DNA of 64,000 nt from Williamsia serinedens (GTDB lineage: Bacteria; Actinomycetota; Actinomycetes; Mycobacteriales; Mycobacteriaceae): positions 124,001 through 188,000 of the forward strand of contig NZ_JAMTCG010000006.1 of the NCBI RefSeq assembly GCF_024171725.1, written 5' to 3'. The notes below the pieces were generated by a model that had not been told where the DNA came from, did not search any database, and worked only from the letters and a program-made list of their open reading frames with translations. Within the stretch, counting starts at the first letter, position 1; each line of letters starts with the position of its first letter. A program made the position numbers and the translations under genes. This document shows, piece by piece, positions 1 to 64,000 of this stretch.

Positions 1-798
1 CGCACGGAACCGCGCCGACGACGTCCACCGTCGCCCGACCAGGTCGACGCCCGCGCACTCCAGATCGACGTCGGCGTCGGGGTCGAGTCCGGTGACCGTG
101 ACGACGAACGCGTCGTCGTGACGACTCTCCTCGGGCAGGTCCAGCGCCATGGACTCGTCGGTGATGTCCGGCGGGGCCGGAGGTTGATCGACCGGCGTCG
201 CCGGCCGGGACCGCGCGGCCACCGTCGACGACTGCTTGTCGAACCACGGCGGGAACGCGCCGGACACGGCGCCCGCGAGACCGAGCACGACGAACGGGAT
301 GACCCAGTAGCAGACGACGGACAGCGGACGGTCCGCGTCACGGACGGTGGCGCTCCCGTCGACGAGCGGTGGCACGAACGACACCAGCGTCATCACGGCG
401 AACGCGCCGACCCACATCCAGGTCATCGCGAGGGTGATGGCGCGGAACCCGTCGGTCCGGGCGGTGGCCTCGTCGACCGCGTCCGCGGCGTACTCCCGCA
501 CGAACGGTCGGCCGACGAGCACCCCCGCCAGCGCCACGAGGAACAACCCCAGGTTGCCCAGCGGCTGCAGCCATCGCTCCAGCACCGCGTCGTCGACGGT
601 CAGCGCGACGATCAGCAGGACGACGAAGACGGCCGCCGTCCCCACGTCGAGGGATCGCCACCGGTGGTCACGCGACCGGCCGAGCGCGACCGCCAGGACG
701 GCGCCGGCCGTCGCACAGGCCACGGCGACGACGAAACCCGTGTTGCCCACGAGCACCCAGAAGAGGATCCACGGCGCGAACCCCAGGACGAACGACAC
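1..798 (-). CDS. Membrane protein with C-terminal acyl-CoA thioesterase/BAAT-like domain (partial)
   Basis: The open frame runs off the left edge, so only the first 266 codons are present. The likely start is the GTG at 798, preceded by an AGAGGTGG Shine-Dalgarno. The first 180 or so residues hold about five hydrophobic segments, for example around 'WILFWVLVGNTGFVVAVA', 'AAVFVVLLIVALTV' and 'YWVIPFVVLGLAGAV'. A Pro/Asp-rich linker follows, then a stretch reading 'VVTVTGLDPDADVDLECAG' and 'GRRWTSSARFRA'. That end resembles the N-terminal beta-sandwich of acyl-CoA thioester hydrolase/BAAT enzymes (GLxPxxxVxLxA then W-S-S/A-x-F-x-A). I infer that an alpha/beta hydrolase domain follows outside the window. 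The membrane part is seen directly; the thioesterase assignment rests on motif memory. Confidence 0.5.
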   Translation of the reverse strand, partial: MSFVLGFAPWILFWVLVGNTGFVVAVACATAGAVLAVALGRSRDHRWRSLDVGTAAVFVVLLIVALTVDDAVLERWLQPLGNLGLFLVALAGVLVGRPFVREYAADAVDEATARTDGFRAITLAMTWMWVGAFAVMTLVSFVPPLVDGSATVRDADRPLSVVCYWVIPFVVLGLAGAVSGAFPPWFDKQSSTVAARSRPATPVDQPPAPPDITDESMALDLPEESRHDDAFVVTVTGLDPDADVDLECAGVDLVGRRWTSSARFRA

Positions 799-953
799 CC
801 GACACCCACCTCTCGCTCGCCCCCTGTCCCCATCACATCGCATCGGCCGGGTCGAGATGCCCGGATCGGGCGTTGCCGACCTGCGACCTTCTCGCCGGGG
901 CCCGATACGGGGTCGTGCTTCCGGCGGAAGCTACCCGGGAGTATCAAGGAGGT

Positions 954-2126
954 ATGCACCTGCAGCTCACGCCCGACGAGGCAGCTTTCCGCGACGAGAT
1001 GCGGACGTTCTTCACCACGAAGATCCCCAAGGAGATCCGGGAACGGTCCGCCAAGGGCGCCCTCAAGTTCCCCGAGGACATCGTCACCACCCAGCGCATC
1101 CTCAACGAGGAGGGCATCGCCGTCCCGAACTGGCCCGTCGAGGTGGGCGGCAAGGACTGGACCCCGGTGCAGCGCCACATCTGGCAGGACCAGCTGAACC
1201 TGGCAGCCGTGCCGGAACCGCTGGCGTTCAACGCCGCGATGGTCGGACCGGTCATCGCGCAGTTCGGCTCGCAGGAGATCAAGGACCGCTTCCTGCCGGC
1301 GACGGCCAACCTCGACATCTGGTGGTGCCAGGGCTTCTCCGAGCCCGAGGCCGGCTCCGACCTCGCGTCGCTGAAGACCAAGGCCGTCCGCGACGGCGAC
1401 CACTACATCGTCAACGGTCAGAAGACCTGGACCACGCTGGCGCAGTACGCCGACTGGATCTTCTGCCTGGTCCGCACCGACCCGGATGCCCCGAAGAAGC
1501 AGGCCGGGATCAGCTTCCTGCTCATCGACATGAACTCAGAGGGCATCGAGCGCCGCCCGATCCAGCTGATCGACGGTGGCCACGAGGTCAACGAGGTCTG
1601 GTTCACCGACGTGCGCGTGCCCGTGGAGAACCTCGTGGGCGAGGAGAACCAAGGATGGAGCTACGCCAAGTTCCTGCTGTCGAACGAGCGTGGCGGCATC
1701 GCCCGCGTCTCGTACAACAAGATCCGCCTGGCCCGGGCGAAGGAGCTCGCCGCGTCGATCACCACCGCGAACGGCACCCTTCTCGACGACCCGCACATGC
1801 GTGCGCGCTTCGTCGAGCTCGAGAACGCGCTGCTCGCACTCGAACTCACCCAGCTGCGGGTCATCGCCTCGGAGACCGGTGGGAAGCCGAACCCGGCGTC
1901 GTCGGTGCTCAAGCTGCGCGGCAGCGAGATCACGCAGGACGTCACCGAGCTCATGACCGACCTCGCCGGCAACGACGCGCTCACGGTGTTCGACCCTGCC
2001 GTCGACGACTCCGAGTGGGCCCACCTGGCCATGCCGACCTACCTGAACACCCGCAAGGTCTCGATCTACGGCGGGTCGTCGGAGGTCCAGCGCCAGATCA
2101 TCTCCTCGGGCATCCTCGGCCTCTAG
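954..2126 (+). CDS. Acyl-CoA dehydrogenase, subunit 1 of a tandem pair
   Basis: 390-residue acyl-CoA dehydrogenase, an FAD enzyme making the alpha,beta double bond of an acyl-CoA. The N-terminus 'MHLQLTPDEAAFRDEMRTFF' is typical of the FadE26/FadE29 type. Central 'GFSEPEAGSDLASLKT' is the substrate/FAD loop, and the C-terminal 'YGGSSEVQRQIISSGILGL' is the conserved tail. The chosen ATG abuts a strong AAGGAGGT (946-953) with no spacer, which is odd. An upstream in-frame ATG at 873 would add 27 residues without family similarity. It is followed 55 bp later by a second acyl-CoA dehydrogenase. In mycobacteria such pairs form alpha2beta2 enzymes for steroid or side-chain beta-oxidation, so a heteromeric complex is likely; the substrate is unknown. 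Confidence 0.9.
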   Translation: MHLQLTPDEAAFRDEMRTFFTTKIPKEIRERSAKGALKFPEDIVTTQRILNEEGIAVPNWPVEVGGKDWTPVQRHIWQDQLNLAAVPEPLAFNAAMVGPVIAQFGSQEIKDRFLPATANLDIWWCQGFSEPEAGSDLASLKTKAVRDGDHYIVNGQKTWTTLAQYADWIFCLVRTDPDAPKKQAGISFLLIDMNSEGIERRPIQLIDGGHEVNEVWFTDVRVPVENLVGEENQGWSYAKFLLSNERGGIARVSYNKIRLARAKELAASITTANGTLLDDPHMRARFVELENALLALELTQLRVIASETGGKPNPASSVLKLRGSEITQDVTELMTDLAGNDALTVFDPAVDDSEWAHLAMPTYLNTRKVSIYGGSSEVQRQIISSGILGL

Positions 2127-2181
2127 TCGCCGACCCACCCGACCTTTCCCCCACGAGACCACACGAGAGGGTCACTCCCCC

Positions 2182-3306
2182 ATGGATTTCGAACTGACCG
2201 AGGAGCAGACGCTCCTGCGTGACACAGCCCGCGAGGTGCTCGGGCGCGCCTACGACGTCGAGAAGCTGCGCGACGTCGCCGAGACCGACCGCGGCTGGAG
2301 CGAGAAGGTCTGGGGTTCGCTCGCCGAGATCGGCATCCTCGGACTCCCGTTCTCCGAGGAGGACGGGGGCGCCGGTGCCGGCTTCGCCGAGACCGCCGTC
2401 GTCGCAGGCGAGTTCGGGCGTTCGCTCGCACCCGAGCCGTTCATCACGGGCATGGCCACCCCGGGCGTCGCGATCGCCGCCACCACCGACGACGCGCTGC
2501 GCGGCCAGATCGTCGAGGCCGTCGCGGGCGGGGAACTCGTGCTCGCCTATGCCCACGAGGAGCCGGGTGACCGCTGGCCCGCGGCCGCACTGTCGACCAC
2601 GGCCACCGCGTCGGGCGACGGACACACGCTCACCGGCACCAAGGTGCCCGTCCTCGCCGGTGACGTCGCCGGGAAGATCGTCGTGACCGCCACCCTCGAC
2701 GGCGCACCGACGCTGTTCGTCGTCGACGCGGACGCGTCGGGGGTCACCCGCACCCCGTTGCGCACCCACGACCGCCGTCGGGCCGCGCGCATCACCTTCG
2801 ACGGCGCGGCCGCGACGCATCTGCCCGTCGACGACGCCGCCGCGGTCATCACCAAGGCCGAGGTCGTCACGCAGACCCTGCTGTGCGCCGAGGCCGTCGG
2901 CGCCATGGAGCAGGCGCTCGACCAGACGACCGAGTACCTGAAGTCGCGCAAGCAGTTCGGCGTCCCGCTGAAGACGTTCCAGGCGCTCACGCACCGTGCG
3001 GCGAACATGTACGTCGAGCTCGAGCTCGCCCGGAGCATCAGCACCTACGCCACGATGCGGCTGGCCGACGACGACGTCGACCCGGCCACCGCCTCACGCG
3101 CCAAGCTGCAGATCTGCAAGTCGGCGCGGCTGATCGGGCAGGAGACCATCCAGCTGCACGGCGGCATCGGCCTGACCGCGGAGTACCCGGTGGGCCACGT
3201 CGTCAGCCGTCTGACGGCGATCGCGCGCACCATCGGGACCGCCGACGACCACCTGCGCGTGCTGTCGGACTCGGTGGCCGACCACGACATGCTGACCCTC
3301 ATCTAG
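2182..3306 (+). CDS. Acyl-CoA dehydrogenase, subunit 2 of a tandem pair
   Basis: 374-residue acyl-CoA dehydrogenase beginning 'MDFELTEEQTLLRDTAREVL'. The C-terminal domain has 'TEYLKSRKQFGVPLKTFQAL', which carries the usual R-x-Q-F-G motif, and 'LHGGIGLTAEYPVGH'. It lies 55 bp behind the first dehydrogenase on the same strand, so co-transcription is likely. Sequence divergence between the two is high, as expected for non-identical subunits of one complex rather than a recent duplication. It is shorter than the other subunit and matches the FadE27/FadE28 class in size. The substrate cannot be read from the sequence. Confidence 0.9.
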   Translation: MDFELTEEQTLLRDTAREVLGRAYDVEKLRDVAETDRGWSEKVWGSLAEIGILGLPFSEEDGGAGAGFAETAVVAGEFGRSLAPEPFITGMATPGVAIAATTDDALRGQIVEAVAGGELVLAYAHEEPGDRWPAAALSTTATASGDGHTLTGTKVPVLAGDVAGKIVVTATLDGAPTLFVVDADASGVTRTPLRTHDRRRAARITFDGAAATHLPVDDAAAVITKAEVVTQTLLCAEAVGAMEQALDQTTEYLKSRKQFGVPLKTFQALTHRAANMYVELELARSISTYATMRLADDDVDPATASRAKLQICKSARLIGQETIQLHGGIGLTAEYPVGHVVSRLTAIARTIGTADDHLRVLSDSVADHDMLTLI

Positions 3307-3390
3307 GGGCACGCACGCTCCGTCGGGGGCGAGGTGTGGTACCGGGTACCGCTGGTTACACTCACCTCGCCCCGCGACGAAGGAGTCACC

Positions 3391-3852
3391 ATGGCCGCCC
3401 CGCTGATCGAACAGTCGACCGAGATCGCCGCCACCCCGGACAAGGTGTGGTCGATCGTGTCGGACCTGAAGCGCATGGGCGAGTGGAGCCCGCAGTGCCG
3501 CAAGGTGATCGTGCGCGGCGGGACCGTCAAGCTCGGCGCCAAGACCATCAACGTCAACAAGCGCGGTCTGCTGGTGTGGCCCACCACCGCGAAGGTCGTG
3601 CGGTTCGAGCCGAACAAGCAGATCGCCTACCGGATCGCCGAGAACCACACGGTCTGGGGCTTCGAGATCACCCCGACCGACACCGGCGTGCGTCTCACCG
3701 AGCGTCGTGAGGCGAAGAACGGCAAGACCACGAAGGTCTCGTCGACGCTCGTCGACCTCGCCTTCGGCGGCAACGACTCGTTCGAGGCCGAGCTCGAAGA
3801 GGGCATGCGCGAGACCCTCGTCAAGATCAAGGCGGCGGCCGAGCGCGGCTGA
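3391..3852 (+). CDS. SRPBCC family (polyketide cyclase/START-like) protein
   Basis: 153-residue single-domain protein. The start 'MAAPLIEQSTEIAATPDKVW' with 'SIVSDLKRMGEWSPQCRKV' is the characteristic first strand and helices of the SRPBCC/Bet v1-like fold, which makes a deep hydrophobic ligand cavity. The start at 3391 is supported by GAAGGAG seven bases upstream; an upstream ATG at 3334 is rejected because its extension is unrelated. It sits 84 bp downstream of the acyl-CoA dehydrogenases, so it may handle a lipid-like ligand, but no catalytic residue can be named. It converges with the HAD gene. Confidence 0.8.
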   Translation: MAAPLIEQSTEIAATPDKVWSIVSDLKRMGEWSPQCRKVIVRGGTVKLGAKTINVNKRGLLVWPTTAKVVRFEPNKQIAYRIAENHTVWGFEITPTDTGVRLTERREAKNGKTTKVSSTLVDLAFGGNDSFEAELEEGMRETLVKIKAAAERG

Positions 3853-3866
3853 CTCCCGACGAACTC

Positions 3867-4664
3867 TCAGATCTCCAGGGACGCGACGAGGTCGGGGAGA
3901 TCGGCGACGGAGTCGATGACGTGGTCCGGGACGGGACCGAACTCGTCGGCGAGCACACGGTCGAGCTCGTCGGCGCGGAACTTCCCCGTCCGCACCAGCA
4001 CTCCCCGCAACGCCGACGCCTGCGCACCCAGCACGTCGTTGTGCAGGTCGTCACCGACCATCACCACCGACGTCGGCTCCATGCCGAGCACCTCGACCGC
4101 CGACCGGAACCCGATGGGCGACGGCTTCCCGATCGCCCGGATCGACTGCCCCGCAGCCTTCTCCAGACCCTCGAGGTAGACGCCGGTGTCGATCTTGATG
4201 CCGTCGTCGGTCGACCACGTCATCGACCGGTGCATCGCGACGACCGGGATCCCGTCCAACATCATCTGCAGCACGCGCGACATCGCGTCGTGGGTGAACC
4301 CGTCGCCCGCACCGCCCAGCACGATCACCTCGGGGGCGTCGTCCGGCCCGTCGACGATCTCCACACCCGACATGTCCTCCGCGATGGGGCCTTTGTTCAA
4401 CACCCACACCCGACGCCCCGGGTACTCCGCACCGAGGAATTCCGCCGTCAGACGCGCGGCCGACAGGATCTCCTCCGCACCGACGCGCAGACCGCACGCA
4501 CTCAGCGACTCGGCGATCTGATGCCGCGACTTCGAGGTCGTGTTGGTCAGGAACATCCGCGGGACACCCTGCCGCTCCAGCGCGTCGAGGGCCTCCACCG
4601 CACCGGGCAGCGGGCGCCACGAGGTGACCAGCACCCCGTCGATGTCCAGCAGCAACCCGACCAT
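3867..4664 (-). CDS. HAD-IIA family phosphatase (NagD/LHPP-like)
   Basis: 265-residue haloacid-dehalogenase-type phosphatase. Motif I is 'LLLDIDGVLV' at residues 4-13 (nucleophile and general-acid Asp pair). Motif II is 'MFLTNTTSKS', and motif IV is 'MVGDDLHNDVLGAQASALRG' near the C-terminus. The large cap between motifs II and III identifies subfamily IIA, whose members dephosphorylate small phosphometabolites such as phosphoglycolate, nitrophenyl phosphate or phospholysine. It converges with the SRPBCC gene (14 bp) and is divergent from the dipeptidase. The physiological substrate is unknown. Confidence 0.85.
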   Translation of the reverse strand: MVGLLLDIDGVLVTSWRPLPGAVEALDALERQGVPRMFLTNTTSKSRHQIAESLSACGLRVGAEEILSAARLTAEFLGAEYPGRRVWVLNKGPIAEDMSGVEIVDGPDDAPEVIVLGGAGDGFTHDAMSRVLQMMLDGIPVVAMHRSMTWSTDDGIKIDTGVYLEGLEKAAGQSIRAIGKPSPIGFRSAVEVLGMEPTSVVMVGDDLHNDVLGAQASALRGVLVRTGKFRADELDRVLADEFGPVPDHVIDSVADLPDLVASLEI

Positions 4665-4727
4665 GACGCGAATCTAGTCGCCCCCTGTACGGGCCGCATC
4701 GCGCCCGTCACTGGCATGCTGAGTCCC

Positions 4728-6122
4728 ATGCCCCCGACGCCGGATCCGGCCGACACCACCACCGCCACGACGCCGCTGCGACCGGTCGTCGACGACCTCA
4801 TGGGGCGCGCCCGTACCGATCTCGCCGAGCTGGTCGCGTTCCCCTCGGTGCACGGGGCGCCGGGCCGCGAGCAGGCGTGCCAGGACGCGGCGACCTGGGT
4901 GGTGGACGCCTTCACCGAGGCCGGCGTGCCGTGTTCGTCGATCTGCACGGTCGACGGCAGTCACGCCGTCATCGGCCACCACCCCGGGCCCGAGGGGTCG
5001 CCGACGGTCCTGCTGTACGCCCACCACGACGTGCAGCCCGCCGACGACGCCGACTGGGCCTCCCCACCCTTCACGCTCACCGAGCGCGACGGGCGCTGGT
5101 ACGGACGCGGCGCCGCGGACTGCAAGGGCAACGTCGTCGCACACCTCACCGCGCTGCGCGCCCTCCGCGACGACGACACGGCAGGCTTCCCGGTGGGGAT
5201 CCGCGTCGTCGTCGAGGGGTCCGAGGAGGCCGGTGGCGAGGGACTCGACCACCTCGCGCGGGACCAACCCGACCTCTTCGCCGCCGACGTGGTCCTCATC
5301 TGCGACACCGGCAACGTGAGCATCGGGACACCGACGCTCACCACCAGCTTGCGGGGCGTGGTGAACGTCAAGGTCAAGGTCGAGACGCTTGCGTCCCGGG
5401 TGCACTCCGGCCAGTTCGGCGGCGCGGCGCCGGACGCCCTGGCCGCGCTGATCGCGGGACTGGCGAGCCTGCGAGACGCCGACGGGGACACCACGGTCGA
5501 CGGACTCGACGCGACCGGCACCTTCGACGGGGCTCCGTACGATCCGGACACGTTCCGCGCCGACGCCACCGTCCTCGACGGCGTCGACCTCCTCGGGTCG
5601 GCCCCTCCCGCCGACATGGTGTGGGCGCGTCCGGCGGTGACGGTGATCGGCATCGACGCGCCGTCGACACAGAACGCCGCGTCGGCGATCGCCCCGCACG
5701 CCGCGGCGATGCTCAACCTGCGGGTGCCGCCCGGGATCGACCCCGCTCGGGCCCGCGACGCGCTGGAAGACCATCTGCGCGCCCACATCCCGTGGAACGC
5801 GCGCGTCACGGTGGAACCGGAGGCCGCAGGCGCGCCGTTCGCCGCCGACACCAGCGGCCCGGGGTACCAGGCCCTGACCGCGGCGATGGAGGAGGCCTAC
5901 GACCGTCCGGTCGTGCGCTCGGGACAGGGTGGCTCCATCCCACTGTGCACGGTGTTGTCGGAGATCTGCCCCGGCGCCGAGATCGCGCTGCTCGGTGTCG
6001 AGGAGCCCCGCTGCCGCATCCACGCCGCCGACGAGAGCGTCGATCCCGACGAGATCGCCCGCACCGCACTGACGGAGGCGCTGTTCCTGCGGGGTCTGGC
6101 GGCGACGGACACGTCCGCGTGA
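4728..6122 (+). CDS. M20/M25/M40 family metallo-dipeptidase
   Basis: 464-residue zinc peptidase of the M20 dipeptidase type. Metal-binding 'LLYAHHDVQPAD' supplies the first His and Asp, 'GRGAADCKGN' the bridging Asp, and 'VVEGSEEAGGEGLD' the catalytic and metal Glu residues. A lid domain lies in the middle with the usual 'SRVHSGQFGG' His. The C-terminus has 'GGSIPLCTVLSEICPGAE' and a final 'RIHAADESV' His. An in-frame ATG at 4716 is an alternative start. The TGA overlaps the GTG of moeA (GTGA), making this the first gene of a moeA-psd-pssA operon, although its function is not obviously linked. Confidence 0.9.
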   Translation: MPPTPDPADTTTATTPLRPVVDDLMGRARTDLAELVAFPSVHGAPGREQACQDAATWVVDAFTEAGVPCSSICTVDGSHAVIGHHPGPEGSPTVLLYAHHDVQPADDADWASPPFTLTERDGRWYGRGAADCKGNVVAHLTALRALRDDDTAGFPVGIRVVVEGSEEAGGEGLDHLARDQPDLFAADVVLICDTGNVSIGTPTLTTSLRGVVNVKVKVETLASRVHSGQFGGAAPDALAALIAGLASLRDADGDTTVDGLDATGTFDGAPYDPDTFRADATVLDGVDLLGSAPPADMVWARPAVTVIGIDAPSTQNAASAIAPHAAAMLNLRVPPGIDPARARDALEDHLRAHIPWNARVTVEPEAAGAPFAADTSGPGYQALTAAMEEAYDRPVVRSGQGGSIPLCTVLSEICPGAEIALLGVEEPRCRIHAADESVDPDEIARTALTEALFLRGLAATDTSA

Positions 6123-7438
6123 GCGGACACGACCACCCGCTGCGGCCCGGCGAGACGCTGCGTCCCGTCGCCGACCACGCCCGTCGCGTCGCGGACCTCA
6201 TCACACCGCGACCGCCGGTGCGGGTCGCGCTCCCCGACGCCCTCGGTCGCGTGGTCGTCGACGACGTCCACGCACCGATCTCGTTGCCGGGCTTCGACAA
6301 CTCCGCGATGGACGGGTACGCCGTCCGTGCCGCGGACATCGCGGGTGCCACCGACGACTCCCCCACTCGTCTGCCGGTGGCGCAGGACATCCCGGCCGGG
6401 CGGACCGACGTGCTGACGTTGTCCCCGGGGACGGCCCACCGCATCATGACCGGTGCACCGATGCCCGACGGCGCGGACGCCGTCGTGCAGGTCGAGTACA
6501 CCGACGGCGGCACGGACACGGTCGCGATCCGTCGCGGTGTCGACGCAGGGACGTCCGTGCGCCGTGCCGGTTCCGACATCGCCGCGGGCGACCTCGCGCT
6601 GCCGGCGGGGACCGTGCTCGGCGCGCCGCAGATCGGCCTGTTGGCCGCGCTGGGGATCGGTGACGTCGTCGTCCCGGACCGGCCCCATGTCGTCGTCCTG
6701 TCGACCGGCAGCGAGCTCGTGGCCGCCGGACAACCGTTGCAGCACGGGCAGATCCACGAATCGAACGGCGCCATGCTGTGTGCCGCCCTGACCGCGGCCG
6801 GGTGTCGCGCCACGGCCCTGCACTTCGTGCCCGACGACGTCGAGGAGTTCCGCGCGCATCTCGACGCCGTCGTCGACTCTCCCGATCCGCCGGACCTCGT
6901 CCTCACCTCCGGCGGCGTCAGTGCCGGCGCCTACGAGGTGGTGAAGGACGCGCTCGCCCGCGACGACGTCGAGTTCGTCAAGGTCGCGATGCAGCCCGGC
7001 ATGCCGCAGGGCAGCGGCCGCTACACCACCGCGATCGGACGCAGCGTCGCGATCGTCACGCTGCCCGGCAACCCCGTCAGCGCGCAGGTGTCGTTCGAGA
7101 TCTTCGTCCGCCCGCCCCTGCGCGCCGCCCTGTCGCTGCCGCGCGACCGCCCGCGGACGACGGCCGCCCTCACCGACGACCTGCGATCACCACGCGGCAA
7201 ACGCCAGTTCCGCCGGGGCGTCGTCGAGACCGCACCCGACGGTGTGCTCCGCGTCCACCCGATCGGACCCCCGTCGTCGCATCACCTGCGCTATCTGGCC
7301 TCGGCGAACGCCCTCATCGACATCCCCGAGGACGCCGACGACATCGCGGCCGGGGAGTCCGTCGCCGTGCTCCTGCTGGACGACTGGGCACGCATCCCGA
7401 CGCCCGACGATTCCGCGCGCCCGCAGACGAGCCGTTAG
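6119..7438 (+). CDS. moeA: Molybdopterin molybdenumtransferase MoeA
   Basis: 439-residue MoeA, which inserts molybdate into adenylylated molybdopterin in the last step of molybdenum cofactor synthesis. The hallmark '[13 protein letters not shown]' is at about residues 58-70, '[11 protein letters not shown]' and '[10 protein letters not shown]' are in the MoCF-type domain, and '[17 protein letters not shown]' is the GG(V/I)S(V/A)G substrate loop. '[10 protein letters not shown]' is the PGNP signature, and a beta-barrel domain IV closes the protein. GTG start overlapping the dipeptidase stop. The M. tuberculosis counterpart (moeA2) is also next to psd and pssA, so the arrangement is ancestral. 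Confidence 0.95.
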
Positions 7439-7502
7439 GCTGGCGGTCCGAGAACCCGCGCCGAGGCCCGGCGCACCGGCGAGGAAGGGACGGTCGAGGC
7501 AC

Positions 7503-8255
7503 GTGGCACGACGCCCGAAGCCCACCGCCTCCGCCGTCCCCGGAGCCCCCGCCGGCGATCGCGGCCGGCTGACGCGCCACACCCGCGGGCTCACCCACGT
7601 CGTCGAACTCGTCGGACACACACTGCCGCCGGTCCACCCGGCCGGGCTGCCCTTCGTCGCCGCGCCCGCCGCACTGGCGCTCGCGGGCCGCAATCGTCGC
7701 TGGATCCGCACCCCGGCCCTGGCCGCGTCCGTGGCGTGCGCGGCGTTCTTCCGCCACCCCGACCGTGTCCCCCCGACCGCCACGGGGGCCGTCGTCGCGC
7801 CCGCCGACGGGGAGATCACGCTCGTCGACGTCGCGCTGCCGCCGCCGGAACTGGGCCTCGGCGCGGAACCGCTGCCGCGGGTGTCGACGTTCCTGAGCAT
7901 CCTCGACGTCCACGTCCAGCGCAGTCCCGTCGCCGGTGAGGTGGTCTCGGTGACGCACACCCCCGGACGGTTCCTGTCCGCGGACCTGCCCGAGGCGAGC
8001 GCGGAGAACGAGCGCACCTGCATGCACCTCCGCACCGACGCGGGCACCGACGTCGGCGTCGTGCAGATCGCCGGCCTGCTCGCACGACGCATCGTCAACG
8101 ACAAACGGCCCGGCGACCGGGTCGGGCTCGGCGAGACCTACGGGCTCATCCGCTTCGGGTCGCGCGTCGACGTCTACCTGCCCGCCGGGACCCAGCCGGA
8201 GGTGCTGCCCGGCCAACGGGCGGTCGGTGCAGAGACCGTCCTGGCGAGGCTCTAG
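7503..8255 (+). CDS. psd: Phosphatidylserine decarboxylase
   Basis: 250-residue Psd of the short PSD-A class. It converts phosphatidylserine to phosphatidylethanolamine at the membrane. The self-cleavage site that generates the pyruvoyl group lies in '[13 protein letters not shown]' near the C-terminus (Gly-Ser bond). '[14 protein letters not shown]' and '[18 protein letters not shown]' are the conserved PADG and DVH motifs. GTG start at 7503, 64 bp after moeA. The stop TAG shares its G with the GTG of pssA, so the two phospholipid genes are translationally coupled. Confidence 0.95.
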
Positions 8256-9205
8256 TGGTCCAGCAACGGGCCGCGCGCCCCGAGGCGTCGCGACGCAGAT
8301 CGGGCGCGCCGTCGTCGCGACTGCGACGACCGGGGCGCACCGGCGGCGACCGCCGCGTCCCCGACCTGACCGCCGGCCGGCTCCTCGTCCCGTCCGGTCT
8401 CACCGTCCTCGCCATCTGCGCGGGTCTGTCGGCGGCACGCTTCGCCCTCGACGGCCGCGTCGACCTCGCGGTCGGGATGATCGCGGCCGCCGCCCTGCTC
8501 GACGGCGTGGACGGCCGGATCGCCCGTCTGCTCGACGCGACCACCCGCATCGGCGCCGAGCTCGACTCCCTCGCCGACGCCATCAACTTCGGCGTCGTGC
8601 CGGCGCTCACCGTGTACCTGCTTCTGTTGCGGGGACAGGACGCCGGCTGGGTCATCGTCCTGATCTTCGTGTGCGCCATCGTGTTACGGCTCGCGCGGTT
8701 CAACATCCTCGACGACGACGTGACCGCGCCCGAGTACACGAAGGACTACTTCACCGGTGTGCCGGCGCCGGCGTCGGCCATCATCGCGCTGCTGCCCGTC
8801 GCGTGTGAGCAGCAGTTCGGGACCGGGTGGTGGACGTCGACGCCCGTCGTCGGGGCCTGGGTGCTGATCACCGCGGGCCTGGCGGTGAGCCGCATCCCGA
8901 CCGTCTCGATCAAGACCATGTCCGTCGCACCCCGCAACCTCGTCGGCATCCTCATCCTCGTCGCCATCGCCGCGGCGCTCCTGGTGACGTTCCCGTACCT
9001 GCTGATGCTGCTGCTCATCGCGGGCTACCTCGCGCACATCCCGTTCGCCTGGCGGGCCAGCCGGTGGGCGGCGAAGCGTCCGCACACCTGGGACAAGCCG
9101 CCTGCCGAGCGGCGCGCCGAACGACGGGCCGCCCGGGGGCGGGACCGCACCCGACCCATCCGGTCCCAGGCGCGCCTCGGGCTGCGGCGGCCGGGCCGGC
9201 CCTGA
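8255..9205 (+). CDS. pssA: CDP-diacylglycerol-serine O-phosphatidyltransferase
   Basis: 316-residue CDP-alcohol phosphatidyltransferase making phosphatidylserine, the substrate of the neighbouring Psd. The diagnostic DG(x2)AR(x8)G(x3)D(x3)D motif reads 'DGVDGRIARLLDATTRIG' followed by 'AELDSLAD'. Several hydrophobic segments follow, including 'VLIFVCAIVLRLARF', 'VVGAWVLITAGLAV' and 'LVGILILVAIAAALLV', then a basic C-terminal tail. It starts with a GTG overlapping the psd stop by one base. The N-terminal 45 residues are Arg-rich and probably cytosolic. Confidence 0.95.
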   Translation: MVQQRAARPEASRRRSGAPSSRLRRPGRTGGDRRVPDLTAGRLLVPSGLTVLAICAGLSAARFALDGRVDLAVGMIAAAALLDGVDGRIARLLDATTRIGAELDSLADAINFGVVPALTVYLLLLRGQDAGWVIVLIFVCAIVLRLARFNILDDDVTAPEYTKDYFTGVPAPASAIIALLPVACEQQFGTGWWTSTPVVGAWVLITAGLAVSRIPTVSIKTMSVAPRNLVGILILVAIAAALLVTFPYLLMLLLIAGYLAHIPFAWRASRWAAKRPHTWDKPPAERRAERRAARGRDRTRPIRSQARLGLRRPGRP

Positions 9206-9224
9206 CGCCGACCCGGCGCCGCCG

Positions 9225-9656
9225 TCAGCTCGTGGCCGACGACGCCGTACCCGACCCCGTCTGACCCGACCCCGTCTGACCCTGCTGCGTCTGACCCTGC
9301 TGGATCTGTCCGGGCACACGGCCCGATCCGGTCTGACCCGACCCGGTCTGACCCGAGCCGGTCTGGCCCTGCCCCATCTGGCCCATCGGCCCGCCCATCT
9401 GGCCGCCACCCATCTGGCCCATCTGCCCGCCCATCTGTGTGACGCCCGGCGTGGACGACGACGAACCCGCGTCGCCCGCCCAGTAGCCGAGCCCGAACCC
9501 GGCGGCCATGAAGGCGATCGCGATGCCGACGCCGCCGGCGATGAGGGCGTTCTTGAACTCGGTGGAGCGTCGTCGCATCGAGTCGGCGAAGCCGGCGGAC
9601 GCGGGCTGCGCCATCGGTGCGGGGGCCGGATGGGACGGGAAGGTCTCGGTGGACAT
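9225..9656 (-). CDS. Small single-pass membrane protein with Gly/Gln/Met repeats
   Basis: 143 residues, unrecognised. The start at 9656 ('MSTETFPSHPAPAPMAQPAS') is chosen over an upstream codon that adds 31 unrelated residues. A short Pro/Ala-rich cytoplasmic part is followed by one membrane segment ('NALIAGGVGIAIAFMAAGFG', about residues 36-57). The rest is low complexity: a 'GGQMGQMGG' block and then 'GQTGSGQTGSG' repeats, presumably outside the membrane. It converges with pssA (19 bp). The composition resembles the C-terminal region of the GT39 protein at 57.5-59.5 kb. No function can be assigned. Confidence 0.65.
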   Translation of the reverse strand: MSTETFPSHPAPAPMAQPASAGFADSMRRRSTEFKNALIAGGVGIAIAFMAAGFGLGYWAGDAGSSSSTPGVTQMGGQMGQMGGGQMGGPMGQMGQGQTGSGQTGSGQTGSGRVPGQIQQGQTQQGQTGSGQTGSGTASSATS

Positions 9657-9793
9657 GGTGTGGCCAATCGGTCGGCGGACGCGCCCGGCGCGCCCGGTCT
9701 GTCGGACAAGCGGCTTCTCGCCGCCCGTCGACACGATGCGCAGCCCCACTCCGCGGGTGCTGCCACCGACCTGTCAGGTCGCTGCGAACGGCC

Positions 9794-10258
9794 TCAGCCG
9801 CGGGTCACCTGGTAGAAGACCGAGTTGCCGCCGCCGGCGGCACCGGCGACCGCGCCGACCTCGACGGTGTACCGGGTGCCCGACTTCGTGGCGGTGAGGA
9901 CCACCACCTTGTTGCCTCCGTCGGTGGTCCGCTGCTGCACCGCGTAGCCCGCCTTCGTCAGGTCCGCGACCGCGTCGTCGAGGGCGGTCGTCGCGTTGGC
10001 CGGGCCCTGCACCGTGAGGTTCCAGCCCTCGTCGGCCGTCCCGCCGGTGGACAGGAGCGGCCCGTCGAGGACGGGCACGTCCGACCTCGGGAAGTCCGAC
10101 GGCAGCGACAGCGCCGACGGACCGGTCGACTCCGACGGTGAGCCCGACCCGGAGCCGCACGCACCGAGCAGACCGCACACGGCGACGGCGACGGCAGCGA
10201 TCAGGATCGTCGTGCGCGAGAGGACGTGCCGCGGGGCGGCGGTCGATGTGGCGTGCAT
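9794..10258 (-). CDS. Secreted lipoprotein, unknown function
   Basis: 154-residue lipoprotein. The start ATG at 10258 gives a basic N-region, a hydrophobic core and the lipobox 'LLGAC' with Cys34, then a Ser/Gly-rich linker. The mature domain of about 90 residues ('NLTVQGPANATTALDDAVAD' to 'VFYQVTRG') alternates like a small alpha/beta fold. It resembles mycobacterial-type envelope lipoproteins of unknown role. The longer frame from 10483 lacks any signal peptide. The next gene upstream, mrpA, is divergent; the 169-bp gap must hold both promoters. Confidence 0.75.
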   Translation of the reverse strand: MHATSTAAPRHVLSRTTILIAAVAVAVCGLLGACGSGSGSPSESTGPSALSLPSDFPRSDVPVLDGPLLSTGGTADEGWNLTVQGPANATTALDDAVADLTKAGYAVQQRTTDGGNKVVVLTATKSGTRYTVEVGAVAGAAGGGNSVFYQVTRG

Positions 10259-10427
10259 GGTGTCCCTCCGTTCGGTGAGGCAACCTACCGGCAGGCGGCC
10301 GGGCGCGTCGGGCCGACACCTCGGCAAACGGACACGGACGGTAGAGTCGTCACCGCGGATGAGCAGCGGCGTCGGCCTGCGCGGTCCGTGACACCCCGCC
10401 CACGCCGGACGAGACGAGGTGCCCCCC

Positions 10428-13358
10428 GTGTTCGCGATACTGCTCGCCCTCGCCGTGACGGCAGGGCTGGCACCCGCGATCATGACGTGGCTCGGGCGGC
10501 GCGGTTTCTACGTGCTGGCACTGGCTCCCGCCGCGGCGACCGTCGTCGTCGCGATGCGCTGGCCCACCGAGGATCACCCCTGGACCGAGCGGATCTCCTG
10601 GGTCCCCGCGCTGCGGATGGACATCGACCTGCGGATGGACACCCTCGGCGCGGTCATGTCCGTGCTCGTCCTCGGCGTCGGCGCCCTGGTCCTCTGCTAC
10701 TGCGCGGAGTACTTCGACGAGGTGAAGCGGCGCGTCGCCGGTTTCGGCGGCGAGATGGTGGCCTTCGCCGCGGCCATGTTCGGTCTCGTCGTCAGCGACA
10801 ACATGATCGTCCTCTACATCTTCTGGGAGGCGACCACCGTCCTGTCGTTCCTGCTCGTCGGCTTCTACGCGCAGCGCGCGACGTCCCGGCGCGCCGCGAC
10901 GCAGGCACTGCTCGTCACCACCGCGGGCGGACTGGCGATGCTTGCCGGGATCATCGTCCTCGGCGAGCGGGCCGGCAGCTATCTGCTGTCCGACGTCATC
11001 GCCTCGCCGCCGTCGGGCACCGCGGTCACCGTCGCGATCGTGCTCATCGTGATCGGTGCGCTGAGCAAGTCGGCGATCGTGCCGTTCCACTTCTGGCTGC
11101 CCGGCGCGATGGCCGCCCCGACACCGGTCAGCTCCTACCTGCACGCGGCGGCGATGGTGAAGGCCGGCATCTTCCTCATCGCACGGCTGGCGCCGGGTTA
11201 CTCGCACCTGCTGGCCTGGCAGATCCTGTGCGTCGGCCTCGGCGGGCTGACGATGATCCTGGGCGGCTGGCGGTCGCTGCGGGAGTTCGACCTCAAGCTG
11301 ATCCTCGCCTTCGGCACCGTCTCGCAGCTCGGCTTCCTCATGATCCTGGTCGGCGTCGGCGACGCGAACGTCGCGCTGGCCGGGGTCGCCATGCTCGTCG
11401 CGCATGCGCTGTTCAAGGCCTCGCTGTTCATGGTCGTCGGCATCATCGACCACCAGACCGGTACCCGCGACGTCCGCAAGCTCGCCCGACTCGGCTCGGC
11501 GGCACCGGCTCTCGCGATCATCGCCGCGCTCGCGTCGGCGAGCATGGCCGGTCTGCCGATCACGATGGGCTTCGTCGGCAAGGAGGCCGCACTGGCCTCC
11601 CTGCTGGAGTACCGCGGCGTCGGCGGCTGGGAGGGCGGTGTCCTCACCGCGGTCGTGGTCGTCGGGTCGGTGCTGACGATGGCCTACACGGTCCGATTCC
11701 TGTGGGGCGGGTTCGGGCGCAAGGTGCAGAGCCGGCCGAGTGCGGCGGTGGCGCGCATGCACCGGCCGTCCCCGGCGTTCCTCGTGCCCGCCGGGCTGCT
11801 CGCGGTGGCCGGCGTCGTCGCCGGGTTCCTCGCGTCGCCGCTCGGCGACATCCTGGAGCGCTACGCGGTGACGCTGCCCGCGAACGGTCACGAGATCGAG
11901 CACCTCGCGTTCTGGCACGGGCTCACCCCCGCACTCGGACTCACCGCGGTGGTGATCGTCGGTGGTGTCGCGACCTTCGTCGTCCTGCGCGCCCGCCGTC
12001 GCCGACTCGGGTTCACCACCCCGCCGCTGGGCAACGCCGACCGCATCTACGACGCCGTGCTGCGCGGCGCGGACGTCGCGTCGCTGGCGCTGACCCGCGT
12101 GACGCAGACCGGTTCGCTGCCCGTGACGCAGGGCGTGGTGATGGTGACGCTGGTGGTCACCCCGCTCGTCGCCCTGTTCCTCGGCAACCGGAACCGGTTG
12201 TCGGTGGCCGGGTTCGACTCCACCATCCAGGTCGTCGTCGGCGTCATCATGATCGCGGCCGCGCTCGCGGCGACCATCCTGCGCAACCGTCTCGCCGCGA
12301 CCCTGATCGTCGGCGTCACCGGCTACGGCTGCGGCATGATCTTCGCGTTCTACGGCGCGCCCGACCTCGCCCTCACCCAGTTCCTCGTCGAGACCCTGAG
12401 CCTCGTCATCTTCGTGCTGGTGCTGCGGAAGCTGCCGGCGGAGACGGAGAAGCGACACCTCACCGGCTTCCGACCGCTGCGCGCGCTGATCGCGCTGGCG
12501 TTCGGCGGACTGCTCGTCGTGATGGGCCTGTTCGCCGCGGCCGCCCGCAGCACCCAGGGCGTCGCGGTCGACCTCCCCAAGGCCGCCTACGAGTACGGCG
12601 ACGGCGCCAACGCGGTGAACGTCCTGCTCGTCGACATCCGCGCCTGGGACACCCTCGGCGAGGTGTCGGTACTCCTCGTCGCGGCGACCGGTGTTGCGTC
12701 GATGGTGTTCCGCCACAGGCGGTTCGGCGCCGCACCGCGCGTCGCCGACGCGGCCCGCCACCAGGGTGCCGACCCCGACGGCGTCGCCGCCGGCGACACG
12801 TCGTCGACCCCGCCCGAACCCCCGATGCCGTTGGCGCGCACCACCTGGCTGCGGGGCAGCGAGCTGCGCGACCCGCGTCACCGCTCGATGGTCCTCGAGG
12901 CGACCACACGCCTCATCTTCCCGACGATGGTGGTGCTCTCGATCTACTTCTTCTTCGCGGGCCACAACTCCCCCGGCGGCGGTTTCGCCGGTGGCCTGAC
13001 GATGGGCATGGCGCTGGTGCTGCGCTACCTCGCCGGAGGTCGGTACGAACTCGGCGAGACCATCCCGTTCGACGCCGGTCGCATCCTCGGCGTCGGTCTC
13101 GCCTTCGCCGCCGGCACGGCGATCGCGTCGGTCGTCATCGGCGCGCCGGCGTTGTCGTCGGCGACCATCGAGATCACGCTGCCCGTGCTGGGCGACATCA
13201 AGTTCGTCACGGCGCTGTTCTTCGACCTCGGCGTGTACCTCATCGTCGTCGGCCTCGTGCTCGACGTGCTGCGCAGTCTCGGCGCCCGCCTCGACATCGA
13301 GGAGACGGCGACGACGGCGCAGGCCGGTCACACCACCGAGGTGGTGACGAACGCATGA
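10428..13358 (+). CDS. mrpA: Mrp Na+/H+ antiporter subunit A fused to subunit B
   Basis: 976-residue multi-pass membrane protein. The first part is NuoL-like: 'FWEATTVLSFLLVGFYAQRA' carries the conserved Glu, and 'LSKSAIVPFHFWLPGAMAAP' plus 'HAAAMVKAG' the conserved Lys/His region of proton-pumping subunits. After about residue 570 come the MbhE/DUF4040-like segment and then an MrpB domain with the signature 'GHNSPGGGFAGGLTMG'. A-B fusion is normal in actinobacteria. The GTG at 10428 is preferred because GACGAGG lies eight bases upstream; a GTG at 10419 is also possible. First gene of the mrp operon; its stop overlaps mrpC (ATGA). Confidence 0.92.
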   Translation: MFAILLALAVTAGLAPAIMTWLGRRGFYVLALAPAAATVVVAMRWPTEDHPWTERISWVPALRMDIDLRMDTLGAVMSVLVLGVGALVLCYCAEYFDEVKRRVAGFGGEMVAFAAAMFGLVVSDNMIVLYIFWEATTVLSFLLVGFYAQRATSRRAATQALLVTTAGGLAMLAGIIVLGERAGSYLLSDVIASPPSGTAVTVAIVLIVIGALSKSAIVPFHFWLPGAMAAPTPVSSYLHAAAMVKAGIFLIARLAPGYSHLLAWQILCVGLGGLTMILGGWRSLREFDLKLILAFGTVSQLGFLMILVGVGDANVALAGVAMLVAHALFKASLFMVVGIIDHQTGTRDVRKLARLGSAAPALAIIAALASASMAGLPITMGFVGKEAALASLLEYRGVGGWEGGVLTAVVVVGSVLTMAYTVRFLWGGFGRKVQSRPSAAVARMHRPSPAFLVPAGLLAVAGVVAGFLASPLGDILERYAVTLPANGHEIEHLAFWHGLTPALGLTAVVIVGGVATFVVLRARRRRLGFTTPPLGNADRIYDAVLRGADVASLALTRVTQTGSLPVTQGVVMVTLVVTPLVALFLGNRNRLSVAGFDSTIQVVVGVIMIAAALAATILRNRLAATLIVGVTGYGCGMIFAFYGAPDLALTQFLVETLSLVIFVLVLRKLPAETEKRHLTGFRPLRALIALAFGGLLVVMGLFAAAARSTQGVAVDLPKAAYEYGDGANAVNVLLVDIRAWDTLGEVSVLLVAATGVASMVFRHRRFGAAPRVADAARHQGADPDGVAAGDTSSTPPEPPMPLARTTWLRGSELRDPRHRSMVLEATTRLIFPTMVVLSIYFFFAGHNSPGGGFAGGLTMGMALVLRYLAGGRYELGETIPFDAGRILGVGLAFAAGTAIASVVIGAPALSSATIEITLPVLGDIKFVTALFFDLGVYLIVVGLVLDVLRSLGARLDIEETATTAQAGHTTEVVTNA

Positions 13359-13954
13359 ACGTCGACCCGAACCCCGTGAACCTCGGCCTGTTGATCGTCG
13401 TGGGTCTCGTCGCCGCGTGCGGTGTCTACATGTTGTTGGAGCGCAGCCTCATCCGGATGCTGCTGGGGCTGCTCCTCGTCGGCAACGCGGTGAACCTGCT
13501 GATCATCGTCACGGCCGGGAGCATGGGGAACCCGCCGATCTACGGGCGCACGTCGGACAACCGCCCCGCCGACGCCGACCCGCTGGCGCAGGGCATGGTC
13601 CTCACCGCCATCGTCATCACGATGGGTGTGGCGGCCTTCGTCCTGTCGCTGGCCTACCGCTCGTTCACCATCAACACCGACGACGACGTCCCCGACGACC
13701 CCGAGGATCGCAAGGTCTCCGCGCAGTCGCTGTCGGGTGCGCCCGACCGCGACCGCAGCGACGACCCGCTCACCGGCGTCGACACCACCGCCGGCGACAT
13801 GTTCGACGACGAGGGGAACCCCCTGTCGGAGGAGGAGATCCGCGAGCGCAAGCGCAGTCGGATCGAGGCCGACCTCATGCCGTCCGACGAGGACTCCGAC
13901 ACCGACGACCTCATCGACGACGAGTCCCTCCTCGACGAGGAGAAGAAGAAGTGA
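13355..13954 (+). CDS. mrpC: Mrp antiporter subunit C with long acidic tail
   Basis: 199 residues. The first 110 or so are a NuoK-like three-helix MrpC ('LLVGNAVNLLIIVTAG' is diagnostic). The remaining 85 residues, beginning around 'NTDDDVPDDPEDRK', are highly acidic and end in 'SLLDEEKKK'. MrpC proteins are usually about 110-125 residues, so the tail is an extension, predicted cytoplasmic and disordered. ATGA overlap with mrpA and GTGA overlap with mrpD. Confidence 0.92.
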   Translation: MNVDPNPVNLGLLIVVGLVAACGVYMLLERSLIRMLLGLLLVGNAVNLLIIVTAGSMGNPPIYGRTSDNRPADADPLAQGMVLTAIVITMGVAAFVLSLAYRSFTINTDDDVPDDPEDRKVSAQSLSGAPDRDRSDDPLTGVDTTAGDMFDDEGNPLSEEEIRERKRSRIEADLMPSDEDSDTDDLIDDESLLDEEKKK

Positions 13955-15558
13955 GCGTCGACCGGTCGTGGTTCGCGATGCTGATCGTGCTGCCGACGCT
14001 GCTGCCGTTGATCGGTGCGGCCCTGACCCTCGTGATGGGCCGCAGCCCGCGGGTGCAGCGCGCGGTCACCATCGTCGCGATCACCGGCGCGTTCGTCGCG
14101 TCGTGCCTGCTGCTGTACCTGACCGACCGACACGGGACCTACGCCCTGCACGTCGGGGGCTGGGACGCCCGCGGCACCGACAACGGTCCGTTGGGCATCA
14201 CGCTCGTCGTCGATCAGCTGTCCGCGCTGATGCTGGTCGTCTCGACGATCGTGTTGCTCTGCGTCGTCCTCTACGCCGTCGGGCAGGGCATCCGGGACGG
14301 CACGTCCGAACAGCCGGTCTCGATCTTCCTGCCGACCTACCTGGCCCTGACCGCGGGCGTCTGCAACGCGTTCCTCGCCGGTGACCTCTTCAACCTGTTC
14401 GTCTCGTTCGAGGTGCTCCTCGCCGCGAGCTTCGTGCTGTTGACCCTCGGCGCCAGCGCCGACCGCGTGCGTGCCGGTGTCTCCTACGTGATGGTCTCGA
14501 TGGTCTCGTCGTTGATCTTCCTGGCCGGGATCGCCTTCGCGTACGCCGCGACCGGCACGCTGAACCTCGCGGAGATGGCGATACGGCTGCAGGACGTACC
14601 CGACGGCACCCGCACGGCGCTGTTCGCGGTGCTGCTGGTCGCCTTCGGCATCAAGGCGGCGGTGTTCCCGCTGTCGACGTGGCTGCCCGACTCGTACCCC
14701 ACCGCACCGGCACCGGTCACGGCCGTGTTCGCGGGCCTGCTCACGAAGGTCGGTGTGTACGCGATCATCCGCGCGCACACGCTGCTGTTCCCGGGCGGCT
14801 CGATGGACGCCGTCCTGCTGATCGCGGGCCTGCTGACGATGCTCGTCGGCATCCTCGGTGCGATCGCCCAGGCCGACATCAAACGGCTGCTGTCGTTCAC
14901 GCTCGTCAGCCACATCGGGTACATGATCTTCGGTGTCGCGCTGTCGTCGAGGTTCGGCCTGTCCGGCGCGATCTACTACGTGGCGCACCACATCCTGGTG
15001 CAGACGACGCTGTTCCTGGTCGTCGGTCTCATCGAACGTCAGGCGGGGTCGGCCTCGCTGCGCCGCCTCGGCGGTCTCGCCGCGAGTCCGCTGTTGGCGG
15101 GGCTGTTCCTCATCCCGGCACTGAACCTCGGTGGCATCCCGCCGTTCTCCGGCTTCATCGGCAAGGTCGCGCTCATCGAGGCCGGCACCCAGGACGGCAG
15201 TGTGCTGGCGTGGGTCCTCATCGCAGGGTCGGTCGTCACGAGCCTGCTCACCCTGTACGTGATGGCGCGCGTGTGGACGAAGGCGTTCTGGCGTCCCCGC
15301 GCCGACGCCCCCGAGGGTGACCTCGCCGACATCGGCCCGTCGGCGCTCGTCGACGAGGAGGGCGACATCGCGTTCGGTGACCGCGCGGACGTCGGCGGCA
15401 TGCCCGTCGGCATGGTGGTCCCCACGATGATCATGGTCGTCGCAGGAGTGGCCCTGACCATCTGGGCGGGACCGATCTTCGACTTCGCCTCCACCGCCGC
15501 AGGCGATCTGAGCGATCGCGGCGTCTACCTCAGCGCGGTGTTGGGAGGTCCGCGATGA
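13951..15558 (+). CDS. mrpD: Mrp antiporter subunit D
   Basis: 535-residue NuoM/N-like membrane subunit. Diagnostic sequence 'FPLSTWLPDSYPTAPAPVTA' followed by 'LLTKVGVYAI' carries the conserved Lys, and 'FNLFVSFEVLLAASFVLL' carries the conserved membrane Glu. Together with MrpA it forms the ion-translocating core that exchanges Na+ for protons. About 14 hydrophobic helices, with an acidic loop near residue 450. GTG start overlapping the mrpC stop. Confidence 0.95.
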   Translation: MSVDRSWFAMLIVLPTLLPLIGAALTLVMGRSPRVQRAVTIVAITGAFVASCLLLYLTDRHGTYALHVGGWDARGTDNGPLGITLVVDQLSALMLVVSTIVLLCVVLYAVGQGIRDGTSEQPVSIFLPTYLALTAGVCNAFLAGDLFNLFVSFEVLLAASFVLLTLGASADRVRAGVSYVMVSMVSSLIFLAGIAFAYAATGTLNLAEMAIRLQDVPDGTRTALFAVLLVAFGIKAAVFPLSTWLPDSYPTAPAPVTAVFAGLLTKVGVYAIIRAHTLLFPGGSMDAVLLIAGLLTMLVGILGAIAQADIKRLLSFTLVSHIGYMIFGVALSSRFGLSGAIYYVAHHILVQTTLFLVVGLIERQAGSASLRRLGGLAASPLLAGLFLIPALNLGGIPPFSGFIGKVALIEAGTQDGSVLAWVLIAGSVVTSLLTLYVMARVWTKAFWRPRADAPEGDLADIGPSALVDEEGDIAFGDRADVGGMPVGMVVPTMIMVVAGVALTIWAGPIFDFASTAAGDLSDRGVYLSAVLGGPR

Positions 15559-16298
15559 CCCGACCGATGGGACCCACCCCGACGAAGGGCCGTGTCCGCG
15601 GCTCGCTGCACCACCTGTGGCGGGTGGGCTTCATGTACTTCGCCTGGTACACCACGCGGGCCGGGGTGTGGGTGAAGAACCACGTGCACGTGCTGACGTG
15701 GTTCGGCTCCGACGGCCGCGAGGTGGCCGTCCGCCTGTGGACCATCGCCTGGCTCACCTTCGTGTGGGTGCTGTTGTGGGGCACCATCTCCTGGGCGAAC
15801 ATCCTCGGCGGCATCGCGGTCGCCGTCGTCATCCTCACCCTGCTGCCGCTTCCCCGTGTGCCCGTCGAGGGACGCATCCACCCCGGCACGGTGCTGCTGC
15901 TGGTCCTGCTGTTGATCCGCGACTTCTTCGTCTCCAGCGCCGAGGTGGCGTGGTTGGCGATCCGACCGGGTCGGCCCCCGCTCAGCGCGGTACTGCGCGC
16001 GCGGGTGGCGATCAAGTCCGACCTCGTGCTGACCCTCGCCGTCGACTACATCAACCTCGTCCCCGGGACGATGGTCGTCGAGATCGACCACCGTCGGCGG
16101 CTGCTGTACGTGCACCTGATCGACGTGTCGTCGCAGAAGAAGGTCCGCGACTTCCACGCGCAGATGGCCCGTGTGGAACGACTGTTCGTCCGGGCGTTCG
16201 AGCGTGACAGCGAGTGGCATCCGAGCCCGTACCACGGCATCGACGACGAGTTCCACCGTCCGTTGCCGACCCCGCCCGCAGGAGGTGATCACCGATGA
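15555..16298 (+). CDS. mrpE: Mrp antiporter subunit E
   Basis: 247-residue MrpE. The conserved core is 'YINLVPGTMVVEID' followed by a C-terminal 'LYVHLIDV' strand. Two or three membrane helices come first ('LWTIAWLTFVWVLLWGTISW', 'VLLLVLLLIRDFFV'). It begins with an 80-residue basic N-terminal extension, longer than in Bacillus MrpE. ATGA overlap at both ends, with mrpD and mrpF. Confidence 0.93.
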   Translation: MTRPMGPTPTKGRVRGSLHHLWRVGFMYFAWYTTRAGVWVKNHVHVLTWFGSDGREVAVRLWTIAWLTFVWVLLWGTISWANILGGIAVAVVILTLLPLPRVPVEGRIHPGTVLLLVLLLIRDFFVSSAEVAWLAIRPGRPPLSAVLRARVAIKSDLVLTLAVDYINLVPGTMVVEIDHRRRLLYVHLIDVSSQKKVRDFHAQMARVERLFVRAFERDSEWHPSPYHGIDDEFHRPLPTPPAGGDHR

Positions 16299-16741
16299 CG
16301 GTCGTCTGGGTCGCCGCCGCCGCGATGTTGCTCGCGGCCGCCGCGATCACGATGGTGCGGGTGCTCGCGGGACCCGGCACGCTCGACCGCCTCGTGGCGC
16401 TCGACACGCTCATCGCGCTGTCGATGTGCAGCCTCGCCGGATGGGCGGCCTACAGCCTGGACTCGACCGTCGTGCCCGGTGTCGTGGCGTTGGCGCTGCT
16501 GAGCTTCGTCGGCTCGGCGGCCATCGCCCGCTTCCGCGTCCGCGACGACGTCGTGCGCGTCCTGCCGCCCCGCGAGGAGACCGCCTACGCCTCCGGCGAG
16601 GGCCACGACACCGTGGCCGGCACGGACGTCGACACCGACATCACCGCCGCCGGTCACGCCGACAGCGCGCTCGACGAGGCCGACGGCATCCCCGAGCGGA
16701 AACGGGACACAAGGAGCGACAGGGACGGGGGCCGCGCGTGA
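16295..16741 (+). CDS. mrpF: Mrp antiporter subunit F
   Basis: 148 residues. The small three-helix MrpF core contains 'VRVLAGPGTLDRLVALDTL', the family signature, and spans about the first 85 residues. The C-terminal 60 residues are a charged tail, so this subunit is also longer than the usual 90 or so residues. Stop-start overlaps with mrpE and mrpG. Confidence 0.93.
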   Translation: MTVVWVAAAAMLLAAAAITMVRVLAGPGTLDRLVALDTLIALSMCSLAGWAAYSLDSTVVPGVVALALLSFVGSAAIARFRVRDDVVRVLPPREETAYASGEGHDTVAGTDVDTDITAAGHADSALDEADGIPERKRDTRSDRDGGRA

Positions 16742-17061
16742 TCACCGACGTCGTCGTCGCCGTGCTCGTCCTGCTCGGTGCGCTCCTGGCGCTGACCGCC
16801 GCGATCGGCGTCCTGCGGTTCCCGGACACCCTGACGCGGATGCACGCCACGACGAAGCCGCAGACGTTCGGTCTGCTGCTCGTCCTCCTCGCCGCGATGA
16901 TCCGTCTGTCGGGCAGCGTCGACTTCGGCATGCTCGTGCTCTCCGGGCTGTTCGCGCTGATCACCGCCCCCGTCATCGCCCACCGCATCGGCCGGCTGGC
17001 GTACCAGGAGCAGCGGGTCGCCGACGCGGAGCAGCAGGCCCCCCGCGGTCGCGACACGTGA
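16738..17061 (+). CDS. mrpG: Mrp antiporter subunit G
   Basis: 107-residue MrpG with three hydrophobic helices and the family signature 'GVLRFPDTLTRMHATTKPQT'. GTG start overlapping the mrpF stop. It closes the operon mrpAB-C-D-E-F-G, a complete Na+(Li+)/H+ antiporter set expected to support pH and salt homeostasis. No hairpin terminator is evident immediately downstream. Confidence 0.95.
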   Translation: MITDVVVAVLVLLGALLALTAAIGVLRFPDTLTRMHATTKPQTFGLLLVLLAAMIRLSGSVDFGMLVLSGLFALITAPVIAHRIGRLAYQEQRVADAEQQAPRGRDT

Positions 17062-17212
17062 GCAGGTCGGCCTCGACGGGCGTCCCACCGATATGTGTTC
17101 GTATGGACGCTTTGCCCCATCGTGAGCATCGGTTATGGTTCACGTCACAGAAACGTCGCGTCACGCTGTGGGGGATGGCTGGCGACGACCGACCGGGGAG
17201 GGTCATCACGTC

Positions 17213-18475
17213 ATGACGTCGAACAGCGGCGCCGAGGAATCACGTACCGGAGGGCTGACCATCACCGTCGCGGGTCGCCCCGCGTCCCGGTCGCTGGCGG
17301 ACATCAACAAGTTGGCCACCCAGATGGTGGGGCACTTCGCCGACAACGTCGCGCCGTGCCACACGCTTCCGGGCGAGCAGCTGCACGGTGACGTCACCGC
17401 GGTGACGCAGACGTGCCTGCGGATGGCCGTCGACGTCCTCGACCAGGGCACCCTGCCGGACGAGGCCCAGCTCGCCCACCTGCGGGAGGCCGCGGCGCAG
17501 TGGGCCCGCGAGGGCGTGCCGCTCGACACGATCATCCACACGTACCACGAGGGCATCAAGGTCGGTTTCGACCTCATCGCCGCGCAGGCGTCCCCGGACG
17601 ACTTCTCCGAGCTGATCCCCGCCTTCCGGCTGGTGATGGGCCTGCTGGACACGTTCACCGTCGCCGTCTCGACGGCGTACGTCGAGGAACACCACCTCGT
17701 CGCCGGGCAGCACCACTCCGCGACGCAGACCCTGATGTCGGCGCTGCTGGCCGGCCACACCGCGTCGGCGGTCGCGCGGCAGACCGGACTCCCGGTGGCG
17801 CAGAACTACCAGGTGGTGTCGATGGCGATCGCGCCGCACCCCGACGAGCTCGACCCGCGCGTCAACACCAAGATCGCCGCCCGCCGCAAGCTCCGTCGCG
17901 TGCAGTCGGCGATCGGCTCGCTCTTCCACGGCCGCGCGCTCACGCTGCTGTCGAACAAGGGCGGCACCGTGCTGATCCCGGCCGACACCGACATGCCGCG
18001 GCTGACGTCGGCATTGCTCGAGGAGATCAGCGCGACGGCAGAGGCGCCCATCATCGCCACCCAGGCGACCGGACCCACCGACACCATCCCGACGCTGTCC
18101 GAGGAGACCCACGAGCTGATGGACCTGGTGCGGGCCATCCGTCGCCCGCCGGGTCTGTACCAGATGCAGGATCTCCTCATCGAGTACCAGATCACCCGGC
18201 CCGGGCCGGCGCGCGATCACCTCGCCGCCACCCTCGCGCCCCTGGAGAACCATCCCGAGCTGCTCGAGACGCTGCGCGTCCACCTCGAGACCGGCCTCAA
18301 CCGCAAGGGCACGGGCCGACGGATGCACATCCACCCGAACACCGTCGACTACCGTCTGCGCCGCATCACGCAGACGACGGGGATCGATCTGGCTCTGCCC
18401 GAGGGCATCTCGCGGGCGCACATCGCCCTGCTCGCCCTCGATCTCGAGCAGCAGGCGATGCGCCCGTCGTCCTGA
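17213..18475 (+). CDS. PucR/CdaR-type helix-turn-helix regulator
   Basis: 420 residues. The C-terminal 'RRMHIHPNTVDYRLRRITQT' is the PucR-type winged HTH (HTH_30) at about residues 365-400, in its usual C-terminal position. The N-terminal half ('CLRMAVDVLDQGTLPDEAQL' onward) is a helical sensory region, and the middle has a GGDEF-like remnant around 'LTLLSNKGGTVLIPAD'. The ATG at 17213 is used, with GGGAGG twelve bases upstream; a GTG at 17135 would add 26 residues. It follows the mrp operon by 151 bp with its own probable promoter, so control of mrp is possible but not shown. Confidence 0.8.
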   Translation: MTSNSGAEESRTGGLTITVAGRPASRSLADINKLATQMVGHFADNVAPCHTLPGEQLHGDVTAVTQTCLRMAVDVLDQGTLPDEAQLAHLREAAAQWAREGVPLDTIIHTYHEGIKVGFDLIAAQASPDDFSELIPAFRLVMGLLDTFTVAVSTAYVEEHHLVAGQHHSATQTLMSALLAGHTASAVARQTGLPVAQNYQVVSMAIAPHPDELDPRVNTKIAARRKLRRVQSAIGSLFHGRALTLLSNKGGTVLIPADTDMPRLTSALLEEISATAEAPIIATQATGPTDTIPTLSEETHELMDLVRAIRRPPGLYQMQDLLIEYQITRPGPARDHLAATLAPLENHPELLETLRVHLETGLNRKGTGRRMHIHPNTVDYRLRRITQTTGIDLALPEGISRAHIALLALDLEQQAMRPSS

Positions 18476-18491
18476 CCGCTCGTCGCGGTCA
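18473..18491. terminator. Short bidirectional hairpin between convergent genes
   Basis: A perfect 7-bp inverted repeat TGACCGC / GCGGTCA with a 5-nt loop. It contains the stop codons of both the PucR-type gene (plus) and the carboxylate-amine ligase gene (minus). There is no T-tract, so this is a candidate weak or assisted terminator only. Confidence 0.4.
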
Positions 18492-19658
18492 GCCGCGGTC
18501 GAGTTCGGCGACGACCGCGGCGACCACGTCGAACATGCTGCCGGTGCGTTCCAGCACAGCGCGCTGACGCTGGTACGACGCCTTGCCCGTCACGATCGAC
18601 CACACCGAGGCCAGCTCGTCGGTGCACCCCAGGCGGGCGGCGGTCGGCGCGAGGCGGGTGAGGATGTCGGCGAGATCGTCGGTGACGAGGCGCTCGGAGC
18701 AGTCGGCGTCGGTGATGATGACCGCGTCGAGGCCGTAGCGGGCGGCGCGCCACTTGTTCTCCTGCACCAGCCACGGGGCCATCTCGCGGGGCAGGGTGCC
18801 GGCGGTGAACTGGTCGTCGAGATCGACGACCAGGCAATGGATCAGCGCGACGATCGCACCGAGCTCGGTCAGCGAGGACACCCCGTCGCAGACCCGGACC
18901 TCGACCGTCCCCAACCGGGGCGAGGGTCGGATGTCCCAGCGGACCTCGTTGATGTCGTCGATGATGCCGGTGGTCTTCTGGTCGGCGACGAACGCCTCGA
19001 ACTGCTCCCAGGTCGTGAACTGGAACGGCAGGCCGGCCGTCGGCAGCTGCTGGAACATCATGGCGCGGTTGCTGGCGTAGCCGGTGTCGGTACCCGACCA
19101 CATCGGCGACGACGCCGACAACGCCAGCAGGTGCGGGTAGAACGCCAACAGCGCGTTGACGATCGGCAGCACCTTCTCCTGGCGGTCGATGCCGACGTGC
19201 ACGTGCACGCCCCAGATGAGCATCTGTCGACCCCACCACTGCGTGCGTTCGATCAGCTCGGCGTAGCGGGGTGAATCGGTCAGTTGCTGCGTCGACCACT
19301 CCCCGTAGGGGTGCGTACCGGCCCCGAAGAGGTCGACCCCGATCTCGTCGGCCATCTCCGACACGATGCGCAACGTCCCGCGCAGGTCGGAGATCGCCTC
19401 GCCGGTCGTCGTGCACACGCCGGTGACGAGTTCGACGGTGTTGCGCAGCAGCTCCCGGTGGACGCGCTGCTGCAGGGCCGGGTCGTCATGGGCGACGACC
19501 TTCTCGAACAGCGCCGCCGCCGAGTTCGACAGCTCGCCGGTCACCTTGTCGACGAGGGCGAACTCCCACTCCACCCCCAGCGTCGGGGCGGGCGAGCCGC
19601 TGAACTCGATGTGGTCCCGCTCGACCGGATGTCCGTCCGGGGCGGGCGGGGCGGTCAC
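18489..19658 (-). CDS. Glutamate-cysteine-ligase-like carboxylate-amine ligase (YbdK/GCS2 family)
   Basis: 389-residue ATP-dependent ligase of the GCS2 family. 'TLGVEWEFALVD' supplies the N-terminal metal-binding Glu residues, and 'MLIWGVHVHVGIDRQ' is the central strand with the His pair. 'RPSPRLGTVEVRVCDGVSSL' is the C-terminal substrate and metal region. It matches the position of M. tuberculosis Rv0433 next to sodC. Since mycolata make mycothiol rather than glutathione, the real amine acceptor is unknown. GTG start overlaps the sodC stop (GTGA), so it is translationally coupled to sodC. Confidence 0.88.
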   Translation of the reverse strand: MTAPPAPDGHPVERDHIEFSGSPAPTLGVEWEFALVDKVTGELSNSAAALFEKVVAHDDPALQQRVHRELLRNTVELVTGVCTTTGEAISDLRGTLRIVSEMADEIGVDLFGAGTHPYGEWSTQQLTDSPRYAELIERTQWWGRQMLIWGVHVHVGIDRQEKVLPIVNALLAFYPHLLALSASSPMWSGTDTGYASNRAMMFQQLPTAGLPFQFTTWEQFEAFVADQKTTGIIDDINEVRWDIRPSPRLGTVEVRVCDGVSSLTELGAIVALIHCLVVDLDDQFTAGTLPREMAPWLVQENKWRAARYGLDAVIITDADCSERLVTDDLADILTRLAPTAARLGCTDELASVWSIVTGKASYQRQRAVLERTGSMFDVVAAVVAELDRG

Positions 19659-20374
19659 CCCTGCTCGATGACCCCGCAGGCCACCCGCGACCCGGCGTCA
19701 CCGGTCGCGAGGGTCTCGCTGTCCGGGGCGGGCGCGTAGCGGGTCGGGATGTTGGCGAAGTTGTCGGGGCCGGAGTGGATGATGATCGCCTTGCCGGTGA
19801 TGTCGGACAGGGTCACCGCGTCGGTGGTGGTCACCGTCTCGCCGCGGCCGTTCTGGTCGACCTGGATGGAGACGAGGTCACCGCTGGAGGGATGCCCGGT
19901 CCGACCGTTCACCTGCAGGTGGCCCCCCGCGGAGAGGAACGCGCCCGGAGCGCCTCCGGTCGGGGCGGTGCTGTTGTTCTCGCACTTGCCGACCGAGTGG
20001 ATGTGCATGCCGTGGAAGCCCGGGGTGATGCCGCTGGTGACGGTCACGTCGACGCGGACGCCGCTGCCGGCGGAGGTGAACCGGGCGGTCCCGACCTGCG
20101 TACCCGACGGCGAGATGAGCGAGGCGGTGAGCGCCGAGCCCGACTCGGACTGGCCGGAGGCCGCGGCGGACCCGGACGTGCCGTTGCCGGACTCGCCCTC
20201 GCCCAGACCGCCGGGCGCCTGGTCACCGGTGATGACCGGCGGGGTGGTGCCCGGCGTCGACGAGGGATCCTCTCCCGGGCTGCAGGCGGCGAGGACGGCA
20301 CCCACGGCAGCAGCCGAGGCCAGGGCCGCGGTGACGCGACGAGCGAAGCGGCGGTGGGTCGGCTGGAACGTCAT
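19655..20374 (-). CDS. sodC: Cu/Zn superoxide dismutase lipoprotein
   Basis: 239 residues. Lipoprotein signal with lipobox 'VLAAC' (Cys31), then a 45-residue Gly/Ser-rich linker and the SOD beta-barrel. Metal-site sequences are 'FHGMHIHSVGKCE' (Cu His pair and disulfide Cys), 'GGHLQVNGRTGHPSSGDL' (bridging and Zn ligands) and 'AIIIHSGPDNFANIP' (Cu His). The C-terminal 'GSRVACGVIEQG' has the second Cys. It is expected on the outer face of the cytoplasmic membrane, dismutating external superoxide. The upstream gene encodes a LytR_C protein, as at M. tuberculosis Rv0431-Rv0432. Confidence 0.95.
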   Translation of the reverse strand: MTFQPTHRRFARRVTAALASAAAVGAVLAACSPGEDPSSTPGTTPPVITGDQAPGGLGEGESGNGTSGSAAASGQSESGSALTASLISPSGTQVGTARFTSAGSGVRVDVTVTSGITPGFHGMHIHSVGKCENNSTAPTGGAPGAFLSAGGHLQVNGRTGHPSSGDLVSIQVDQNGRGETVTTTDAVTLSDITGKAIIIHSGPDNFANIPTRYAPAPDSETLATGDAGSRVACGVIEQG

Positions 20375-20467
20375 CGCTGGTGGTTCTCCCTCGCGTGCAG
20401 GCGCCGGGCCTGGCCGGATGTGTCCCGGCGATCATATCGGGCGGGTCTGCCCCGCCCGGCCACCCAC

Positions 20468-21007
20468 CTAGCGCGTGAGGACGACGACGGCGATACCGCC
20501 GCGACACTGTGTGAACGCCGACGGTCGAGCGTCGATGCTGGCGCCGCCGTCGAGGTCGGACGCGATCTGCTGCGCCTGCGTCCGCTGCGAGGGCGTGTAG
20601 AAGACGGTGTTCTCGGTGATGCTCGAGGTCGACAGGTTGCCCGGCGCGCTGGTGCGGTAGCCCTTGGCCTTCAGGGCGTCGGTGACCTCGACGGCGAGGC
20701 CGGTGATGGTGCCGGCGTTGAAGACGCAGACCAGCGGGCTCGACGCGGAGGCACTGCTCTCCCCCGCCGCGCCGGGGGTCCCTGTCGACGACGCGGTCGA
20801 CGACGTGGACGGGGCCGCGGTGGTGCTCGGTGTCGCCGACGAGGACGCGGCGGCGGCCTGCAGCTGCGCCTCGGGGTTGCTGTCCGACGTGGCCGCGGAG
20901 TGCCAGCCCAGGCCGACGAAGACGATGGCCACGGCCAGCAACAGCATCGCGCCGGCCCGCAGCGGCAGGCGGTTGGAGTCGCGTTCCGGCGTCGTCACGG
21001 GCGCCAC
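20468..21007 (-). CDS. LytR C-terminal domain membrane protein
   Basis: About 179 residues if started at the GTG at 21007; a GTG at 20998 is equally possible. One N-terminal membrane segment ('AGAMLLLAVAIVFVGLGWHS') is followed by a Ser/Thr/Ala-rich stalk. An extracellular LytR_C domain completes the protein ('VCVFNAGTITGLAVEVTDAL', then 'VFYTPSQRTQAQQIASDL'). The equivalent M. tuberculosis gene is Rv0431, between the DUF3263 gene and sodC. LytR_C domains accompany cell-wall polymer ligases, but here the catalytic LCP domain is absent, so the role is unclear. Confidence 0.8.
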   Translation of the reverse strand: MAPVTTPERDSNRLPLRAGAMLLLAVAIVFVGLGWHSAATSDSNPEAQLQAAAASSSATPSTTAAPSTSSTASSTGTPGAAGESSASASSPLVCVFNAGTITGLAVEVTDALKAKGYRTSAPGNLSTSSITENTVFYTPSQRTQAQQIASDLDGGASIDARPSAFTQCRGGIAVVVLTR

Positions 21008-21020
21008 TCTACAAAGAGAG

Positions 21021-21392
21021 TCAGGTGATCTCGAAGCCGAGACGACGCGCCGCACGTGCCTTCTGGCGGCTGGCACGCAGACGCCGTAGCCGCTTCACCA
21101 GCATCGGGTCGACGGCGAGCGCCTCGGGACGGTCGACGAGGGCGTTGAGCACCTGGTAATAGCGCGTCGCGGAGAGCCCGAAGAGTTCCTTGATGGCCTC
21201 TTCCTTGGCGCCGGCGTACTTCCACCACTGCCGCTCGAAGGCGAGGATGTCGTGTTCACGGCGGGTCAGGCCGTCCGGGCCGACGACGTTCGCGTCGACC
21301 TGTTGGCCGTCGGGATTCTGGGGTGTGGTCGTGTCGGCGGGGGAGGGCTGGCCTGCCGACCCCTTCTGGCTACGCGCGGTTGCGCCGTCCAT
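21021..21392 (-). CDS. DUF3263 small helical protein (Rv0430-like)
   Basis: 123 residues from the ATG at 21392, with GAGGGA upstream. A disordered Gln/Pro/Asp-rich first third precedes a helical domain: '[20 protein letters not shown]', then '[20 protein letters not shown]', then a basic '[17 protein letters not shown]'. The middle part looks like an HTH (sigma-factor-region-4-like), so DNA binding is plausible. First gene of the DUF3263-LytR_C-sodC-ligase operon, divergent from def with a 167-bp intergenic region that must contain both promoters. Confidence 0.85.
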
Positions 21393-21559
21393 CTCGCTCC
21401 CTCGAGGTACACACTGCGGACACACCGGGTGCGCGACACGTCTGTCCCGACCGAGTTACACCGATGTGTTTCACGGATCATCTAAGCACGGTCGGAGGCG
21501 GATTCCCGGGTGCGCCGTGCCGGGCGGACGCGCCGGATGTGCCGAGTAATCTCCCCCGC

Positions 21560-22180
21560 ATGGCGATTCTCCCGATCTGCATCGTCGGCGAGCCGGTGCT
21601 GCACGAGCCCACGGCGACGGTCGAACTCGACGCCGACGGTCGCCCGCCGGCCGACGTGGTCGCCCTCATCGACGACATGTACGAGACGATGGACGCCGCA
21701 CACGGTGTCGGTCTCGCCGCCAACCAGGTGGGTGTCGGGCGCCGGTTCTTCGTCTACGACTGCCCGTCCGGCGAGACGCGTGCGTCGACCCGCCGCCGCG
21801 GCGAGGTGATCAACCCGGTGCTCGAGACGTCCGAGATCCCCGAGACCATGCCCGATCCCGACGACGACGAGGAGGGCTGCCTCTCGGTGCCGGGTGAACA
21901 GTTCCCGACCGGTCGCGCCGACTGGGCGCGCGTCACCGGCGTCGACCGCACCGGCGCCGAGGTCGTCGTCGAGGGCACGGGGTTCTTCGCGCGGATGCTC
22001 CAGCACGAGACCGGACACCTCGACGGCAAGCTGTACGTCGACGTCCTCATCGGACGCAACGCGCGCGCCGCGAAGAAGGCCATCAAGCGCAACGGTTGGG
22101 GCACACCGGGTCTGACGTGGACGCCGGGCGAGGACCCCGATCCGTTCGGCCACGACGACCCCGACGACGCCGACGAGTGA
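21560..22180 (+). CDS. def: Peptide deformylase
   Basis: 206-residue Def that removes the N-formyl group from nascent proteins. All three signatures are present: '[12 protein letters not shown]' (GxGLAAxQ), '[11 protein letters not shown]' (EGCLS, metal Cys) and '[11 protein letters not shown]' (HExxH, metal His pair and catalytic Glu). An insertion with '[13 protein letters not shown]' precedes motif 2, and the C-terminal tail is acidic. TGA overlaps the GTG of the next gene. No fmt gene is in the window. Confidence 0.96.
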
Positions 22181-23142
22181 CCGTCGGGGCACCCGGCGAC
22201 CGGGTGGTCGTCCGCTACGCGAAAGGCGAGGGCGCCCCGGGTGACTGGCGCCGGGACCCCTCCGCGACGCGATCGGATGTCACCGGCACCCTGGTGTCCG
22301 TCGACGCCGACGCGATCGTCGTCGACCGGGACGGCGAGCGGATCACCGTCCCCGGCGATCTCGTCCTCGCCGTCCGCGTCCTGCCGGACCGGGCTGTGCG
22401 CACCAGCGAGATCCGCGAACTCGAGGCGGCGGCGGCGCACGGGTGGCCGGGCACCGACCGGGAGACCGTCGACGGGTGGCTCCTCCGCGCCGGTGGCGGC
22501 TACACGCGTCGCGCGAACTCCGCTGTCCCCCTGAGCTTCGGGGCTCGCGCCGACGTCGCGATCCTGTCGGTGATCCGCCGGTGGTACGACGACCACGGCC
22601 TCCCACCCCTCGTCACGGTGCCGGACCGGGTCCTGCCTCCGGGTACGCCGGCCGACGGCGTCCCCCAGATACGGGTGGTCGCCATGACCCGCGACATCCC
22701 CGCGGGCCCTCGGCACGTCGCGGTACCCGTCGACCTCTCCCCCACACCGTCCGACGCGTGGTCCGAGACGGTGATCGGTCGGCGCGACGAGGTCGTGGAC
22801 CGCGCGGTCGCGGTCGACGTCCTGCGGTCCGTCGTGGACGGCACGCTGCTGTTCGCGTCGGTGGTCGTGGACGGGGTGGTCGTCGCGACGGGTCGCGGCG
22901 CGATCACCCGGTCCGCCGAGGCCGCCGCCCCGTGGCTCGGGTTGTCCTGTCTGTGGACCCACCCCGACCACCGAGGTCGCGGCATCGGGTCCGCGGTGAT
23001 CACCACCCTGATGCACGCGGCCCGCGGCACCGGCTGCAGACGCACCTACCTGCAGGTCGAGCAGGACAACGTCGCCGCGATCCGGCTCTACCGCCGCCTG
23101 GGCTTCGCGCGGCACCACGGGTACGGATACGTCCTGCTCTGA
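22177..23142 (+). CDS. GNAT acetyltransferase with N-terminal SH3-like domain (Rv0428c-like)
   Basis: 321 residues. The N-terminal 70 or so residues ('[20 protein letters not shown]') form a small beta-barrel-like domain that ends in a '[20 protein letters not shown]' linker. The GNAT core has the acetyl-CoA loop in '[20 protein letters not shown]' (RGxGxG/A) and the C-terminal '[20 protein letters not shown]'. Same architecture and same def linkage as M. tuberculosis Rv0428c. Substrate unknown. GTG start in GTGA overlap with def. Confidence 0.88.
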
Positions 23143-23234
23143 CGGTCACACCCGGTTCTCGGTCGGCTCACAGTCGGTGTCCAGGTTCGGCGAGCACCGT
23201 GGGCGTCACCACCACGAGAACACAGGAGCCCGCC

Positions 23235-24074
23235 ATGATCGCCACCGCACAGTTCACCGGTCTCGGAACCGACATCGCGGTGTCGGTCACCGAGCCCGCC
23301 GCGCTCGACTCCGCGACGCGGGAGGTCGCCCGCCACGTGCACAACGTCGCGCTCACCGTGGATCGCACCGACCCGGGCGCGGAGATCCACGCCGTCGACG
23401 CCGCGGCCGGAACCCCGGTCCTCGTCAGTGCCGTGCTCGAACAGATCGCCACCCGTGCACTGCATTTCGCCGACATCACCGACGGCGCGACCCAGTCGGT
23501 CCGGCGCAGCTCGATCCCCGACGACCGGTTCCTGACCCGGCTGCGGTTCACCTCCGACGGCACGGCGCCCATCGTCGTGACCACCGACCCCGTGGTCCCG
23601 GTGTGGCACCGGCCGCGCCTCGGCGGCGGGATCCTCGAGGTCCCCGTCGACGTCCGCCTGGAGTTGATGGCAACCGGGCGCGCCTTCCTCGCCGACCACG
23701 CCGCGCACCGCGTCGCCGACCGTCTGCAATGTGGCGTGATGGTGACCGTCGGGTCGGTGAGTGCGACCGCAGGGCACCCGCCTCTCGGGGGTTGGTTCCT
23801 CGATTCCGGGAGTCCGTCCCCGGCGGAGATCGCCGACGGCCGGGCGTGCGCGGTCGTCACCGCCGCGGACATCGCCCACCTCCCCCGCGGGCCATTCGAG
23901 CCTCGACCACACAGCGACCTCTCCGTCGTGCGGGTGGTCGCCGCCGACGCCGGGACAGCCCAGGCCGCCGCGGTCCTCACCCACGTCGACCCTGTCCGCG
24001 CGCAGGCGTGGGCCGAGGCGGAAGACATGCACGTCGTCACCACCCCGATCCACGTCCCTCACGCCGCGGCATGA
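23235..24074 (+). CDS. ApbE-like (FAD:protein FMN transferase family) protein, degenerate
   Basis: 279 residues with CAGGAG upstream of the ATG. The order of motifs follows ApbE: 'GLGTDIAVSVTEP', then 'NVALTVDRTDPGAEIHAVDA' (normally R..SEI..LN), then 'VLEQIATRALHFADITDGAT', then 'ELMATGRAFLADHAAHRVAD', 'VTVGSVSATAG' and 'GGWFLDSG'. The usual 'LGGIAKGYAAD' and 'NLGGD' sequences are changed here, so FAD or Mg2+ binding may be lost. No flavinylation substrate or FMN-binding-domain gene is nearby. It overlaps the convergent HNH gene by 16 bp. The family assignment is by pattern of motifs only. Confidence 0.55.
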   Translation: MIATAQFTGLGTDIAVSVTEPAALDSATREVARHVHNVALTVDRTDPGAEIHAVDAAAGTPVLVSAVLEQIATRALHFADITDGATQSVRRSSIPDDRFLTRLRFTSDGTAPIVVTTDPVVPVWHRPRLGGGILEVPVDVRLELMATGRAFLADHAAHRVADRLQCGVMVTVGSVSATAGHPPLGGWFLDSGSPSPAEIADGRACAVVTAADIAHLPRGPFEPRPHSDLSVVRVVAADAGTAQAAAVLTHVDPVRAQAWAEAEDMHVVTTPIHVPHAAA

Positions 24075-25330
24075 CCCGGTGAATCCGGTGCGCGAGACAA
24101 GTGCTCGTGGCCGGTGGGCGTGCGGATCAGGGCTTCGTGGGTGCCGTCGTCGGTGATGGCGGTCGTGACCTGCCAACCGGAGTTCTCTTTCTGTCGGTTG
24201 TGGGTCCGACACAGGCCGTTGCCGTTCACGCTGTCGGTGGGCCCGCCGTCGTTGTGGGGGTGGGCGTGGTCGATCTCGGCGATCGGGGCGTCGCAGTAGG
24301 GCATCCGGCACGACACGTCGCGGCGGGTGATGAACCGCCGCAGGCCGGACGGGAAAATCCTGGCCCGAGATTCCATCGCGACGAGCGCGCCGGAATCCGG
24401 GTTCGCGAACAGCCGACGCAGCGTGACCAGCGCATCGGCGTCGAGGGCGTCGGAGATCAGCGACCGCGCAGTGTCAGCCGGGATCGGCCCGTAACCGGGA
24501 ACGTCCGCCGCGGCGTCGGAGAACCCGACGAGCGCATCACCGGTGATCACGACGTCGACCGCGACGGGCAGGTCCTCCACCGCGGCCTTGCCGGTGAGTC
24601 GTTCGAGGAGGGTGTCGGCCATGACCTGCGCGTGGGTCCGGTCGCCATCCCCGACAAGCGCGTCCGCATGCTGCTTCACTGCGGCGTACGCGGCGATACC
24701 TGCCTTCATGGGCAACAGCGCTGAGAGCTGCACCATCGCATCGGGTTTCGGACGCATGGTCACCCGGCGGTCCTTCGGCGCGCTGGCGTTCCGGTCCACC
24801 ACGGCCTGCGGATCCCGAGCGTAGGCAATCCGCTTGGCCAGCGCCTCCAACGCCCGGTCCCCGACACCGTCGAGGGTCGCCGGGTCGGCGCACAGCGCCT
24901 GGTCGACGACCCGGCGGTCTTCGACCTGCAGGTAGCCGGTCTCGCGGACCAGGATGGTCGCTCGCCACTCCGACAGCGACCCCTCTCGGAGCCGGGCGAA
25001 GGTGTTGGGCATCTCGCCCATCGCCCGCGCGAATCCGAGGTGTCGGCTGCCGGCGTTGCCGGACACCCGCCGAGCCAACGCCACCTCCGCCGACAACCCC
25101 CGACACCGCCGCTCGACCGGCACCCCGGCCTCCGCCTCGGCTGCCGACCGCAACTCCTGCAGACGCAGCGTGTCCGCGGCCTGGCCGGCGGCACAGGCCG
25201 CCTTGATCGACTCCATCAACGAGATCCGGTCGACCGTCTCGGACTCATCGGCAGCGACCGGCAAATCGGCGAGCACAGCCATCACCGACCGCAGCGCTTC
25301 GCGCGCGTCGACGATGCCGGTGAGCTCCAT
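24059..25330 (-). CDS. 13E12-type DUF222/HNH endonuclease domain protein
   Basis: 423 residues from the ATG at 25330. An N-terminal DUF222 helical region (about residues 20-300) precedes a C-terminal HNH module: 'RDVSCRMPYCDAPIAEIDHA' (zinc Cys pair and first His), then 'NGNGLCRTHNRQKENSGWQV'. This family is the mycobacterial 13E12 repeat family, several of whose members respond to DNA damage. A RecA-NDp-type promoter lies directly upstream. The open frame continues upstream to 25393, but those 21 residues overlap the promoter. Target DNA and function are unknown. A distant relative is at 54.4-56.0 kb. Confidence 0.85.
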   Translation of the reverse strand: MELTGIVDAREALRSVMAVLADLPVAADESETVDRISLMESIKAACAAGQAADTLRLQELRSAAEAEAGVPVERRCRGLSAEVALARRVSGNAGSRHLGFARAMGEMPNTFARLREGSLSEWRATILVRETGYLQVEDRRVVDQALCADPATLDGVGDRALEALAKRIAYARDPQAVVDRNASAPKDRRVTMRPKPDAMVQLSALLPMKAGIAAYAAVKQHADALVGDGDRTHAQVMADTLLERLTGKAAVEDLPVAVDVVITGDALVGFSDAAADVPGYGPIPADTARSLISDALDADALVTLRRLFANPDSGALVAMESRARIFPSGLRRFITRRDVSCRMPYCDAPIAEIDHAHPHNDGGPTDSVNGNGLCRTHNRQKENSGWQVTTAITDDGTHEALIRTPTGHEHLSRAPDSPGHAAA

Positions 25331-25337
25331 ACGGACA

Positions 25338-25393
25338 TGTCTACACAAGGGTTCCGACAACAGTTGCCGACGAAAGACAGCTGTGCACAACAT
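25338..25393 (-). promoter_or_regulatory. Putative DNA-damage (RecA-NDp/PafBC-type) promoter of HNH gene 1
   Basis: On the minus strand, TTGTCGGAA (25360-25352), 8 nt, then TAGACA (25343-25338), seven bases before the ATG. This approximates the RecA-independent damage promoter TTGTCRGTG-N8-TANNNT, with two mismatches in the first box and a weak last base. Further upstream, ATGTTGTGCACA (25393-25382) is identical to a 12-mer at the same distance from the second HNH gene. Confidence 0.6.
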
Positions 25394-25535
25394 TTTTCGG
25401 CACTGCAGTCACACGATTCCGCGTCTCGTCGTGCCGACTCGGCATCGCGTCGTCGCGATGTCGTCTATGCTCACGTCCAGGTGCACCGGAACCCGAGGCC
25501 TTCGCGCATCGGTTCGTCGACTTTCCGGTGGTCAT

Positions 25536-26315
25536 GTGATCTCTCGTACGTCATCGTTGACCGTTCAGATCGATCCCTGGGAATACTGTTGTTGCCGAAC
25601 GCCACCCGCGATCGATGACCGGGTCTCGGGACAGCTGATCGCCCAGCCCGGCAACGGCATCGCCGACCTGCGCCCTCTGGGATGGGACGCAAATCGCGGG
25701 CTGGTGATCGTCAAGGGTGGGTCCGCCTACTGGATGAGGGATGGCGAGAGCCCCGACGATGGTGTCACGGTCCTCCTCACGTGGCAGCCCGACGATGCTC
25801 CCGGGGTTCGCGCGTCCGGGATCGTCAGCGGCCTGGTCCAGACCTTTCGCCATGTCGATGACGACATCGCGCCATTACGTCGCCGGGAGGTCCAAGAGTC
25901 AGAGACGTTCCGCGAACCACTCGTCGGCTCCGACGGCTACACGCTGGTGGGCCTCGTCGCGACGCTCACCGACCTCGACCTCGTCGAACCCACCCTCGCC
26001 GAGGTCGCCGCGCATCGAGCCACGCTCCGACGAGCGCGCTCCACGGCGCGGATGTCAGCCCCCGCGACATACTTCGGCCAGGCCATCCCCCGCCCGCACG
26101 ATCGGATCACCGTCGACCTCGACGACCCCCGGGTCGCCGTCACACCGGCCGAGCCGGTGCACGGCACGATCACCGGCGTGGTCACCCACGTCGCGGTGGC
26201 CACCCCATCAAGGTCAGGGGCATTCACCATGCTGTCCTCCGTCGCGGCGGACACACCTGCAGACGACGTACTCGGCGACCTGTTCATCACCGTGGTGCTG
26301 GACGAGGAATCGTGA
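25536..26315 (+). CDS. Unrecognised protein with N-terminal 'WEYCCC' motif (possibly DUF6578-like)
   Basis: 259 residues if started at the GTG at 25536; a TTG at 25557 is an alternative and no good Shine-Dalgarno decides. The opening 'VQIDPWEYCCCRTPPAIDDR' followed by 'VSGQLIAQPG' resembles short actinobacterial proteins that begin with a W..CCG.PF.VGD.V pattern, annotated DUF6578 as I remember it. The rest alternates strands and acidic loops with no catalytic motif. The stop overlaps the GTG of the next gene, suggesting a coupled pair. Base composition just upstream is less GC-rich than the neighbours, fitting a recently acquired segment. Confidence 0.45.
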   Translation: MISRTSSLTVQIDPWEYCCCRTPPAIDDRVSGQLIAQPGNGIADLRPLGWDANRGLVIVKGGSAYWMRDGESPDDGVTVLLTWQPDDAPGVRASGIVSGLVQTFRHVDDDIAPLRRREVQESETFREPLVGSDGYTLVGLVATLTDLDLVEPTLAEVAAHRATLRRARSTARMSAPATYFGQAIPRPHDRITVDLDDPRVAVTPAEPVHGTITGVVTHVAVATPSRSGAFTMLSSVAADTPADDVLGDLFITVVLDEES

Positions 26316-26704
26316 CCGAACTCTGGTTCCTCGAGGATCTCGAGCCGTTCCCGGACGCTCCCGCTGCCGGCGACGTCTTCTCTCCGACCACGTTCTGGCT
26401 CGATGCCGGGAGCAAGGTCTATGAGTCCCCGGTCCCTGCAAACATCTGCGCGCGGGTGACAGCCAGGGTCGGACCGAGGTCACACGGCGACCTCACCGAG
26501 TGGGTCGCCGAGTTCGACGGCGGTTTCCAGACGATGCTGCGCGGTGACCACAGACCGGGCATCGTCGAGCTCCACGGCTGCTTGATGTGGCCCCACGAAC
26601 CGCGTCGGACGCGCAACAGGTGCTCCCGCCGCCCAACAGACGGTTCCTGCCGCCCAACGAACGGAATGGCCAGGACGGGCAGGGATGGCCGGCCCGGGTC
26701 GTAA
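26312..26704 (+). CDS. Unrecognised small protein
   Basis: 130 residues from a GTG overlapping the previous stop. 'MTELWFLEDLEPFPDAPAAG' and 'RSHGDLTEWVAEFDGGFQTM' look like genuine coding sequence. After about residue 92 the translation becomes Arg/Pro/Thr-rich ('RRTRNRCSRRPTDGSCRPTN') and loses protein-like character, so the true C-terminus may have been lost by a frameshift. A short DNA repeat CGCCCAAC..ACGG lies in that tail. Function unknown. Confidence 0.4.
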   Translation: MTELWFLEDLEPFPDAPAAGDVFSPTTFWLDAGSKVYESPVPANICARVTARVGPRSHGDLTEWVAEFDGGFQTMLRGDHRPGIVELHGCLMWPHEPRRTRNRCSRRPTDGSCRPTNGMARTGRDGRPGS

Positions 26705-26714
26705 CCTGACAGCG

Positions 26715-27155
26715 ATGACGCTGCGCATGCCTCCGCCGATCGATCCCGGGCCGCCCGAGCCGGGACCTCCGGACCCCGGTCCCCCGGACGACGAACGACG
26801 TCGTCGGACCCGGATCCTCGTCGGGGTCGCCGCGCTGCTCGCGCTCATCGTGATCGTCCTGTCCATCGGCGTCTCGTGCCGCGGCGACGACAACCCGACG
26901 CCCGCCGGGGTCACGACGGTGACCAGCACGGTCCCGACCACGACGCCCGAGCCGACGACGACCACCACGACGGACGAGACCACCACCACGACGACCGCCG
27001 AGGACACGCCGACGCAGCAGCAGCAGCAGGCGCCGGCCGGTCCGCAGCAGGCGCCCGGACAGCAGAAGAAGGACGACAAGCAGCAGAAACCCGGGAACGG
27101 TGGCCCCGGCGGACCCGGAGACGCGGGAAAGGGTGCGGCCGGACCGCCGAGATGA
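26715..27155 (+). CDS. Single-pass membrane protein with Thr/Gln/Pro-rich exterior
   Basis: 146 residues. The N-terminal cytoplasmic part is proline-rich ('PPPIDPGPPEPGPPDPGPPD'). One membrane helix follows ('ILVGVAALLALIVIVLSIGV', about residues 34-54). The tail is a low-complexity extracellular run of Thr, Gln, Lys and Gly. It lies 4 bp before the CHAP-like secreted gene, so they are likely co-transcribed. The layout suggests a cell-surface or peptidoglycan-spanning anchor protein; no domain is recognised. Confidence 0.65.
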   Translation: MTLRMPPPIDPGPPEPGPPDPGPPDDERRRRTRILVGVAALLALIVIVLSIGVSCRGDDNPTPAGVTTVTSTVPTTTPEPTTTTTTDETTTTTTAEDTPTQQQQQAPAGPQQAPGQQKKDDKQQKPGNGGPGGPGDAGKGAAGPPR

Positions 27156-27159
27156 GATC

Positions 27160-27699
27160 GTGGCCCGCGTGGTGCACACCCTTCATCGCGCGGGCCTGAG
27201 AGCAGGACGCGCGGCGGTGGCCGCGCTCGCCGCGACCGCCGTCATCGGCGTGGCCGGGGCCGTCGCCCCCGAGAGCGTCGCGCCCACAGCCGGTGTCGCC
27301 GCGGCGGCACCCGCACCACGCGCCGTCGGCAAGACGATCGGCTACAACACCGGCATGCCCGGCCAATGCACCTGGGGCGCGATGAACCAGTTCCGAGCCT
27401 ACAGCGGCCGGTACGCGGCGCTCGCCGGCAACGCCAAGGACTGGTACCGGAACGCGCGCGCGACGGGATGGTCGACATCACTGTCGCCACAACCGAACTC
27501 GATGGTCGTGTTCCAACCCGGCGTCCAGGGCGCGAGTCCGTACGGCCACGTCGGATGGGTCGACCGCGTCGTCCGCACACGAAACGGTGTGGCCGTCCAC
27601 ATCTGGGACATGAACGGGCCCGGCGGGCCGTTCAGCACGCGATGGTGGTGGACCACGAACACGCCCGGGATGAGCTACATCCTGGCGCCACCGCGCTAG
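27160..27699 (+). CDS. Secreted CHAP-domain-like protein
   Basis: 179 residues from the GTG at 27160 (a GTG at 27169 also possible). Signal-peptide-like N-terminus ('AVAALAATAVIGVAGAVAPE'). The mature part contains 'GQCTWGAMNQFRAYSG' (catalytic Cys context of CHAP/NlpC amidases), 'NSMVVFQPG' and 'PYGHVGWVDRV' (catalytic His context), followed by a Trp-rich end. CHAP amidase/endopeptidases cleave peptidoglycan cross-links. It is tightly linked to the preceding membrane protein and converges with the formamidase gene. Confidence 0.78.
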   Translation: MARVVHTLHRAGLRAGRAAVAALAATAVIGVAGAVAPESVAPTAGVAAAAPAPRAVGKTIGYNTGMPGQCTWGAMNQFRAYSGRYAALAGNAKDWYRNARATGWSTSLSPQPNSMVVFQPGVQGASPYGHVGWVDRVVRTRNGVAVHIWDMNGPGGPFSTRWWWTTNTPGMSYILAPPR

Positions 27700-27712
27700 G
27701 CACTCCGTCGCG

Positions 27713-28966
27713 TCAGAAGCTGGAGTGCGGCGCCCCGATCCCCGGATCGATGGTGACCGGTCCCGCGGCGCTGGGTGTCACGGGGAAGTCGAAGATCGCC
27801 GTCGGCAGGTACACCGTCGCGCAGGCGTTGGGGATGTCGACGACGCCCGACAGTCGACCCTCGATCGGTGCGGCGCCGAGCAGGAGATACGCCTGCTCGG
27901 GTGAATAGCCGAACTTGGTGAGGTAGTCGATCGCGTGCAGGCACGCCCGCTGGTAGGCGAGATGCGAGTCGAGGTAACGCTGTTCGCCGTCGAGGGTCAC
28001 CGACGTCCCGGAGAAGGCGAGCCACTCCGAGAACTGCGGATCGGTGGTGCCGGGCAGGAAGATCGCGTTCTCGGTCACCCCGTAGGTGGCCATCCCGTCG
28101 GGGATGATCTCGACCCGCAGGTCGATGAACCCACCCATCTCGATGGCGCCACAGAAGGTGATCTCACCGTCGCCCTGCGAGAAGTGCAGATCGCCGACGG
28201 AGAGGTTCGCGCCGTCGACGAACACCGGATAGAAGACCCGCGTCCCCTTCGTCAGGTTCTTGATGTCCTGGTTGCCGCCGTTCTCGCGCGGCGGCGCCGT
28301 GCGAGCCGCCTCCGCGGCGGCCGCGTCGAACGCGTCACCGGTCAGACCGCCGAGGATGGCGTCCTTCGGCAGCGGCGGCAGCGCCAGCGGCGGGACGCGA
28401 TCGGGATCGGTCGCGATGAGCGCGGCCTCACGCGTGTTCCACGTCGACAGCAGGTCCTTCGACGGCGCCGTGCCCATCAGGCCGGGATGGACGATCCCGG
28501 TGAACTCGACGTGCGGGACGTGCCGTGAGGTGCACCGCTGACCGCTGAAGTCCCAGATCGCCTTGTACGCGTCGGGGAACTGCTCGGTGAGGAACCCACC
28601 GCCGTTCAGTGTCGGGAAGATCCCCGTGTAGCCCCATCCCTGGCCGGCCAGCGGCCCCGAGTCCTCCTGCGGGATCGGCCCGAGGTCGAGGATGTCGACG
28701 ATCAGCAGGTCGCCGGGCTTCGCACCCTCCACGGCGATCGGCCCCGACAGCACGTGCACACCATCGAGCGGGGCATCACGGATGTCGTCGGCGGAGTCGT
28801 CGTTGACAATCGCCCCGTCGAACCACTCCCGACAGTGCACGCGGAACTCGTCGCCGGGCTTCACCGTCACCGCCGGCGGGATGTCCGGGTGCCACCGGTT
28901 GTGGCCCACCTTCTCCTGATCGGTGAAGGACCGTGTCGAGTCCAGCGGGAAGATCAACTCGGGCAT
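27713..28966 (-). CDS. fmdA: Formamidase (acetamidase/formamidase family)
   Basis: 417-residue formamidase hydrolysing formamide to ammonia and formate. The start ATG at 28966 has CAGGAGT upstream; the same open frame continues for 285 codons but reads as Arg-rich noise. Family landmarks are 'DSTRSFTDQEKVGHNRWHPD', 'VHVLSGPIAVEGAKPGDLL', 'HVEFTGIVHPGLMG', 'LSVGDLHFSQGDGEITFCGA' and 'IPNACATVYLPTAIFDFPV'. Length matches the mycobacterial and Methylophilus enzymes. It follows the small FmdB zinc-ribbon gene by 38 bp, forming an fmdB-fmdA operon absent from this position in M. tuberculosis. Confidence 0.93.
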   Translation of the reverse strand: MPELIFPLDSTRSFTDQEKVGHNRWHPDIPPAVTVKPGDEFRVHCREWFDGAIVNDDSADDIRDAPLDGVHVLSGPIAVEGAKPGDLLIVDILDLGPIPQEDSGPLAGQGWGYTGIFPTLNGGGFLTEQFPDAYKAIWDFSGQRCTSRHVPHVEFTGIVHPGLMGTAPSKDLLSTWNTREAALIATDPDRVPPLALPPLPKDAILGGLTGDAFDAAAAEAARTAPPRENGGNQDIKNLTKGTRVFYPVFVDGANLSVGDLHFSQGDGEITFCGAIEMGGFIDLRVEIIPDGMATYGVTENAIFLPGTTDPQFSEWLAFSGTSVTLDGEQRYLDSHLAYQRACLHAIDYLTKFGYSPEQAYLLLGAAPIEGRLSGVVDIPNACATVYLPTAIFDFPVTPSAAGPVTIDPGIGAPHSSF

Positions 28967-29004
28967 GGGGACTCCTGTCGGTGGGTGGACTCGGGGACTG
29001 CGAT

Positions 29005-29286
29005 CTAGGGCCGCGGCAGCCGTCGGTGCCGAGGGTCGGTGGTGACGCGACGGGTGGGCCTGCCGCCGCCGGGGACCGACGCCACGACAGCCGGCCGATC
29101 GGCGGTGGCGCCCGTCGCGTCGAGCAATCGGGTGGCCAGCGGATCCGCGCCTGACGCGACAGTGGTGATGACGCGGCGCGCCGATGCTCCGCATGTCGCA
29201 CAATCGATCTCGTCCGGCACCGCGGCCATCGTGAAGGCGCGGTCGACGTCGGGACACGTCGCGCAACGGAACACGTACAGCGGCAT
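29005..29286 (-). CDS. fmdB: FmdB-type zinc ribbon protein
   Basis: 93 residues. N-terminal 'MPLYVFRCATCPDVDRAFTM' and 'PDEIDCATCGASARRVIT' give a CxxC-x(n)-CxxC zinc ribbon, typical of the putative regulatory protein FmdB. The C-terminal half is Pro/Arg-rich and variable. It lies 38 bp upstream of fmdA and is divergent from xthA. A regulatory role on the formamidase is the traditional assumption, not shown by the sequence. Confidence 0.85.
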   Translation of the reverse strand: MPLYVFRCATCPDVDRAFTMAAVPDEIDCATCGASARRVITTVASGADPLATRLLDATGATADRPAVVASVPGGGRPTRRVTTDPRHRRLPRP

Positions 29287-29370
29287 GCGACTCCCGTCGT
29301 GGTGGTTCCCCGAACGCTACGACCGACGGTCGGACCTGTCCACCGGTGCGGCCATCTACCCTCGGTGGGC

Positions 29371-30165
29371 ATGCGCATCGCGACGTGGAACGTGAACTCC
29401 ATCCGGGCGCGGGCGGAGCGCGTGGTCGACTGGCTCGAGCGCTCGGATGTCGACGTGCTCGCCATGCAGGAGACGAAGTGCTCCGACGACCAGTTCCCGA
29501 CGATGACCTTCCTGGCGGCCGGGTACGACGTCGCCACCGTCGGTCACAACCAGTGGAACGGCGTCGCCATCGCCTCGCGGGTCGGCCTCGACGACGTCGC
29601 CACGGACTTCCCCGGACAGCCCGGATGGGCGCGCGACGCCGAGACGACACCGGCGCAGGAGGCACGCGCCATCGGTGCGACGTGCGGTGGGGTGCGGGTC
29701 TGGAGCCTCTACGTCCCCAACGGTCGCGCCCTCGACGACCCGCACTACACGTACAAGCTCGAGTGGCTCGCCGCGCTGCAGGCCGCGGGAACGGGCTGGC
29801 TGGCCGACGCCCCCGACGCACCGATCGCTCTGACCGGCGACTGGAACATCGCGCCGACCGACGACGACGTGTGGGACGTCGAGTATTTCGCGGACAAGAC
29901 CCACACGTCGGCGCCGGAGCGCGCGGCGTTCCAGGCCGTCGTCGACGCGGGGTACAGCGACGTCGTCCGGCCCTTCACGCCCCGGGAGTTCACCTACTGG
30001 GACTACACCCAGCTGCGGTTCGCCCGTCGCGAGGGCATGCGGATCGACTTCGCCCTGTGCTCACCGGCGTTGGCCGCGCGGGTCACCCACGCCGCCATCG
30101 ACCGACAGGAGCGCAAGGGCAAGGGCGCCAGCGATCACGCGCCCGTCGTCGTCGACGTCGACTGA
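29371..30165 (+). CDS. xthA: Exodeoxyribonuclease III / AP endonuclease
   Basis: 264-residue Exo III. 'MRIATWNVNSIRARAERVVD' opens the EEP fold, 'LAMQETKCSDDQFP' carries the metal Glu, 'LTGDWNIAPTDDDVWD' the DxN catalytic pair, and 'KGKGASDHAPVVVDVD' the C-terminal Asp-His. It incises at abasic sites during base excision repair. The start at the ATG at 29371 gives the canonical N-terminus. The gene corresponds to M. tuberculosis Rv0427c, which lies next to Rv0428c; here about 6 kb of accessory genes separates them. Confidence 0.96.
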   Translation: MRIATWNVNSIRARAERVVDWLERSDVDVLAMQETKCSDDQFPTMTFLAAGYDVATVGHNQWNGVAIASRVGLDDVATDFPGQPGWARDAETTPAQEARAIGATCGGVRVWSLYVPNGRALDDPHYTYKLEWLAALQAAGTGWLADAPDAPIALTGDWNIAPTDDDVWDVEYFADKTHTSAPERAAFQAVVDAGYSDVVRPFTPREFTYWDYTQLRFARREGMRIDFALCSPALAARVTHAAIDRQERKGKGASDHAPVVVDVD

Positions 30166-30593
30166 GCGGCGGGCAGCGCCGGCCGACGGGACGGCACGAC
30201 CACGCCGAGGACGGCTCGACCAGTGGCCGTGGCCATCGTCAGGAAGTCGAAGTAGTCGCGCCACAGCGTGATCCGACCGTCGCGGACCTCGAAGACACCA
30301 CACACCCAGAAGGTCATCACGAACGGACCGAACGCCACCAGGTCGGTTCGCTCGTTCATGACCGTCCCGGTCGGGTCCCCGGTTGCCCGGTGCACGACGA
30401 CGTCGAAACGACCGACACGGACGAATCGCCGGAACAGCGCGATCGTCCTGCGGGACGTACGGATGCTCGGCAGACCGACGTTCTGGTAGAGCAGGTCGTC
30501 GTCGAGGAGTCGTGCGGCGCGATCGAGATCGGCCTCGGCAAGGGCGTGGAGGAAGTCGTCGACGACCCCGACCGCACCCCTCGGACCGGTCAG
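30135..30593 (-). CDS. Limonene-1,2-epoxide hydrolase family protein, apparent CTG start
   Basis: About 152 residues. The frame reads 'TGPRGAVGVVDDFLHALAEA' at the N-terminus, then 'LLYQNVGLPSIR', 'MNERTDLVAFG' (catalytic Arg and Asp) and 'GRITLWRDYFDFL' (second catalytic Asp). The Asp-Arg-Asp triad of limonene epoxide hydrolases is therefore complete. No ATG, GTG or TTG precedes the conserved N-terminus. A CTG at 30593 overlapping the upstream stop (CTGA) fits the family start exactly; the next usual start (GTG at 30395) would lose half the domain. It overlaps convergent xthA by 31 bp. Confidence 0.75.
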   Translation of the reverse strand: MTGPRGAVGVVDDFLHALAEADLDRAARLLDDDLLYQNVGLPSIRTSRRTIALFRRFVRVGRFDVVVHRATGDPTGTVMNERTDLVAFGPFVMTFWVCGVFEVRDGRITLWRDYFDFLTMATATGRAVLGVVVPSRRPALPAAQSTSTTTGA

Positions 30594-30934
30594 ACGGCGA
30601 CCGCCGCGTACGACGGGTGGGTCGTGAGGAAGTGCCGGGTGAAGGTGCAGACGGGACGCACCCGGGCACCCGAGTCCACGACGTACTGCAGGACCCCGGT
30701 GGTCAGCCGCGACGCCAGTCCGTGCCCCGTGAACTCGTCGTACAGGACGGTGTGCAGCACCGTCAGGACCTTCTGTCCGCCCACGTCCTCGACCGAGTAG
30801 CCGAGCACGCCGACGAGATCCCCCGCCACGTAGAGCTCGAACCGATCGCGCTCCGCGTTGTGCCTGACCTCGGACAACTGGTGCAGGATCGACTGCGCCG
30901 ACTGTTCGGGCCTCTTCTTCCGCCTGACGTGCAT
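30590..30934 (-). CDS. Small GNAT-like acetyltransferase (YjdJ/Acetyltransf_CG type)
   Basis: 114 residues. The start at 30934 is chosen because GAGGAGGTGGCG lies directly upstream; an ATG at 30961 is alternative. 'DRFELYVAGDLVGVLGYSVE', 'TVLHTVLYDEFTGHGLASRL' and 'RVRPVCTFTRHFLTTHPSYA' match the compact GCN5-related N-acetyltransferase-like domain, which binds acetyl-CoA without the usual long N-terminal half. It is coupled to the epoxide-hydrolase-like gene downstream through a TGA/CTG overlap. The substrate is not known for this family. Confidence 0.8.
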   Translation of the reverse strand: MHVRRKKRPEQSAQSILHQLSEVRHNAERDRFELYVAGDLVGVLGYSVEDVGGQKVLTVLHTVLYDEFTGHGLASRLTTGVLQYVVDSGARVRPVCTFTRHFLTTHPSYAAVAV

Positions 30935-31182
30935 CGCCACCTCCTCGAGGTCGTCGTTCATCGGTGTGACAGCGATCACAGTAGCGCGAACTACACCTAC
31001 GTAGGCGTAGTTACGGAACTGTTCGGTCATTCGTGACCACTTCGAGTCGAGCTCTCTGGGGTCGGTCACAGACCGGTCGCGGACCGTCACACCCATCAGA
31101 CGCACGCGACGTCCCACCGGTTCCCCACCGAGCGCGTACGCTCGCGCCGGGGCCCGACGCGGCCCCGCGACAACTGCACACC

Positions 31183-32929
<1,747 letters not shown>

Positions 32930-32935
32930 CGATCA

Positions 32936-32973
32936 CGCTCTGGCGGGTCAGTAGTTCGCGACCCGCCAGAGCG
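32936..32973. terminator. 14-bp-stem hairpin between convergent thiC and thiD
   Basis: Perfect inverted repeat CGCTCTGGCGGGTC (32936-32949) / GACCCGCCAGAGCG (32960-32973) with a 10-nt loop, starting six bases after the thiC stop codon. The right arm encodes the last residues of ThiD, so the hairpin is partly inside a coding region. No T-tract is present. It is well placed as a bidirectional terminator. Confidence 0.75.
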
Positions 32974-33793
32974 GGTTCACCGGTCCGTGGCCGGCGCCCA
33001 GCGGGTACGACCACCGGATCGACTCGCTGACCCAGCCCTTGGCGAAGCGGGCGGCGTCGGGCACCGACATACCGTGCGCGAGTGCGCTCGTCATCGCCGA
33101 CGCGAGGGTGTCGCCGGCACCGTGGTCGTGCGGTGTGTCGATCCGTTCGTAGTCGAGTCGCAGGAAATCGGTTCCGTCGTAGAGGATGTCGGCGCTTCGC
33201 GGGCTCGAGCGCAGGTGACCGCCCTTGACGATCGCCCACTGCGCACCCATCTCGTGCAGCGCGACCGCGGCGGCACGCTGGGTCTCGTCGTCGACGACCT
33301 CGATGCCGGTGATGAGGACGACCTCGTCGAGGTTGGGGGTGACAACCGTCGCGATCGGGATGAGACGCTCACGCAGGGCGGTCATCGCCTCCACCGCGAG
33401 CAGGCGGTCGCCGTGCATCGAGGCACAGACCGGGTCGACGACGAGCGGGATCGGACGGTCCCGGCCGATACCCACCTCGGCGGCGACGTCGACGATGGCG
33501 TCGATGATCGCCCCGGTCGCGAGCATGCCGGTCTTCACCGCGTTCAGCCCGATGTCCTGTGCGACGACACGGATCTGGGCGGCCACCGTCTCCGGTGGGA
33601 TGGTGTGCACACCGGTCACGCCCAGCGTGTTCTGAACGGTGACCGCGGTGACGGCGACGCATCCGTGCACCCCCGCGAGAGCCATGGTCCGCAGGTCGGC
33701 GGCGACGCCGGCACCACCGCCGGAGTCGGTGCCGGCGATGGTCATCGCGCGGACGGGTGTCTGTCCGAGAGGTGCGGTCGGCAGCAGTTCCAC
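32948..33793 (-). CDS. thiD: Hydroxymethylpyrimidine/phosphomethylpyrimidine kinase
   Basis: 281-residue ribokinase-fold kinase phosphorylating HMP and HMP-phosphate. N-terminal 'AMTIAGTDSGGGAGVAADLR' binds the pyrimidine, 'NAVKTGMLATG' and 'PLVVDPVCASMHGDRLL' are the (D/E)PV-type family motifs, and 'DTPHDHGAGDTLASAM' holds the anion hole and catalytic Asp (GAGD). GTG start. The last codons form one arm of the terminator hairpin shared with thiC. It supplies HMP-PP to the ThiE in the same window. Confidence 0.95.
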   Translation of the reverse strand: MELLPTAPLGQTPVRAMTIAGTDSGGGAGVAADLRTMALAGVHGCVAVTAVTVQNTLGVTGVHTIPPETVAAQIRVVAQDIGLNAVKTGMLATGAIIDAIVDVAAEVGIGRDRPIPLVVDPVCASMHGDRLLAVEAMTALRERLIPIATVVTPNLDEVVLITGIEVVDDETQRAAAVALHEMGAQWAIVKGGHLRSSPRSADILYDGTDFLRLDYERIDTPHDHGAGDTLASAMTSALAHGMSVPDAARFAKGWVSESIRWSYPLGAGHGPVNPLWRVANY

Positions 33794-33823
33794 AGGGGTG
33801 AATCTACGCCGACCGCACCGGCC

Positions 33824-34591
33824 TCAGGCGTCGCGGCGCTGGGTGACCGCGATGCCGGCGCCGAAGATCAGCACCGCCCACAACGCGAAGTACAGCAGCG
33901 ATCCGTAGGGACCCCACGGGTAGTCGATGCTGTCGCCGACGGCACTCTCGCTGATGAAGTGCGCGCCGTTGTTGAAGGGCAGGTACGGGCTCACCGCCGG
34001 ACCGACCTTCGGGATGATGCCGATGATCCCCTCGAGCGCCAGCGACCAGATCAGCAGGATGACGATCGCGCCGGCGCTCTGCCGCACGAGCGCGCCGATC
34101 CCGAGTCCGATGAGGACACAGAGGACGGCGTAGACCGGGATGCCCCAGTACTGGCGGACCGCCTCGGACCCGCCGAGGTCGATGGCCGATCCCGCGTCGC
34201 CGGCGAGCGACGTCCCGAGGACGATGGTGACGATGCCCAGGATCAGCGTGACGACGCCGGCGAGTCCGCCGTAGACGATCGCCTTGGCGCCCAGAACCAG
34301 CTCGCGTCGCGGGATCGCCTGGAACGTGGTGCGGATGGTCCCGAAGCGGAACTCGCTGGTGACCGCGAGGACGGCCATGATCATCAGGACGATCACGCCG
34401 ATCTGGGACACACCGATCGAGAAGGCCGACGGGTCACGCAGGTCGGAACTGCCACTGGCGTCGCTGCCGGCGATGACACCGATGAGAACGGACAGCAGGA
34501 TCCCGAGGACGACGACGATGCCGACGCACCAGTAGGGCGATCGGGTGCTGAGCAGTTTGATGCGCTCCGCGTCGATGGCGTGGCTGATCAT
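33824..34591 (-). CDS. ABC-2 type transporter permease
   Basis: 255 residues with six hydrophobic segments, e.g. 'WCVGIVVVLGILLSVLIGVI', 'IGVIVLMIMAVLAVTSEFRF' and 'LYFALWAVLIFGAGIAV'. 'EFRFGTIRTTF' after the second helix is characteristic of ABC-2 permeases of the BcrB/NatB type. Its ATG overlaps the stop of the upstream ATPase gene, so the two form a simple exporter. The substrate is unknown. It sits inside the thiamine gene region but has no obvious thiamine link. Confidence 0.88.
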   Translation of the reverse strand: MISHAIDAERIKLLSTRSPYWCVGIVVVLGILLSVLIGVIAGSDASGSSDLRDPSAFSIGVSQIGVIVLMIMAVLAVTSEFRFGTIRTTFQAIPRRELVLGAKAIVYGGLAGVVTLILGIVTIVLGTSLAGDAGSAIDLGGSEAVRQYWGIPVYAVLCVLIGLGIGALVRQSAGAIVILLIWSLALEGIIGIIPKVGPAVSPYLPFNNGAHFISESAVGDSIDYPWGPYGSLLYFALWAVLIFGAGIAVTQRRDA

Positions 34592-35517
34592 CGTGCGCCT
34601 CCCTGCGGGCCGGTGGTGCCCGAGTACTGGACCTCGCCCGCGGTCAACGACATGAAGACCTCCTCGAGCGACGCGACGCTGCCCGAGAGTTCGTGCAGGA
34701 CGATGCTGTTCGCCGCGGCCAGCTCTCCGACGCGGTCGGTGGTGGTGTCGGGGACGGTCATGACTGGCGAGCCGTCGGACTTGGGTGCCGGTCGCAGACC
34801 CTCGGCCTCGAGGATCCGATGCAGTTCCGGCAGTTGGGGACTGCGCACGGTGACCGTCCGCTGTGCCTGGCTGGTGAACTCCTCGACGGAGCAGTCGGCC
34901 ATGAGTCGACCCTTGCCGATGACGACGAGATGGTCCGCGGTGAGCGACATCTCCGTCAGCAGGTGGCTAGACACGAGGACCGTACGACCCTGCGCGGCGA
35001 GCGCTTTCATGAACTTGCGGATCCAGACGATGCCCTCGGGGTCGAGGCCGTTGACCGGCTCGTCGAAGAGCAGGACACCGGGGTCGCCCAGCAGCGCCCC
35101 CGCGAGACCGAGACGCTGCGACATGCCGAGGGAGAACCCGCCGGCGCGCTTCCCGGCGACCGCGGTCAGCCCGACGTCGGCGAGCACCTGGTCGACCCGC
35201 TGGGTCCCGATCCCACTCGCGGCGGCCATCCACCGCAGATGCGATCGGGCGGACCGGTTCGGGTGGACCCACTTCGCGTCGAGCAGCGCACCGACCTGAC
35301 GGAGCGGGTCGCTGAGTTCGCGGTAGGGGACACCGTTGATGGTCGCCGTCCCCGAGGTCGGGTTGTCGAGCCCGAGGATCATCCGCATCGTCGTCGACTT
35401 GCCCGCGCCATTCGGTCCGAGGAAGCCGGTGACCATGCCCGGCTTGACCTCGAACGTGAGGTCGTCGACGGCGCGGGTCCCCCCGTACGTCTTCGTCAGT
35501 CCTTGCACCTTGATCAC
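34588..35517 (-). CDS. ABC transporter ATP-binding protein
   Basis: 309-residue ATPase. Walker A 'GFLGPNGAGKSTTMRMILGL', signature 'FSLGMSQRLGLAGALLG', Walker B 'GVLLFDEPVNGLDPEG', and switch His in 'TVLVSSHLL'. A C-terminal regulatory extension of about 90 residues is typical of BcrA-like exporters. The start is set at the GTG at 35517 ('VIKVQGLTKTYGG'); the frame stays open for 108 more codons through the 22-bp repeat array, which I reject as coding. The permease gene follows with a 4-bp overlap. Confidence 0.93.
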   Translation of the reverse strand: MIKVQGLTKTYGGTRAVDDLTFEVKPGMVTGFLGPNGAGKSTTMRMILGLDNPTSGTATINGVPYRELSDPLRQVGALLDAKWVHPNRSARSHLRWMAAASGIGTQRVDQVLADVGLTAVAGKRAGGFSLGMSQRLGLAGALLGDPGVLLFDEPVNGLDPEGIVWIRKFMKALAAQGRTVLVSSHLLTEMSLTADHLVVIGKGRLMADCSVEEFTSQAQRTVTVRSPQLPELHRILEAEGLRPAPKSDGSPVMTVPDTTTDRVGELAAANSIVLHELSGSVASLEEVFMSLTAGEVQYSGTTGPQGGAR

Positions 35518-35597
35518 AGCGGCGACTATGCCAGCAGTCGCCCGGCCGGGCATCGGACGAAAGGATGGAACGCGCTCGACCCCGCGTGGATGCGCCG

Positions 35598-35844
35598 AGT
35601 GTGCCGAAACTGCACGTCGACCGTGCCGACAACAGCCGCCGACCGTGCAGAAGATGCGCGCCCACCGTGCGGTGGATGCCGACGAGTGTGCACAGCACGC
35701 GGCGAGCCACGGGCGGCTATGGGTCGACTGCACGGTCGACGACATCGAGTGCACCCTGGGCGGGATCTGGCGCACGCTCGGTGGTCGGTTTCGGCCCGGT
35801 CGGCAGTGCTTTTCGGCACGGTCGGCGGTGGGTTCCGGCACGGT
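35598..35844. repeat. 22-bp-period degenerate repeat array in two inverted halves
   Basis: This occupies most of the 335-bp gap between thiG and the ABC transporter. A core (A/G)CCGTGC-like heptamer recurs at 35598, 35620, 35642, 35664 and about 35685. Its reverse complement GCACGGT recurs at 35730, 35751, 35772, 35794, 35816 and 35838. Spacing is 21-22 bp throughout, and flanks share GGCGG and TTTCGG elements. The two halves face each other across about 40 bp. It is not a CRISPR array: repeats are degenerate and there are no fixed spacers or cas genes. Confidence 0.75.
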
Positions 35845-35852
35845 CGACGGTG

Positions 35853-36827
<975 letters not shown>

Positions 36828-36831
<4 letters not shown>

Positions 36832-37895
36832 GCGAACCTCCCGGGGTCGAGGGTCTGCGACCAGCGCTCGTCGGGCCGGTCGTCGAGGATGCCGACGGCG
36901 ATGTCGGCGGTCAGCGGCGCCAGCAGGATGCCGCCACGTCCGTGACCGGCCGCGACGACCGTCCGCTCGTCGACCCGACCGACGAGCGGCAGCCCGTCCG
37001 GGGTGAGCGGCCGGAAACCCGCCCCGACCTCGTCGAGCCGGTACTCGACCAGCCCCGGCATGAGGTCGGTGACGTCGCGCAACAAGTCGCCGACACCGCC
37101 GGCGCGGGGCGCGGTGTCGTGGCGGTCGGACACCTCGTACTGCGTCGCGCCGACCACGACCCCGTCGGGGCGCGGGACCACGTAGACCGGTCGCCCATGC
37201 CACCGCGCCCGCACGACGACCGTCGGCGGGGGCGGCGCCGTCGGCGGGCGACGCAACCGCAGCACCTCGCCCTTCTCGATCCGTATCGGCGTCGACGGGA
37301 CGAGGGCGGGCAGCCACGCGCCGTTCGCGACGACGACCTGGTCCGCGTCCAGCGCGGACAACTCGGTGACGGTGTGGCGGCACACGCGGACGCCCACCTC
37401 GGCACACGCATTCGACAGCGCCGCGAGGACCGCCCGGTTGTCGACGGCGCCCTCGCCCGGCACGAGCACTCCCCGACGGACGCCCGCCAGACCCGGTACT
37501 CGCGAACGCACGTCGGAACCGGCGACCGTTTCGACGACGGCGCCGTGTGACGCCGACCAGTCCACGACCGCGGTCAGCTCGGCGAGATCCGACCGGTCGG
37601 CACCCACGAGCACCGTGTCACGCGCGACGACGACGTCGGGCGCGTCGAGATCCTCGACGGCCTCCGCCCAGCGGTGCGATGCCTCGGCGGTCAGCGCGAA
37701 CGCCTCGTCGTCGCCGAAGCGCGCCTCCCCGACCACGCCCAGCATCCCGGCGGCCACCTGCGAGCCCGACGCGGCACGACCGTCGTCGACGAGGGTGGTG
37801 CGCCACCCGGCGCGCGCGGCCCGCCAGGCGATCGCGGACCCGACGACGCCGCCACCCACGACGGCGAGCGTCGGTGACGATGGAGCGAGACCCAT
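36828..37895 (-). CDS. thiO: Glycine oxidase ThiO
   Basis: 355-residue FAD-dependent amine oxidase that makes the dehydroglycine used by ThiG. The Rossmann FAD motif is '[20 protein letters not shown]', followed by '[19 protein letters not shown]'. 'GWRTTLVDD' supplies the acidic ribose contact, and the C-terminal '[20 protein letters not shown]' is the second FAD contact. It is first in thiO-thiS-thiG and lies just behind a TPP riboswitch. Confidence 0.94.
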
Positions 37896-37907
37896 GGCGG
37901 TGGAGAA

Positions 37908-38005
37908 CCTTCCTTCGCCGGCATTACCCGGATCAGGTGTGACGGTCGGCGACGGATGGTGTCGCGATCTCAGCCCGGCCGTTCCCCGAGCCCCCGTGTG
38001 TGTCG
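37908..38005 (-). promoter_or_regulatory. TPP riboswitch (THI element) upstream of thiO
   Basis: Minus-strand THI box: 'CGGGGAACGGCCGGGCTGAG' followed by ATCGC gives the invariant CUGAGA, then 'CACCTGATCCGGGTAATGCC' and 'GGCGAAGGAAGG'. It ends about a dozen bases before the thiO start, so translational control is likely. thiE diverges from the other side with its start only about 45 bp away. Confidence 0.93.
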
Positions 38006-38051
38006 GTTCGCCAGCCTACTCGCCGACGATCGGCCACTACGGTGGCTGACC

Positions 38052-38741
38052 GTGGACCTCCGCGCACGACTTGACGACGCCCGGCTCTACCTGTGCACCG
38101 ACGCCCGCCGCGAGCGCGGCGACCTCGTGGAGTTCCTGGACGCCGCGCTGACCGGCGGTGTCGACATCGTGCAGCTGCGTGACAAGGGATCCGTCGGCGA
38201 GCGGGAGTCCGGTGCGCTGGAGGCCCGGCAGGAACTCGAGATCCTCGCGACCATGCGCGACGTCGTCGACCGCCACGGCGCGCTGCTCGCCGTCAACGAC
38301 CGCGCCGACATCGCCGCCGCGGCAGGCGCCGACGTGCTGCATCTCGGACAGGACGACCTGCCTCCGTCGGCCGCGCGCGGGATCGTCGGGCCCGACGTGA
38401 TCATCGGCCGGTCGACCCATGACGCGCCCCAGGCCGACGCCGCCGACAGCGACCCGGACATCGACTACTTCTGCGTCGGACCGTGCTGGGCGACGCCGAC
38501 GAAACCGGGTCGCGCGGCGGCCGGCCTCGATCTCGTCGACCACGCCGCCGACACCGCCCGTCGGCTGCCCTGGTTCGCGATCGGGGGCATCGACGCCGAC
38601 CGCACGCCGACCGTGCGCGACCACGGCGCCCGGCGGATCGTCGTGGTGCGCGCGATCACCGCAGCGCAGGATCCCGAGGCCGCGGCGCGGCGACTACGGG
38701 AGATCGTGCTTGCCGACGGCACGGACCCGGGTCTAGCCTGA
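38052..38741 (+). CDS. thiE: Thiamine-phosphate synthase ThiE
   Basis: 229-residue TIM barrel joining HMP-PP to thiazole phosphate. '[20 protein letters not shown]' and '[16 protein letters not shown]' (QLRxK) bind the pyrophosphate, '[20 protein letters not shown]' the Mg2+, and '[11 protein letters not shown]' and '[13 protein letters not shown]' the thiazole phosphate. The GTG at 38052 gives the same N-terminus as the mycobacterial protein. It is divergent from the riboswitch-controlled thiO operon. No THI box is seen on its own strand. Confidence 0.95.
38710..38739 (+). promoter_or_regulatory. Candidate promoter for leaderless leader peptide
   Basis: TTGCCG (38710-38715), an 18-bp spacer and TAGCCT (38734-38739) match the -35/-10 pattern of housekeeping sigma factors. 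The -10 box ends nine bases before the ATG of a 13-codon open frame that has no Shine-Dalgarno, so a leaderless transcript is predicted. The promoter lies in the last codons of thiE. Confidence 0.5.
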
Positions 38742-38748
38742 TCGCACC

Positions 38749-38790
38749 ATGACACGCGCACTCGTAGTAACCCGCCGCAGCGGGGTCTGA
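38749..38790 (+). CDS. Putative 13-residue leader peptide (Val-Val type)
   Basis: ATG-initiated open frame MTRALVVTRRSGV. The Ala-Leu-Val-Val run uses two consecutive GTA codons, which are rare in this very GC-rich sequence. The 'LVVTRR' core resembles the Val-rich leader described upstream of corynebacterial ilvB, as far as I recall. The open frame ends inside a strong hairpin and precedes a gene encoding a LeuA regulatory domain. I infer ribosome-mediated attenuation in response to branched-chain amino acids; no expression evidence exists here. Confidence 0.5.
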   Translation: MTRALVVTRRSGV

Positions 38791-38815
38791 CACGACCGAC
38801 CCCCCGTCTGCGGGT
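38770..38815 (+). promoter_or_regulatory. Candidate attenuator hairpin behind the leader peptide
   Basis: An imperfect 18-bp stem pairs 38770-38787 (ACCCGCCGCAGCGGGGTC) with 38798-38815 (GACCCCCCGTCTGCGGGT). A second, mutually exclusive pairing ACGACC (38792-38797) / GGTCGT (38814-38819) is available. The first arm lies in the codons after the Val-Val pair, the position a stalled ribosome would cover. A further perfect 14-bp palindrome CGCGCCGCGGCGCG sits at 38854-38867, 20 bp before the next start codon. Confidence 0.45.
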
Positions 38816-38886
38816 CGTCAGCGCGCTCTCTCTCCACTCGGTCACCCTCTCCCCGCGCCGCGGCGCGATGACAGAAGACCATCGTC

Positions 38887-39348
38887 ATGACCACACTTCT
38901 CGACCACCGGTCCACCACCGCTCCCTGCGCGTCCGCGCACTTCCCGGGGCTGCTCCCTCGGGCTGTCCGCGCCGACGCCGACGCCCTCAGCTGGGAGTCG
39001 TTCTCTGCGACCTACGCACCCGACGGGGGCACACGCCTCGGCAGCTGGCACGCGACGTCCACCCGCAACGACCTCACCGAGTACCACGCGACGATCGCGA
39101 CCGCGGACCGCATCTGGTCCCTGCGGGAGACGGCGACCGGGCCGCTGGCCGCGGTCACCGCGATGCTCCACGCGACCGGGGTCTGTGTGGAGATCACCGG
39201 GCTGCACCAGCAGCGGATCGGCGCGCAGACCGCGATGCTCGTCGAGGTCGAGCGCGACGGCCGCCGCGCCTGGGGCCTCGGGATCGACGACGCCGGGGAC
39301 CGGGCCGGGGTGATCGCGCTGCTGCACGCCCTCGACCGCACGGCCTGA
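38887..39348 (+). CDS. Stand-alone LeuA (isopropylmalate synthase) regulatory-domain protein
   Basis: 153 residues. After about 40 residues of N-terminal sequence comes a domain resembling the C-terminal allosteric domain of 2-isopropylmalate synthase: 'WHATSTRNDLTEYHATIATA', 'TGPLAAVTAMLHATGVCVEI' (G-x-GP(L/I)xA), then 'RIGAQTAMLVEVERDGRRAW' and 'GLGIDDAGDRAGVIALLHAL'. The catalytic barrel is absent, and no leuA lies in the window. It follows a putative branched-chain leader peptide. It may sense leucine or assemble with LeuA; both are inferences. Confidence 0.75.
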   Translation: MTTLLDHRSTTAPCASAHFPGLLPRAVRADADALSWESFSATYAPDGGTRLGSWHATSTRNDLTEYHATIATADRIWSLRETATGPLAAVTAMLHATGVCVEITGLHQQRIGAQTAMLVEVERDGRRAWGLGIDDAGDRAGVIALLHALDRTA

Positions 39349-39349
39349 G

Positions 39350-39820
39350 CTACAGCGTGCGGAGCCGATCGCGCAGGGTCGGCCAGGCGCGGGCGAAGGC
39401 GGGGTGCAGGGGCAGGGTGTCGACGGTGTCCTCGCCAACCCATCGCAGTTCCGTCGACTCGACGTTGGCGACCGTCGACAGCGGTTCGGGCACCTCGGCG
39501 ATCACCGTCGTGTAGGTCCAGCCGCCGGGCGCGGTGTGCGTGACCACCTCGTCGCGGACGGTGAGCGCCGCGGGGGCGATGCCCGCCTCCTCCCCTGCCT
39601 CGCGGACCGCGGTGTCGACGGCGGTCTCGTGGCTGTCGCGGGCCCCACCCGGCAGCGCCCACGTCCCGCCCTGGTGCGACCACAGCGCCCGGTGCTGCAG
39701 AAGCACCGCCCGACCGCCGCCGTCGACGGGCGCCCGCAGCAGCAGGCCCGCCGCGCCGTGGAGACCCCAGTAGCGGGCCCCGTCCGGGTCGAACACCCAG
39801 CCGTCTCCGTCTCCACGCAC
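39350..39820 (-). CDS. mutT3: NUDIX hydrolase (MutT3-like)
   Basis: 156 residues. The Nudix box GX5EX7REUXEEXGU reads 'GGARDSHETAVDTAVREAGE' then 'EAGI'. 'LLQHRALWSHQGGTWALPGG' precedes it, as in mycobacterial MutT3. The start at the GTG at 39820 ('VRGDGDGWVF') is chosen because GAGGGAGG lies ten bases upstream; a GTG at 39880 lacks a ribosome site. It probably hydrolyses oxidised or modified nucleoside diphosphate derivatives. It lies between the thi genes and glnX exactly as in M. tuberculosis (Rv0413). Confidence 0.88.
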   Translation of the reverse strand: MRGDGDGWVFDPDGARYWGLHGAAGLLLRAPVDGGGRAVLLQHRALWSHQGGTWALPGGARDSHETAVDTAVREAGEEAGIAPAALTVRDEVVTHTAPGGWTYTTVIAEVPEPLSTVANVESTELRWVGEDTVDTLPLHPAFARAWPTLRDRLRTL

Positions 39821-39967
39821 GCTCGCCCGGCCTCCCTCACCATCGCGGGCCGTCGACAGCAGGCGGCCCTGCGAACCCACGGTAATGACCCCGCGCGGGT
39901 TTAGAGTCGACCACAACCGCACGCACGACCCGGCGGCGGTGGTGAGGCGACGAAAGAGGTACCGGTA

Positions 39968-41382
39968 GTGACCGGCGACGCGGCGTTCCTGCGCTCCCGG
40001 CTCACCCGTGGCGGCGAGGACCACCTGACCCCACGACGCGGCGACCGGGCACCGCGTCTCACCCGCGACGAGCGTCGCGAACTCCTCACCCTCGCGCGCG
40101 AGCAGGCACGGTCGCCGCTGGCAAGTGTCCGTCGCCTGGCCGGCACCACCCCGGGGCGGCTGCTCCTCATCACCGCCCTGCTGGTCCTCGTCACGCTGGT
40201 CAGCGGGTGGTACGCGTCGGTCTCCCTGGACGCCCGCACCGCCGCCCTGCGGCAGACGATCACCGACACCGAACCGATCGCCGAGTCGTCGCAGATCCTC
40301 TACAGCAATCTCTCCATCGCCGACGCCGCGGCGAACGCGGCGTTCATCTCCGGCGGTCTGGAGCCCGCTGCGCTGCGCGACCGCTACGCGAACGCGATCG
40401 CCACCGCATCCCGCGCGCTCATCGAGGCCGCGGGCGGGACCGCTGCGGAGAACGACGCGGTGCGCACCGACCTCGGGACCCTCGCCGAGGAGCTGCCCGT
40501 CTACACCGGACTCATCGAGTCGGCGCGCACCAACAACCGTCTCGCGAACCCGGTCGCGTCGGCGTATCTCGGTGAGGCGTCGAACCTCATGCAGACGACG
40601 ATCCTGCCCGCCGCGGAACGCCTGTACGCGGCGCGGACGGCGGCCCTCGCGGACCCGCAGAACCGCTTCACCGACCCGCCCTGGCTCGTCTACAGCACGC
40701 TCGCGGTGGTGCTCATAGCGCTGATCGCCACCCACCGGTACCTCTCGCGGCGTACCCGACGCCGGTTCAATCTCGGTCTCGTCGCGGCGATCGTCGTCAC
40801 GGTCATCGCGATCCTGTGGGTCCTGGTCGGCTCGTTGCTGTCGGTGTCCTCGGTCGACACCGCCGAGCGGCGCGGCGCCCAGCCTCTGCAGGAGCTCACG
40901 TCGGCGCGCATCCTTGCCCAGCAGGCACGGTCGTCGGAGACGCTGTCGCTGGCACGCCGAGGCGACCAGGACGCGCTGCAGCGGCAGGTCGGGCGTGCGT
41001 TCGCCCAGATAGACACCGCGCTGAACGACTACCGTGACCGCGTGGGCGACGACTCCGACCGGACCATCGTCGCGCGTGCGCAGAGCGCCCTCGGCGCGTG
41101 GCGGGACTCCCACCAGGCCGCGATCGACATGTCGTCCTCCGGTGACATCGCCGGTGCCACGGCCATGGCCGTCGGCGCGGCACCCAACGGCGCGGCCGCG
41201 GCCTACACCGCGCTCGACGAATCCCTCATCGACGGCATCCGGTCGACCCGGACCACGTTCCGCGACGACATCAACACCGCGCGCGTCGAGATCGGTTACG
41301 CCGGGACCGGCGCCCTCGTCCTCGCCGTGATCGCCGCCGTCGTGACCGTGCTCGGGATGATCCCCCGCATCCGGGAGTACCG

Positions 41383-41386
<4 letters not shown>
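39968..41386 (+). CDS. glnX: Four-helix transmembrane sensor GlnX
   Basis: 472 residues. Four membrane segments: 'LLLITALLVLVTLVSGWYAS', 'LVYSTLAVVLIALIATH', 'LVAAIVVTVIAILWVLVGSL' and 'TGALVLAVIAAVVTVLGMI'. They bracket two mostly helical extracellular domains of about 150 residues each. It has the same position and size as M. tuberculosis Rv0412c, which relays extracellular Asp/Glu bound by GlnH to the kinase PknG. GTG start with AAAGAGG upstream. Its stop overlaps glnH and pknG follows, so the whole sensing pathway is one operon. Confidence 0.9.
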
Positions 41387-44770
<3,384 letters not shown>

Positions 44771-44783
44771 ATCGCCGACGGGC

Positions 44784-45284
44784 TCAGGTGAACAGGAGCT
44801 TGCCGATCTCGGCACCCGCCCGCTCGATCTGCGGCAGCTCCGACTTCGACCCACTCGCCGCGAGCACCCCACCTCCGGTGCTGCGGAAGAACACGCCGTT
44901 GACGTGCGCACTCAGGAACAGCACGACCGACGCGACGAGCAGGACCAGACCGAAGAGCACTCCGATGCCTCCGAATCCACTCGCGAACCCTCCGCTGAAC
45001 AACATGAGCGCGAACAAGGCACAGCCCACGGCGTAGACGATTCGCGACGTGGACGTCGCCGTTCCCGACGAGATCTGCGAGACGTGGCGTAGCGGGATCT
45101 CGCGCTTGATGTACCCGTGTTCGATGAATCCGAAGATCACGTGCGGTGTGTGCACCATGACGCGCCGATCCGTCACTACGACGGTGGTCTTGATGTGCGA
45201 CAGAAACATTCGGGGCGTGAACTGCTGCTCGAAGCGGACGACTTCATCGGACTGCAGTTCGGGCCGGGAGAGCGAGGTGGTCAT
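44784..45284 (-). CDS. Two-helix membrane protein with PH-like N-terminal region
   Basis: 166 residues from the ATG at 45284 (AAAGGA upstream). The N-terminal 75 residues are strand-rich ('EVVRFEQQFTPRMFLSHIKT', 'VVVTDRRVMVHTPHVIFGFI'), like bacterial PH domains that start with a membrane-flanked beta-sandwich. Two close membrane segments follow ('IVYAVGCALFALMLFSGGFA', 'VLFGLVLLVASVVLFLSAHV'), then a short 'FRSTGGGVLAASGSKSELPQ' tail. Function unknown. It lies 29 bp after the membrane-anchored gene upstream and is probably co-transcribed. Converges with pknG. Confidence 0.7.
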   Translation of the reverse strand: MTTSLSRPELQSDEVVRFEQQFTPRMFLSHIKTTVVVTDRRVMVHTPHVIFGFIEHGYIKREIPLRHVSQISSGTATSTSRIVYAVGCALFALMLFSGGFASGFGGIGVLFGLVLLVASVVLFLSAHVNGVFFRSTGGGVLAASGSKSELPQIERAGAEIGKLLFT

Positions 45285-45313
45285 GTGGTTCCTTTCACGA
45301 CGATCTGATGCGG

Positions 45314-46501
45314 TCAATCTGTGTAGACGGTCGTGCCCTCCGCGGGGGCGGTACGGCTGATCATCTTCGCGAGGCAGTGGTCCCGGTCGAAACCGTTCGA
45401 CCGACACCACCCCACCGCCGCCGCCGGATCGGGGAACGACTGGTCGGTGACGGTCACGAGCAGACCGGGCGAGGTGAAGACGCTCCATTCGTCGCTCTGC
45501 AGCAGTCGGGCACCGCCGAATCTCGCTGCCAGCTCGGCGAACTCCGCGAGTATGGACTTGCTGTCCCAGACGCGCCCGTCTGCCACGAGGCCCGCACGTT
45601 TCGAGCTCAGTTGCGCAACCCACCGGCCTTCGTCCTGTGCAGCGACGACGTCCCGATCGGCGGCCACCCGCGCCGCGAGCCCTGCCGCCGCACTGGACTC
45701 GGTGTCCACGCCGGCGGGGGCGAGTTGTGTCGAAGCAGTGAGTCGCACGGCGCTCGGGTCAGCAGCGGGAAGGTAGGTCACGGTTCGCGGGCTCACCTGC
45801 GTCACGGCGACCACGGCGGACTGGAGATCGGCGGTCGCGTCGGGCAGATCGAAGTAGGAACCCGGCGGGAAGACGAGCTCGACCTGCCGCGGCGTCCCCG
45901 TCAGGGCCACCGGCGTCGAGGACAGGTCGAACGACGCTGCCGCGACGAGTCGGGATCCCTCGGTCACGACGACTCCGGTCTCGTCCGACGACAGGATGTC
46001 CCCACCGGTACAGGGTGTCGACATGGTCGCATCCAGGGTCAGTCCATCCCCGCCCGGTGCGATGGTCGCCGGCCTGACCTGAGGTCCCGCGCCGCACGTC
46101 CCGACGCTGGAGGACGACGCGCCCTCCGCGTCGGCCGCCTCGGGCGGGACCACGCCCGGCGACGCGGCCGAATGCTGCCCCCACGGCGCCTCGGATGAGA
46201 GCCACCAACCACCCGTCGCGATCGCGACCACGACGACCGCGACCGACACCACGGCGATCAGTCGCACGCGCATCGTGTCGTCTCGACCGGGTGCCGGCAA
46301 CTGACTGGTCGCGGGAGACGCGGGGCGCGCCGCGACCTGTGGCGACACCACCGCGTCACGGGTGATGGGTGACGCCTTGACGAGAGAGACCGACTCGGCG
46401 GCGCCGGCGCCGGCGCCCGGCGGCAACGGGTCGACCGGTCGCCACGTCATCCAATCGAGGAGGAGTTCGCCCGAACTCGGACGCCGATCTGCTTGCGTCA
46501 C
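45314..46501 (-). CDS. Membrane-anchored extracytoplasmic protein, unknown
   Basis: 395 residues. A 75-residue cytoplasmic Pro/Ser-rich N-terminus is followed by one membrane helix ('VRLIAVVSVAVVVVAIATGG', about residues 78-98) and a 295-residue external part. The exterior alternates short strands and contains five cysteines ('GTCGAG', 'STPCTGG', 'WCRSNGFDRDHC'), possibly disulfide-bonded. No catalytic motif is recognised. The downstream partner is the PH-like membrane protein (29 bp). The glycosyltransferase gene is 157 bp upstream, so membership in the peptide operon is uncertain. Confidence 0.7.
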   Translation of the reverse strand: MTQADRRPSSGELLLDWMTWRPVDPLPPGAGAGAAESVSLVKASPITRDAVVSPQVAARPASPATSQLPAPGRDDTMRVRLIAVVSVAVVVVAIATGGWWLSSEAPWGQHSAASPGVVPPEAADAEGASSSSVGTCGAGPQVRPATIAPGGDGLTLDATMSTPCTGGDILSSDETGVVVTEGSRLVAAASFDLSSTPVALTGTPRQVELVFPPGSYFDLPDATADLQSAVVAVTQVSPRTVTYLPAADPSAVRLTASTQLAPAGVDTESSAAAGLAARVAADRDVVAAQDEGRWVAQLSSKRAGLVADGRVWDSKSILAEFAELAARFGGARLLQSDEWSVFTSPGLLVTVTDQSFPDPAAAVGWCRSNGFDRDHCLAKMISRTAPAEGTTVYTD

Positions 46502-46658
46502 CGGACCTCACTGGAACCACATCGACACCCGGAGGCAGGCGCGCGATTCCGGTGCACATGTCTAACACCGTCGTCGCCCGGACGGCGTCACACGTTCGGA
46601 CGAACCTGTCGAGGCAGAACCACTCGCGTCGACGGACGGTTGCCCATCACCGGCCCGG

Positions 46659-47369
46659 TCAGGACGACAGCGCCGCGGTGATGCTCTCCCGCACAGCGCG
46701 GTTGGACTCGTCCCGGTCGACGGCGGTGATCTGGCCCGGCCACTTGCGGTACAGCAGACCCGGTTCGGACCGGTGACGTCCCACGCACTGCGCAGACAAC
46801 CGCGCCAGCAGCGCCACGTCCTCGCTGCGGGGAAGAGCCGTGTATCCGCCCGCGGCCCAGAACAATCGGCGCCGCACGGCCAGGGTGCACACGTGCACGT
46901 CGAGCGTCTCCGATCGACGCCACTGCTCGACGATCTCACCTCGGGCGATGTCGCGGTCACGCCCGCCCGTCGCGAAGGCCCGGGTCGTCCCGTCGGGCAA
47001 GAGGTCTAGGGCCTCCGAGGTGCACCAGCCGTAGCGCGGATCGCTCAGCGTCCGGACGTCGGCGGCGAGCGCCCCGGGCAGCAGGACGTCGTCGGCGTCG
47101 AGGTTGCGCAGCACCGAGCCGGTGGAACGGGTCGCGGCGACGTTCCGGCACAGACCCGGTCCGCCCGGTCGACCTGAGTGGACGACCGTGATGCGCGGAT
47201 CGTCGGGCAGTTCGAGATCGATCACCCCCGGCGGACCGTCCACGCAGACGATCCACTCGAGCTCGACGCCTGCCGGGAGTCGCTGCGCGACGACCGATTC
47301 GACCGTTTCCGCGAAGTGGTCGGCGACATCGGGTCCGAGTGCGGTGAGCACGCTGAGCACCGATATCAC
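46659..47369 (-). CDS. GT-A fold glycosyltransferase (family 2-like)
   Basis: 236 residues from a GTG at 47369. N-terminal 'ISVLSVLTALGPDVADHFAE' and 'VVAQRLPAGVELEWIVCVDG' form the nucleotide-sugar Rossmann half. 'VLRNLDADDVLLPGAL' contains the metal-binding DxD, and 'YTALPRSEDVALLARLSAQ' the ED motif near the acceptor site. No membrane segment, so it is a cytosolic transferase. It is last of four closely spaced minus-strand genes starting with the repeat peptide (37 bp after the ferredoxin-like gene), suggesting the peptide or its hydroxylated form could be the acceptor. Confidence 0.82.
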   Translation of the reverse strand: MISVLSVLTALGPDVADHFAETVESVVAQRLPAGVELEWIVCVDGPPGVIDLELPDDPRITVVHSGRPGGPGLCRNVAATRSTGSVLRNLDADDVLLPGALAADVRTLSDPRYGWCTSEALDLLPDGTTRAFATGGRDRDIARGEIVEQWRRSETLDVHVCTLAVRRRLFWAAGGYTALPRSEDVALLARLSAQCVGRHRSEPGLLYRKWPGQITAVDRDESNRAVRESITAALSS

Positions 47370-47406
47370 ATGAGCAATGGTAACGACTTCGGTGCGACTC
47401 CGCTGG

Positions 47407-48288
47407 TCAGGCCTCGACGACCGACTCGCACACGAAGCGGCGCACCGTCCCCGGCACCGTGGCCCGACACATGGTGTACACCGGCTCGGCCGAGAGCTCC
47501 GCCCGTACGGTCACCGCGAGCGCCGGACCGTCGCCGCCGTCGAGGGTCACCCGGGTGACGCCGTCCCCGGCGTGGACGGCCAGCGGCCGCCACGCGTCGA
47601 TGCGATCGTCCCCGGTTCGCTCGCGGGCGAAGTGCTGCGCGGCCTGCACCTCGTGGGTGAGGCAGGTCCGGCCCCGTAGATGGCGACCGTCGACCCGACC
47701 CTTCTGGTACAGCCGCACCAGCTCGACGGCGTCGGTGGTGTCGACCCGTCCGTACGACAGCCCTTCGGGCAGTACCAGCATCGTCGCCGCGAAGCGGTCG
47801 CCGCCGAGATGCGAGCACTCCCAGGTCTCTTCGGGGAACGCGGCGGCGAGGGCCGCGGTGGCAGCGCGTCCGCGGACCGCGCAACAGCGGTCGTGTTTGC
47901 CGTGCGCGCAGACCGCGACGAGCGGCCTCTCGACCGGGTCTGCGGCGGCGCCGTCGAGTGGGATGTCGAGGTACGCCTCGGGGCGGTCGACCTCACCGCC
48001 GACGATGGTCGACTCGTCCAGGCGGGTGTCGGCGATGAACCACCGCCACCGGCGTGTCCCGGGACGGCGTCCGTGACGACGGATGGCGACGATGCGCATG
48101 GACGCGGCCTCGGCGCGGCGGACGATCGCCAGCCCGAGCGCCGGGTCGATCACCGACGGCGACTCGATGAAGGCCGACGGACCCCACGGCCCGCACAGTT
48201 CGAGCAGCAGCCATCGACCGCCGGCCGATGCCGTCGCGAACATGGGTTCGTCGGCGGACAGGGAGCGGTCGCTGCAGGGGAAGGTCAC
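47407..48288 (-). CDS. Sucrase/ferredoxin-like [2Fe-2S] thioredoxin-fold protein
   Basis: 293 residues. The family's cysteine pattern is present: 'VCAHGKHDRCCAVRGRAATA' and 'ETWECSHLGGDRFAATMLVL', which resemble thioredoxin-like [2Fe-2S] ferredoxins. The N-terminus holds 'PCSDRSLSADEPMFATASAG' and 'RWLLLELCGPWGP', as in other sucrase/ferredoxin domain proteins. GTG start, 10 bp after the JmjC gene, so the two are surely co-transcribed. An electron-donor role for the oxygenase is an attractive inference, although 2-oxoglutarate oxygenases normally need no reductase. Confidence 0.85.
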   Translation of the reverse strand: MTFPCSDRSLSADEPMFATASAGGRWLLLELCGPWGPSAFIESPSVIDPALGLAIVRRAEAASMRIVAIRRHGRRPGTRRWRWFIADTRLDESTIVGGEVDRPEAYLDIPLDGAAADPVERPLVAVCAHGKHDRCCAVRGRAATAALAAAFPEETWECSHLGGDRFAATMLVLPEGLSYGRVDTTDAVELVRLYQKGRVDGRHLRGRTCLTHEVQAAQHFARERTGDDRIDAWRPLAVHAGDGVTRVTLDGGDGPALAVTVRAELSAEPVYTMCRATVPGTVRRFVCESVVEA

Positions 48289-48298
48289 CGGAACCGAC

Positions 48299-49525
48299 TC
48301 AGGAGGTGACCGGCACGACCACGGCCTCCCGCAGGAGCCGACGGATCAGCACGGCGGAGTCGGCGTCGTCGAGACCGGGGAGGGACGCCACGTCGGCGTC
48401 GCCACCGTCGACGAGGTGCCTGATCGCCTCGGCGCAGATGGCCGGGAACGAGATGGTCCGTCCGGTGAGGTGGAGGTGGACGCGGTCGGCGTCGTCGGAC
48501 ATCGTGGCGATGAGACCGTGCCGCAGACGTACGCGCTGGGCGGCGGGATCGGCCATGGCCTCCAGCGTGGCCAGCGGGCGGACGGCGACCGGTCGTGTGC
48601 GCGTGGCCATCTCGCGGGTCAGATCCGTCGCGACACCGGCACCCCACTCGTGGGCACGGTCGCGCAGCTCGTCGGCGAACGCCAACAGCGCCTTCGTCGC
48701 CTCCGCCTCGAGGGTGGCGTGGTCGGTCGGGTCGATGCCGATGGGCAGCGACGTCCGCAGGTCGCTGACCTGCCTGGCAACGCGATCGACCGCAGCGCGG
48801 ACCACGTCGACGCGGGTGAGTGCGGGGACGCCGATGGTGAGATGGATCGACGTCTCGTCGGTGGTGCGGGCACTGTGCAGCCATCCGCGGGGGAGGTACA
48901 GCGCGTCGCCGGGCGCGAGCGTGGTGTCGATGTGCGGGTCGCCGGCCACGCGGTCGGCGATGGCCTCGCGGTGATCGGTCCACGGCTGCGACGACAGCGG
49001 GCTCTCGACCACCGGCTCGTGGATCGTCCAGTGCTTGTGCCCGGCGATCTGCAACACGAACACGTCGTGCACGTCATGGTGGGAGTCGAAGCCCCGACTG
49101 CCCGGAGGGGTGATGTAGGCGTTGGCCTGCACGGGGTGTCCGAGGTCGTCGACCAGACCGCGGACGAAGTCGATGATCGGCGGCCACAGCCGGTGAAGTC
49201 CCTGCAGAACGATCGATGCACCGTCGGCGAAGGCCGCGAGTGCCTTCGCGGAGTCGACCTGGTCGCCGATCTCGGCACCGACGCCGGCCGGGGAGAGGAA
49301 CTCGTCCCGCGCGAGCAGGGATCCGTTTTTGGCCATCCGGATGAACGGGGCACGGACGCCGCGTTCGGCCAGGAGCTCGTCGACAGCCTGCGTCGAGAGG
49401 AGGTCGGCGAAGTCACGCGGCAGGTCCGCGGCCCGAGTGAGAAGAGGCCGGACACCCCAGTGACTATTGCCGAACGTCGCGGGATCGACAGCGACGCACC
49501 GGCTCAGGGTGTCCGACCTCTGCAT
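48299..49525 (-). CDS. JmjC/cupin-type Fe(II)/2-oxoglutarate oxygenase (YcfD/RoxA-like)
   Basis: 408 residues from the ATG at 49525. The double-stranded beta-helix core reads 'NAYITPPGSRGFDSHHDVHD' then 'VFVLQIAGHKHWTIHE', placing the HxD iron ligands at His149 and Asp151. 'LYLPRGWLHSARTTDETSIH' puts the distal His at 217. This matches the ribosomal-oxygenase group (YcfD, MINA53, NO66), which hydroxylates Arg or His on ribosomal proteins. The C-terminal 180 residues are the helical dimerisation and winged-helix part. The adjacent repeat peptide, 28 bp upstream in the same operon, is a plausible dedicated substrate. Confidence 0.87.
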   Translation of the reverse strand: MQRSDTLSRCVAVDPATFGNSHWGVRPLLTRAADLPRDFADLLSTQAVDELLAERGVRAPFIRMAKNGSLLARDEFLSPAGVGAEIGDQVDSAKALAAFADGASIVLQGLHRLWPPIIDFVRGLVDDLGHPVQANAYITPPGSRGFDSHHDVHDVFVLQIAGHKHWTIHEPVVESPLSSQPWTDHREAIADRVAGDPHIDTTLAPGDALYLPRGWLHSARTTDETSIHLTIGVPALTRVDVVRAAVDRVARQVSDLRTSLPIGIDPTDHATLEAEATKALLAFADELRDRAHEWGAGVATDLTREMATRTRPVAVRPLATLEAMADPAAQRVRLRHGLIATMSDDADRVHLHLTGRTISFPAICAEAIRHLVDGGDADVASLPGLDDADSAVLIRRLLREAVVVPVTS

Positions 49526-49553
49526 CTCTCAGCTCTCGTGGTGGTGCCGACGA

Positions 49554-49808
49554 TCAGGCGGTGCCGTCGGCGCCGCCGTCGTGGCCGTTCGGGTTCGAAC
49601 CGCCGTCGGCCGGGCCCTCGCCTTCGGACGCGGTGCCGTCGGCGCCGCCGTCGTGACCGTTCGGGTTCGAACCGCCGTCGGCCGGGCCCTCGCCCGCGCT
49701 CGCGGTGCCGTCGGCGCCGCCGTCGTGACCGCCCGGGTTGGAGCCGCCGTCGGCCGGGCCTTCGCCGCCCGCGCTCGAGGTGGTGATGTCGTTGTCGTCG
49801 AGTGCCAT
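49554..49808 (-). CDS. Repeat peptide, putative precursor of a modified peptide (RiPP-like)
   Basis: 84 residues from the ATG at 49808, with GAGGAGAGG seven bases upstream. A 14-residue N-terminal segment ('MALDDNDITTSSAG') is followed by three 24-residue repeats built as 'GEGPADGGSNPNGHDGG' plus 'ADGTASx'. The last copy ends at the stop. The core is only Gly, Asp, Asn, Ala, Pro, Ser, Glu, Thr and one His per unit; it has no Cys, Lys, Arg or aromatic residue. First gene of an operon with an iron oxygenase, a [2Fe-2S] protein and a glycosyltransferase. It could instead be a simple metal-binding or structural peptide. Confidence 0.75.
   Translation of the reverse strand: MALDDNDITTSSAGGEGPADGGSNPGGHDGGADGTASAGEGPADGGSNPNGHDGGADGTASEGEGPADGGSNPNGHDGGADGTA
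49557..49766 (-). repeat. Three 72-bp tandem repeats inside the repeat-peptide gene
   Basis: Each 72-bp unit encodes one 24-residue repeat; the third unit lacks its last two codons. Copies differ at only a few positions, for example the Gly/Asn codon in 'NP(G/N)GH' and the Ala/Glu at unit ends. This indicates recent expansion or homogenisation. Confidence 0.9.
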
Positions 49809-49843
49809 GGTGTGCCTCTCCTCGTTCGCTCGTCGTCGAGTGC

Positions 49844-49860
49844 GAGCGGCCGGGCCGCTC
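49844..49860 (-). promoter_or_regulatory. Perfect 17-bp palindrome upstream of the repeat-peptide operon
   Basis: GAGCGGC-CGG-GCCGCTC, 36 bp before the peptide start codon, in the 188-bp gap between ackA and the peptide gene. It could be an operator or a 5'-UTR hairpin. A TAGAGA sequence lies just upstream of it on the minus strand and is a weak -10 candidate. Confidence 0.4.
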
Positions 49861-49996
49861 ACCTCATCTCTACCACCGCTGCCGTCGGCCGCAGCCTGTT
49901 CGGCGAACCGACGCAGACCGACACGGAGTACCCCGCGGTGTCCGGATCAACCTCGCCGGGACCGGCGGGCATTCCCGGGCACGAGGACGTCCGTCG

Positions 49997-51193
49997 TCAC
50001 CCGGCTCGGACGAGCTCCGCGGACTTGCGGGCGATGGCGAGTTCCTCGTCGGTGGGGACGACGAGAACCGCGACGGCCGCGTCGTCCGGCGAGATGCGGC
50101 GGGCCTGTCGGGACCGGACGGTGTTGGCCTCGGGGTCGACCGCGATGCCGAACCCCTCGAGGCCCGTGAGGGCGTCGGCCCGCACATTCGACGCGTTCTC
50201 GCCGACGCCGGCGGTGAAGACGATCGCGTCGACGCGACCGAGGTCGACCATGTAGGCGCCGATGTACCGACGCAGGCGGTGGATGTAGACGTCGTACGCC
50301 AGACGAGCGCGCTCGTCCCCGTCGTCGATGCGGGCTGTGATGGTCCGGAAGTCGTTGTCCCCGCACAGACCCTTCAGGCCGGCCTCTTTGTTGAGCATGG
50401 TGTCGACGGCGTCGACGTCCATGTCGGCGACACGTTCGAGGTAGGCGACGATCGCTGGGTCGAGATCGCCACTGCGCGTACCCATCACGAGTCCCTCGAG
50501 GGGCGTGAGACCCATGGTGGTGTCCACCGCGCGCCCTCCGCGGACCGCCGACGCCGACGCCCCGTTCCCGAGGTGCAGGACGATGAGGTTCAGCTGGTCG
50601 GCGGGCCTGTCGAGGAAGTCGGCCGCTGCGCCGCTGACGTATTCGTGCGAGGTCCCGTGGAACCCGTACCGGCGGATGTCGTACCGCTGCGCGATCTCGT
50701 CGTCGATCGCGTAGGTGGCCGCGTGCGCCGGCAGGTCGTGGAAGAACGCGGTGTCGAAGACGGCGACCTGCGGCACCTCGGGGAAGATGTCCCGCATCGC
50801 GCGGACCCCTGCGAGGTTCACGGGGTTGTGCAGCGGCGCGAGACTGCTCAACTCGTCGATGGCCGCGACCGCGTCGTCGTCGAGCACGACAGGCTGACTG
50901 AACCGCCTGCCGCCGTGGACGACCCGGTGCCCGACCGCCAGCAGCCGCGTCGACCGCAGGTCGGTGCCCGCCTCGGCGAAGAGGTCGAGGGCGGTGTGGA
51001 GCGCGGCCTTGTGATCGGCGACGGCACCGTGGGTCTCGTGCGTGGCACCACCCTGCTCGTGACTGGCCGACGCGTCGTCGGACCCGATCCGCTCGACGAT
51101 GCCCGTCGCGATGCGATCTCCCGAGTCGGGTTCGACCAGCTGGTACTTCAGGGACGACGACCCTGCGTTGAGGACGAGGACGGCGTCACTCAC
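49997..51193 (-). CDS. ackA: Acetate kinase
   Basis: 398-residue AckA. '[20 protein letters not shown]' opens the first actin-like domain, 'VGHRVVHGG' and '[19 protein letters not shown]' surround the active-site Arg and Asp, '[14 protein letters not shown]' carries the catalytic His, and '[12 protein letters not shown]' and '[13 protein letters not shown]' bind nucleotide. It converts acetyl phosphate and ADP to acetate and ATP, reversibly. GTG start overlaps the pta stop (GTGA), so the two acetate genes are coupled. Confidence 0.97.
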
Positions 51194-53304
51194 CGCGACT
51201 CCCCCAGCGCCTGCGCCTGGATGGCGGTGATGGCGACCGTGTTCACGATGTCGGACACCAGCGCGCCGCGGGACAGGTCGTTGATCGGGGCCGCGAGCCC
51301 CTGCAGGACAGGACCGATCGCGACCGCACCCGCGCTGCGCTGCACCGCCTTGTAGGTGTTGTTGCCGGTGTTCAGGTCCGGGAACACGAGGACGGTCGCG
51401 CGTCCGGCGACGTCGGAGTCGGGCATCTTGCTCTTCGCGACACTCGGTTCGACGGCGGCGTCGTACTGGATGGGACCCTCCACCGACAGGTCGGGATCGC
51501 GGTCGCGCACGAGTTCGGTTGCCTCGCCGACCTTGTCGACGTCGGCGCCCGACCCGGATTCACCCGTCGAGTAGGACAGCAGCGCCACTCTCGGTTCGAT
51601 GCCGAACTGGGCCGCCGTCGCGGCCGAGGAGATTGCGATGTCGGCGAGTTGTTCGGCGGTCGGATCGGGGACGATTGCGCAGTCGCCGTAGGCGAGAACA
51701 CGATCGGCCAGGCACATGAAGAACACGCTGGAGACCGTCGACACGCCCTCGGTGGTCTTGACGATCTCGAAGGCCGGCCGGATCGTGTGTGCCGTCGTGT
51801 GCGCGGCGCCGGACACCATGCCGTCGACCATCCCCGCGTGGACCATCAGGGTCCCGAAGTACGAGACGTCGGTGACGACCTGGTGCGCGCGGTCGAGGTT
51901 GACGCCTTTGTGTGACCGGAGATCGGCGTAGGTCTGGGCGAACTGCTCGCGGTACTCCGACGTCTGCGGGTCGATGACCTGCGCGTCGGACAGGTCGATA
52001 CCGAGTTCCTGTGCGCGCGAGTGGACGTCGTCGACGTTGCCGAGCAGGGTCAGGTCGGCGACACCGCGGCGCAGCAGGCGCCCGGACGCCCGCAGGATCC
52101 GGTCGTCGGTGCCCTCGGGCAGGACGATCCGCTTGCGATCGGACTTCGCGCGCGCGACGAGCTGGTACTCGAACATCTGCGGGGTGACGACGGTCGGCGC
52201 GGACAGGCGCAGCTTGTCGAGCAACGACTCCGAGTCGACGTGGTTCTCCATCAGGGTGAGCGCGGCGTCGATCTTGCGGACGGACTCGACGCCGACGCGG
52301 CCGCGCGCGAGCGCCGCGGTGCGGGCGGTCTCGTAGGTGCCCTGATCGCAGGTGATGATCGGCAGCGCCGGCCGGAGACCCTGCACCAGCGACTCGATCA
52401 TCGGGTGCGGCGTGATGCCGCCGTTGAGGATGATGCCCGACAACTTCGGGAACCCCTGTGCGGCATTGGCTGTCACCAGCGCGAGGAGCACGTCGGAGCG
52501 GTCGGCGGGGGCGATGACGGCGACGCCGTCGGTGAGGCGCTCCAGGATGTGCTCGGCGGTCATGCCGCCGACCATCACCGACAATGCCTCCCGGTCGAGC
52601 AGTTCGGGGTCGCCGCTGTAGAGCTTCCCGTCGAGTGCGGCCATGAGTTCGGACATGGTGGGCGCGACGAGCACGGGGTCCTCCGGCAGCGCCCACGCCG
52701 GCAGGCCGGTGGCCTCGAGTCGCTCGCGGATCGTGTCGAGGTCGTCGGGGGCGCACCGGTTCGCGATGAGGGCGACGGCCTGCGCGTGCTCGCCCCGGAC
52801 CTCGGCGAGGCAGACCTCGGCGAGCGACACGATCTCCTCGGGGGAGCGGTCGGCCGCCTTCAGCGCCAGTAGCATGGGGGTGCCCAGGTTCGCCGCGATC
52901 CGTGCGTTGAAGCTGAGTTCCGACGGGCTCGCGACGTCGGTGAAGTCCGAACCGATGACCAGCACCGAGTCGCACTGCTCCTCGACGGCGTGGAAGCGGT
53001 CGACGATCTCGGCGAGGGTGGCCTCGGGGTCGGCGTGGACCTGCTCGTAGGTGACGCCGATGCAGTCGTCGTAGGAGAGGTCCACCGAGTCGTGCTCCAT
53101 GAGGAGTTCGAGGATGTAGTCGCGCTCCCCCGATGCGGCGCGGGAGATGGGTCGGAACACCCCCACTCGCCCACCGGTGGCCGCGAGCAGGTGCAACGTC
53201 CCGAGCGCGATGGTCGACTTGCCGGTGTCCCCCTCGGGTGACGCGATGTAGATGCTGCTCGACGTGCCGGGGAGTCCGTCGGGACTGTCTGCGCCCATGG
53301 CCAC
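51190..53304 (-). CDS. pta: Phosphate acetyltransferase (long form)
   Basis: 704 residues. The N-terminal domain is a DRTGG/BioD-like P-loop module ('[18 protein letters not shown]'). A DRTGG domain follows ('[20 protein letters not shown]'), and the C-terminal 330 residues are the catalytic PTA domain ('[20 protein letters not shown]', '[19 protein letters not shown]', '[17 protein letters not shown]', '[20 protein letters not shown]'). It interconverts acetyl-CoA and acetyl phosphate for AckA. A GTG at 53304 or an ATG at 53298 may be the start. Confidence 0.96.
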
Positions 53305-53398
53305 AGCCTAGGGGCGTGACCCGATCGAGACGCGGTCGCGCCCGGATCGACTGTTCGTACTCTCGACCGGCGGGCGCTCGACACGTTTCACTGAAGCG

Positions 53399-54376
53399 AT
53401 GCGACGGTTTGCTACGTCAATGTCGACGGCGATCGCGGTGGCGGCCGTGCTGGGTGCGCTCGCCGCGCCGGCCGGAGCCGCACCGGCCGACCGCGTGGTG
53501 TCGGTCGTCCCGATGGCGGCGGCGCCCGCCTTCACGACGATCTCGGCGGTGCGGAAGTACGCGGTCGACCACCCCGACGCCCGGCCCGCCGGCACCAACG
53601 ACCCCGGCTGCCGACCGTCCGCGGTGCATCCGCGGCCCGTCGTCCTGCTGCACGGCACCGACTCGAGCGCCTATGCCGACTTCTCCGGTCTCGCCCCGAC
53701 CCTCGCCGGCCAGGGCTTCTGTGTGTACGCGATCAACTACGGCGGAGCCGTCGGCGCCACCACCTTCGGGACCGAGGACATCCGGCTCGGCGCCCCCGCC
53801 GTCCGGGCCTTCGTCGACCAGGTGCGGGCCTGGACGGGCGCCGACCGTGTGGACGTCGTCGGGTACTCCCAGGGCGCCACGGTCGGGCGGTACGTGGTGA
53901 ACAAGCTGGGCGCGGCCGCCGTCACCGATCGGTGGATCGGGCTCGCCCCGCCGAGTCACGGCAGCACGTTCTACGGGTTGGGGTTGCTCACTCGCATCCC
54001 CGGTGTGTCGCGGCTGGTGTCGCCGAAGCCGGTGAACCCGTCGATGCTGCAGCAGGTGACGGGGTCGAAGTTCCTGCGCGAACTGAACACGCCCACCGAG
54101 ACCGTCCGCGGAGTCCGCTACCTGACCATCCGCACCGCGGTCGACGAGGTGATCCAGCCGTCCACCAGCGGCATCCTGCGCGACGGTGCCGCGCGCGACG
54201 TCGTCGTGCAGGAGCGCTGCCCCGCCGACATGACCGGCCACTTTCGCATGCCCTACGACGCCGTGGCCCAGAACCTGGTGATCGACGACCTCGGCGGCAC
54301 CCCTCTCCCCGGCGCCTGCCGGCCGGTTCCCCTCGGCGAGGGCATCGGCGACGTGATCCTCAACGCCCGGCGCTGA
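53399..54376 (+). CDS. Secreted lipase / alpha-beta hydrolase
   Basis: 325 residues. Signal peptide with basic start and 'STAIAVAAVLGALAAPAGAA' cleaved near residue 28. Class-2 lipase features: oxyanion 'PVVLLHGTDSSAYADFSGLA', nucleophile elbow 'VDVVGYSQGATVGRYVVNKL' (GxSxG), then 'RTAVDEVIQPSTSG' (Asp) and 'MTGHFRMPYDAVA' (His). Three cysteines could form disulfides. It is expected outside the cell, hydrolysing acyl esters. It is divergent from pta (94 bp) and converges with the second HNH gene. Confidence 0.88.
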   Translation: MRRFATSMSTAIAVAAVLGALAAPAGAAPADRVVSVVPMAAAPAFTTISAVRKYAVDHPDARPAGTNDPGCRPSAVHPRPVVLLHGTDSSAYADFSGLAPTLAGQGFCVYAINYGGAVGATTFGTEDIRLGAPAVRAFVDQVRAWTGADRVDVVGYSQGATVGRYVVNKLGAAAVTDRWIGLAPPSHGSTFYGLGLLTRIPGVSRLVSPKPVNPSMLQQVTGSKFLRELNTPTETVRGVRYLTIRTAVDEVIQPSTSGILRDGAARDVVVQERCPADMTGHFRMPYDAVAQNLVIDDLGGTPLPGACRPVPLGEGIGDVILNARR

Positions 54377-54385
54377 CCGAGTCGC

Positions 54386-55978
54386 TCAGAACGGCGGCGG
54401 GTTCGCGTCGTCGGCGCGTTCGACGGCGCGCAGGTGTGCGGCGCGTTTCTGTGTGCGTCGGGTGGCGAGTGTGGTTCTGGCGGGGTGGTTCTGGGGTTTC
54501 GCAGGTGGTCCGAGGGCGGGGAAGATGTCGAGGGCGGTGTAGGCGTTGCCGAGGAACATGTGGCCGGTGGGGGATTGGAAAAACGCCTCACCGAGGGGTG
54601 ACTGGTAGTCGCGCCATCGTTTGTCGAAGGTCTTGACGCGGTGGTGGAACCGGCACAGCGGTTTCAGGTTCTCGCGCACCGTCTCGCCGCCAGTGTGCGG
54701 ATCGCGGTGGTCGAACGGGTCGGTGTGGTCGAGGTCGACTGACCACGCGGGTGCGGAGCAGCCGGGGAAGGTGCAGCAGAGTTCGCCGGCGCGGACGAGG
54801 GCCTGCAGTTTCTTCGACGGCACGTAAGTCGATGCCGATGTCGCGGCGCGGGCGGGGTCGTCGCGGCGGAGGAATTCGCGCTCGGCGTCGGCGAGGAGGG
54901 CGCGCATGGTGTCGGCGTCGATGATCCCGCGCCCGTCGAGGTAGCCGGGCTGGTCGTCCAGACCGAGCACCGTCGACAGGTTGACCACGATGTGGAAGAA
55001 GGGCTGCGCCGCCGTGACGGGCGGTGCGATCGGCTGCGGCGCAGGCTGCTCGACGGCGGGCGCAGGGTCGACCGGCGCGTCGACGTCGACATCAATCTCG
55101 GTGTCGGTTGGCCCGGTGCAGGTGGCGCAGCCGCAGGTGAGGTGGTCGACGCCGGCGGCGAGCGCGGTGAGGGCGTCGGCGCGGCGCTGCGCGCGGGTTC
55201 GAGGATCACCGGAGTGCACGGAAGCGGCCATGGCGGTGAGGCGGGCGTCGATCGCGGCGGCGTCGGTGATCGGCAGGGACGCCGACACCCGCGACGCGCC
55301 GGGCTGGAACCGGTCGGGACGGATGGTGACGTCCCGGTCGGCGGCAGCGCGTTCTTTCCGGCGCAGCAGGGCATCGGGGTCGACCATCGCCACGATCGCA
55401 TCCACCATCGCGCCGAGGCGTGCCCGGGACAGGGGTGGCCGGTCGAACAGGGCTTGGGCGATGTGGGTGTCGAGGATTTTCACCAGCTCTGGGTCGACGA
55501 CCAGCTTGGTGCGGGTGCAGATGAGCAAAAACCCGGCCAGGTCGATGCGTCCCACGGCGAGGGCTTGGCCGGTGAAGACCAAGCGGTAGCGGGCGGTGTC
55601 ACCGGCGGTGATGATCTCCCGCGCCTTCGCGGCGGGCACGTTGAGGACGGCACCGACTTCGGCGGTCGCACGCTCCATCCCGTCGGGCCCGAACTCGGCC
55701 CGCGGATCCCGACCGGCGAAGTGCTCCATCCCCGCGGCCATCAGCTCGTCGACCGAGACACGTTCACCGGAATCCCGCTCGGCGACCTCGATCAGATAGT
55801 CCTCGCACCGTTCGTCGAAAATCAGGCTGGCAGCGCACAGCATCCGGTAATCCGCCGAGGCGGTGATCGACCGGCAATGCGCGAGGACCTCGACGAGCTC
55901 AGCCGCGGAGTTCTTGTCGTCGGCAGCCAGCGATGCCACCACACCCGAGGTGTCGTAGGTGGCCCCCGCCTGACTCAT
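54386..55978 (-). CDS. 13E12-type DUF222/HNH endonuclease domain protein, second copy
   Basis: 530 residues from the ATG at 55978. DUF222 covers about residues 40-300. A cysteine cluster 'HLTCGCATCTGP' is in the middle, and the C-terminal HNH module reads 'CTFPGCSAPAWSVDLDHTDP' then 'NLKPLCRFHHRVKTFDKRWR'. It is only distantly similar to the copy at 24-25 kb, so this is not a recent duplication. Its promoter region carries a perfect RecA-NDp motif and a LexA-like box, predicting strong DNA-damage induction. Confidence 0.88.
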   Translation of the reverse strand: MSQAGATYDTSGVVASLAADDKNSAAELVEVLAHCRSITASADYRMLCAASLIFDERCEDYLIEVAERDSGERVSVDELMAAGMEHFAGRDPRAEFGPDGMERATAEVGAVLNVPAAKAREIITAGDTARYRLVFTGQALAVGRIDLAGFLLICTRTKLVVDPELVKILDTHIAQALFDRPPLSRARLGAMVDAIVAMVDPDALLRRKERAAADRDVTIRPDRFQPGASRVSASLPITDAAAIDARLTAMAASVHSGDPRTRAQRRADALTALAAGVDHLTCGCATCTGPTDTEIDVDVDAPVDPAPAVEQPAPQPIAPPVTAAQPFFHIVVNLSTVLGLDDQPGYLDGRGIIDADTMRALLADAEREFLRRDDPARAATSASTYVPSKKLQALVRAGELCCTFPGCSAPAWSVDLDHTDPFDHRDPHTGGETVRENLKPLCRFHHRVKTFDKRWRDYQSPLGEAFFQSPTGHMFLGNAYTALDIFPALGPPAKPQNHPARTTLATRRTQKRAAHLRAVERADDANPPPF

Positions 55979-55981
55979 GCA

Positions 55982-56042
55982 CCGAACATACATTCGACCA
56001 CCGACAAAGATGGGCGAACGCGATCGCGCCTGTGCACAACAT
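55982..56042 (-). promoter_or_regulatory. DNA-damage promoter of HNH gene 2: RecA-NDp motif plus LexA-like box
   Basis: On the minus strand, TTGTCGGTG (56007-55999), 8 nt, then TATGTT (55990-55985) matches the PafBC-dependent consensus TTGTCRGTG-N8-TANNNT at every fixed position. TCGAATGTATGTTCGG (55997-55982) overlaps the -10 and resembles the LexA box TCGAAC-N4-GTTCGA with two mismatches. ATGTTGTGCACA (56042-56031) is identical to the 12-mer upstream of HNH gene 1. The ATG follows the -10 by six bases, so the mRNA is probably leaderless. Confidence 0.8.
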
Positions 56043-56044
56043 GA

Positions 56045-56908
56045 TCAGCTGTCTCCGACCCGAGACAGCTTGTAGTGCAGTCGCAAGGCGGTGAGCGGAC
56101 CGACTGACAGACGGTGGTCCGTCCGGAGCGTGTACTCGTCGTCGCGATAGACCAGGAACTCCTCGCGCAACGGAGCCCGCGACGCGAACCATCGATCGCC
56201 CGAACAAACGGTGATGTATGCGCCTTCGCAACCGAACTCGCGAGAGCGCGACAGCAGTCGCAGGGCGCCGCCGTCGACAACGGACGGACGGAGGAAGACC
56301 TGGACAGAACCCATCTCGAGCGGGAACGCGACCTTGACATGGGGCTGATCGTCCTCGGCCCCCGGCAGGGTCTCGACTCCGTAGAAGCCGCTGTACACGG
56401 GGCTTCCGTCGCTGACCAGCGTGCGCAGCCACGCCGCGCCGCGACGAGAACCGTCGGCCCGACGGACGACCCGGACAGTACTGGTCATCCCCCGGCTCAC
56501 CGACATCGGTGAGGTGGGCAGTGCGAGCTGCCGGACACGGCGCCCGAAGAACCTGGTGACGAACGCTCCGCCGGGTGCGAACACCGGATTCCATTGCGAC
56601 CAGACGTCCATCGACCACGCGGACGTCCGCTCGTAGAAGTCGCGCACGAGATCATCGAGGTCCGCGGCCACGAAGCCGGGGCCATCGAGCGCGGCCATGT
56701 CGGCCAGGAGACCGCCGGCTCCCGGATCGTCGACGAATCCTGCCGCGTCAAGATCGTCGAGCCAGGAGTCGCCCGCACCGCCGAGCCGATTCGAGGGGGC
56801 TTGCAGCCAAGCGTCGCGGGAAGATCCGGGGTCGATCTCCGTCCCGACCGTTCGCCAGAAGAGTCGCGTCGAGAGGTCGACTCGTGAGCTCAGCCGGCGT
56901 GCCGTCAT
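56045..56908 (-). CDS. Unrecognised cytosolic protein
   Basis: 287 residues from the ATG at 56908; the frame upstream of this start is Arg/Ser-rich noise. No signal peptide or membrane helix. Segments such as 'FYERTSAWSMDVWSQWNPVF', 'GRRVRQLALPTSPMSVSRGM', 'WLRTLVSDGSPVYSGFYGVE' and 'DDEYTLRTDHRLSVGPLTAL' look like a real globular beta-rich protein, but I do not recognise the family. Divergent from the GNAT gene with only 47 bp between them. Confidence 0.6.
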   Translation of the reverse strand: MTARRLSSRVDLSTRLFWRTVGTEIDPGSSRDAWLQAPSNRLGGAGDSWLDDLDAAGFVDDPGAGGLLADMAALDGPGFVAADLDDLVRDFYERTSAWSMDVWSQWNPVFAPGGAFVTRFFGRRVRQLALPTSPMSVSRGMTSTVRVVRRADGSRRGAAWLRTLVSDGSPVYSGFYGVETLPGAEDDQPHVKVAFPLEMGSVQVFLRPSVVDGGALRLLSRSREFGCEGAYITVCSGDRWFASRAPLREEFLVYRDDEYTLRTDHRLSVGPLTALRLHYKLSRVGDS

Positions 56909-56955
56909 GGCCCAGAAGGTTAGATGCGGACAGTGCCGGCTGGCATCCTCGACCA

Positions 56956-57393
56956 GTGGTCGTGAACGTCGCAGCTGATCCCGGGCCCGTCGCTGGGCTT
57001 CGATGGGAGTGGGCCCGCGGCGCGGACCCCACGCTGCCCGCCGAGCCCGACAACGAGTTCGTCGCCGCAGTCCGCGACTGGATGGCGGACCCGACGCGCA
57101 CCGTGTGGACGGCGGGCGAGGACCCCGTCGGGATGGTCTGCCTGACCGAGTACACCCGGATGCCATCGCCGTCGGACGCGGCGGGCGGCCGGTGGGGTTA
57201 CCTCGGCCACCTCTATGTGCGGCCCGAGGCGCGCGGTGGCGGCGTGGGCGACGCGCTGGTCCGGACGGTCGTCGCCGAGGCCATCGACCGCGGTCATGCG
57301 AAGGTCGTCCTGTCGCCCAGCCTCCGGTCGATTCCGCTCTACCGACGCTGTGGGTTCACCGACGACAACGACCTGATGGTCTGGCGGCCCTGA
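56956..57393 (+). CDS. GNAT family N-acetyltransferase
   Basis: 145 residues (or 143 from the GTG at 56962). The acetyl-CoA-binding region is 'RWGYLGHLYVRPEARGGGVG' followed by 'DALVRTVVAEAIDRGH', and the C-terminal 'SIPLYRRCGFTDDNDLMVWR' is the usual YxxxGF motif. A single-domain acetyltransferase of unknown substrate. No clear Shine-Dalgarno. It converges with the GT39 gene, with a strong cruciform hairpin between. Confidence 0.85.
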   Translation: MVVNVAADPGPVAGLRWEWARGADPTLPAEPDNEFVAAVRDWMADPTRTVWTAGEDPVGMVCLTEYTRMPSPSDAAGGRWGYLGHLYVRPEARGGGVGDALVRTVVAEAIDRGHAKVVLSPSLRSIPLYRRCGFTDDNDLMVWRP

Positions 57394-57400
57394 CACGACG

Positions 57401-57455
57401 ACGGTTCCGGTGCCCGCCCGTGTCGCTGAGCGACACGAACGCGCACCGGAACCGT
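57401..57455. terminator. Two-tier cruciform between convergent genes
   Basis: Outer perfect stem ACGGTTCCGGTGC (57401-57413) / GCACCGGAACCGT (57443-57455), and inside its loop a second stem GTGTCGC (57420-57426) / GCGACAC (57430-57436) with a TGA loop. It is symmetric, so it can act for both the GNAT gene and the GT39 gene. No T-tract. Confidence 0.8.
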
Positions 57456-57468
57456 GGGTCGGGCCGGG

Positions 57469-59553
57469 TCAGGTGAGGGCGTACACCGTCTGGCCGCCGA
57501 CGGTCGTCGCGGTGTAGTTCGCGGCGACCCACTGCGCGATCTGCGTGGCGCTCGAGCTGCTGCCGCCCGGGCCACCAGCGCTACCACTGCCGATGTAGTA
57601 GGCGATCTTCCCGTCCTTCACGTACTGGATGAACTGCGCCAGTGTCGGTGTGGGGTCGCCGCTCCAGCCGCCGATGGCCATGACCGATGTGCCGCTCGCG
57701 ATCTCGAGTCCCGACGCCGACTGCGAACCGTTCACGGCCGCAGCCCACGTGGTCGTCGTCGACTTCAGCAACGCGGTGAGTTCCGACGACGTCGCACCGC
57801 CCATGCCCATCCCGCCGGCACCGCCACCCGACTGCCGCGTCGACGCCGAACCCTGCTGCGCCGAACCCTGCTGGGTCGGCGTCGAACCCTGCTGACCACC
57901 GGCACCCGACGGCGGCGTGCCGCGCTGGGCGGAGCCGCCCGAACCACCAGGGCCACCGCCCATCCCGCCACCGGGACCGCCCATGCCGGACGCCTGCGAC
58001 GTCGAGACCGCCGTCGGGATCGATCCCGTGTGCTCGGTTGCGGCGGTGGCGATCCCGAACGCCGCTGTCGCACTGAACCCGACGAGCGCACCGAGGATCG
58101 CCATGGTCGCGACGAGCTTCTTCCACCGCATCTGCCCACCGACGACGACGCCGAGGGCACACACGGCAGCGACCACACCGATCGCCCACCGAGTCCACGT
58201 CGGGCCGAAGTCGTTGCGTGACAGCAGGACGACAGACCATCCGGCCGCGAGCGCGATCATCGCGGCCAGCGCGAGACGACCGTCGAGACGGTCACGCAAG
58301 CGCCACGCGAACGCGGCACCGAGGCCGACGAGCGCTCCGATCGCCGGCGCCAGAGCCACCGTGTAGTACGGGTGGATCGTGCCACTCATGTAGCTGAAGA
58401 TCAGGCCGGTCACGACGAGCCAGCCGCCCCACATCAGCAGACCGGCCTTCTCCCCGCGATCCAGACGGGCGGTCTCCCGCACGCGGATGAACTGCCGCAC
58501 CACGAGATACAGACCGAAGACCAGCACGAACAGTGCGACCGGGAGCAGCCAGGAGATCTCGTTGCCCATCTCCGAGCCGAACAGCCGGTCGAGGCCCGTG
58601 GAGCCGCCGAAGCTGGACCCGGCGGCGCCGTTGCCGCCCATGCCGCCTCCGCCACCGTTGCCACTGCCGCCGAGGATGCGCCCGAGCCCGTTGTAGCCCA
58701 GCACGAGATCCATCACCGTGTTGTTCGTCGACCCACCGATGTACGGCCGCGACCCGGCGGGCCACAGCGCGACGACGAGCACCCACCAACCGGCCGCGAC
58801 GACGAGCGACACCGCCGCGACGACGAGGTGCGCCAGCCTTCGCAGCCATCCGGTGTTGGCCAGCAGCAGGTAGGCGAGACCGAACGCGGGCAGCACCAGC
58901 AGGCCCTGCAGCATCTTCGTCAGGAACGCGAAACCCAGTGCGACGCCGACGAGTGCGAGCCACCGCCCGGACCCCGCCGTGACCGCACGGATGAGGGCGT
59001 AGCCCGCGGCCACCATGAGCAGCACCAGCAGCGCGTCGGGGTTGTTGAATCGGAACATCAACGCGGCGGCCGGGGTGAACGCCAGCACCGCCCCTGCGAT
59101 GGTCGCGGCGATGGTGCCGAGCCGCTGGTCCGCGATCGTGCGACGGATCGTCGCGTAGAGCAGCGCCACGGCGGCGACGCCCATCAGCGCCTGCGGCGCG
59201 AGGACCGCCCAGCTGTTCATCCCGAAGATCCGCACCGACAGGCCCGTCACCCACAGCGACGCCGGAGGTTTGTCGACGGTGATGAAGTTCTGCGCGTCGA
59301 GCGACCCGAAGAACCACGCTTTCCAACTGGTCCCACCGGCCTGCGCGGCGGCCGCGTAGAAGCTGTTGGCGTACCCGTTCATCGACAGGTTCCAGAGATA
59401 GAGCACCGCGGTGACGACCAGCAGGATCGGCAGCGGTGCACGCGTCAGCACGCGGGAGCGGACAGGTCGGGACGACTCGAGGGCAGCCCGATGGCGACCA
59501 CCATCGGGCTCCGATCCGGCGGGCGGGCGGGCCCGGTCGACGAGGGTGGTCAT
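57469..59553 (-). CDS. GT39-family (ArnT/PMT-like) polytopic glycosyltransferase
   Basis: 694 residues. About 11-13 membrane helices in the first 490 residues. The first extracytoplasmic loop has 'FFGSLDAQNFITVDKPPASL' with the DKPP motif at residues 94-97, typical of lipid-linked-sugar glycosyltransferases. A Gly-rich loop 'GGSGNGGGGGMGGNGAAGSS' interrupts the domain. The C-terminal 200 residues are extracellular: a Gly/Gln/Ser low-complexity run, then a globular end ('LTALLKSTTTTWAAAVNGSQ' to 'VGGQTVYALT'). This matches mycobacterial 'ArnT-like' membrane transferases that glycosylate envelope polymers. The start at 59553 is 'MTTLVDRARPPAG'. Confidence 0.88.
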   Translation of the reverse strand: MTTLVDRARPPAGSEPDGGRHRAALESSRPVRSRVLTRAPLPILLVVTAVLYLWNLSMNGYANSFYAAAAQAGGTSWKAWFFGSLDAQNFITVDKPPASLWVTGLSVRIFGMNSWAVLAPQALMGVAAVALLYATIRRTIADQRLGTIAATIAGAVLAFTPAAALMFRFNNPDALLVLLMVAAGYALIRAVTAGSGRWLALVGVALGFAFLTKMLQGLLVLPAFGLAYLLLANTGWLRRLAHLVVAAVSLVVAAGWWVLVVALWPAGSRPYIGGSTNNTVMDLVLGYNGLGRILGGSGNGGGGGMGGNGAAGSSFGGSTGLDRLFGSEMGNEISWLLPVALFVLVFGLYLVVRQFIRVRETARLDRGEKAGLLMWGGWLVVTGLIFSYMSGTIHPYYTVALAPAIGALVGLGAAFAWRLRDRLDGRLALAAMIALAAGWSVVLLSRNDFGPTWTRWAIGVVAAVCALGVVVGGQMRWKKLVATMAILGALVGFSATAAFGIATAATEHTGSIPTAVSTSQASGMGGPGGGMGGGPGGSGGSAQRGTPPSGAGGQQGSTPTQQGSAQQGSASTRQSGGGAGGMGMGGATSSELTALLKSTTTTWAAAVNGSQSASGLEIASGTSVMAIGGWSGDPTPTLAQFIQYVKDGKIAYYIGSGSAGGPGGSSSSATQIAQWVAANYTATTVGGQTVYALT

Positions 59554-59639
59554 GAAGCCTCCGTAGGACGGCGACCGGCACGTGCCGGTCGGTGAGGTCT
59601 TCACGATGTCCGTTCTGCCTCGATCGTCCCTGCGCGGAG

Positions 59640-59996
59640 GCTGGGAGGTGGCTGGGAGCGTCCGCTGGTGGGAACGTGGGGTGATCGGCGACCGGGTCGA
59701 CAACCTCGGGCGGCGGTCGCCCCGGACCACCCGATTACACGGTCGGCGAGCACTTCATCTCGTGCGGCGGGCGCCCGATGGGACGCGTGCTGCACGTGGC
59801 CCCGGGAAGGGAGTTCACCGGGGAGATCGCGGGCGCGACGATGTCCTACGAGCTGATTCCCCAGGGTGATTCGACCCGACTGCTGCTGAAGGTCGTCATG
59901 GCGCGGGGACGTCCGATCGCGCCTCTGGTGTCGGTCGGTGACCTCGTCATGGCCCGACGACAGCTGCTGAACCTCACGCGTCTCGCCGAGGGGTGA
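59640..59996 (+). pseudogene. Decayed SRPBCC-family gene remnant
   Basis: Two reading frames each hold half of a recognisable protein. 'DRVDNLGRRSPR' is in the frame open from 59582. Then, one frameshift later, 'DYTVGEHFISCGGRPMGRVL', 'EIAGATMSYELIPQGDSTRL' and 'GDLVMARRQLLNLTRLAEG' run to a stop at 59996. D-N-L-G-R-R-S-P and 'DLVMxRRQLLNLKxLAE' are typical of one SRPBCC subgroup of about 150-170 residues. The N-terminal part is missing or scrambled. I infer a truncated, frameshifted remnant of a gene lost after the GT39 gene. Confidence 0.6.
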
Positions 59997-60000
59997 CCGC

Positions 60001-60711
60001 TCAGCTGCCGGCGATCGCAGCCTGGTCGCCGACACCGGAGACCGTCGCCCGCAACGCAGCGACGGTCGAGGCGTAGCGCGAGGACTTGATCTCGCCGAGT
60101 GTGCGGCCACGGGTGTTCTGGTGGGTCCGCCCGTAGGTGATGGCGGCGGCGAGCACCTCGTCGGCCGCGACCGCCGCGTCGGCGATCCCGAGATCGCGAG
60201 CCAGTTCTCCGCCGTAGCGACGGCCCGTCATGAGCATCTCGTGGGCGGGGCGCACCGGCAGCCGGTCGGCCACGAGCAGCACGCTCCCCGGCGCGTAGCT
60301 CGCACCGATGGTGATGCCGGGCATGCAGATGTAGCCGCGATCGGCCCGCATCACCATGTGGTCGTGCGCGATGGCGACCAGCGCGCCGCCGCCGAACGCG
60401 TGCCCCTGCACGGCGGCCGCGGTCGGCATCGGGAAGGTCAGCAACCGGGCGAGCAGCTCCTGGACGCTCTGGGTGTAGGCGTCGACCTGGTCGACGTGCT
60501 CGAGCACCCAGGCGGTGTCGAGACCCGTGGAGAAGAACTTCCCCGCGCCCGTCGTGACCAGCGCGGCGGGTCCCTCCGACGCGAGGACCTCGTCGAGGAG
60601 CTCGTTGATCTGCGCCACCTGCGGCGGCCCGAGGACGTTCTCGGTGTCGGTCGCCCCCTCCTCGTTCAGGTGGAGCACGAACACGGTGTCGTCACGCGTC
60701 AGGTGTGGCAC
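60001..60711 (-). CDS. Enoyl-CoA hydratase/isomerase family protein
   Basis: 236 residues from the GTG at 60711. Crotonase fold: 'ALVTTGAGKFFSTGLDTAWV' gives the first oxyanion-hole region and 'PTAAAVQGHAFGGGALVAIA' the second (GHAFGGG). 'MPGITIGASYAPGSVLLVAD' occupies the catalytic region where hydratases have Glu and isomerases vary. The short length and lack of the usual catalytic Glu pair suggest delta3-delta2 isomerase or another crotonase activity. It lies 10 bp after the EamA transporter gene on the same strand. Confidence 0.82.
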   Translation of the reverse strand: MPHLTRDDTVFVLHLNEEGATDTENVLGPPQVAQINELLDEVLASEGPAALVTTGAGKFFSTGLDTAWVLEHVDQVDAYTQSVQELLARLLTFPMPTAAAVQGHAFGGGALVAIAHDHMVMRADRGYICMPGITIGASYAPGSVLLVADRLPVRPAHEMLMTGRRYGGELARDLGIADAAVAADEVLAAAITYGRTHQNTRGRTLGEIKSSRYASTVAALRATVSGVGDQAAIAGS

Positions 60712-60721
60712 ACGCCCGACC

Positions 60722-61666
60722 CTAGTCGGGCACGCGCACCGGGGGCGGTGTGTCGGCGACAGCGGTCTCGGGTGCTTCCCCGCCCCGCTGCCGGGGGCGC
60801 CGACGACTGATCGCGACACCACCCAGGCACAGCGCACCGCCGATGAACCCGAACACCGTCGGCACCTCGCCGAGGGTCAGCCACGACAGGCCGATCGCCA
60901 GGGCCGGGACCACCAGCGACGTCGCGGCCAGCTTCCCCGCGTCCGTGCGGGTGAGGGCGTAGGCCCAGGTCGTGAACGCGATGGCCGTGGGACCGATCCC
61001 CAGGTACACCACCCCGAGCACCGCCGACGTGGGCGCCGCGGCGATCTCCTGGACGCTCAGCGGAGCGAACGGGACCGTCGCGAGCATGCCCGCGGCACAA
61101 CCCACCCAGGTCGCGGTGATCGAATCGACCTCGTGCAGAGCGGCTTTCTGCATCAGGACACCCGACGCGTACAGCACGGCGGTCACCAGTCCGAGTCCGA
61201 TGCCGAGCATGTCGTTGCTCCCGCCACCGCTGCCACCGACGGCGATGACGACCACACCGGTGAACGCGATCGCCATGCCGATGACCAGCGGCCGGGGGAA
61301 GCCCTCCCCGAAGAACAGCCCCGCCGTCACCGCCACCAGGATCGGGGCGAAGTTCACCAGCAGCGACGCGGTGCCGGCGTCGAGATGCCGCTCGGCCCAG
61401 TTGAGCAGCACCGTGTACGCCCCGAACCACAGGACGCCGTACCCGACCACCAACAGCAGCGACCGCCCGCGGGGGAACGGCCGACGATTGCGGGAGGCGA
61501 TCAGCAGCAGCACCGCGGTCCCGACCACCAGTCGCAGGAACGCCATCCCGCCGGGCGAGAAATGCCCTCCCGCAGAGCGGATGACGACGAACGACGACGC
61601 CCAGAGCAGCATCGTGACGGCGGCGGCGAGGACAGGCAGAGTCCCCGCGTCGAGACGACGGGTCAT
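60722..61666 (-). CDS. EamA/DMT family transporter
   Basis: 314 residues from the ATG at 61666, which starts 'MTRRLDAGTLPVLAAAVTML'. Ten hydrophobic helices arranged as two EamA repeats. Repeat 1 contains 'WASSFVVIRSAGGHFSPGGM' and 'NFAPILVAVTAGLFFGE'. Repeat 2 contains 'YLGIGPTAIAFTTWAYALTR' and 'LVVPALAIGLSWLTLGEVPT'. Members export metabolites or amino acids; the substrate is unknown. Upstream of and probably co-transcribed with the enoyl-CoA hydratase gene. Confidence 0.88.
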   Translation of the reverse strand: MTRRLDAGTLPVLAAAVTMLLWASSFVVIRSAGGHFSPGGMAFLRLVVGTAVLLLIASRNRRPFPRGRSLLLVVGYGVLWFGAYTVLLNWAERHLDAGTASLLVNFAPILVAVTAGLFFGEGFPRPLVIGMAIAFTGVVVIAVGGSGGGSNDMLGIGLGLVTAVLYASGVLMQKAALHEVDSITATWVGCAAGMLATVPFAPLSVQEIAAAPTSAVLGVVYLGIGPTAIAFTTWAYALTRTDAGKLAATSLVVPALAIGLSWLTLGEVPTVFGFIGGALCLGGVAISRRRPRQRGGEAPETAVADTPPPVRVPD

Positions 61667-61754
61667 GGGTCGAGCCTCGCCGACGGACCAGGCCGCCGAC
61701 AAGCGAGTTCCGGACACGGACCGCACAGTGGCTGCCAGATCACGCCCCGTCCGG

Positions 61755-62543
61755 TCACCCTCTGCCGACGAACTGCGCGATCCGCTGCGCCATGGCTTCC
61801 GGGTCCCACATGTGCTGCGCCCCCGGGACGCGCTCGGATCGCCCGTCGACGGCGGCAGCGGCGATCGCGTCGGCCGCCTCCGGCATGCCGGGGAAGGTGT
61901 CGGTGCCCACGACCGCCAACACCGGCGCCGTCACCGGCGCGAGGACACGGTCCAGTGGTTCGGCACTGACCGCGACGAGTGACCGGCCGTCGGCGCGGAG
62001 ACTGCCCACCTGCGCCACGATGCCGTCCCAGATGCCGGCCTGCTGAGCCATCTCGATGAACTCGGCGGGCATGTCGCGCATGTACTGGCGCTGCGCCCCG
62101 TCGCGGTCCCCGATGTCGAGGCGACGCTCGAACTCGTCGATCCACTCGCGGGTGTCGGCGCCGTCTTTCATGAACGGCGCCTCCCACAGCACGAGCCCGG
62201 TCACCGGCAGGCCCGCCCGGGCGGCCTCGATCGCGATCGCGCACCCGGACGAATGACCGCACAGCACAGCCGATCCCCCGGCCGCGTCGATCATCGCGGC
62301 GACGGCCGCCAGTTCGCGTTCCAGCGTGATGTCCCCACCGGCGGGGCTCTCGTTGCGACCGAGACGGTCGTACACGATCGACGAGACACCCCGCTGCGCG
62401 AGCAGCGTCGCGGTCGCGGTGGTACCCGGGTCGCCCGCACGGTGCGGACCTGCGCCCGCGATGAAGACCACCGCGGGTCCCCCGCTGCCGTGGTGGTCGA
62501 AGGCGACGCGGTCACCGAGGGAGGTGATCGCGAACTCGGTCAT
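61755..62543 (-). CDS. Alpha/beta hydrolase
   Basis: 262 residues from the ATG at 62543 ('MTEFAITSLGDRVAFDHHGS'). 'PAVVFIAGAGPHRAGDP' holds the oxyanion loop, 'SAVLCGHSSGCAIAIEAARA' the nucleophile elbow (GHSSG), 'VLAVVGTDTFPG' the acid strand, and 'VPGAQHMWDPEAMAQ' the His. No signal peptide, so it is cytosolic. Substrate unknown. It is close behind fgd (27 bp) on the same strand, so read-through from fgd is likely. Confidence 0.88.
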   Translation of the reverse strand: MTEFAITSLGDRVAFDHHGSGGPAVVFIAGAGPHRAGDPGTTATATLLAQRGVSSIVYDRLGRNESPAGGDITLERELAAVAAMIDAAGGSAVLCGHSSGCAIAIEAARAGLPVTGLVLWEAPFMKDGADTREWIDEFERRLDIGDRDGAQRQYMRDMPAEFIEMAQQAGIWDGIVAQVGSLRADGRSLVAVSAEPLDRVLAPVTAPVLAVVGTDTFPGMPEAADAIAAAAVDGRSERVPGAQHMWDPEAMAQRIAQFVGRG

Positions 62544-62570
62544 GACCCAGGAAACCATCCCTGCGGCGAC

Positions 62571-63596
62571 CTAGCCGCTCGTGACGGTCAGCTTCCGCAA
62601 CCGCGGCTCGAGGTCCTTCGCGAAGTTGTCGAGGAAACGCTGCTGGTCGTGGCCCGGCGCGTGGAACACCAGGTGGTTCAGGCCCGCGTCGGTGTACTGC
62701 TTCACGGCCTCGACTGCCTCGTCGGGATCGGACGCGACGATCCACCGCTTGGCGACCTGCTCGATGGGCAGCTCGTCGGCGAGGCGCTCCATCTCCGTCG
62801 AGCTGTTCACGCTGTGCTTCTGCTCCTGCGTCAGCGACAGCGGCGCCCAGAACCGCGTGTTCTCCAGCGCCAGTTCGGGATCGGGGTCGTAGGAGATCTT
62901 GATCTCGATCATCCGGTCGATGTCGTCGATCGACCGCTCCGCCTTCTCCGCGCCCTCCTTCACGGCCGGGATGAGCTTCTCGGTGTAGAGCTCCATGCCC
63001 TTGCCCGAGGTGCAGATGAACCCGTCGCCCTGTCGCCCGGCGTACCGCGCGACGACGGGGCCACCGGCGGCGACGTAGACCGGGACGGGCTTCTCCGGGA
63101 TGTCGTACATGTAGGCGCCCTGGGTAGTGTAGTACTCGCCCTCGAAGTCGACCTTCTCGCCGGTCCACAGCTCGCGCATCAGACGGATGGACTCGCGCAG
63201 GCGGGCGAACCGCTCCTTGAACTCCGGCCACTCGCCGGTGAACCCGGTCGCGTACTCGTTCAGCGCCTCGCCGGTCCCGACGCCGAGCATGATCCGGTTC
63301 GGGTACATGCACGCCATCGACGCGAAGGCCTGCGCGATGACGGCGGGGTTGTAGCGGAACGTCGGGGTCATCACCGACGTGCCGATCTGGACGCGCTTCG
63401 TGCGCTCACCGACCGCGGCCATCCAGGCCAGCGAGAACGGGGCGTGACCACCCTCGTGGCGCCAGGGCTGGAAGTGGTCGCTGACGGCGACGGAGTCCAT
63501 GCCCGCCCCCTCGGCAGCGACAGCGATCTCGACCAGTTCCCGCGGGTCGAACTGTTCCGCCGACGCCTTGTATCCGAGCCTGAGTTCCTGAGCCAT
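62571..63596 (-). CDS. fgd: F420-dependent glucose-6-phosphate dehydrogenase
   Basis: 341-residue luciferase-like TIM barrel. It oxidises glucose-6-phosphate to 6-phosphogluconolactone and reduces coenzyme F420. Landmarks are '[20 protein letters not shown]', '[20 protein letters not shown]' (His and Trp at the active site), '[20 protein letters not shown]', '[17 protein letters not shown]' and '[20 protein letters not shown]' (phosphate site). ATG at 63596 with GAGGTGA upstream. As in M. tuberculosis it lies beside the pta-ackA region, but here about 9 kb of other genes separate them. Its presence means the organism makes F420. Confidence 0.96.
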
Positions 63597-63658
63597 TGCT
63601 TCACCTCGCCCTTCGACGATCCACCGCCGCGTCCACGACAGCTCCACCGTAGCCCGAC

Positions 63659-64000
63659 CTACGGAGCGAGTGATCCGTCGGGCAGCGGCGCCGCCGGCAG
63701 GTCCAGCCGGAACACCGCGCCCGGCGGGTCCGTCGACACCAGCACCACCTCGCCACCGTGCGACCGTGCCAGTCCCCGCGCCACGGCCAGTCCCAGGCCC
63801 GACCCGCCGGAACGGCGGTCGCGGGAGTCGTCCAGACGCACCATCCGCTCGAACACGCGGTCGCGGTCGGCGGGCGGGATGCCGACGCCGGAGTCGGCGA
63901 CGACGAGGTGCACCCAACCCGGGGAGGCGTCGACGGTCAGCTGCACCCGGCCGCCCGTCGGCGTGGCCTGGCAGGCGTTGTCGACGAGGTTGGCGACGAT
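63659..64000 (-). CDS. Sensor histidine kinase, C-terminal part (partial)
   Basis: The last 113 residues of a histidine kinase; the rest lies beyond the right edge. The ATPase domain N box is '[17 protein letters not shown]', G1 is '[20 protein letters not shown]' and G2 is '[20 protein letters not shown]'. No response-regulator gene is visible in the window; it would normally lie upstream, outside. Stop TAG at 63659, 62 bp from the fgd start. Confidence 0.93.

Follow-up and report, generated by a model that had tools for sequence, protein, structure and literature searches.

The stretch of DNA analyzed here (the window, 64,000 nucleotides from Williamsia serinedens) carries four open reading frames on the minus strand, separated, as in the preliminary description, by gaps of 28, 10 and 37 bp; all the features given below lie on this strand. 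The first gene (49554..49808), preceded at its ATG by AGGAGAGG, codes for an Asp-rich repeat peptide of 84 residues, the proposed substrate, whose orthologues are found upstream of the oxygenase gene in relatives. The peptide has a leader-like N-terminus, MALDDNDITTSSAG (49767..49808), followed by the three repeat units noticed earlier, of 24, 24 and 22 residues: unit 1, GEGPADGGSNPGGHDGGADGTASA (49695..49766), unit 2 (49623..49694) and unit 3 (49557..49622), which runs to the stop codon. Searches against Pfam and NCBIfam gave it no family at E values up to 1. Compared in pairs over 23 codons, the units differ at 4, 5 and 2 synonymous versus 1, 2 and 1 non-synonymous positions; where unit 3 is a member of the pair, the stop codon accounts for one of the non-synonymous differences. 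The protein sequence is thus conserved.

The second gene (48299..49525) codes for a Fe(II)/2-oxoglutarate (2OG) oxygenase of 408 residues that belongs to the JmjC_2 family (PF08007; 93.2 bits against a cut-off of 22). It is predicted to adopt the full-length NO66-like fold, with a C-terminal winged-helix part. The HxD...H triad was claimed to be intact, and is: H149 and D151 of the metal-binding HxD motif (49073..49081) and the third ligand, H217 (48875-48877), do not vary among 30 aligned proteins, and the three residues, together with K164, the Lys for 2OG, are present in each of 43 selected members of the family. The Tyr and Ser pair for the substrate His in NO66 and MINA53 is only partly retained, as Tyr328 of NO66 has its counterpart in Y137 but Ser421, in the His pocket, corresponds to Gly232 in 43 of 43 family members. 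The winged-helix-like part (48308..48538), with a predicted order of strands then helices over residues 332-405, has R335, R395 and R396, and may be a site for leader binding; we found no Pfam match to PqqD/RRE in this region, and the hhalign probability was below 1%. The oxygenase had no match among the phages searched.

The third gene (47407..48288) codes for a Suc_Fer-like protein of 293 residues (PF06999; 60.3 bits, cut-off 34.9), the proposed [2Fe-2S] redox partner, with a predicted thioredoxin-like ferredoxin part at residues 121-207 (47668..47928). The conserved residues C127, H129, H132, C135, C136, C158 and H160 are candidate ligands. The fourth (46659..47369) codes for a GT2-like glycosyltransferase of 236 residues (Glycos_transf_2; 31.1 bits, cut-off 23.3).

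On the sequences compared, the Asp-rich repeat peptide, the JmjC_2 oxygenase and Suc_Fer form a cassette that recurs across Actinomycetota. The oxygenases were divided at 160 bits into an upper group of 138 loci and a lower group of 7, a boundary set after the loci had been inspected. An upstream open reading frame with at least six Asp-small-small words was present at 130 of the 138 distinct loci versus none of 1117 control windows, from which the peptide/oxygenase region was excluded; the repeat peptide is thus far beyond chance. The preliminary description had proposed a search for co-occurrence in related genomes, and had regarded oxygenases usually lacking the peptide as evidence against the pairing. 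In 101 genomes, a peptide profile matched 25, and all 25 carry the oxygenase. Moreover, each of the 80 named loci, the best 80 of at least 565 confirmed candidates with the distribution counted within Actinomycetota, had a tblastn match to the peptide, intact in 75 and masked or frame-broken in 5, so the pairing stood. Suc_Fer, too, is part of the unit at the majority of loci: its gene is adjacent in 126 of 138, and some of the other 12 loci lie at contig ends. One locus (L145) has neither the repeat peptide nor Suc_Fer. Apart from these, no gene family recurred at over 4 of the 48 long loci compared (all frames; 7 being distant relatives). Some JmjC relatives elsewhere also adjoin short peptides; those on plasmids, in Nostoc and others, are each known from one record.

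Asp repeats are kept in peptides whose cores otherwise differ widely. Some cores are of another kind, with Tyr, Arg and Gln in the repeats (L150) or with PTEDDENLDAPGEHSQDTGDE (L153), and speak against the reading favored below. Cys is scarce (3 of 128 peptides, with a rough choice of start codon). A leader-like motif, [DE][DE]D[IM]x[TS], is common in relatives but not universal; using a loose pattern and the same rough choice of start, it was called in 111 of 128 peptides, and it is absent from some, such as L121, L122 and L175. For residue composition we used 134 peptide tails chosen for an Asp content of 10% or more, so that their Asp richness is partly a product of selection; its independent test is the comparison with the control windows. 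The last 50 residues contain no His in 23 of the 134 tails. Two of these (L026 and L168) have a His further upstream, and L145 does not encode a repeat peptide at all, so that about 20 of the 134 peptides remain as free of His. Asn is missing from 37 of the 134 tails. His or Asn as a universal target was rejected, as there are cores that lack them. Regulation by iron through IdeR was considered and likewise rejected: a strict IdeR-like pattern had no hits in the 120 bp scanned upstream of each of 80 peptide genes.

The comparison shows gene pairing, conservation, intact catalytic residues and predicted folds; that the peptide is the substrate of the oxygenase we infer, as we do Asp as the target, its hydroxylation, the redox role and the binding of metal. 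In the reading that we favor, with moderate confidence, the cassette is RiPP-like, and the NO66/YcfD-type oxygenase would act on the repeat peptide encoded just upstream and oxidize a large number of the aspartates in it, in the simplest case to β-hydroxyaspartate. As the enzyme works through the repeats in turn, its winged-helix-like C-terminal domain may keep the acidic N-terminal motif of the peptide bound. The putative thioredoxin-like [2Fe-2S] protein would serve as the redox partner, supplying electrons that keep the oxygenase iron ferrous over many turnovers; alternatively, it may reduce ferric iron bound by the product, which is probably anionic and possibly metal-binding. As in RiPP clusters, a short precursor gene adjoins a dedicated modifying enzyme. 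A protease or exporter, common in such clusters although not required, was not found as a recurring family near the cassette in the 48 long loci.

The preliminary description had left the choice of modified residue between His, Asp and Asn. His and Asn are unlikely targets because neither is universal. It could still be that the oxygenase hydroxylates the single His of each repeat (GHDGG), in the manner of NO66 and MINA53, the Asp-rich stretch being a mere carrier: the His is invariant in nine aligned peptides of the Mycobacteriales type, the nearest solved relatives of the oxygenase are histidyl hydroxylases and the NO66 Tyr is kept. The His-free peptides and the change of the pocket Ser to Gly, however, speak against this reading, and we regard it as quite unlikely. 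About equally doubtful, in our view, is that the enzyme is a hydroxylase of ribosomal proteins or another household hydroxylase, its gene lying next to that of a small acidic protein by chance, and the peptide not its substrate but an inhibitor, chaperone or metal carrier. Its fold is that of the ribosomal oxygenases, and binding of Fe(II) by an Asp-rich peptide is conceivable, but repeat arrays that vary in unit and copy number, with an Asp periodicity, better fit a multi-site substrate. The occurrence of short peptides next to some JmjC relatives also counts against this reading, and the presence of the oxygenase in 40 of the 101 genomes does not fit a household role.

Plain 2OG hydroxylation does not need outside electrons, and a redox partner is therefore odd for it. 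This is one reason to consider that the oxygenase carries out another chemistry (desaturation, crosslinking, or a backbone or decarboxylative reaction), yielding a different RiPP product. The outcomes of 2OG oxygenases are varied, and desaturation by FIH is mentioned in PMC9994133; the catalytic residues and fold are nevertheless those of hydroxylases, making another chemistry unlikely. Far less probable than any of these is the four-gene system initially proposed, in which the hydroxylated peptide would be O-glycosylated. The glycosyltransferase gene follows on the same strand after a gap of 37 bp, but no match to it was found in the 80 named loci (the best 80 of at least 565, with a flank shorter than 5.9 kb in 19), which include those of W. 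deligens and a sister Williamsia. Moreover, the gene is found between pknG and ackA in one Williamsia that lacks the cassette, and far from the oxygenase gene in another genome (G074). The glycosyltransferase, then, is not conserved with the precursor as in a glycosylated RiPP; it was rejected as a member, the boundary of the unit was redrawn without it, and it looks like a local passenger. W. deligens (L031) shares the position of the cassette between pknG and ackA. In L037 pknG abuts Suc_Fer, with no ackA match in the available flank, and L032, L034 and L179 have matches to neither gene.

A more specific form of the hydroxyaspartate reading, which we hold only tentatively and think rather unlikely, is a widespread class of ribosomal metal-binding peptides in which poly-β-hydroxyaspartate made from the repeat arrays by a single stand-alone JmjC enzyme binds ferric iron (or calcium) and a dedicated Suc_Fer, as a ferric reductase, frees the metal. 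Such peptides may in turn belong, as one branch, to a wider family of short peptides modified by JmjC enzymes (Streptomyces, Nostoc). A hint of the latter role comes from Leptolyngbya, where a sucrase ferredoxin gene lies between a gene for an iron-siderophore binding protein and an MFS transporter/NRPS pair.

No account of the cassette was found in the literature searched, which lay mostly outside subscription papers. NO66, MINA53 and YcfD share with the oxygenase the PF08007 family, the HxD...H and Lys residues and the full-length fold with its C-terminal part, but are only 16-24% identical to it in structural alignments; NO66 also has the pocket Ser that the cassette enzyme has lost. The gene of the cassette enzyme is paired with one for a peptide, and a ribosomal substrate is not indicated. 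JmjC tailoring of RiPPs is already known: BipG/BpmG and PbsQ, which are JmjC or cupin-like enzymes from biphenomycin-type clusters, hydroxylate precursor peptides of ribosomal origin. There, the tailoring step is on Orn, alongside an MNIO, a radical SAM enzyme, an arginase and a protease, whereas the cassette oxygenase is the only recognizable modifying enzyme and the core consists of Asp repeats. The JmjC-RRE proteins noted in 2025 (PMC12710340) are PF08007 members with an RRE-like domain and bacterial homologues in RiPP-like contexts; the accessible portion of that paper, however, gives no bacterial precursor, Suc_Fer partner or target residue. Suc_Fer resembles Apd1 and other thioredoxin-like [2Fe-2S] ferredoxins in its predicted core and in its Cys/His ligand candidates. 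The ligands of Apd1 are described as two Cys and two His, whereas the cassette protein has several conserved Cys and His and its gene is tied to the oxygenase. AspH would give the proposed product, β-hydroxyaspartate, but acts on EGF-like domains, unlike the nearly Cys-free peptides of the cassette.

If our reading is correct, the cassette would define a RiPP-like class whose only recognizable modifying enzyme is a homologue of the ribosomal oxygenases. Bacterial JmjC_2 proteins, mostly annotated, among the matches listed, just as "cupin domain-containing protein", would gain a likely and directly testable kind of substrate, and for the Suc_Fer proteins of bacteria the cassette suggests a partner. 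Poly-hydroxyaspartate peptides would, moreover, be unusual metal-binding polymers, made from three small and easily expressed genes.

The four minus-strand genes were confirmed on the window sequence: the peptide gene (49554-49808), the oxygenase gene (48299-49525), the sucrase ferredoxin-like gene, or Suc_Fer (47407-48288), and a glycosyltransferase gene (46659-47369), separated by gaps of 28, 10 and 37 bp. The last three match JmjC_2, Suc_Fer-like and Glycos_transf_2, respectively (Pfam/NCBIfam); the peptide has no family match in either database. By sequence, the oxygenase is closest among proteins of solved structure to NO66, MINA53, B. subtilis YxbC and YcfD. Between the glycosyltransferase gene and pknG lies a gene (45314-46501) for a 395-aa protein that matched neither Pfam nor NCBIfam at E values up to 1.

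We searched 101 genomes (its own and 100 relatives) for the oxygenase at E <= 1e-10. It was present in 40, with strong matches (E <= 1e-79) in 38; the remaining two carry the gene in pieces (G072) or a distant homologue (G009). The peptide profile matched 25 of the 101 genomes, every one within the strong-oxygenase group, and in 12 of the 13 other strong-oxygenase genomes, the 12 that were read (G067 was left out), a divergent Asp-rich peptide is encoded upstream. At the level of loci, tblastn found a peptide match at 80/80 of the named loci, the best 80 of at least 565 candidates with an oxygenase match. Thus, the co-occurrence of peptide and oxygenase in related actinobacteria, proposed as a check in the preliminary description, was borne out. 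An automatic ORF rule recovered the peptide at 75 of the 80; the other five have longer ORFs (L087, L109), an N-masked sequence (L072) or frames broken in the repeats (L038, L081). Intact peptide genes also number 75, because L033 and L102, although recovered, are masked or frame-broken. The frame shifts in L038, L081 and L102 fall within the repeat array and represent either assembly error or real slippage.

In a deduplicated set of 138 loci with this oxygenase group, the window included, an upstream ORF with at least six D-small-small words was found at 130; none of 1117 control windows taken from these loci had one. Of the eight loci without it, two are masked (L033, L072), two are frame-broken (L038, L081), one is cut off by a contig end (L137), and two encode a repeat peptide of a different kind (L150, L153); in the last, L145, the upstream ORF is acidic and without repeats. 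None of seven distant JmjC relatives passed this test, and none had a Suc_Fer gene.

Suc_Fer adjoins the oxygenase gene at 79 of the 80 named loci (the exception is L110) and at 126 of the 138 deduplicated loci. Some of the 12 loci lacking an adjacent copy stop at contig edges; six (L110, L145, L150, L153, L164 and L177) have at least 6 kb downstream, and one of these, L177 (genome G081), has a strong match on the same contig, about 8 kb farther along. Suc_Fer matches at E <= 1e-10 occur in 65/101 genomes, including paralogues in oxygenase-free genomes, and the low-scoring ones among them are a different set. Of 48 long loci, no more than 4 shared any further gene family near the cassette, and the position of the cassette varies within Williamsia.

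The glycosyltransferase had been counted as part of the system, and this did not hold. No match to it was found at any of the 80 named loci (flanks of up to 6 kb per side, shorter in 19). It matched in 5 of 61 genomes, and in one Williamsia genome (G002) it sits between pknG and ackA with no match to the oxygenase, the peptide or Suc_Fer. It is therefore a local gene that flanks the cassette in the window by happenstance. In W. deligens (L031) and in L037, Suc_Fer directly adjoins pknG.

His, Asp or Asn had been suggested as the modified residue; of these, only Asp is kept across the repeat cores. Nine aligned Mycobacteriales-type peptides share the invariant unit positions E-G-x-A-D-G-G ... 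H-D-G-G-A-D-G-x-A. Across the phylum the cores are wholly different (DGGADGGADGGA, DAADADAADAD, DATDGTDGDATD, DPAGTDSAGGDADQSD, PTEDDENLDAPGEHSQDTGDE), and their constant feature is Asp, mostly beside small residues: in 126 distinct cores, delimited by a rough rule, Gly, Ala, Ser or Thr follows 1396 of 1502 Asp. Among 134 C-terminal tails chosen for at least 10% Asp, the last 50 residues lack His in 23 and Asn in 37. Since two of the 23 have His farther upstream and L145 is not a repeat peptide, about 20 peptides are His-free.

The substrate pocket was compared with that of NO66, in which, according to the published structure, Tyr328 and Ser421 hold the substrate His. In the alignment, N135, Y137, V106 and G232 of the window oxygenase correspond to Asn326, Tyr328, Arg297 and Ser421 (numbers counted along the alignment, in agreement with the published Asn326, Tyr328 and Asn376). 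Both G232 and V106 are present in 43/43 chosen family members, as is H153, at the position of NO66 Ile344. Possibly, H153 could meet a carboxylate.

The best reading is that the oxygenase oxidises Asp at many sites of the peptide, probably to beta-hydroxyaspartate, with Suc_Fer as the electron donor. Because a plain 2OG hydroxylase requires no external electrons per turnover, Suc_Fer may rescue oxidised oxygenase iron over many turnovers, or may act on a product-bound metal. That metal may be iron bound by the beta-hydroxyaspartate product: in siderophores, beta-hydroxyaspartate serves as an iron ligand, and in Leptolyngbya boryana (L216 2431-7942) a sucrase ferredoxin gene, possibly for a ferric-siderophore reductase, adjoins the gene for a siderophore-binding protein, and an NRPS lies close by. 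However, a strict IdeR-like pattern had no hit in the 120 bp upstream of 80 peptide genes, and we found no conserved transporter. No siderophore genes surround a Tsukamurella sucrase ferredoxin.

Pairing of JmjC_2 genes with short peptides, sometimes with Suc_Fer, seems to extend past this clade, as a short peptide-like ORF precedes the JmjC gene in four of eight plasmid neighbourhoods inspected, a small, unsystematic sample of 133 plasmid records matching the oxygenase. In a Streptomyces clavuligerus plasmid (L187 3772-7119), a 48-aa peptide with ADxDPxDP repeats (ADNDPSDP, ADPDPFDP) precedes the JmjC gene, with an S9 peptidase gene on the opposite strand and an ABC transporter gene nearby. 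Two other Streptomyces plasmids (L191 2746-4991, L192 2749-5000) encode a peptide ending in SDGND, the JmjC protein and then an aldo/keto reductase. Such peptides, of 45-47 aa, precede Streptomyces-type JmjC genes in L191, L192 and L157, an arrangement that looks like a second JmjC-peptide cassette. The plasmid of Nostoc sp. C057 (L193 2506-5150) carries a short ORF, a cupin gene and a sucrase ferredoxin gene consecutively, with another short, peptide-like frame between the first two. A clear peptide-JmjC pair was not seen in Pseudanabaena (by a LanM gene), Dolichospermum, a third Streptomyces or an E. coli plasmid. The E. coli plasmid, which is small and mobilizable (L214 3890-7803), combines short ORFs with genes for an ABC transporter and a cupin-domain protein in a peptide-cluster-like layout; 25 Escherichia records match, and the 11 among the matches listed are all about 7.9 kb. 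Upstream of the distant JmjC gene in L156 is an ORF resembling, by eye, TfuA of thioamide RiPPs.

JmjC hydroxylases of RiPP precursors are known: BipG forms gamma-hydroxyornithine (PMC12707348) and PbsQ adds 15.99 Da (PMC12257519). The present system resembles them in pairing a JmjC enzyme with a proposed precursor peptide. Among the papers listed by a literature search, none described a cassette of Asp-repeat precursor, JmjC oxygenase and Suc_Fer. The novelty therefore lies in the cassette variant, and there is a fair chance that it represents a class of its own.
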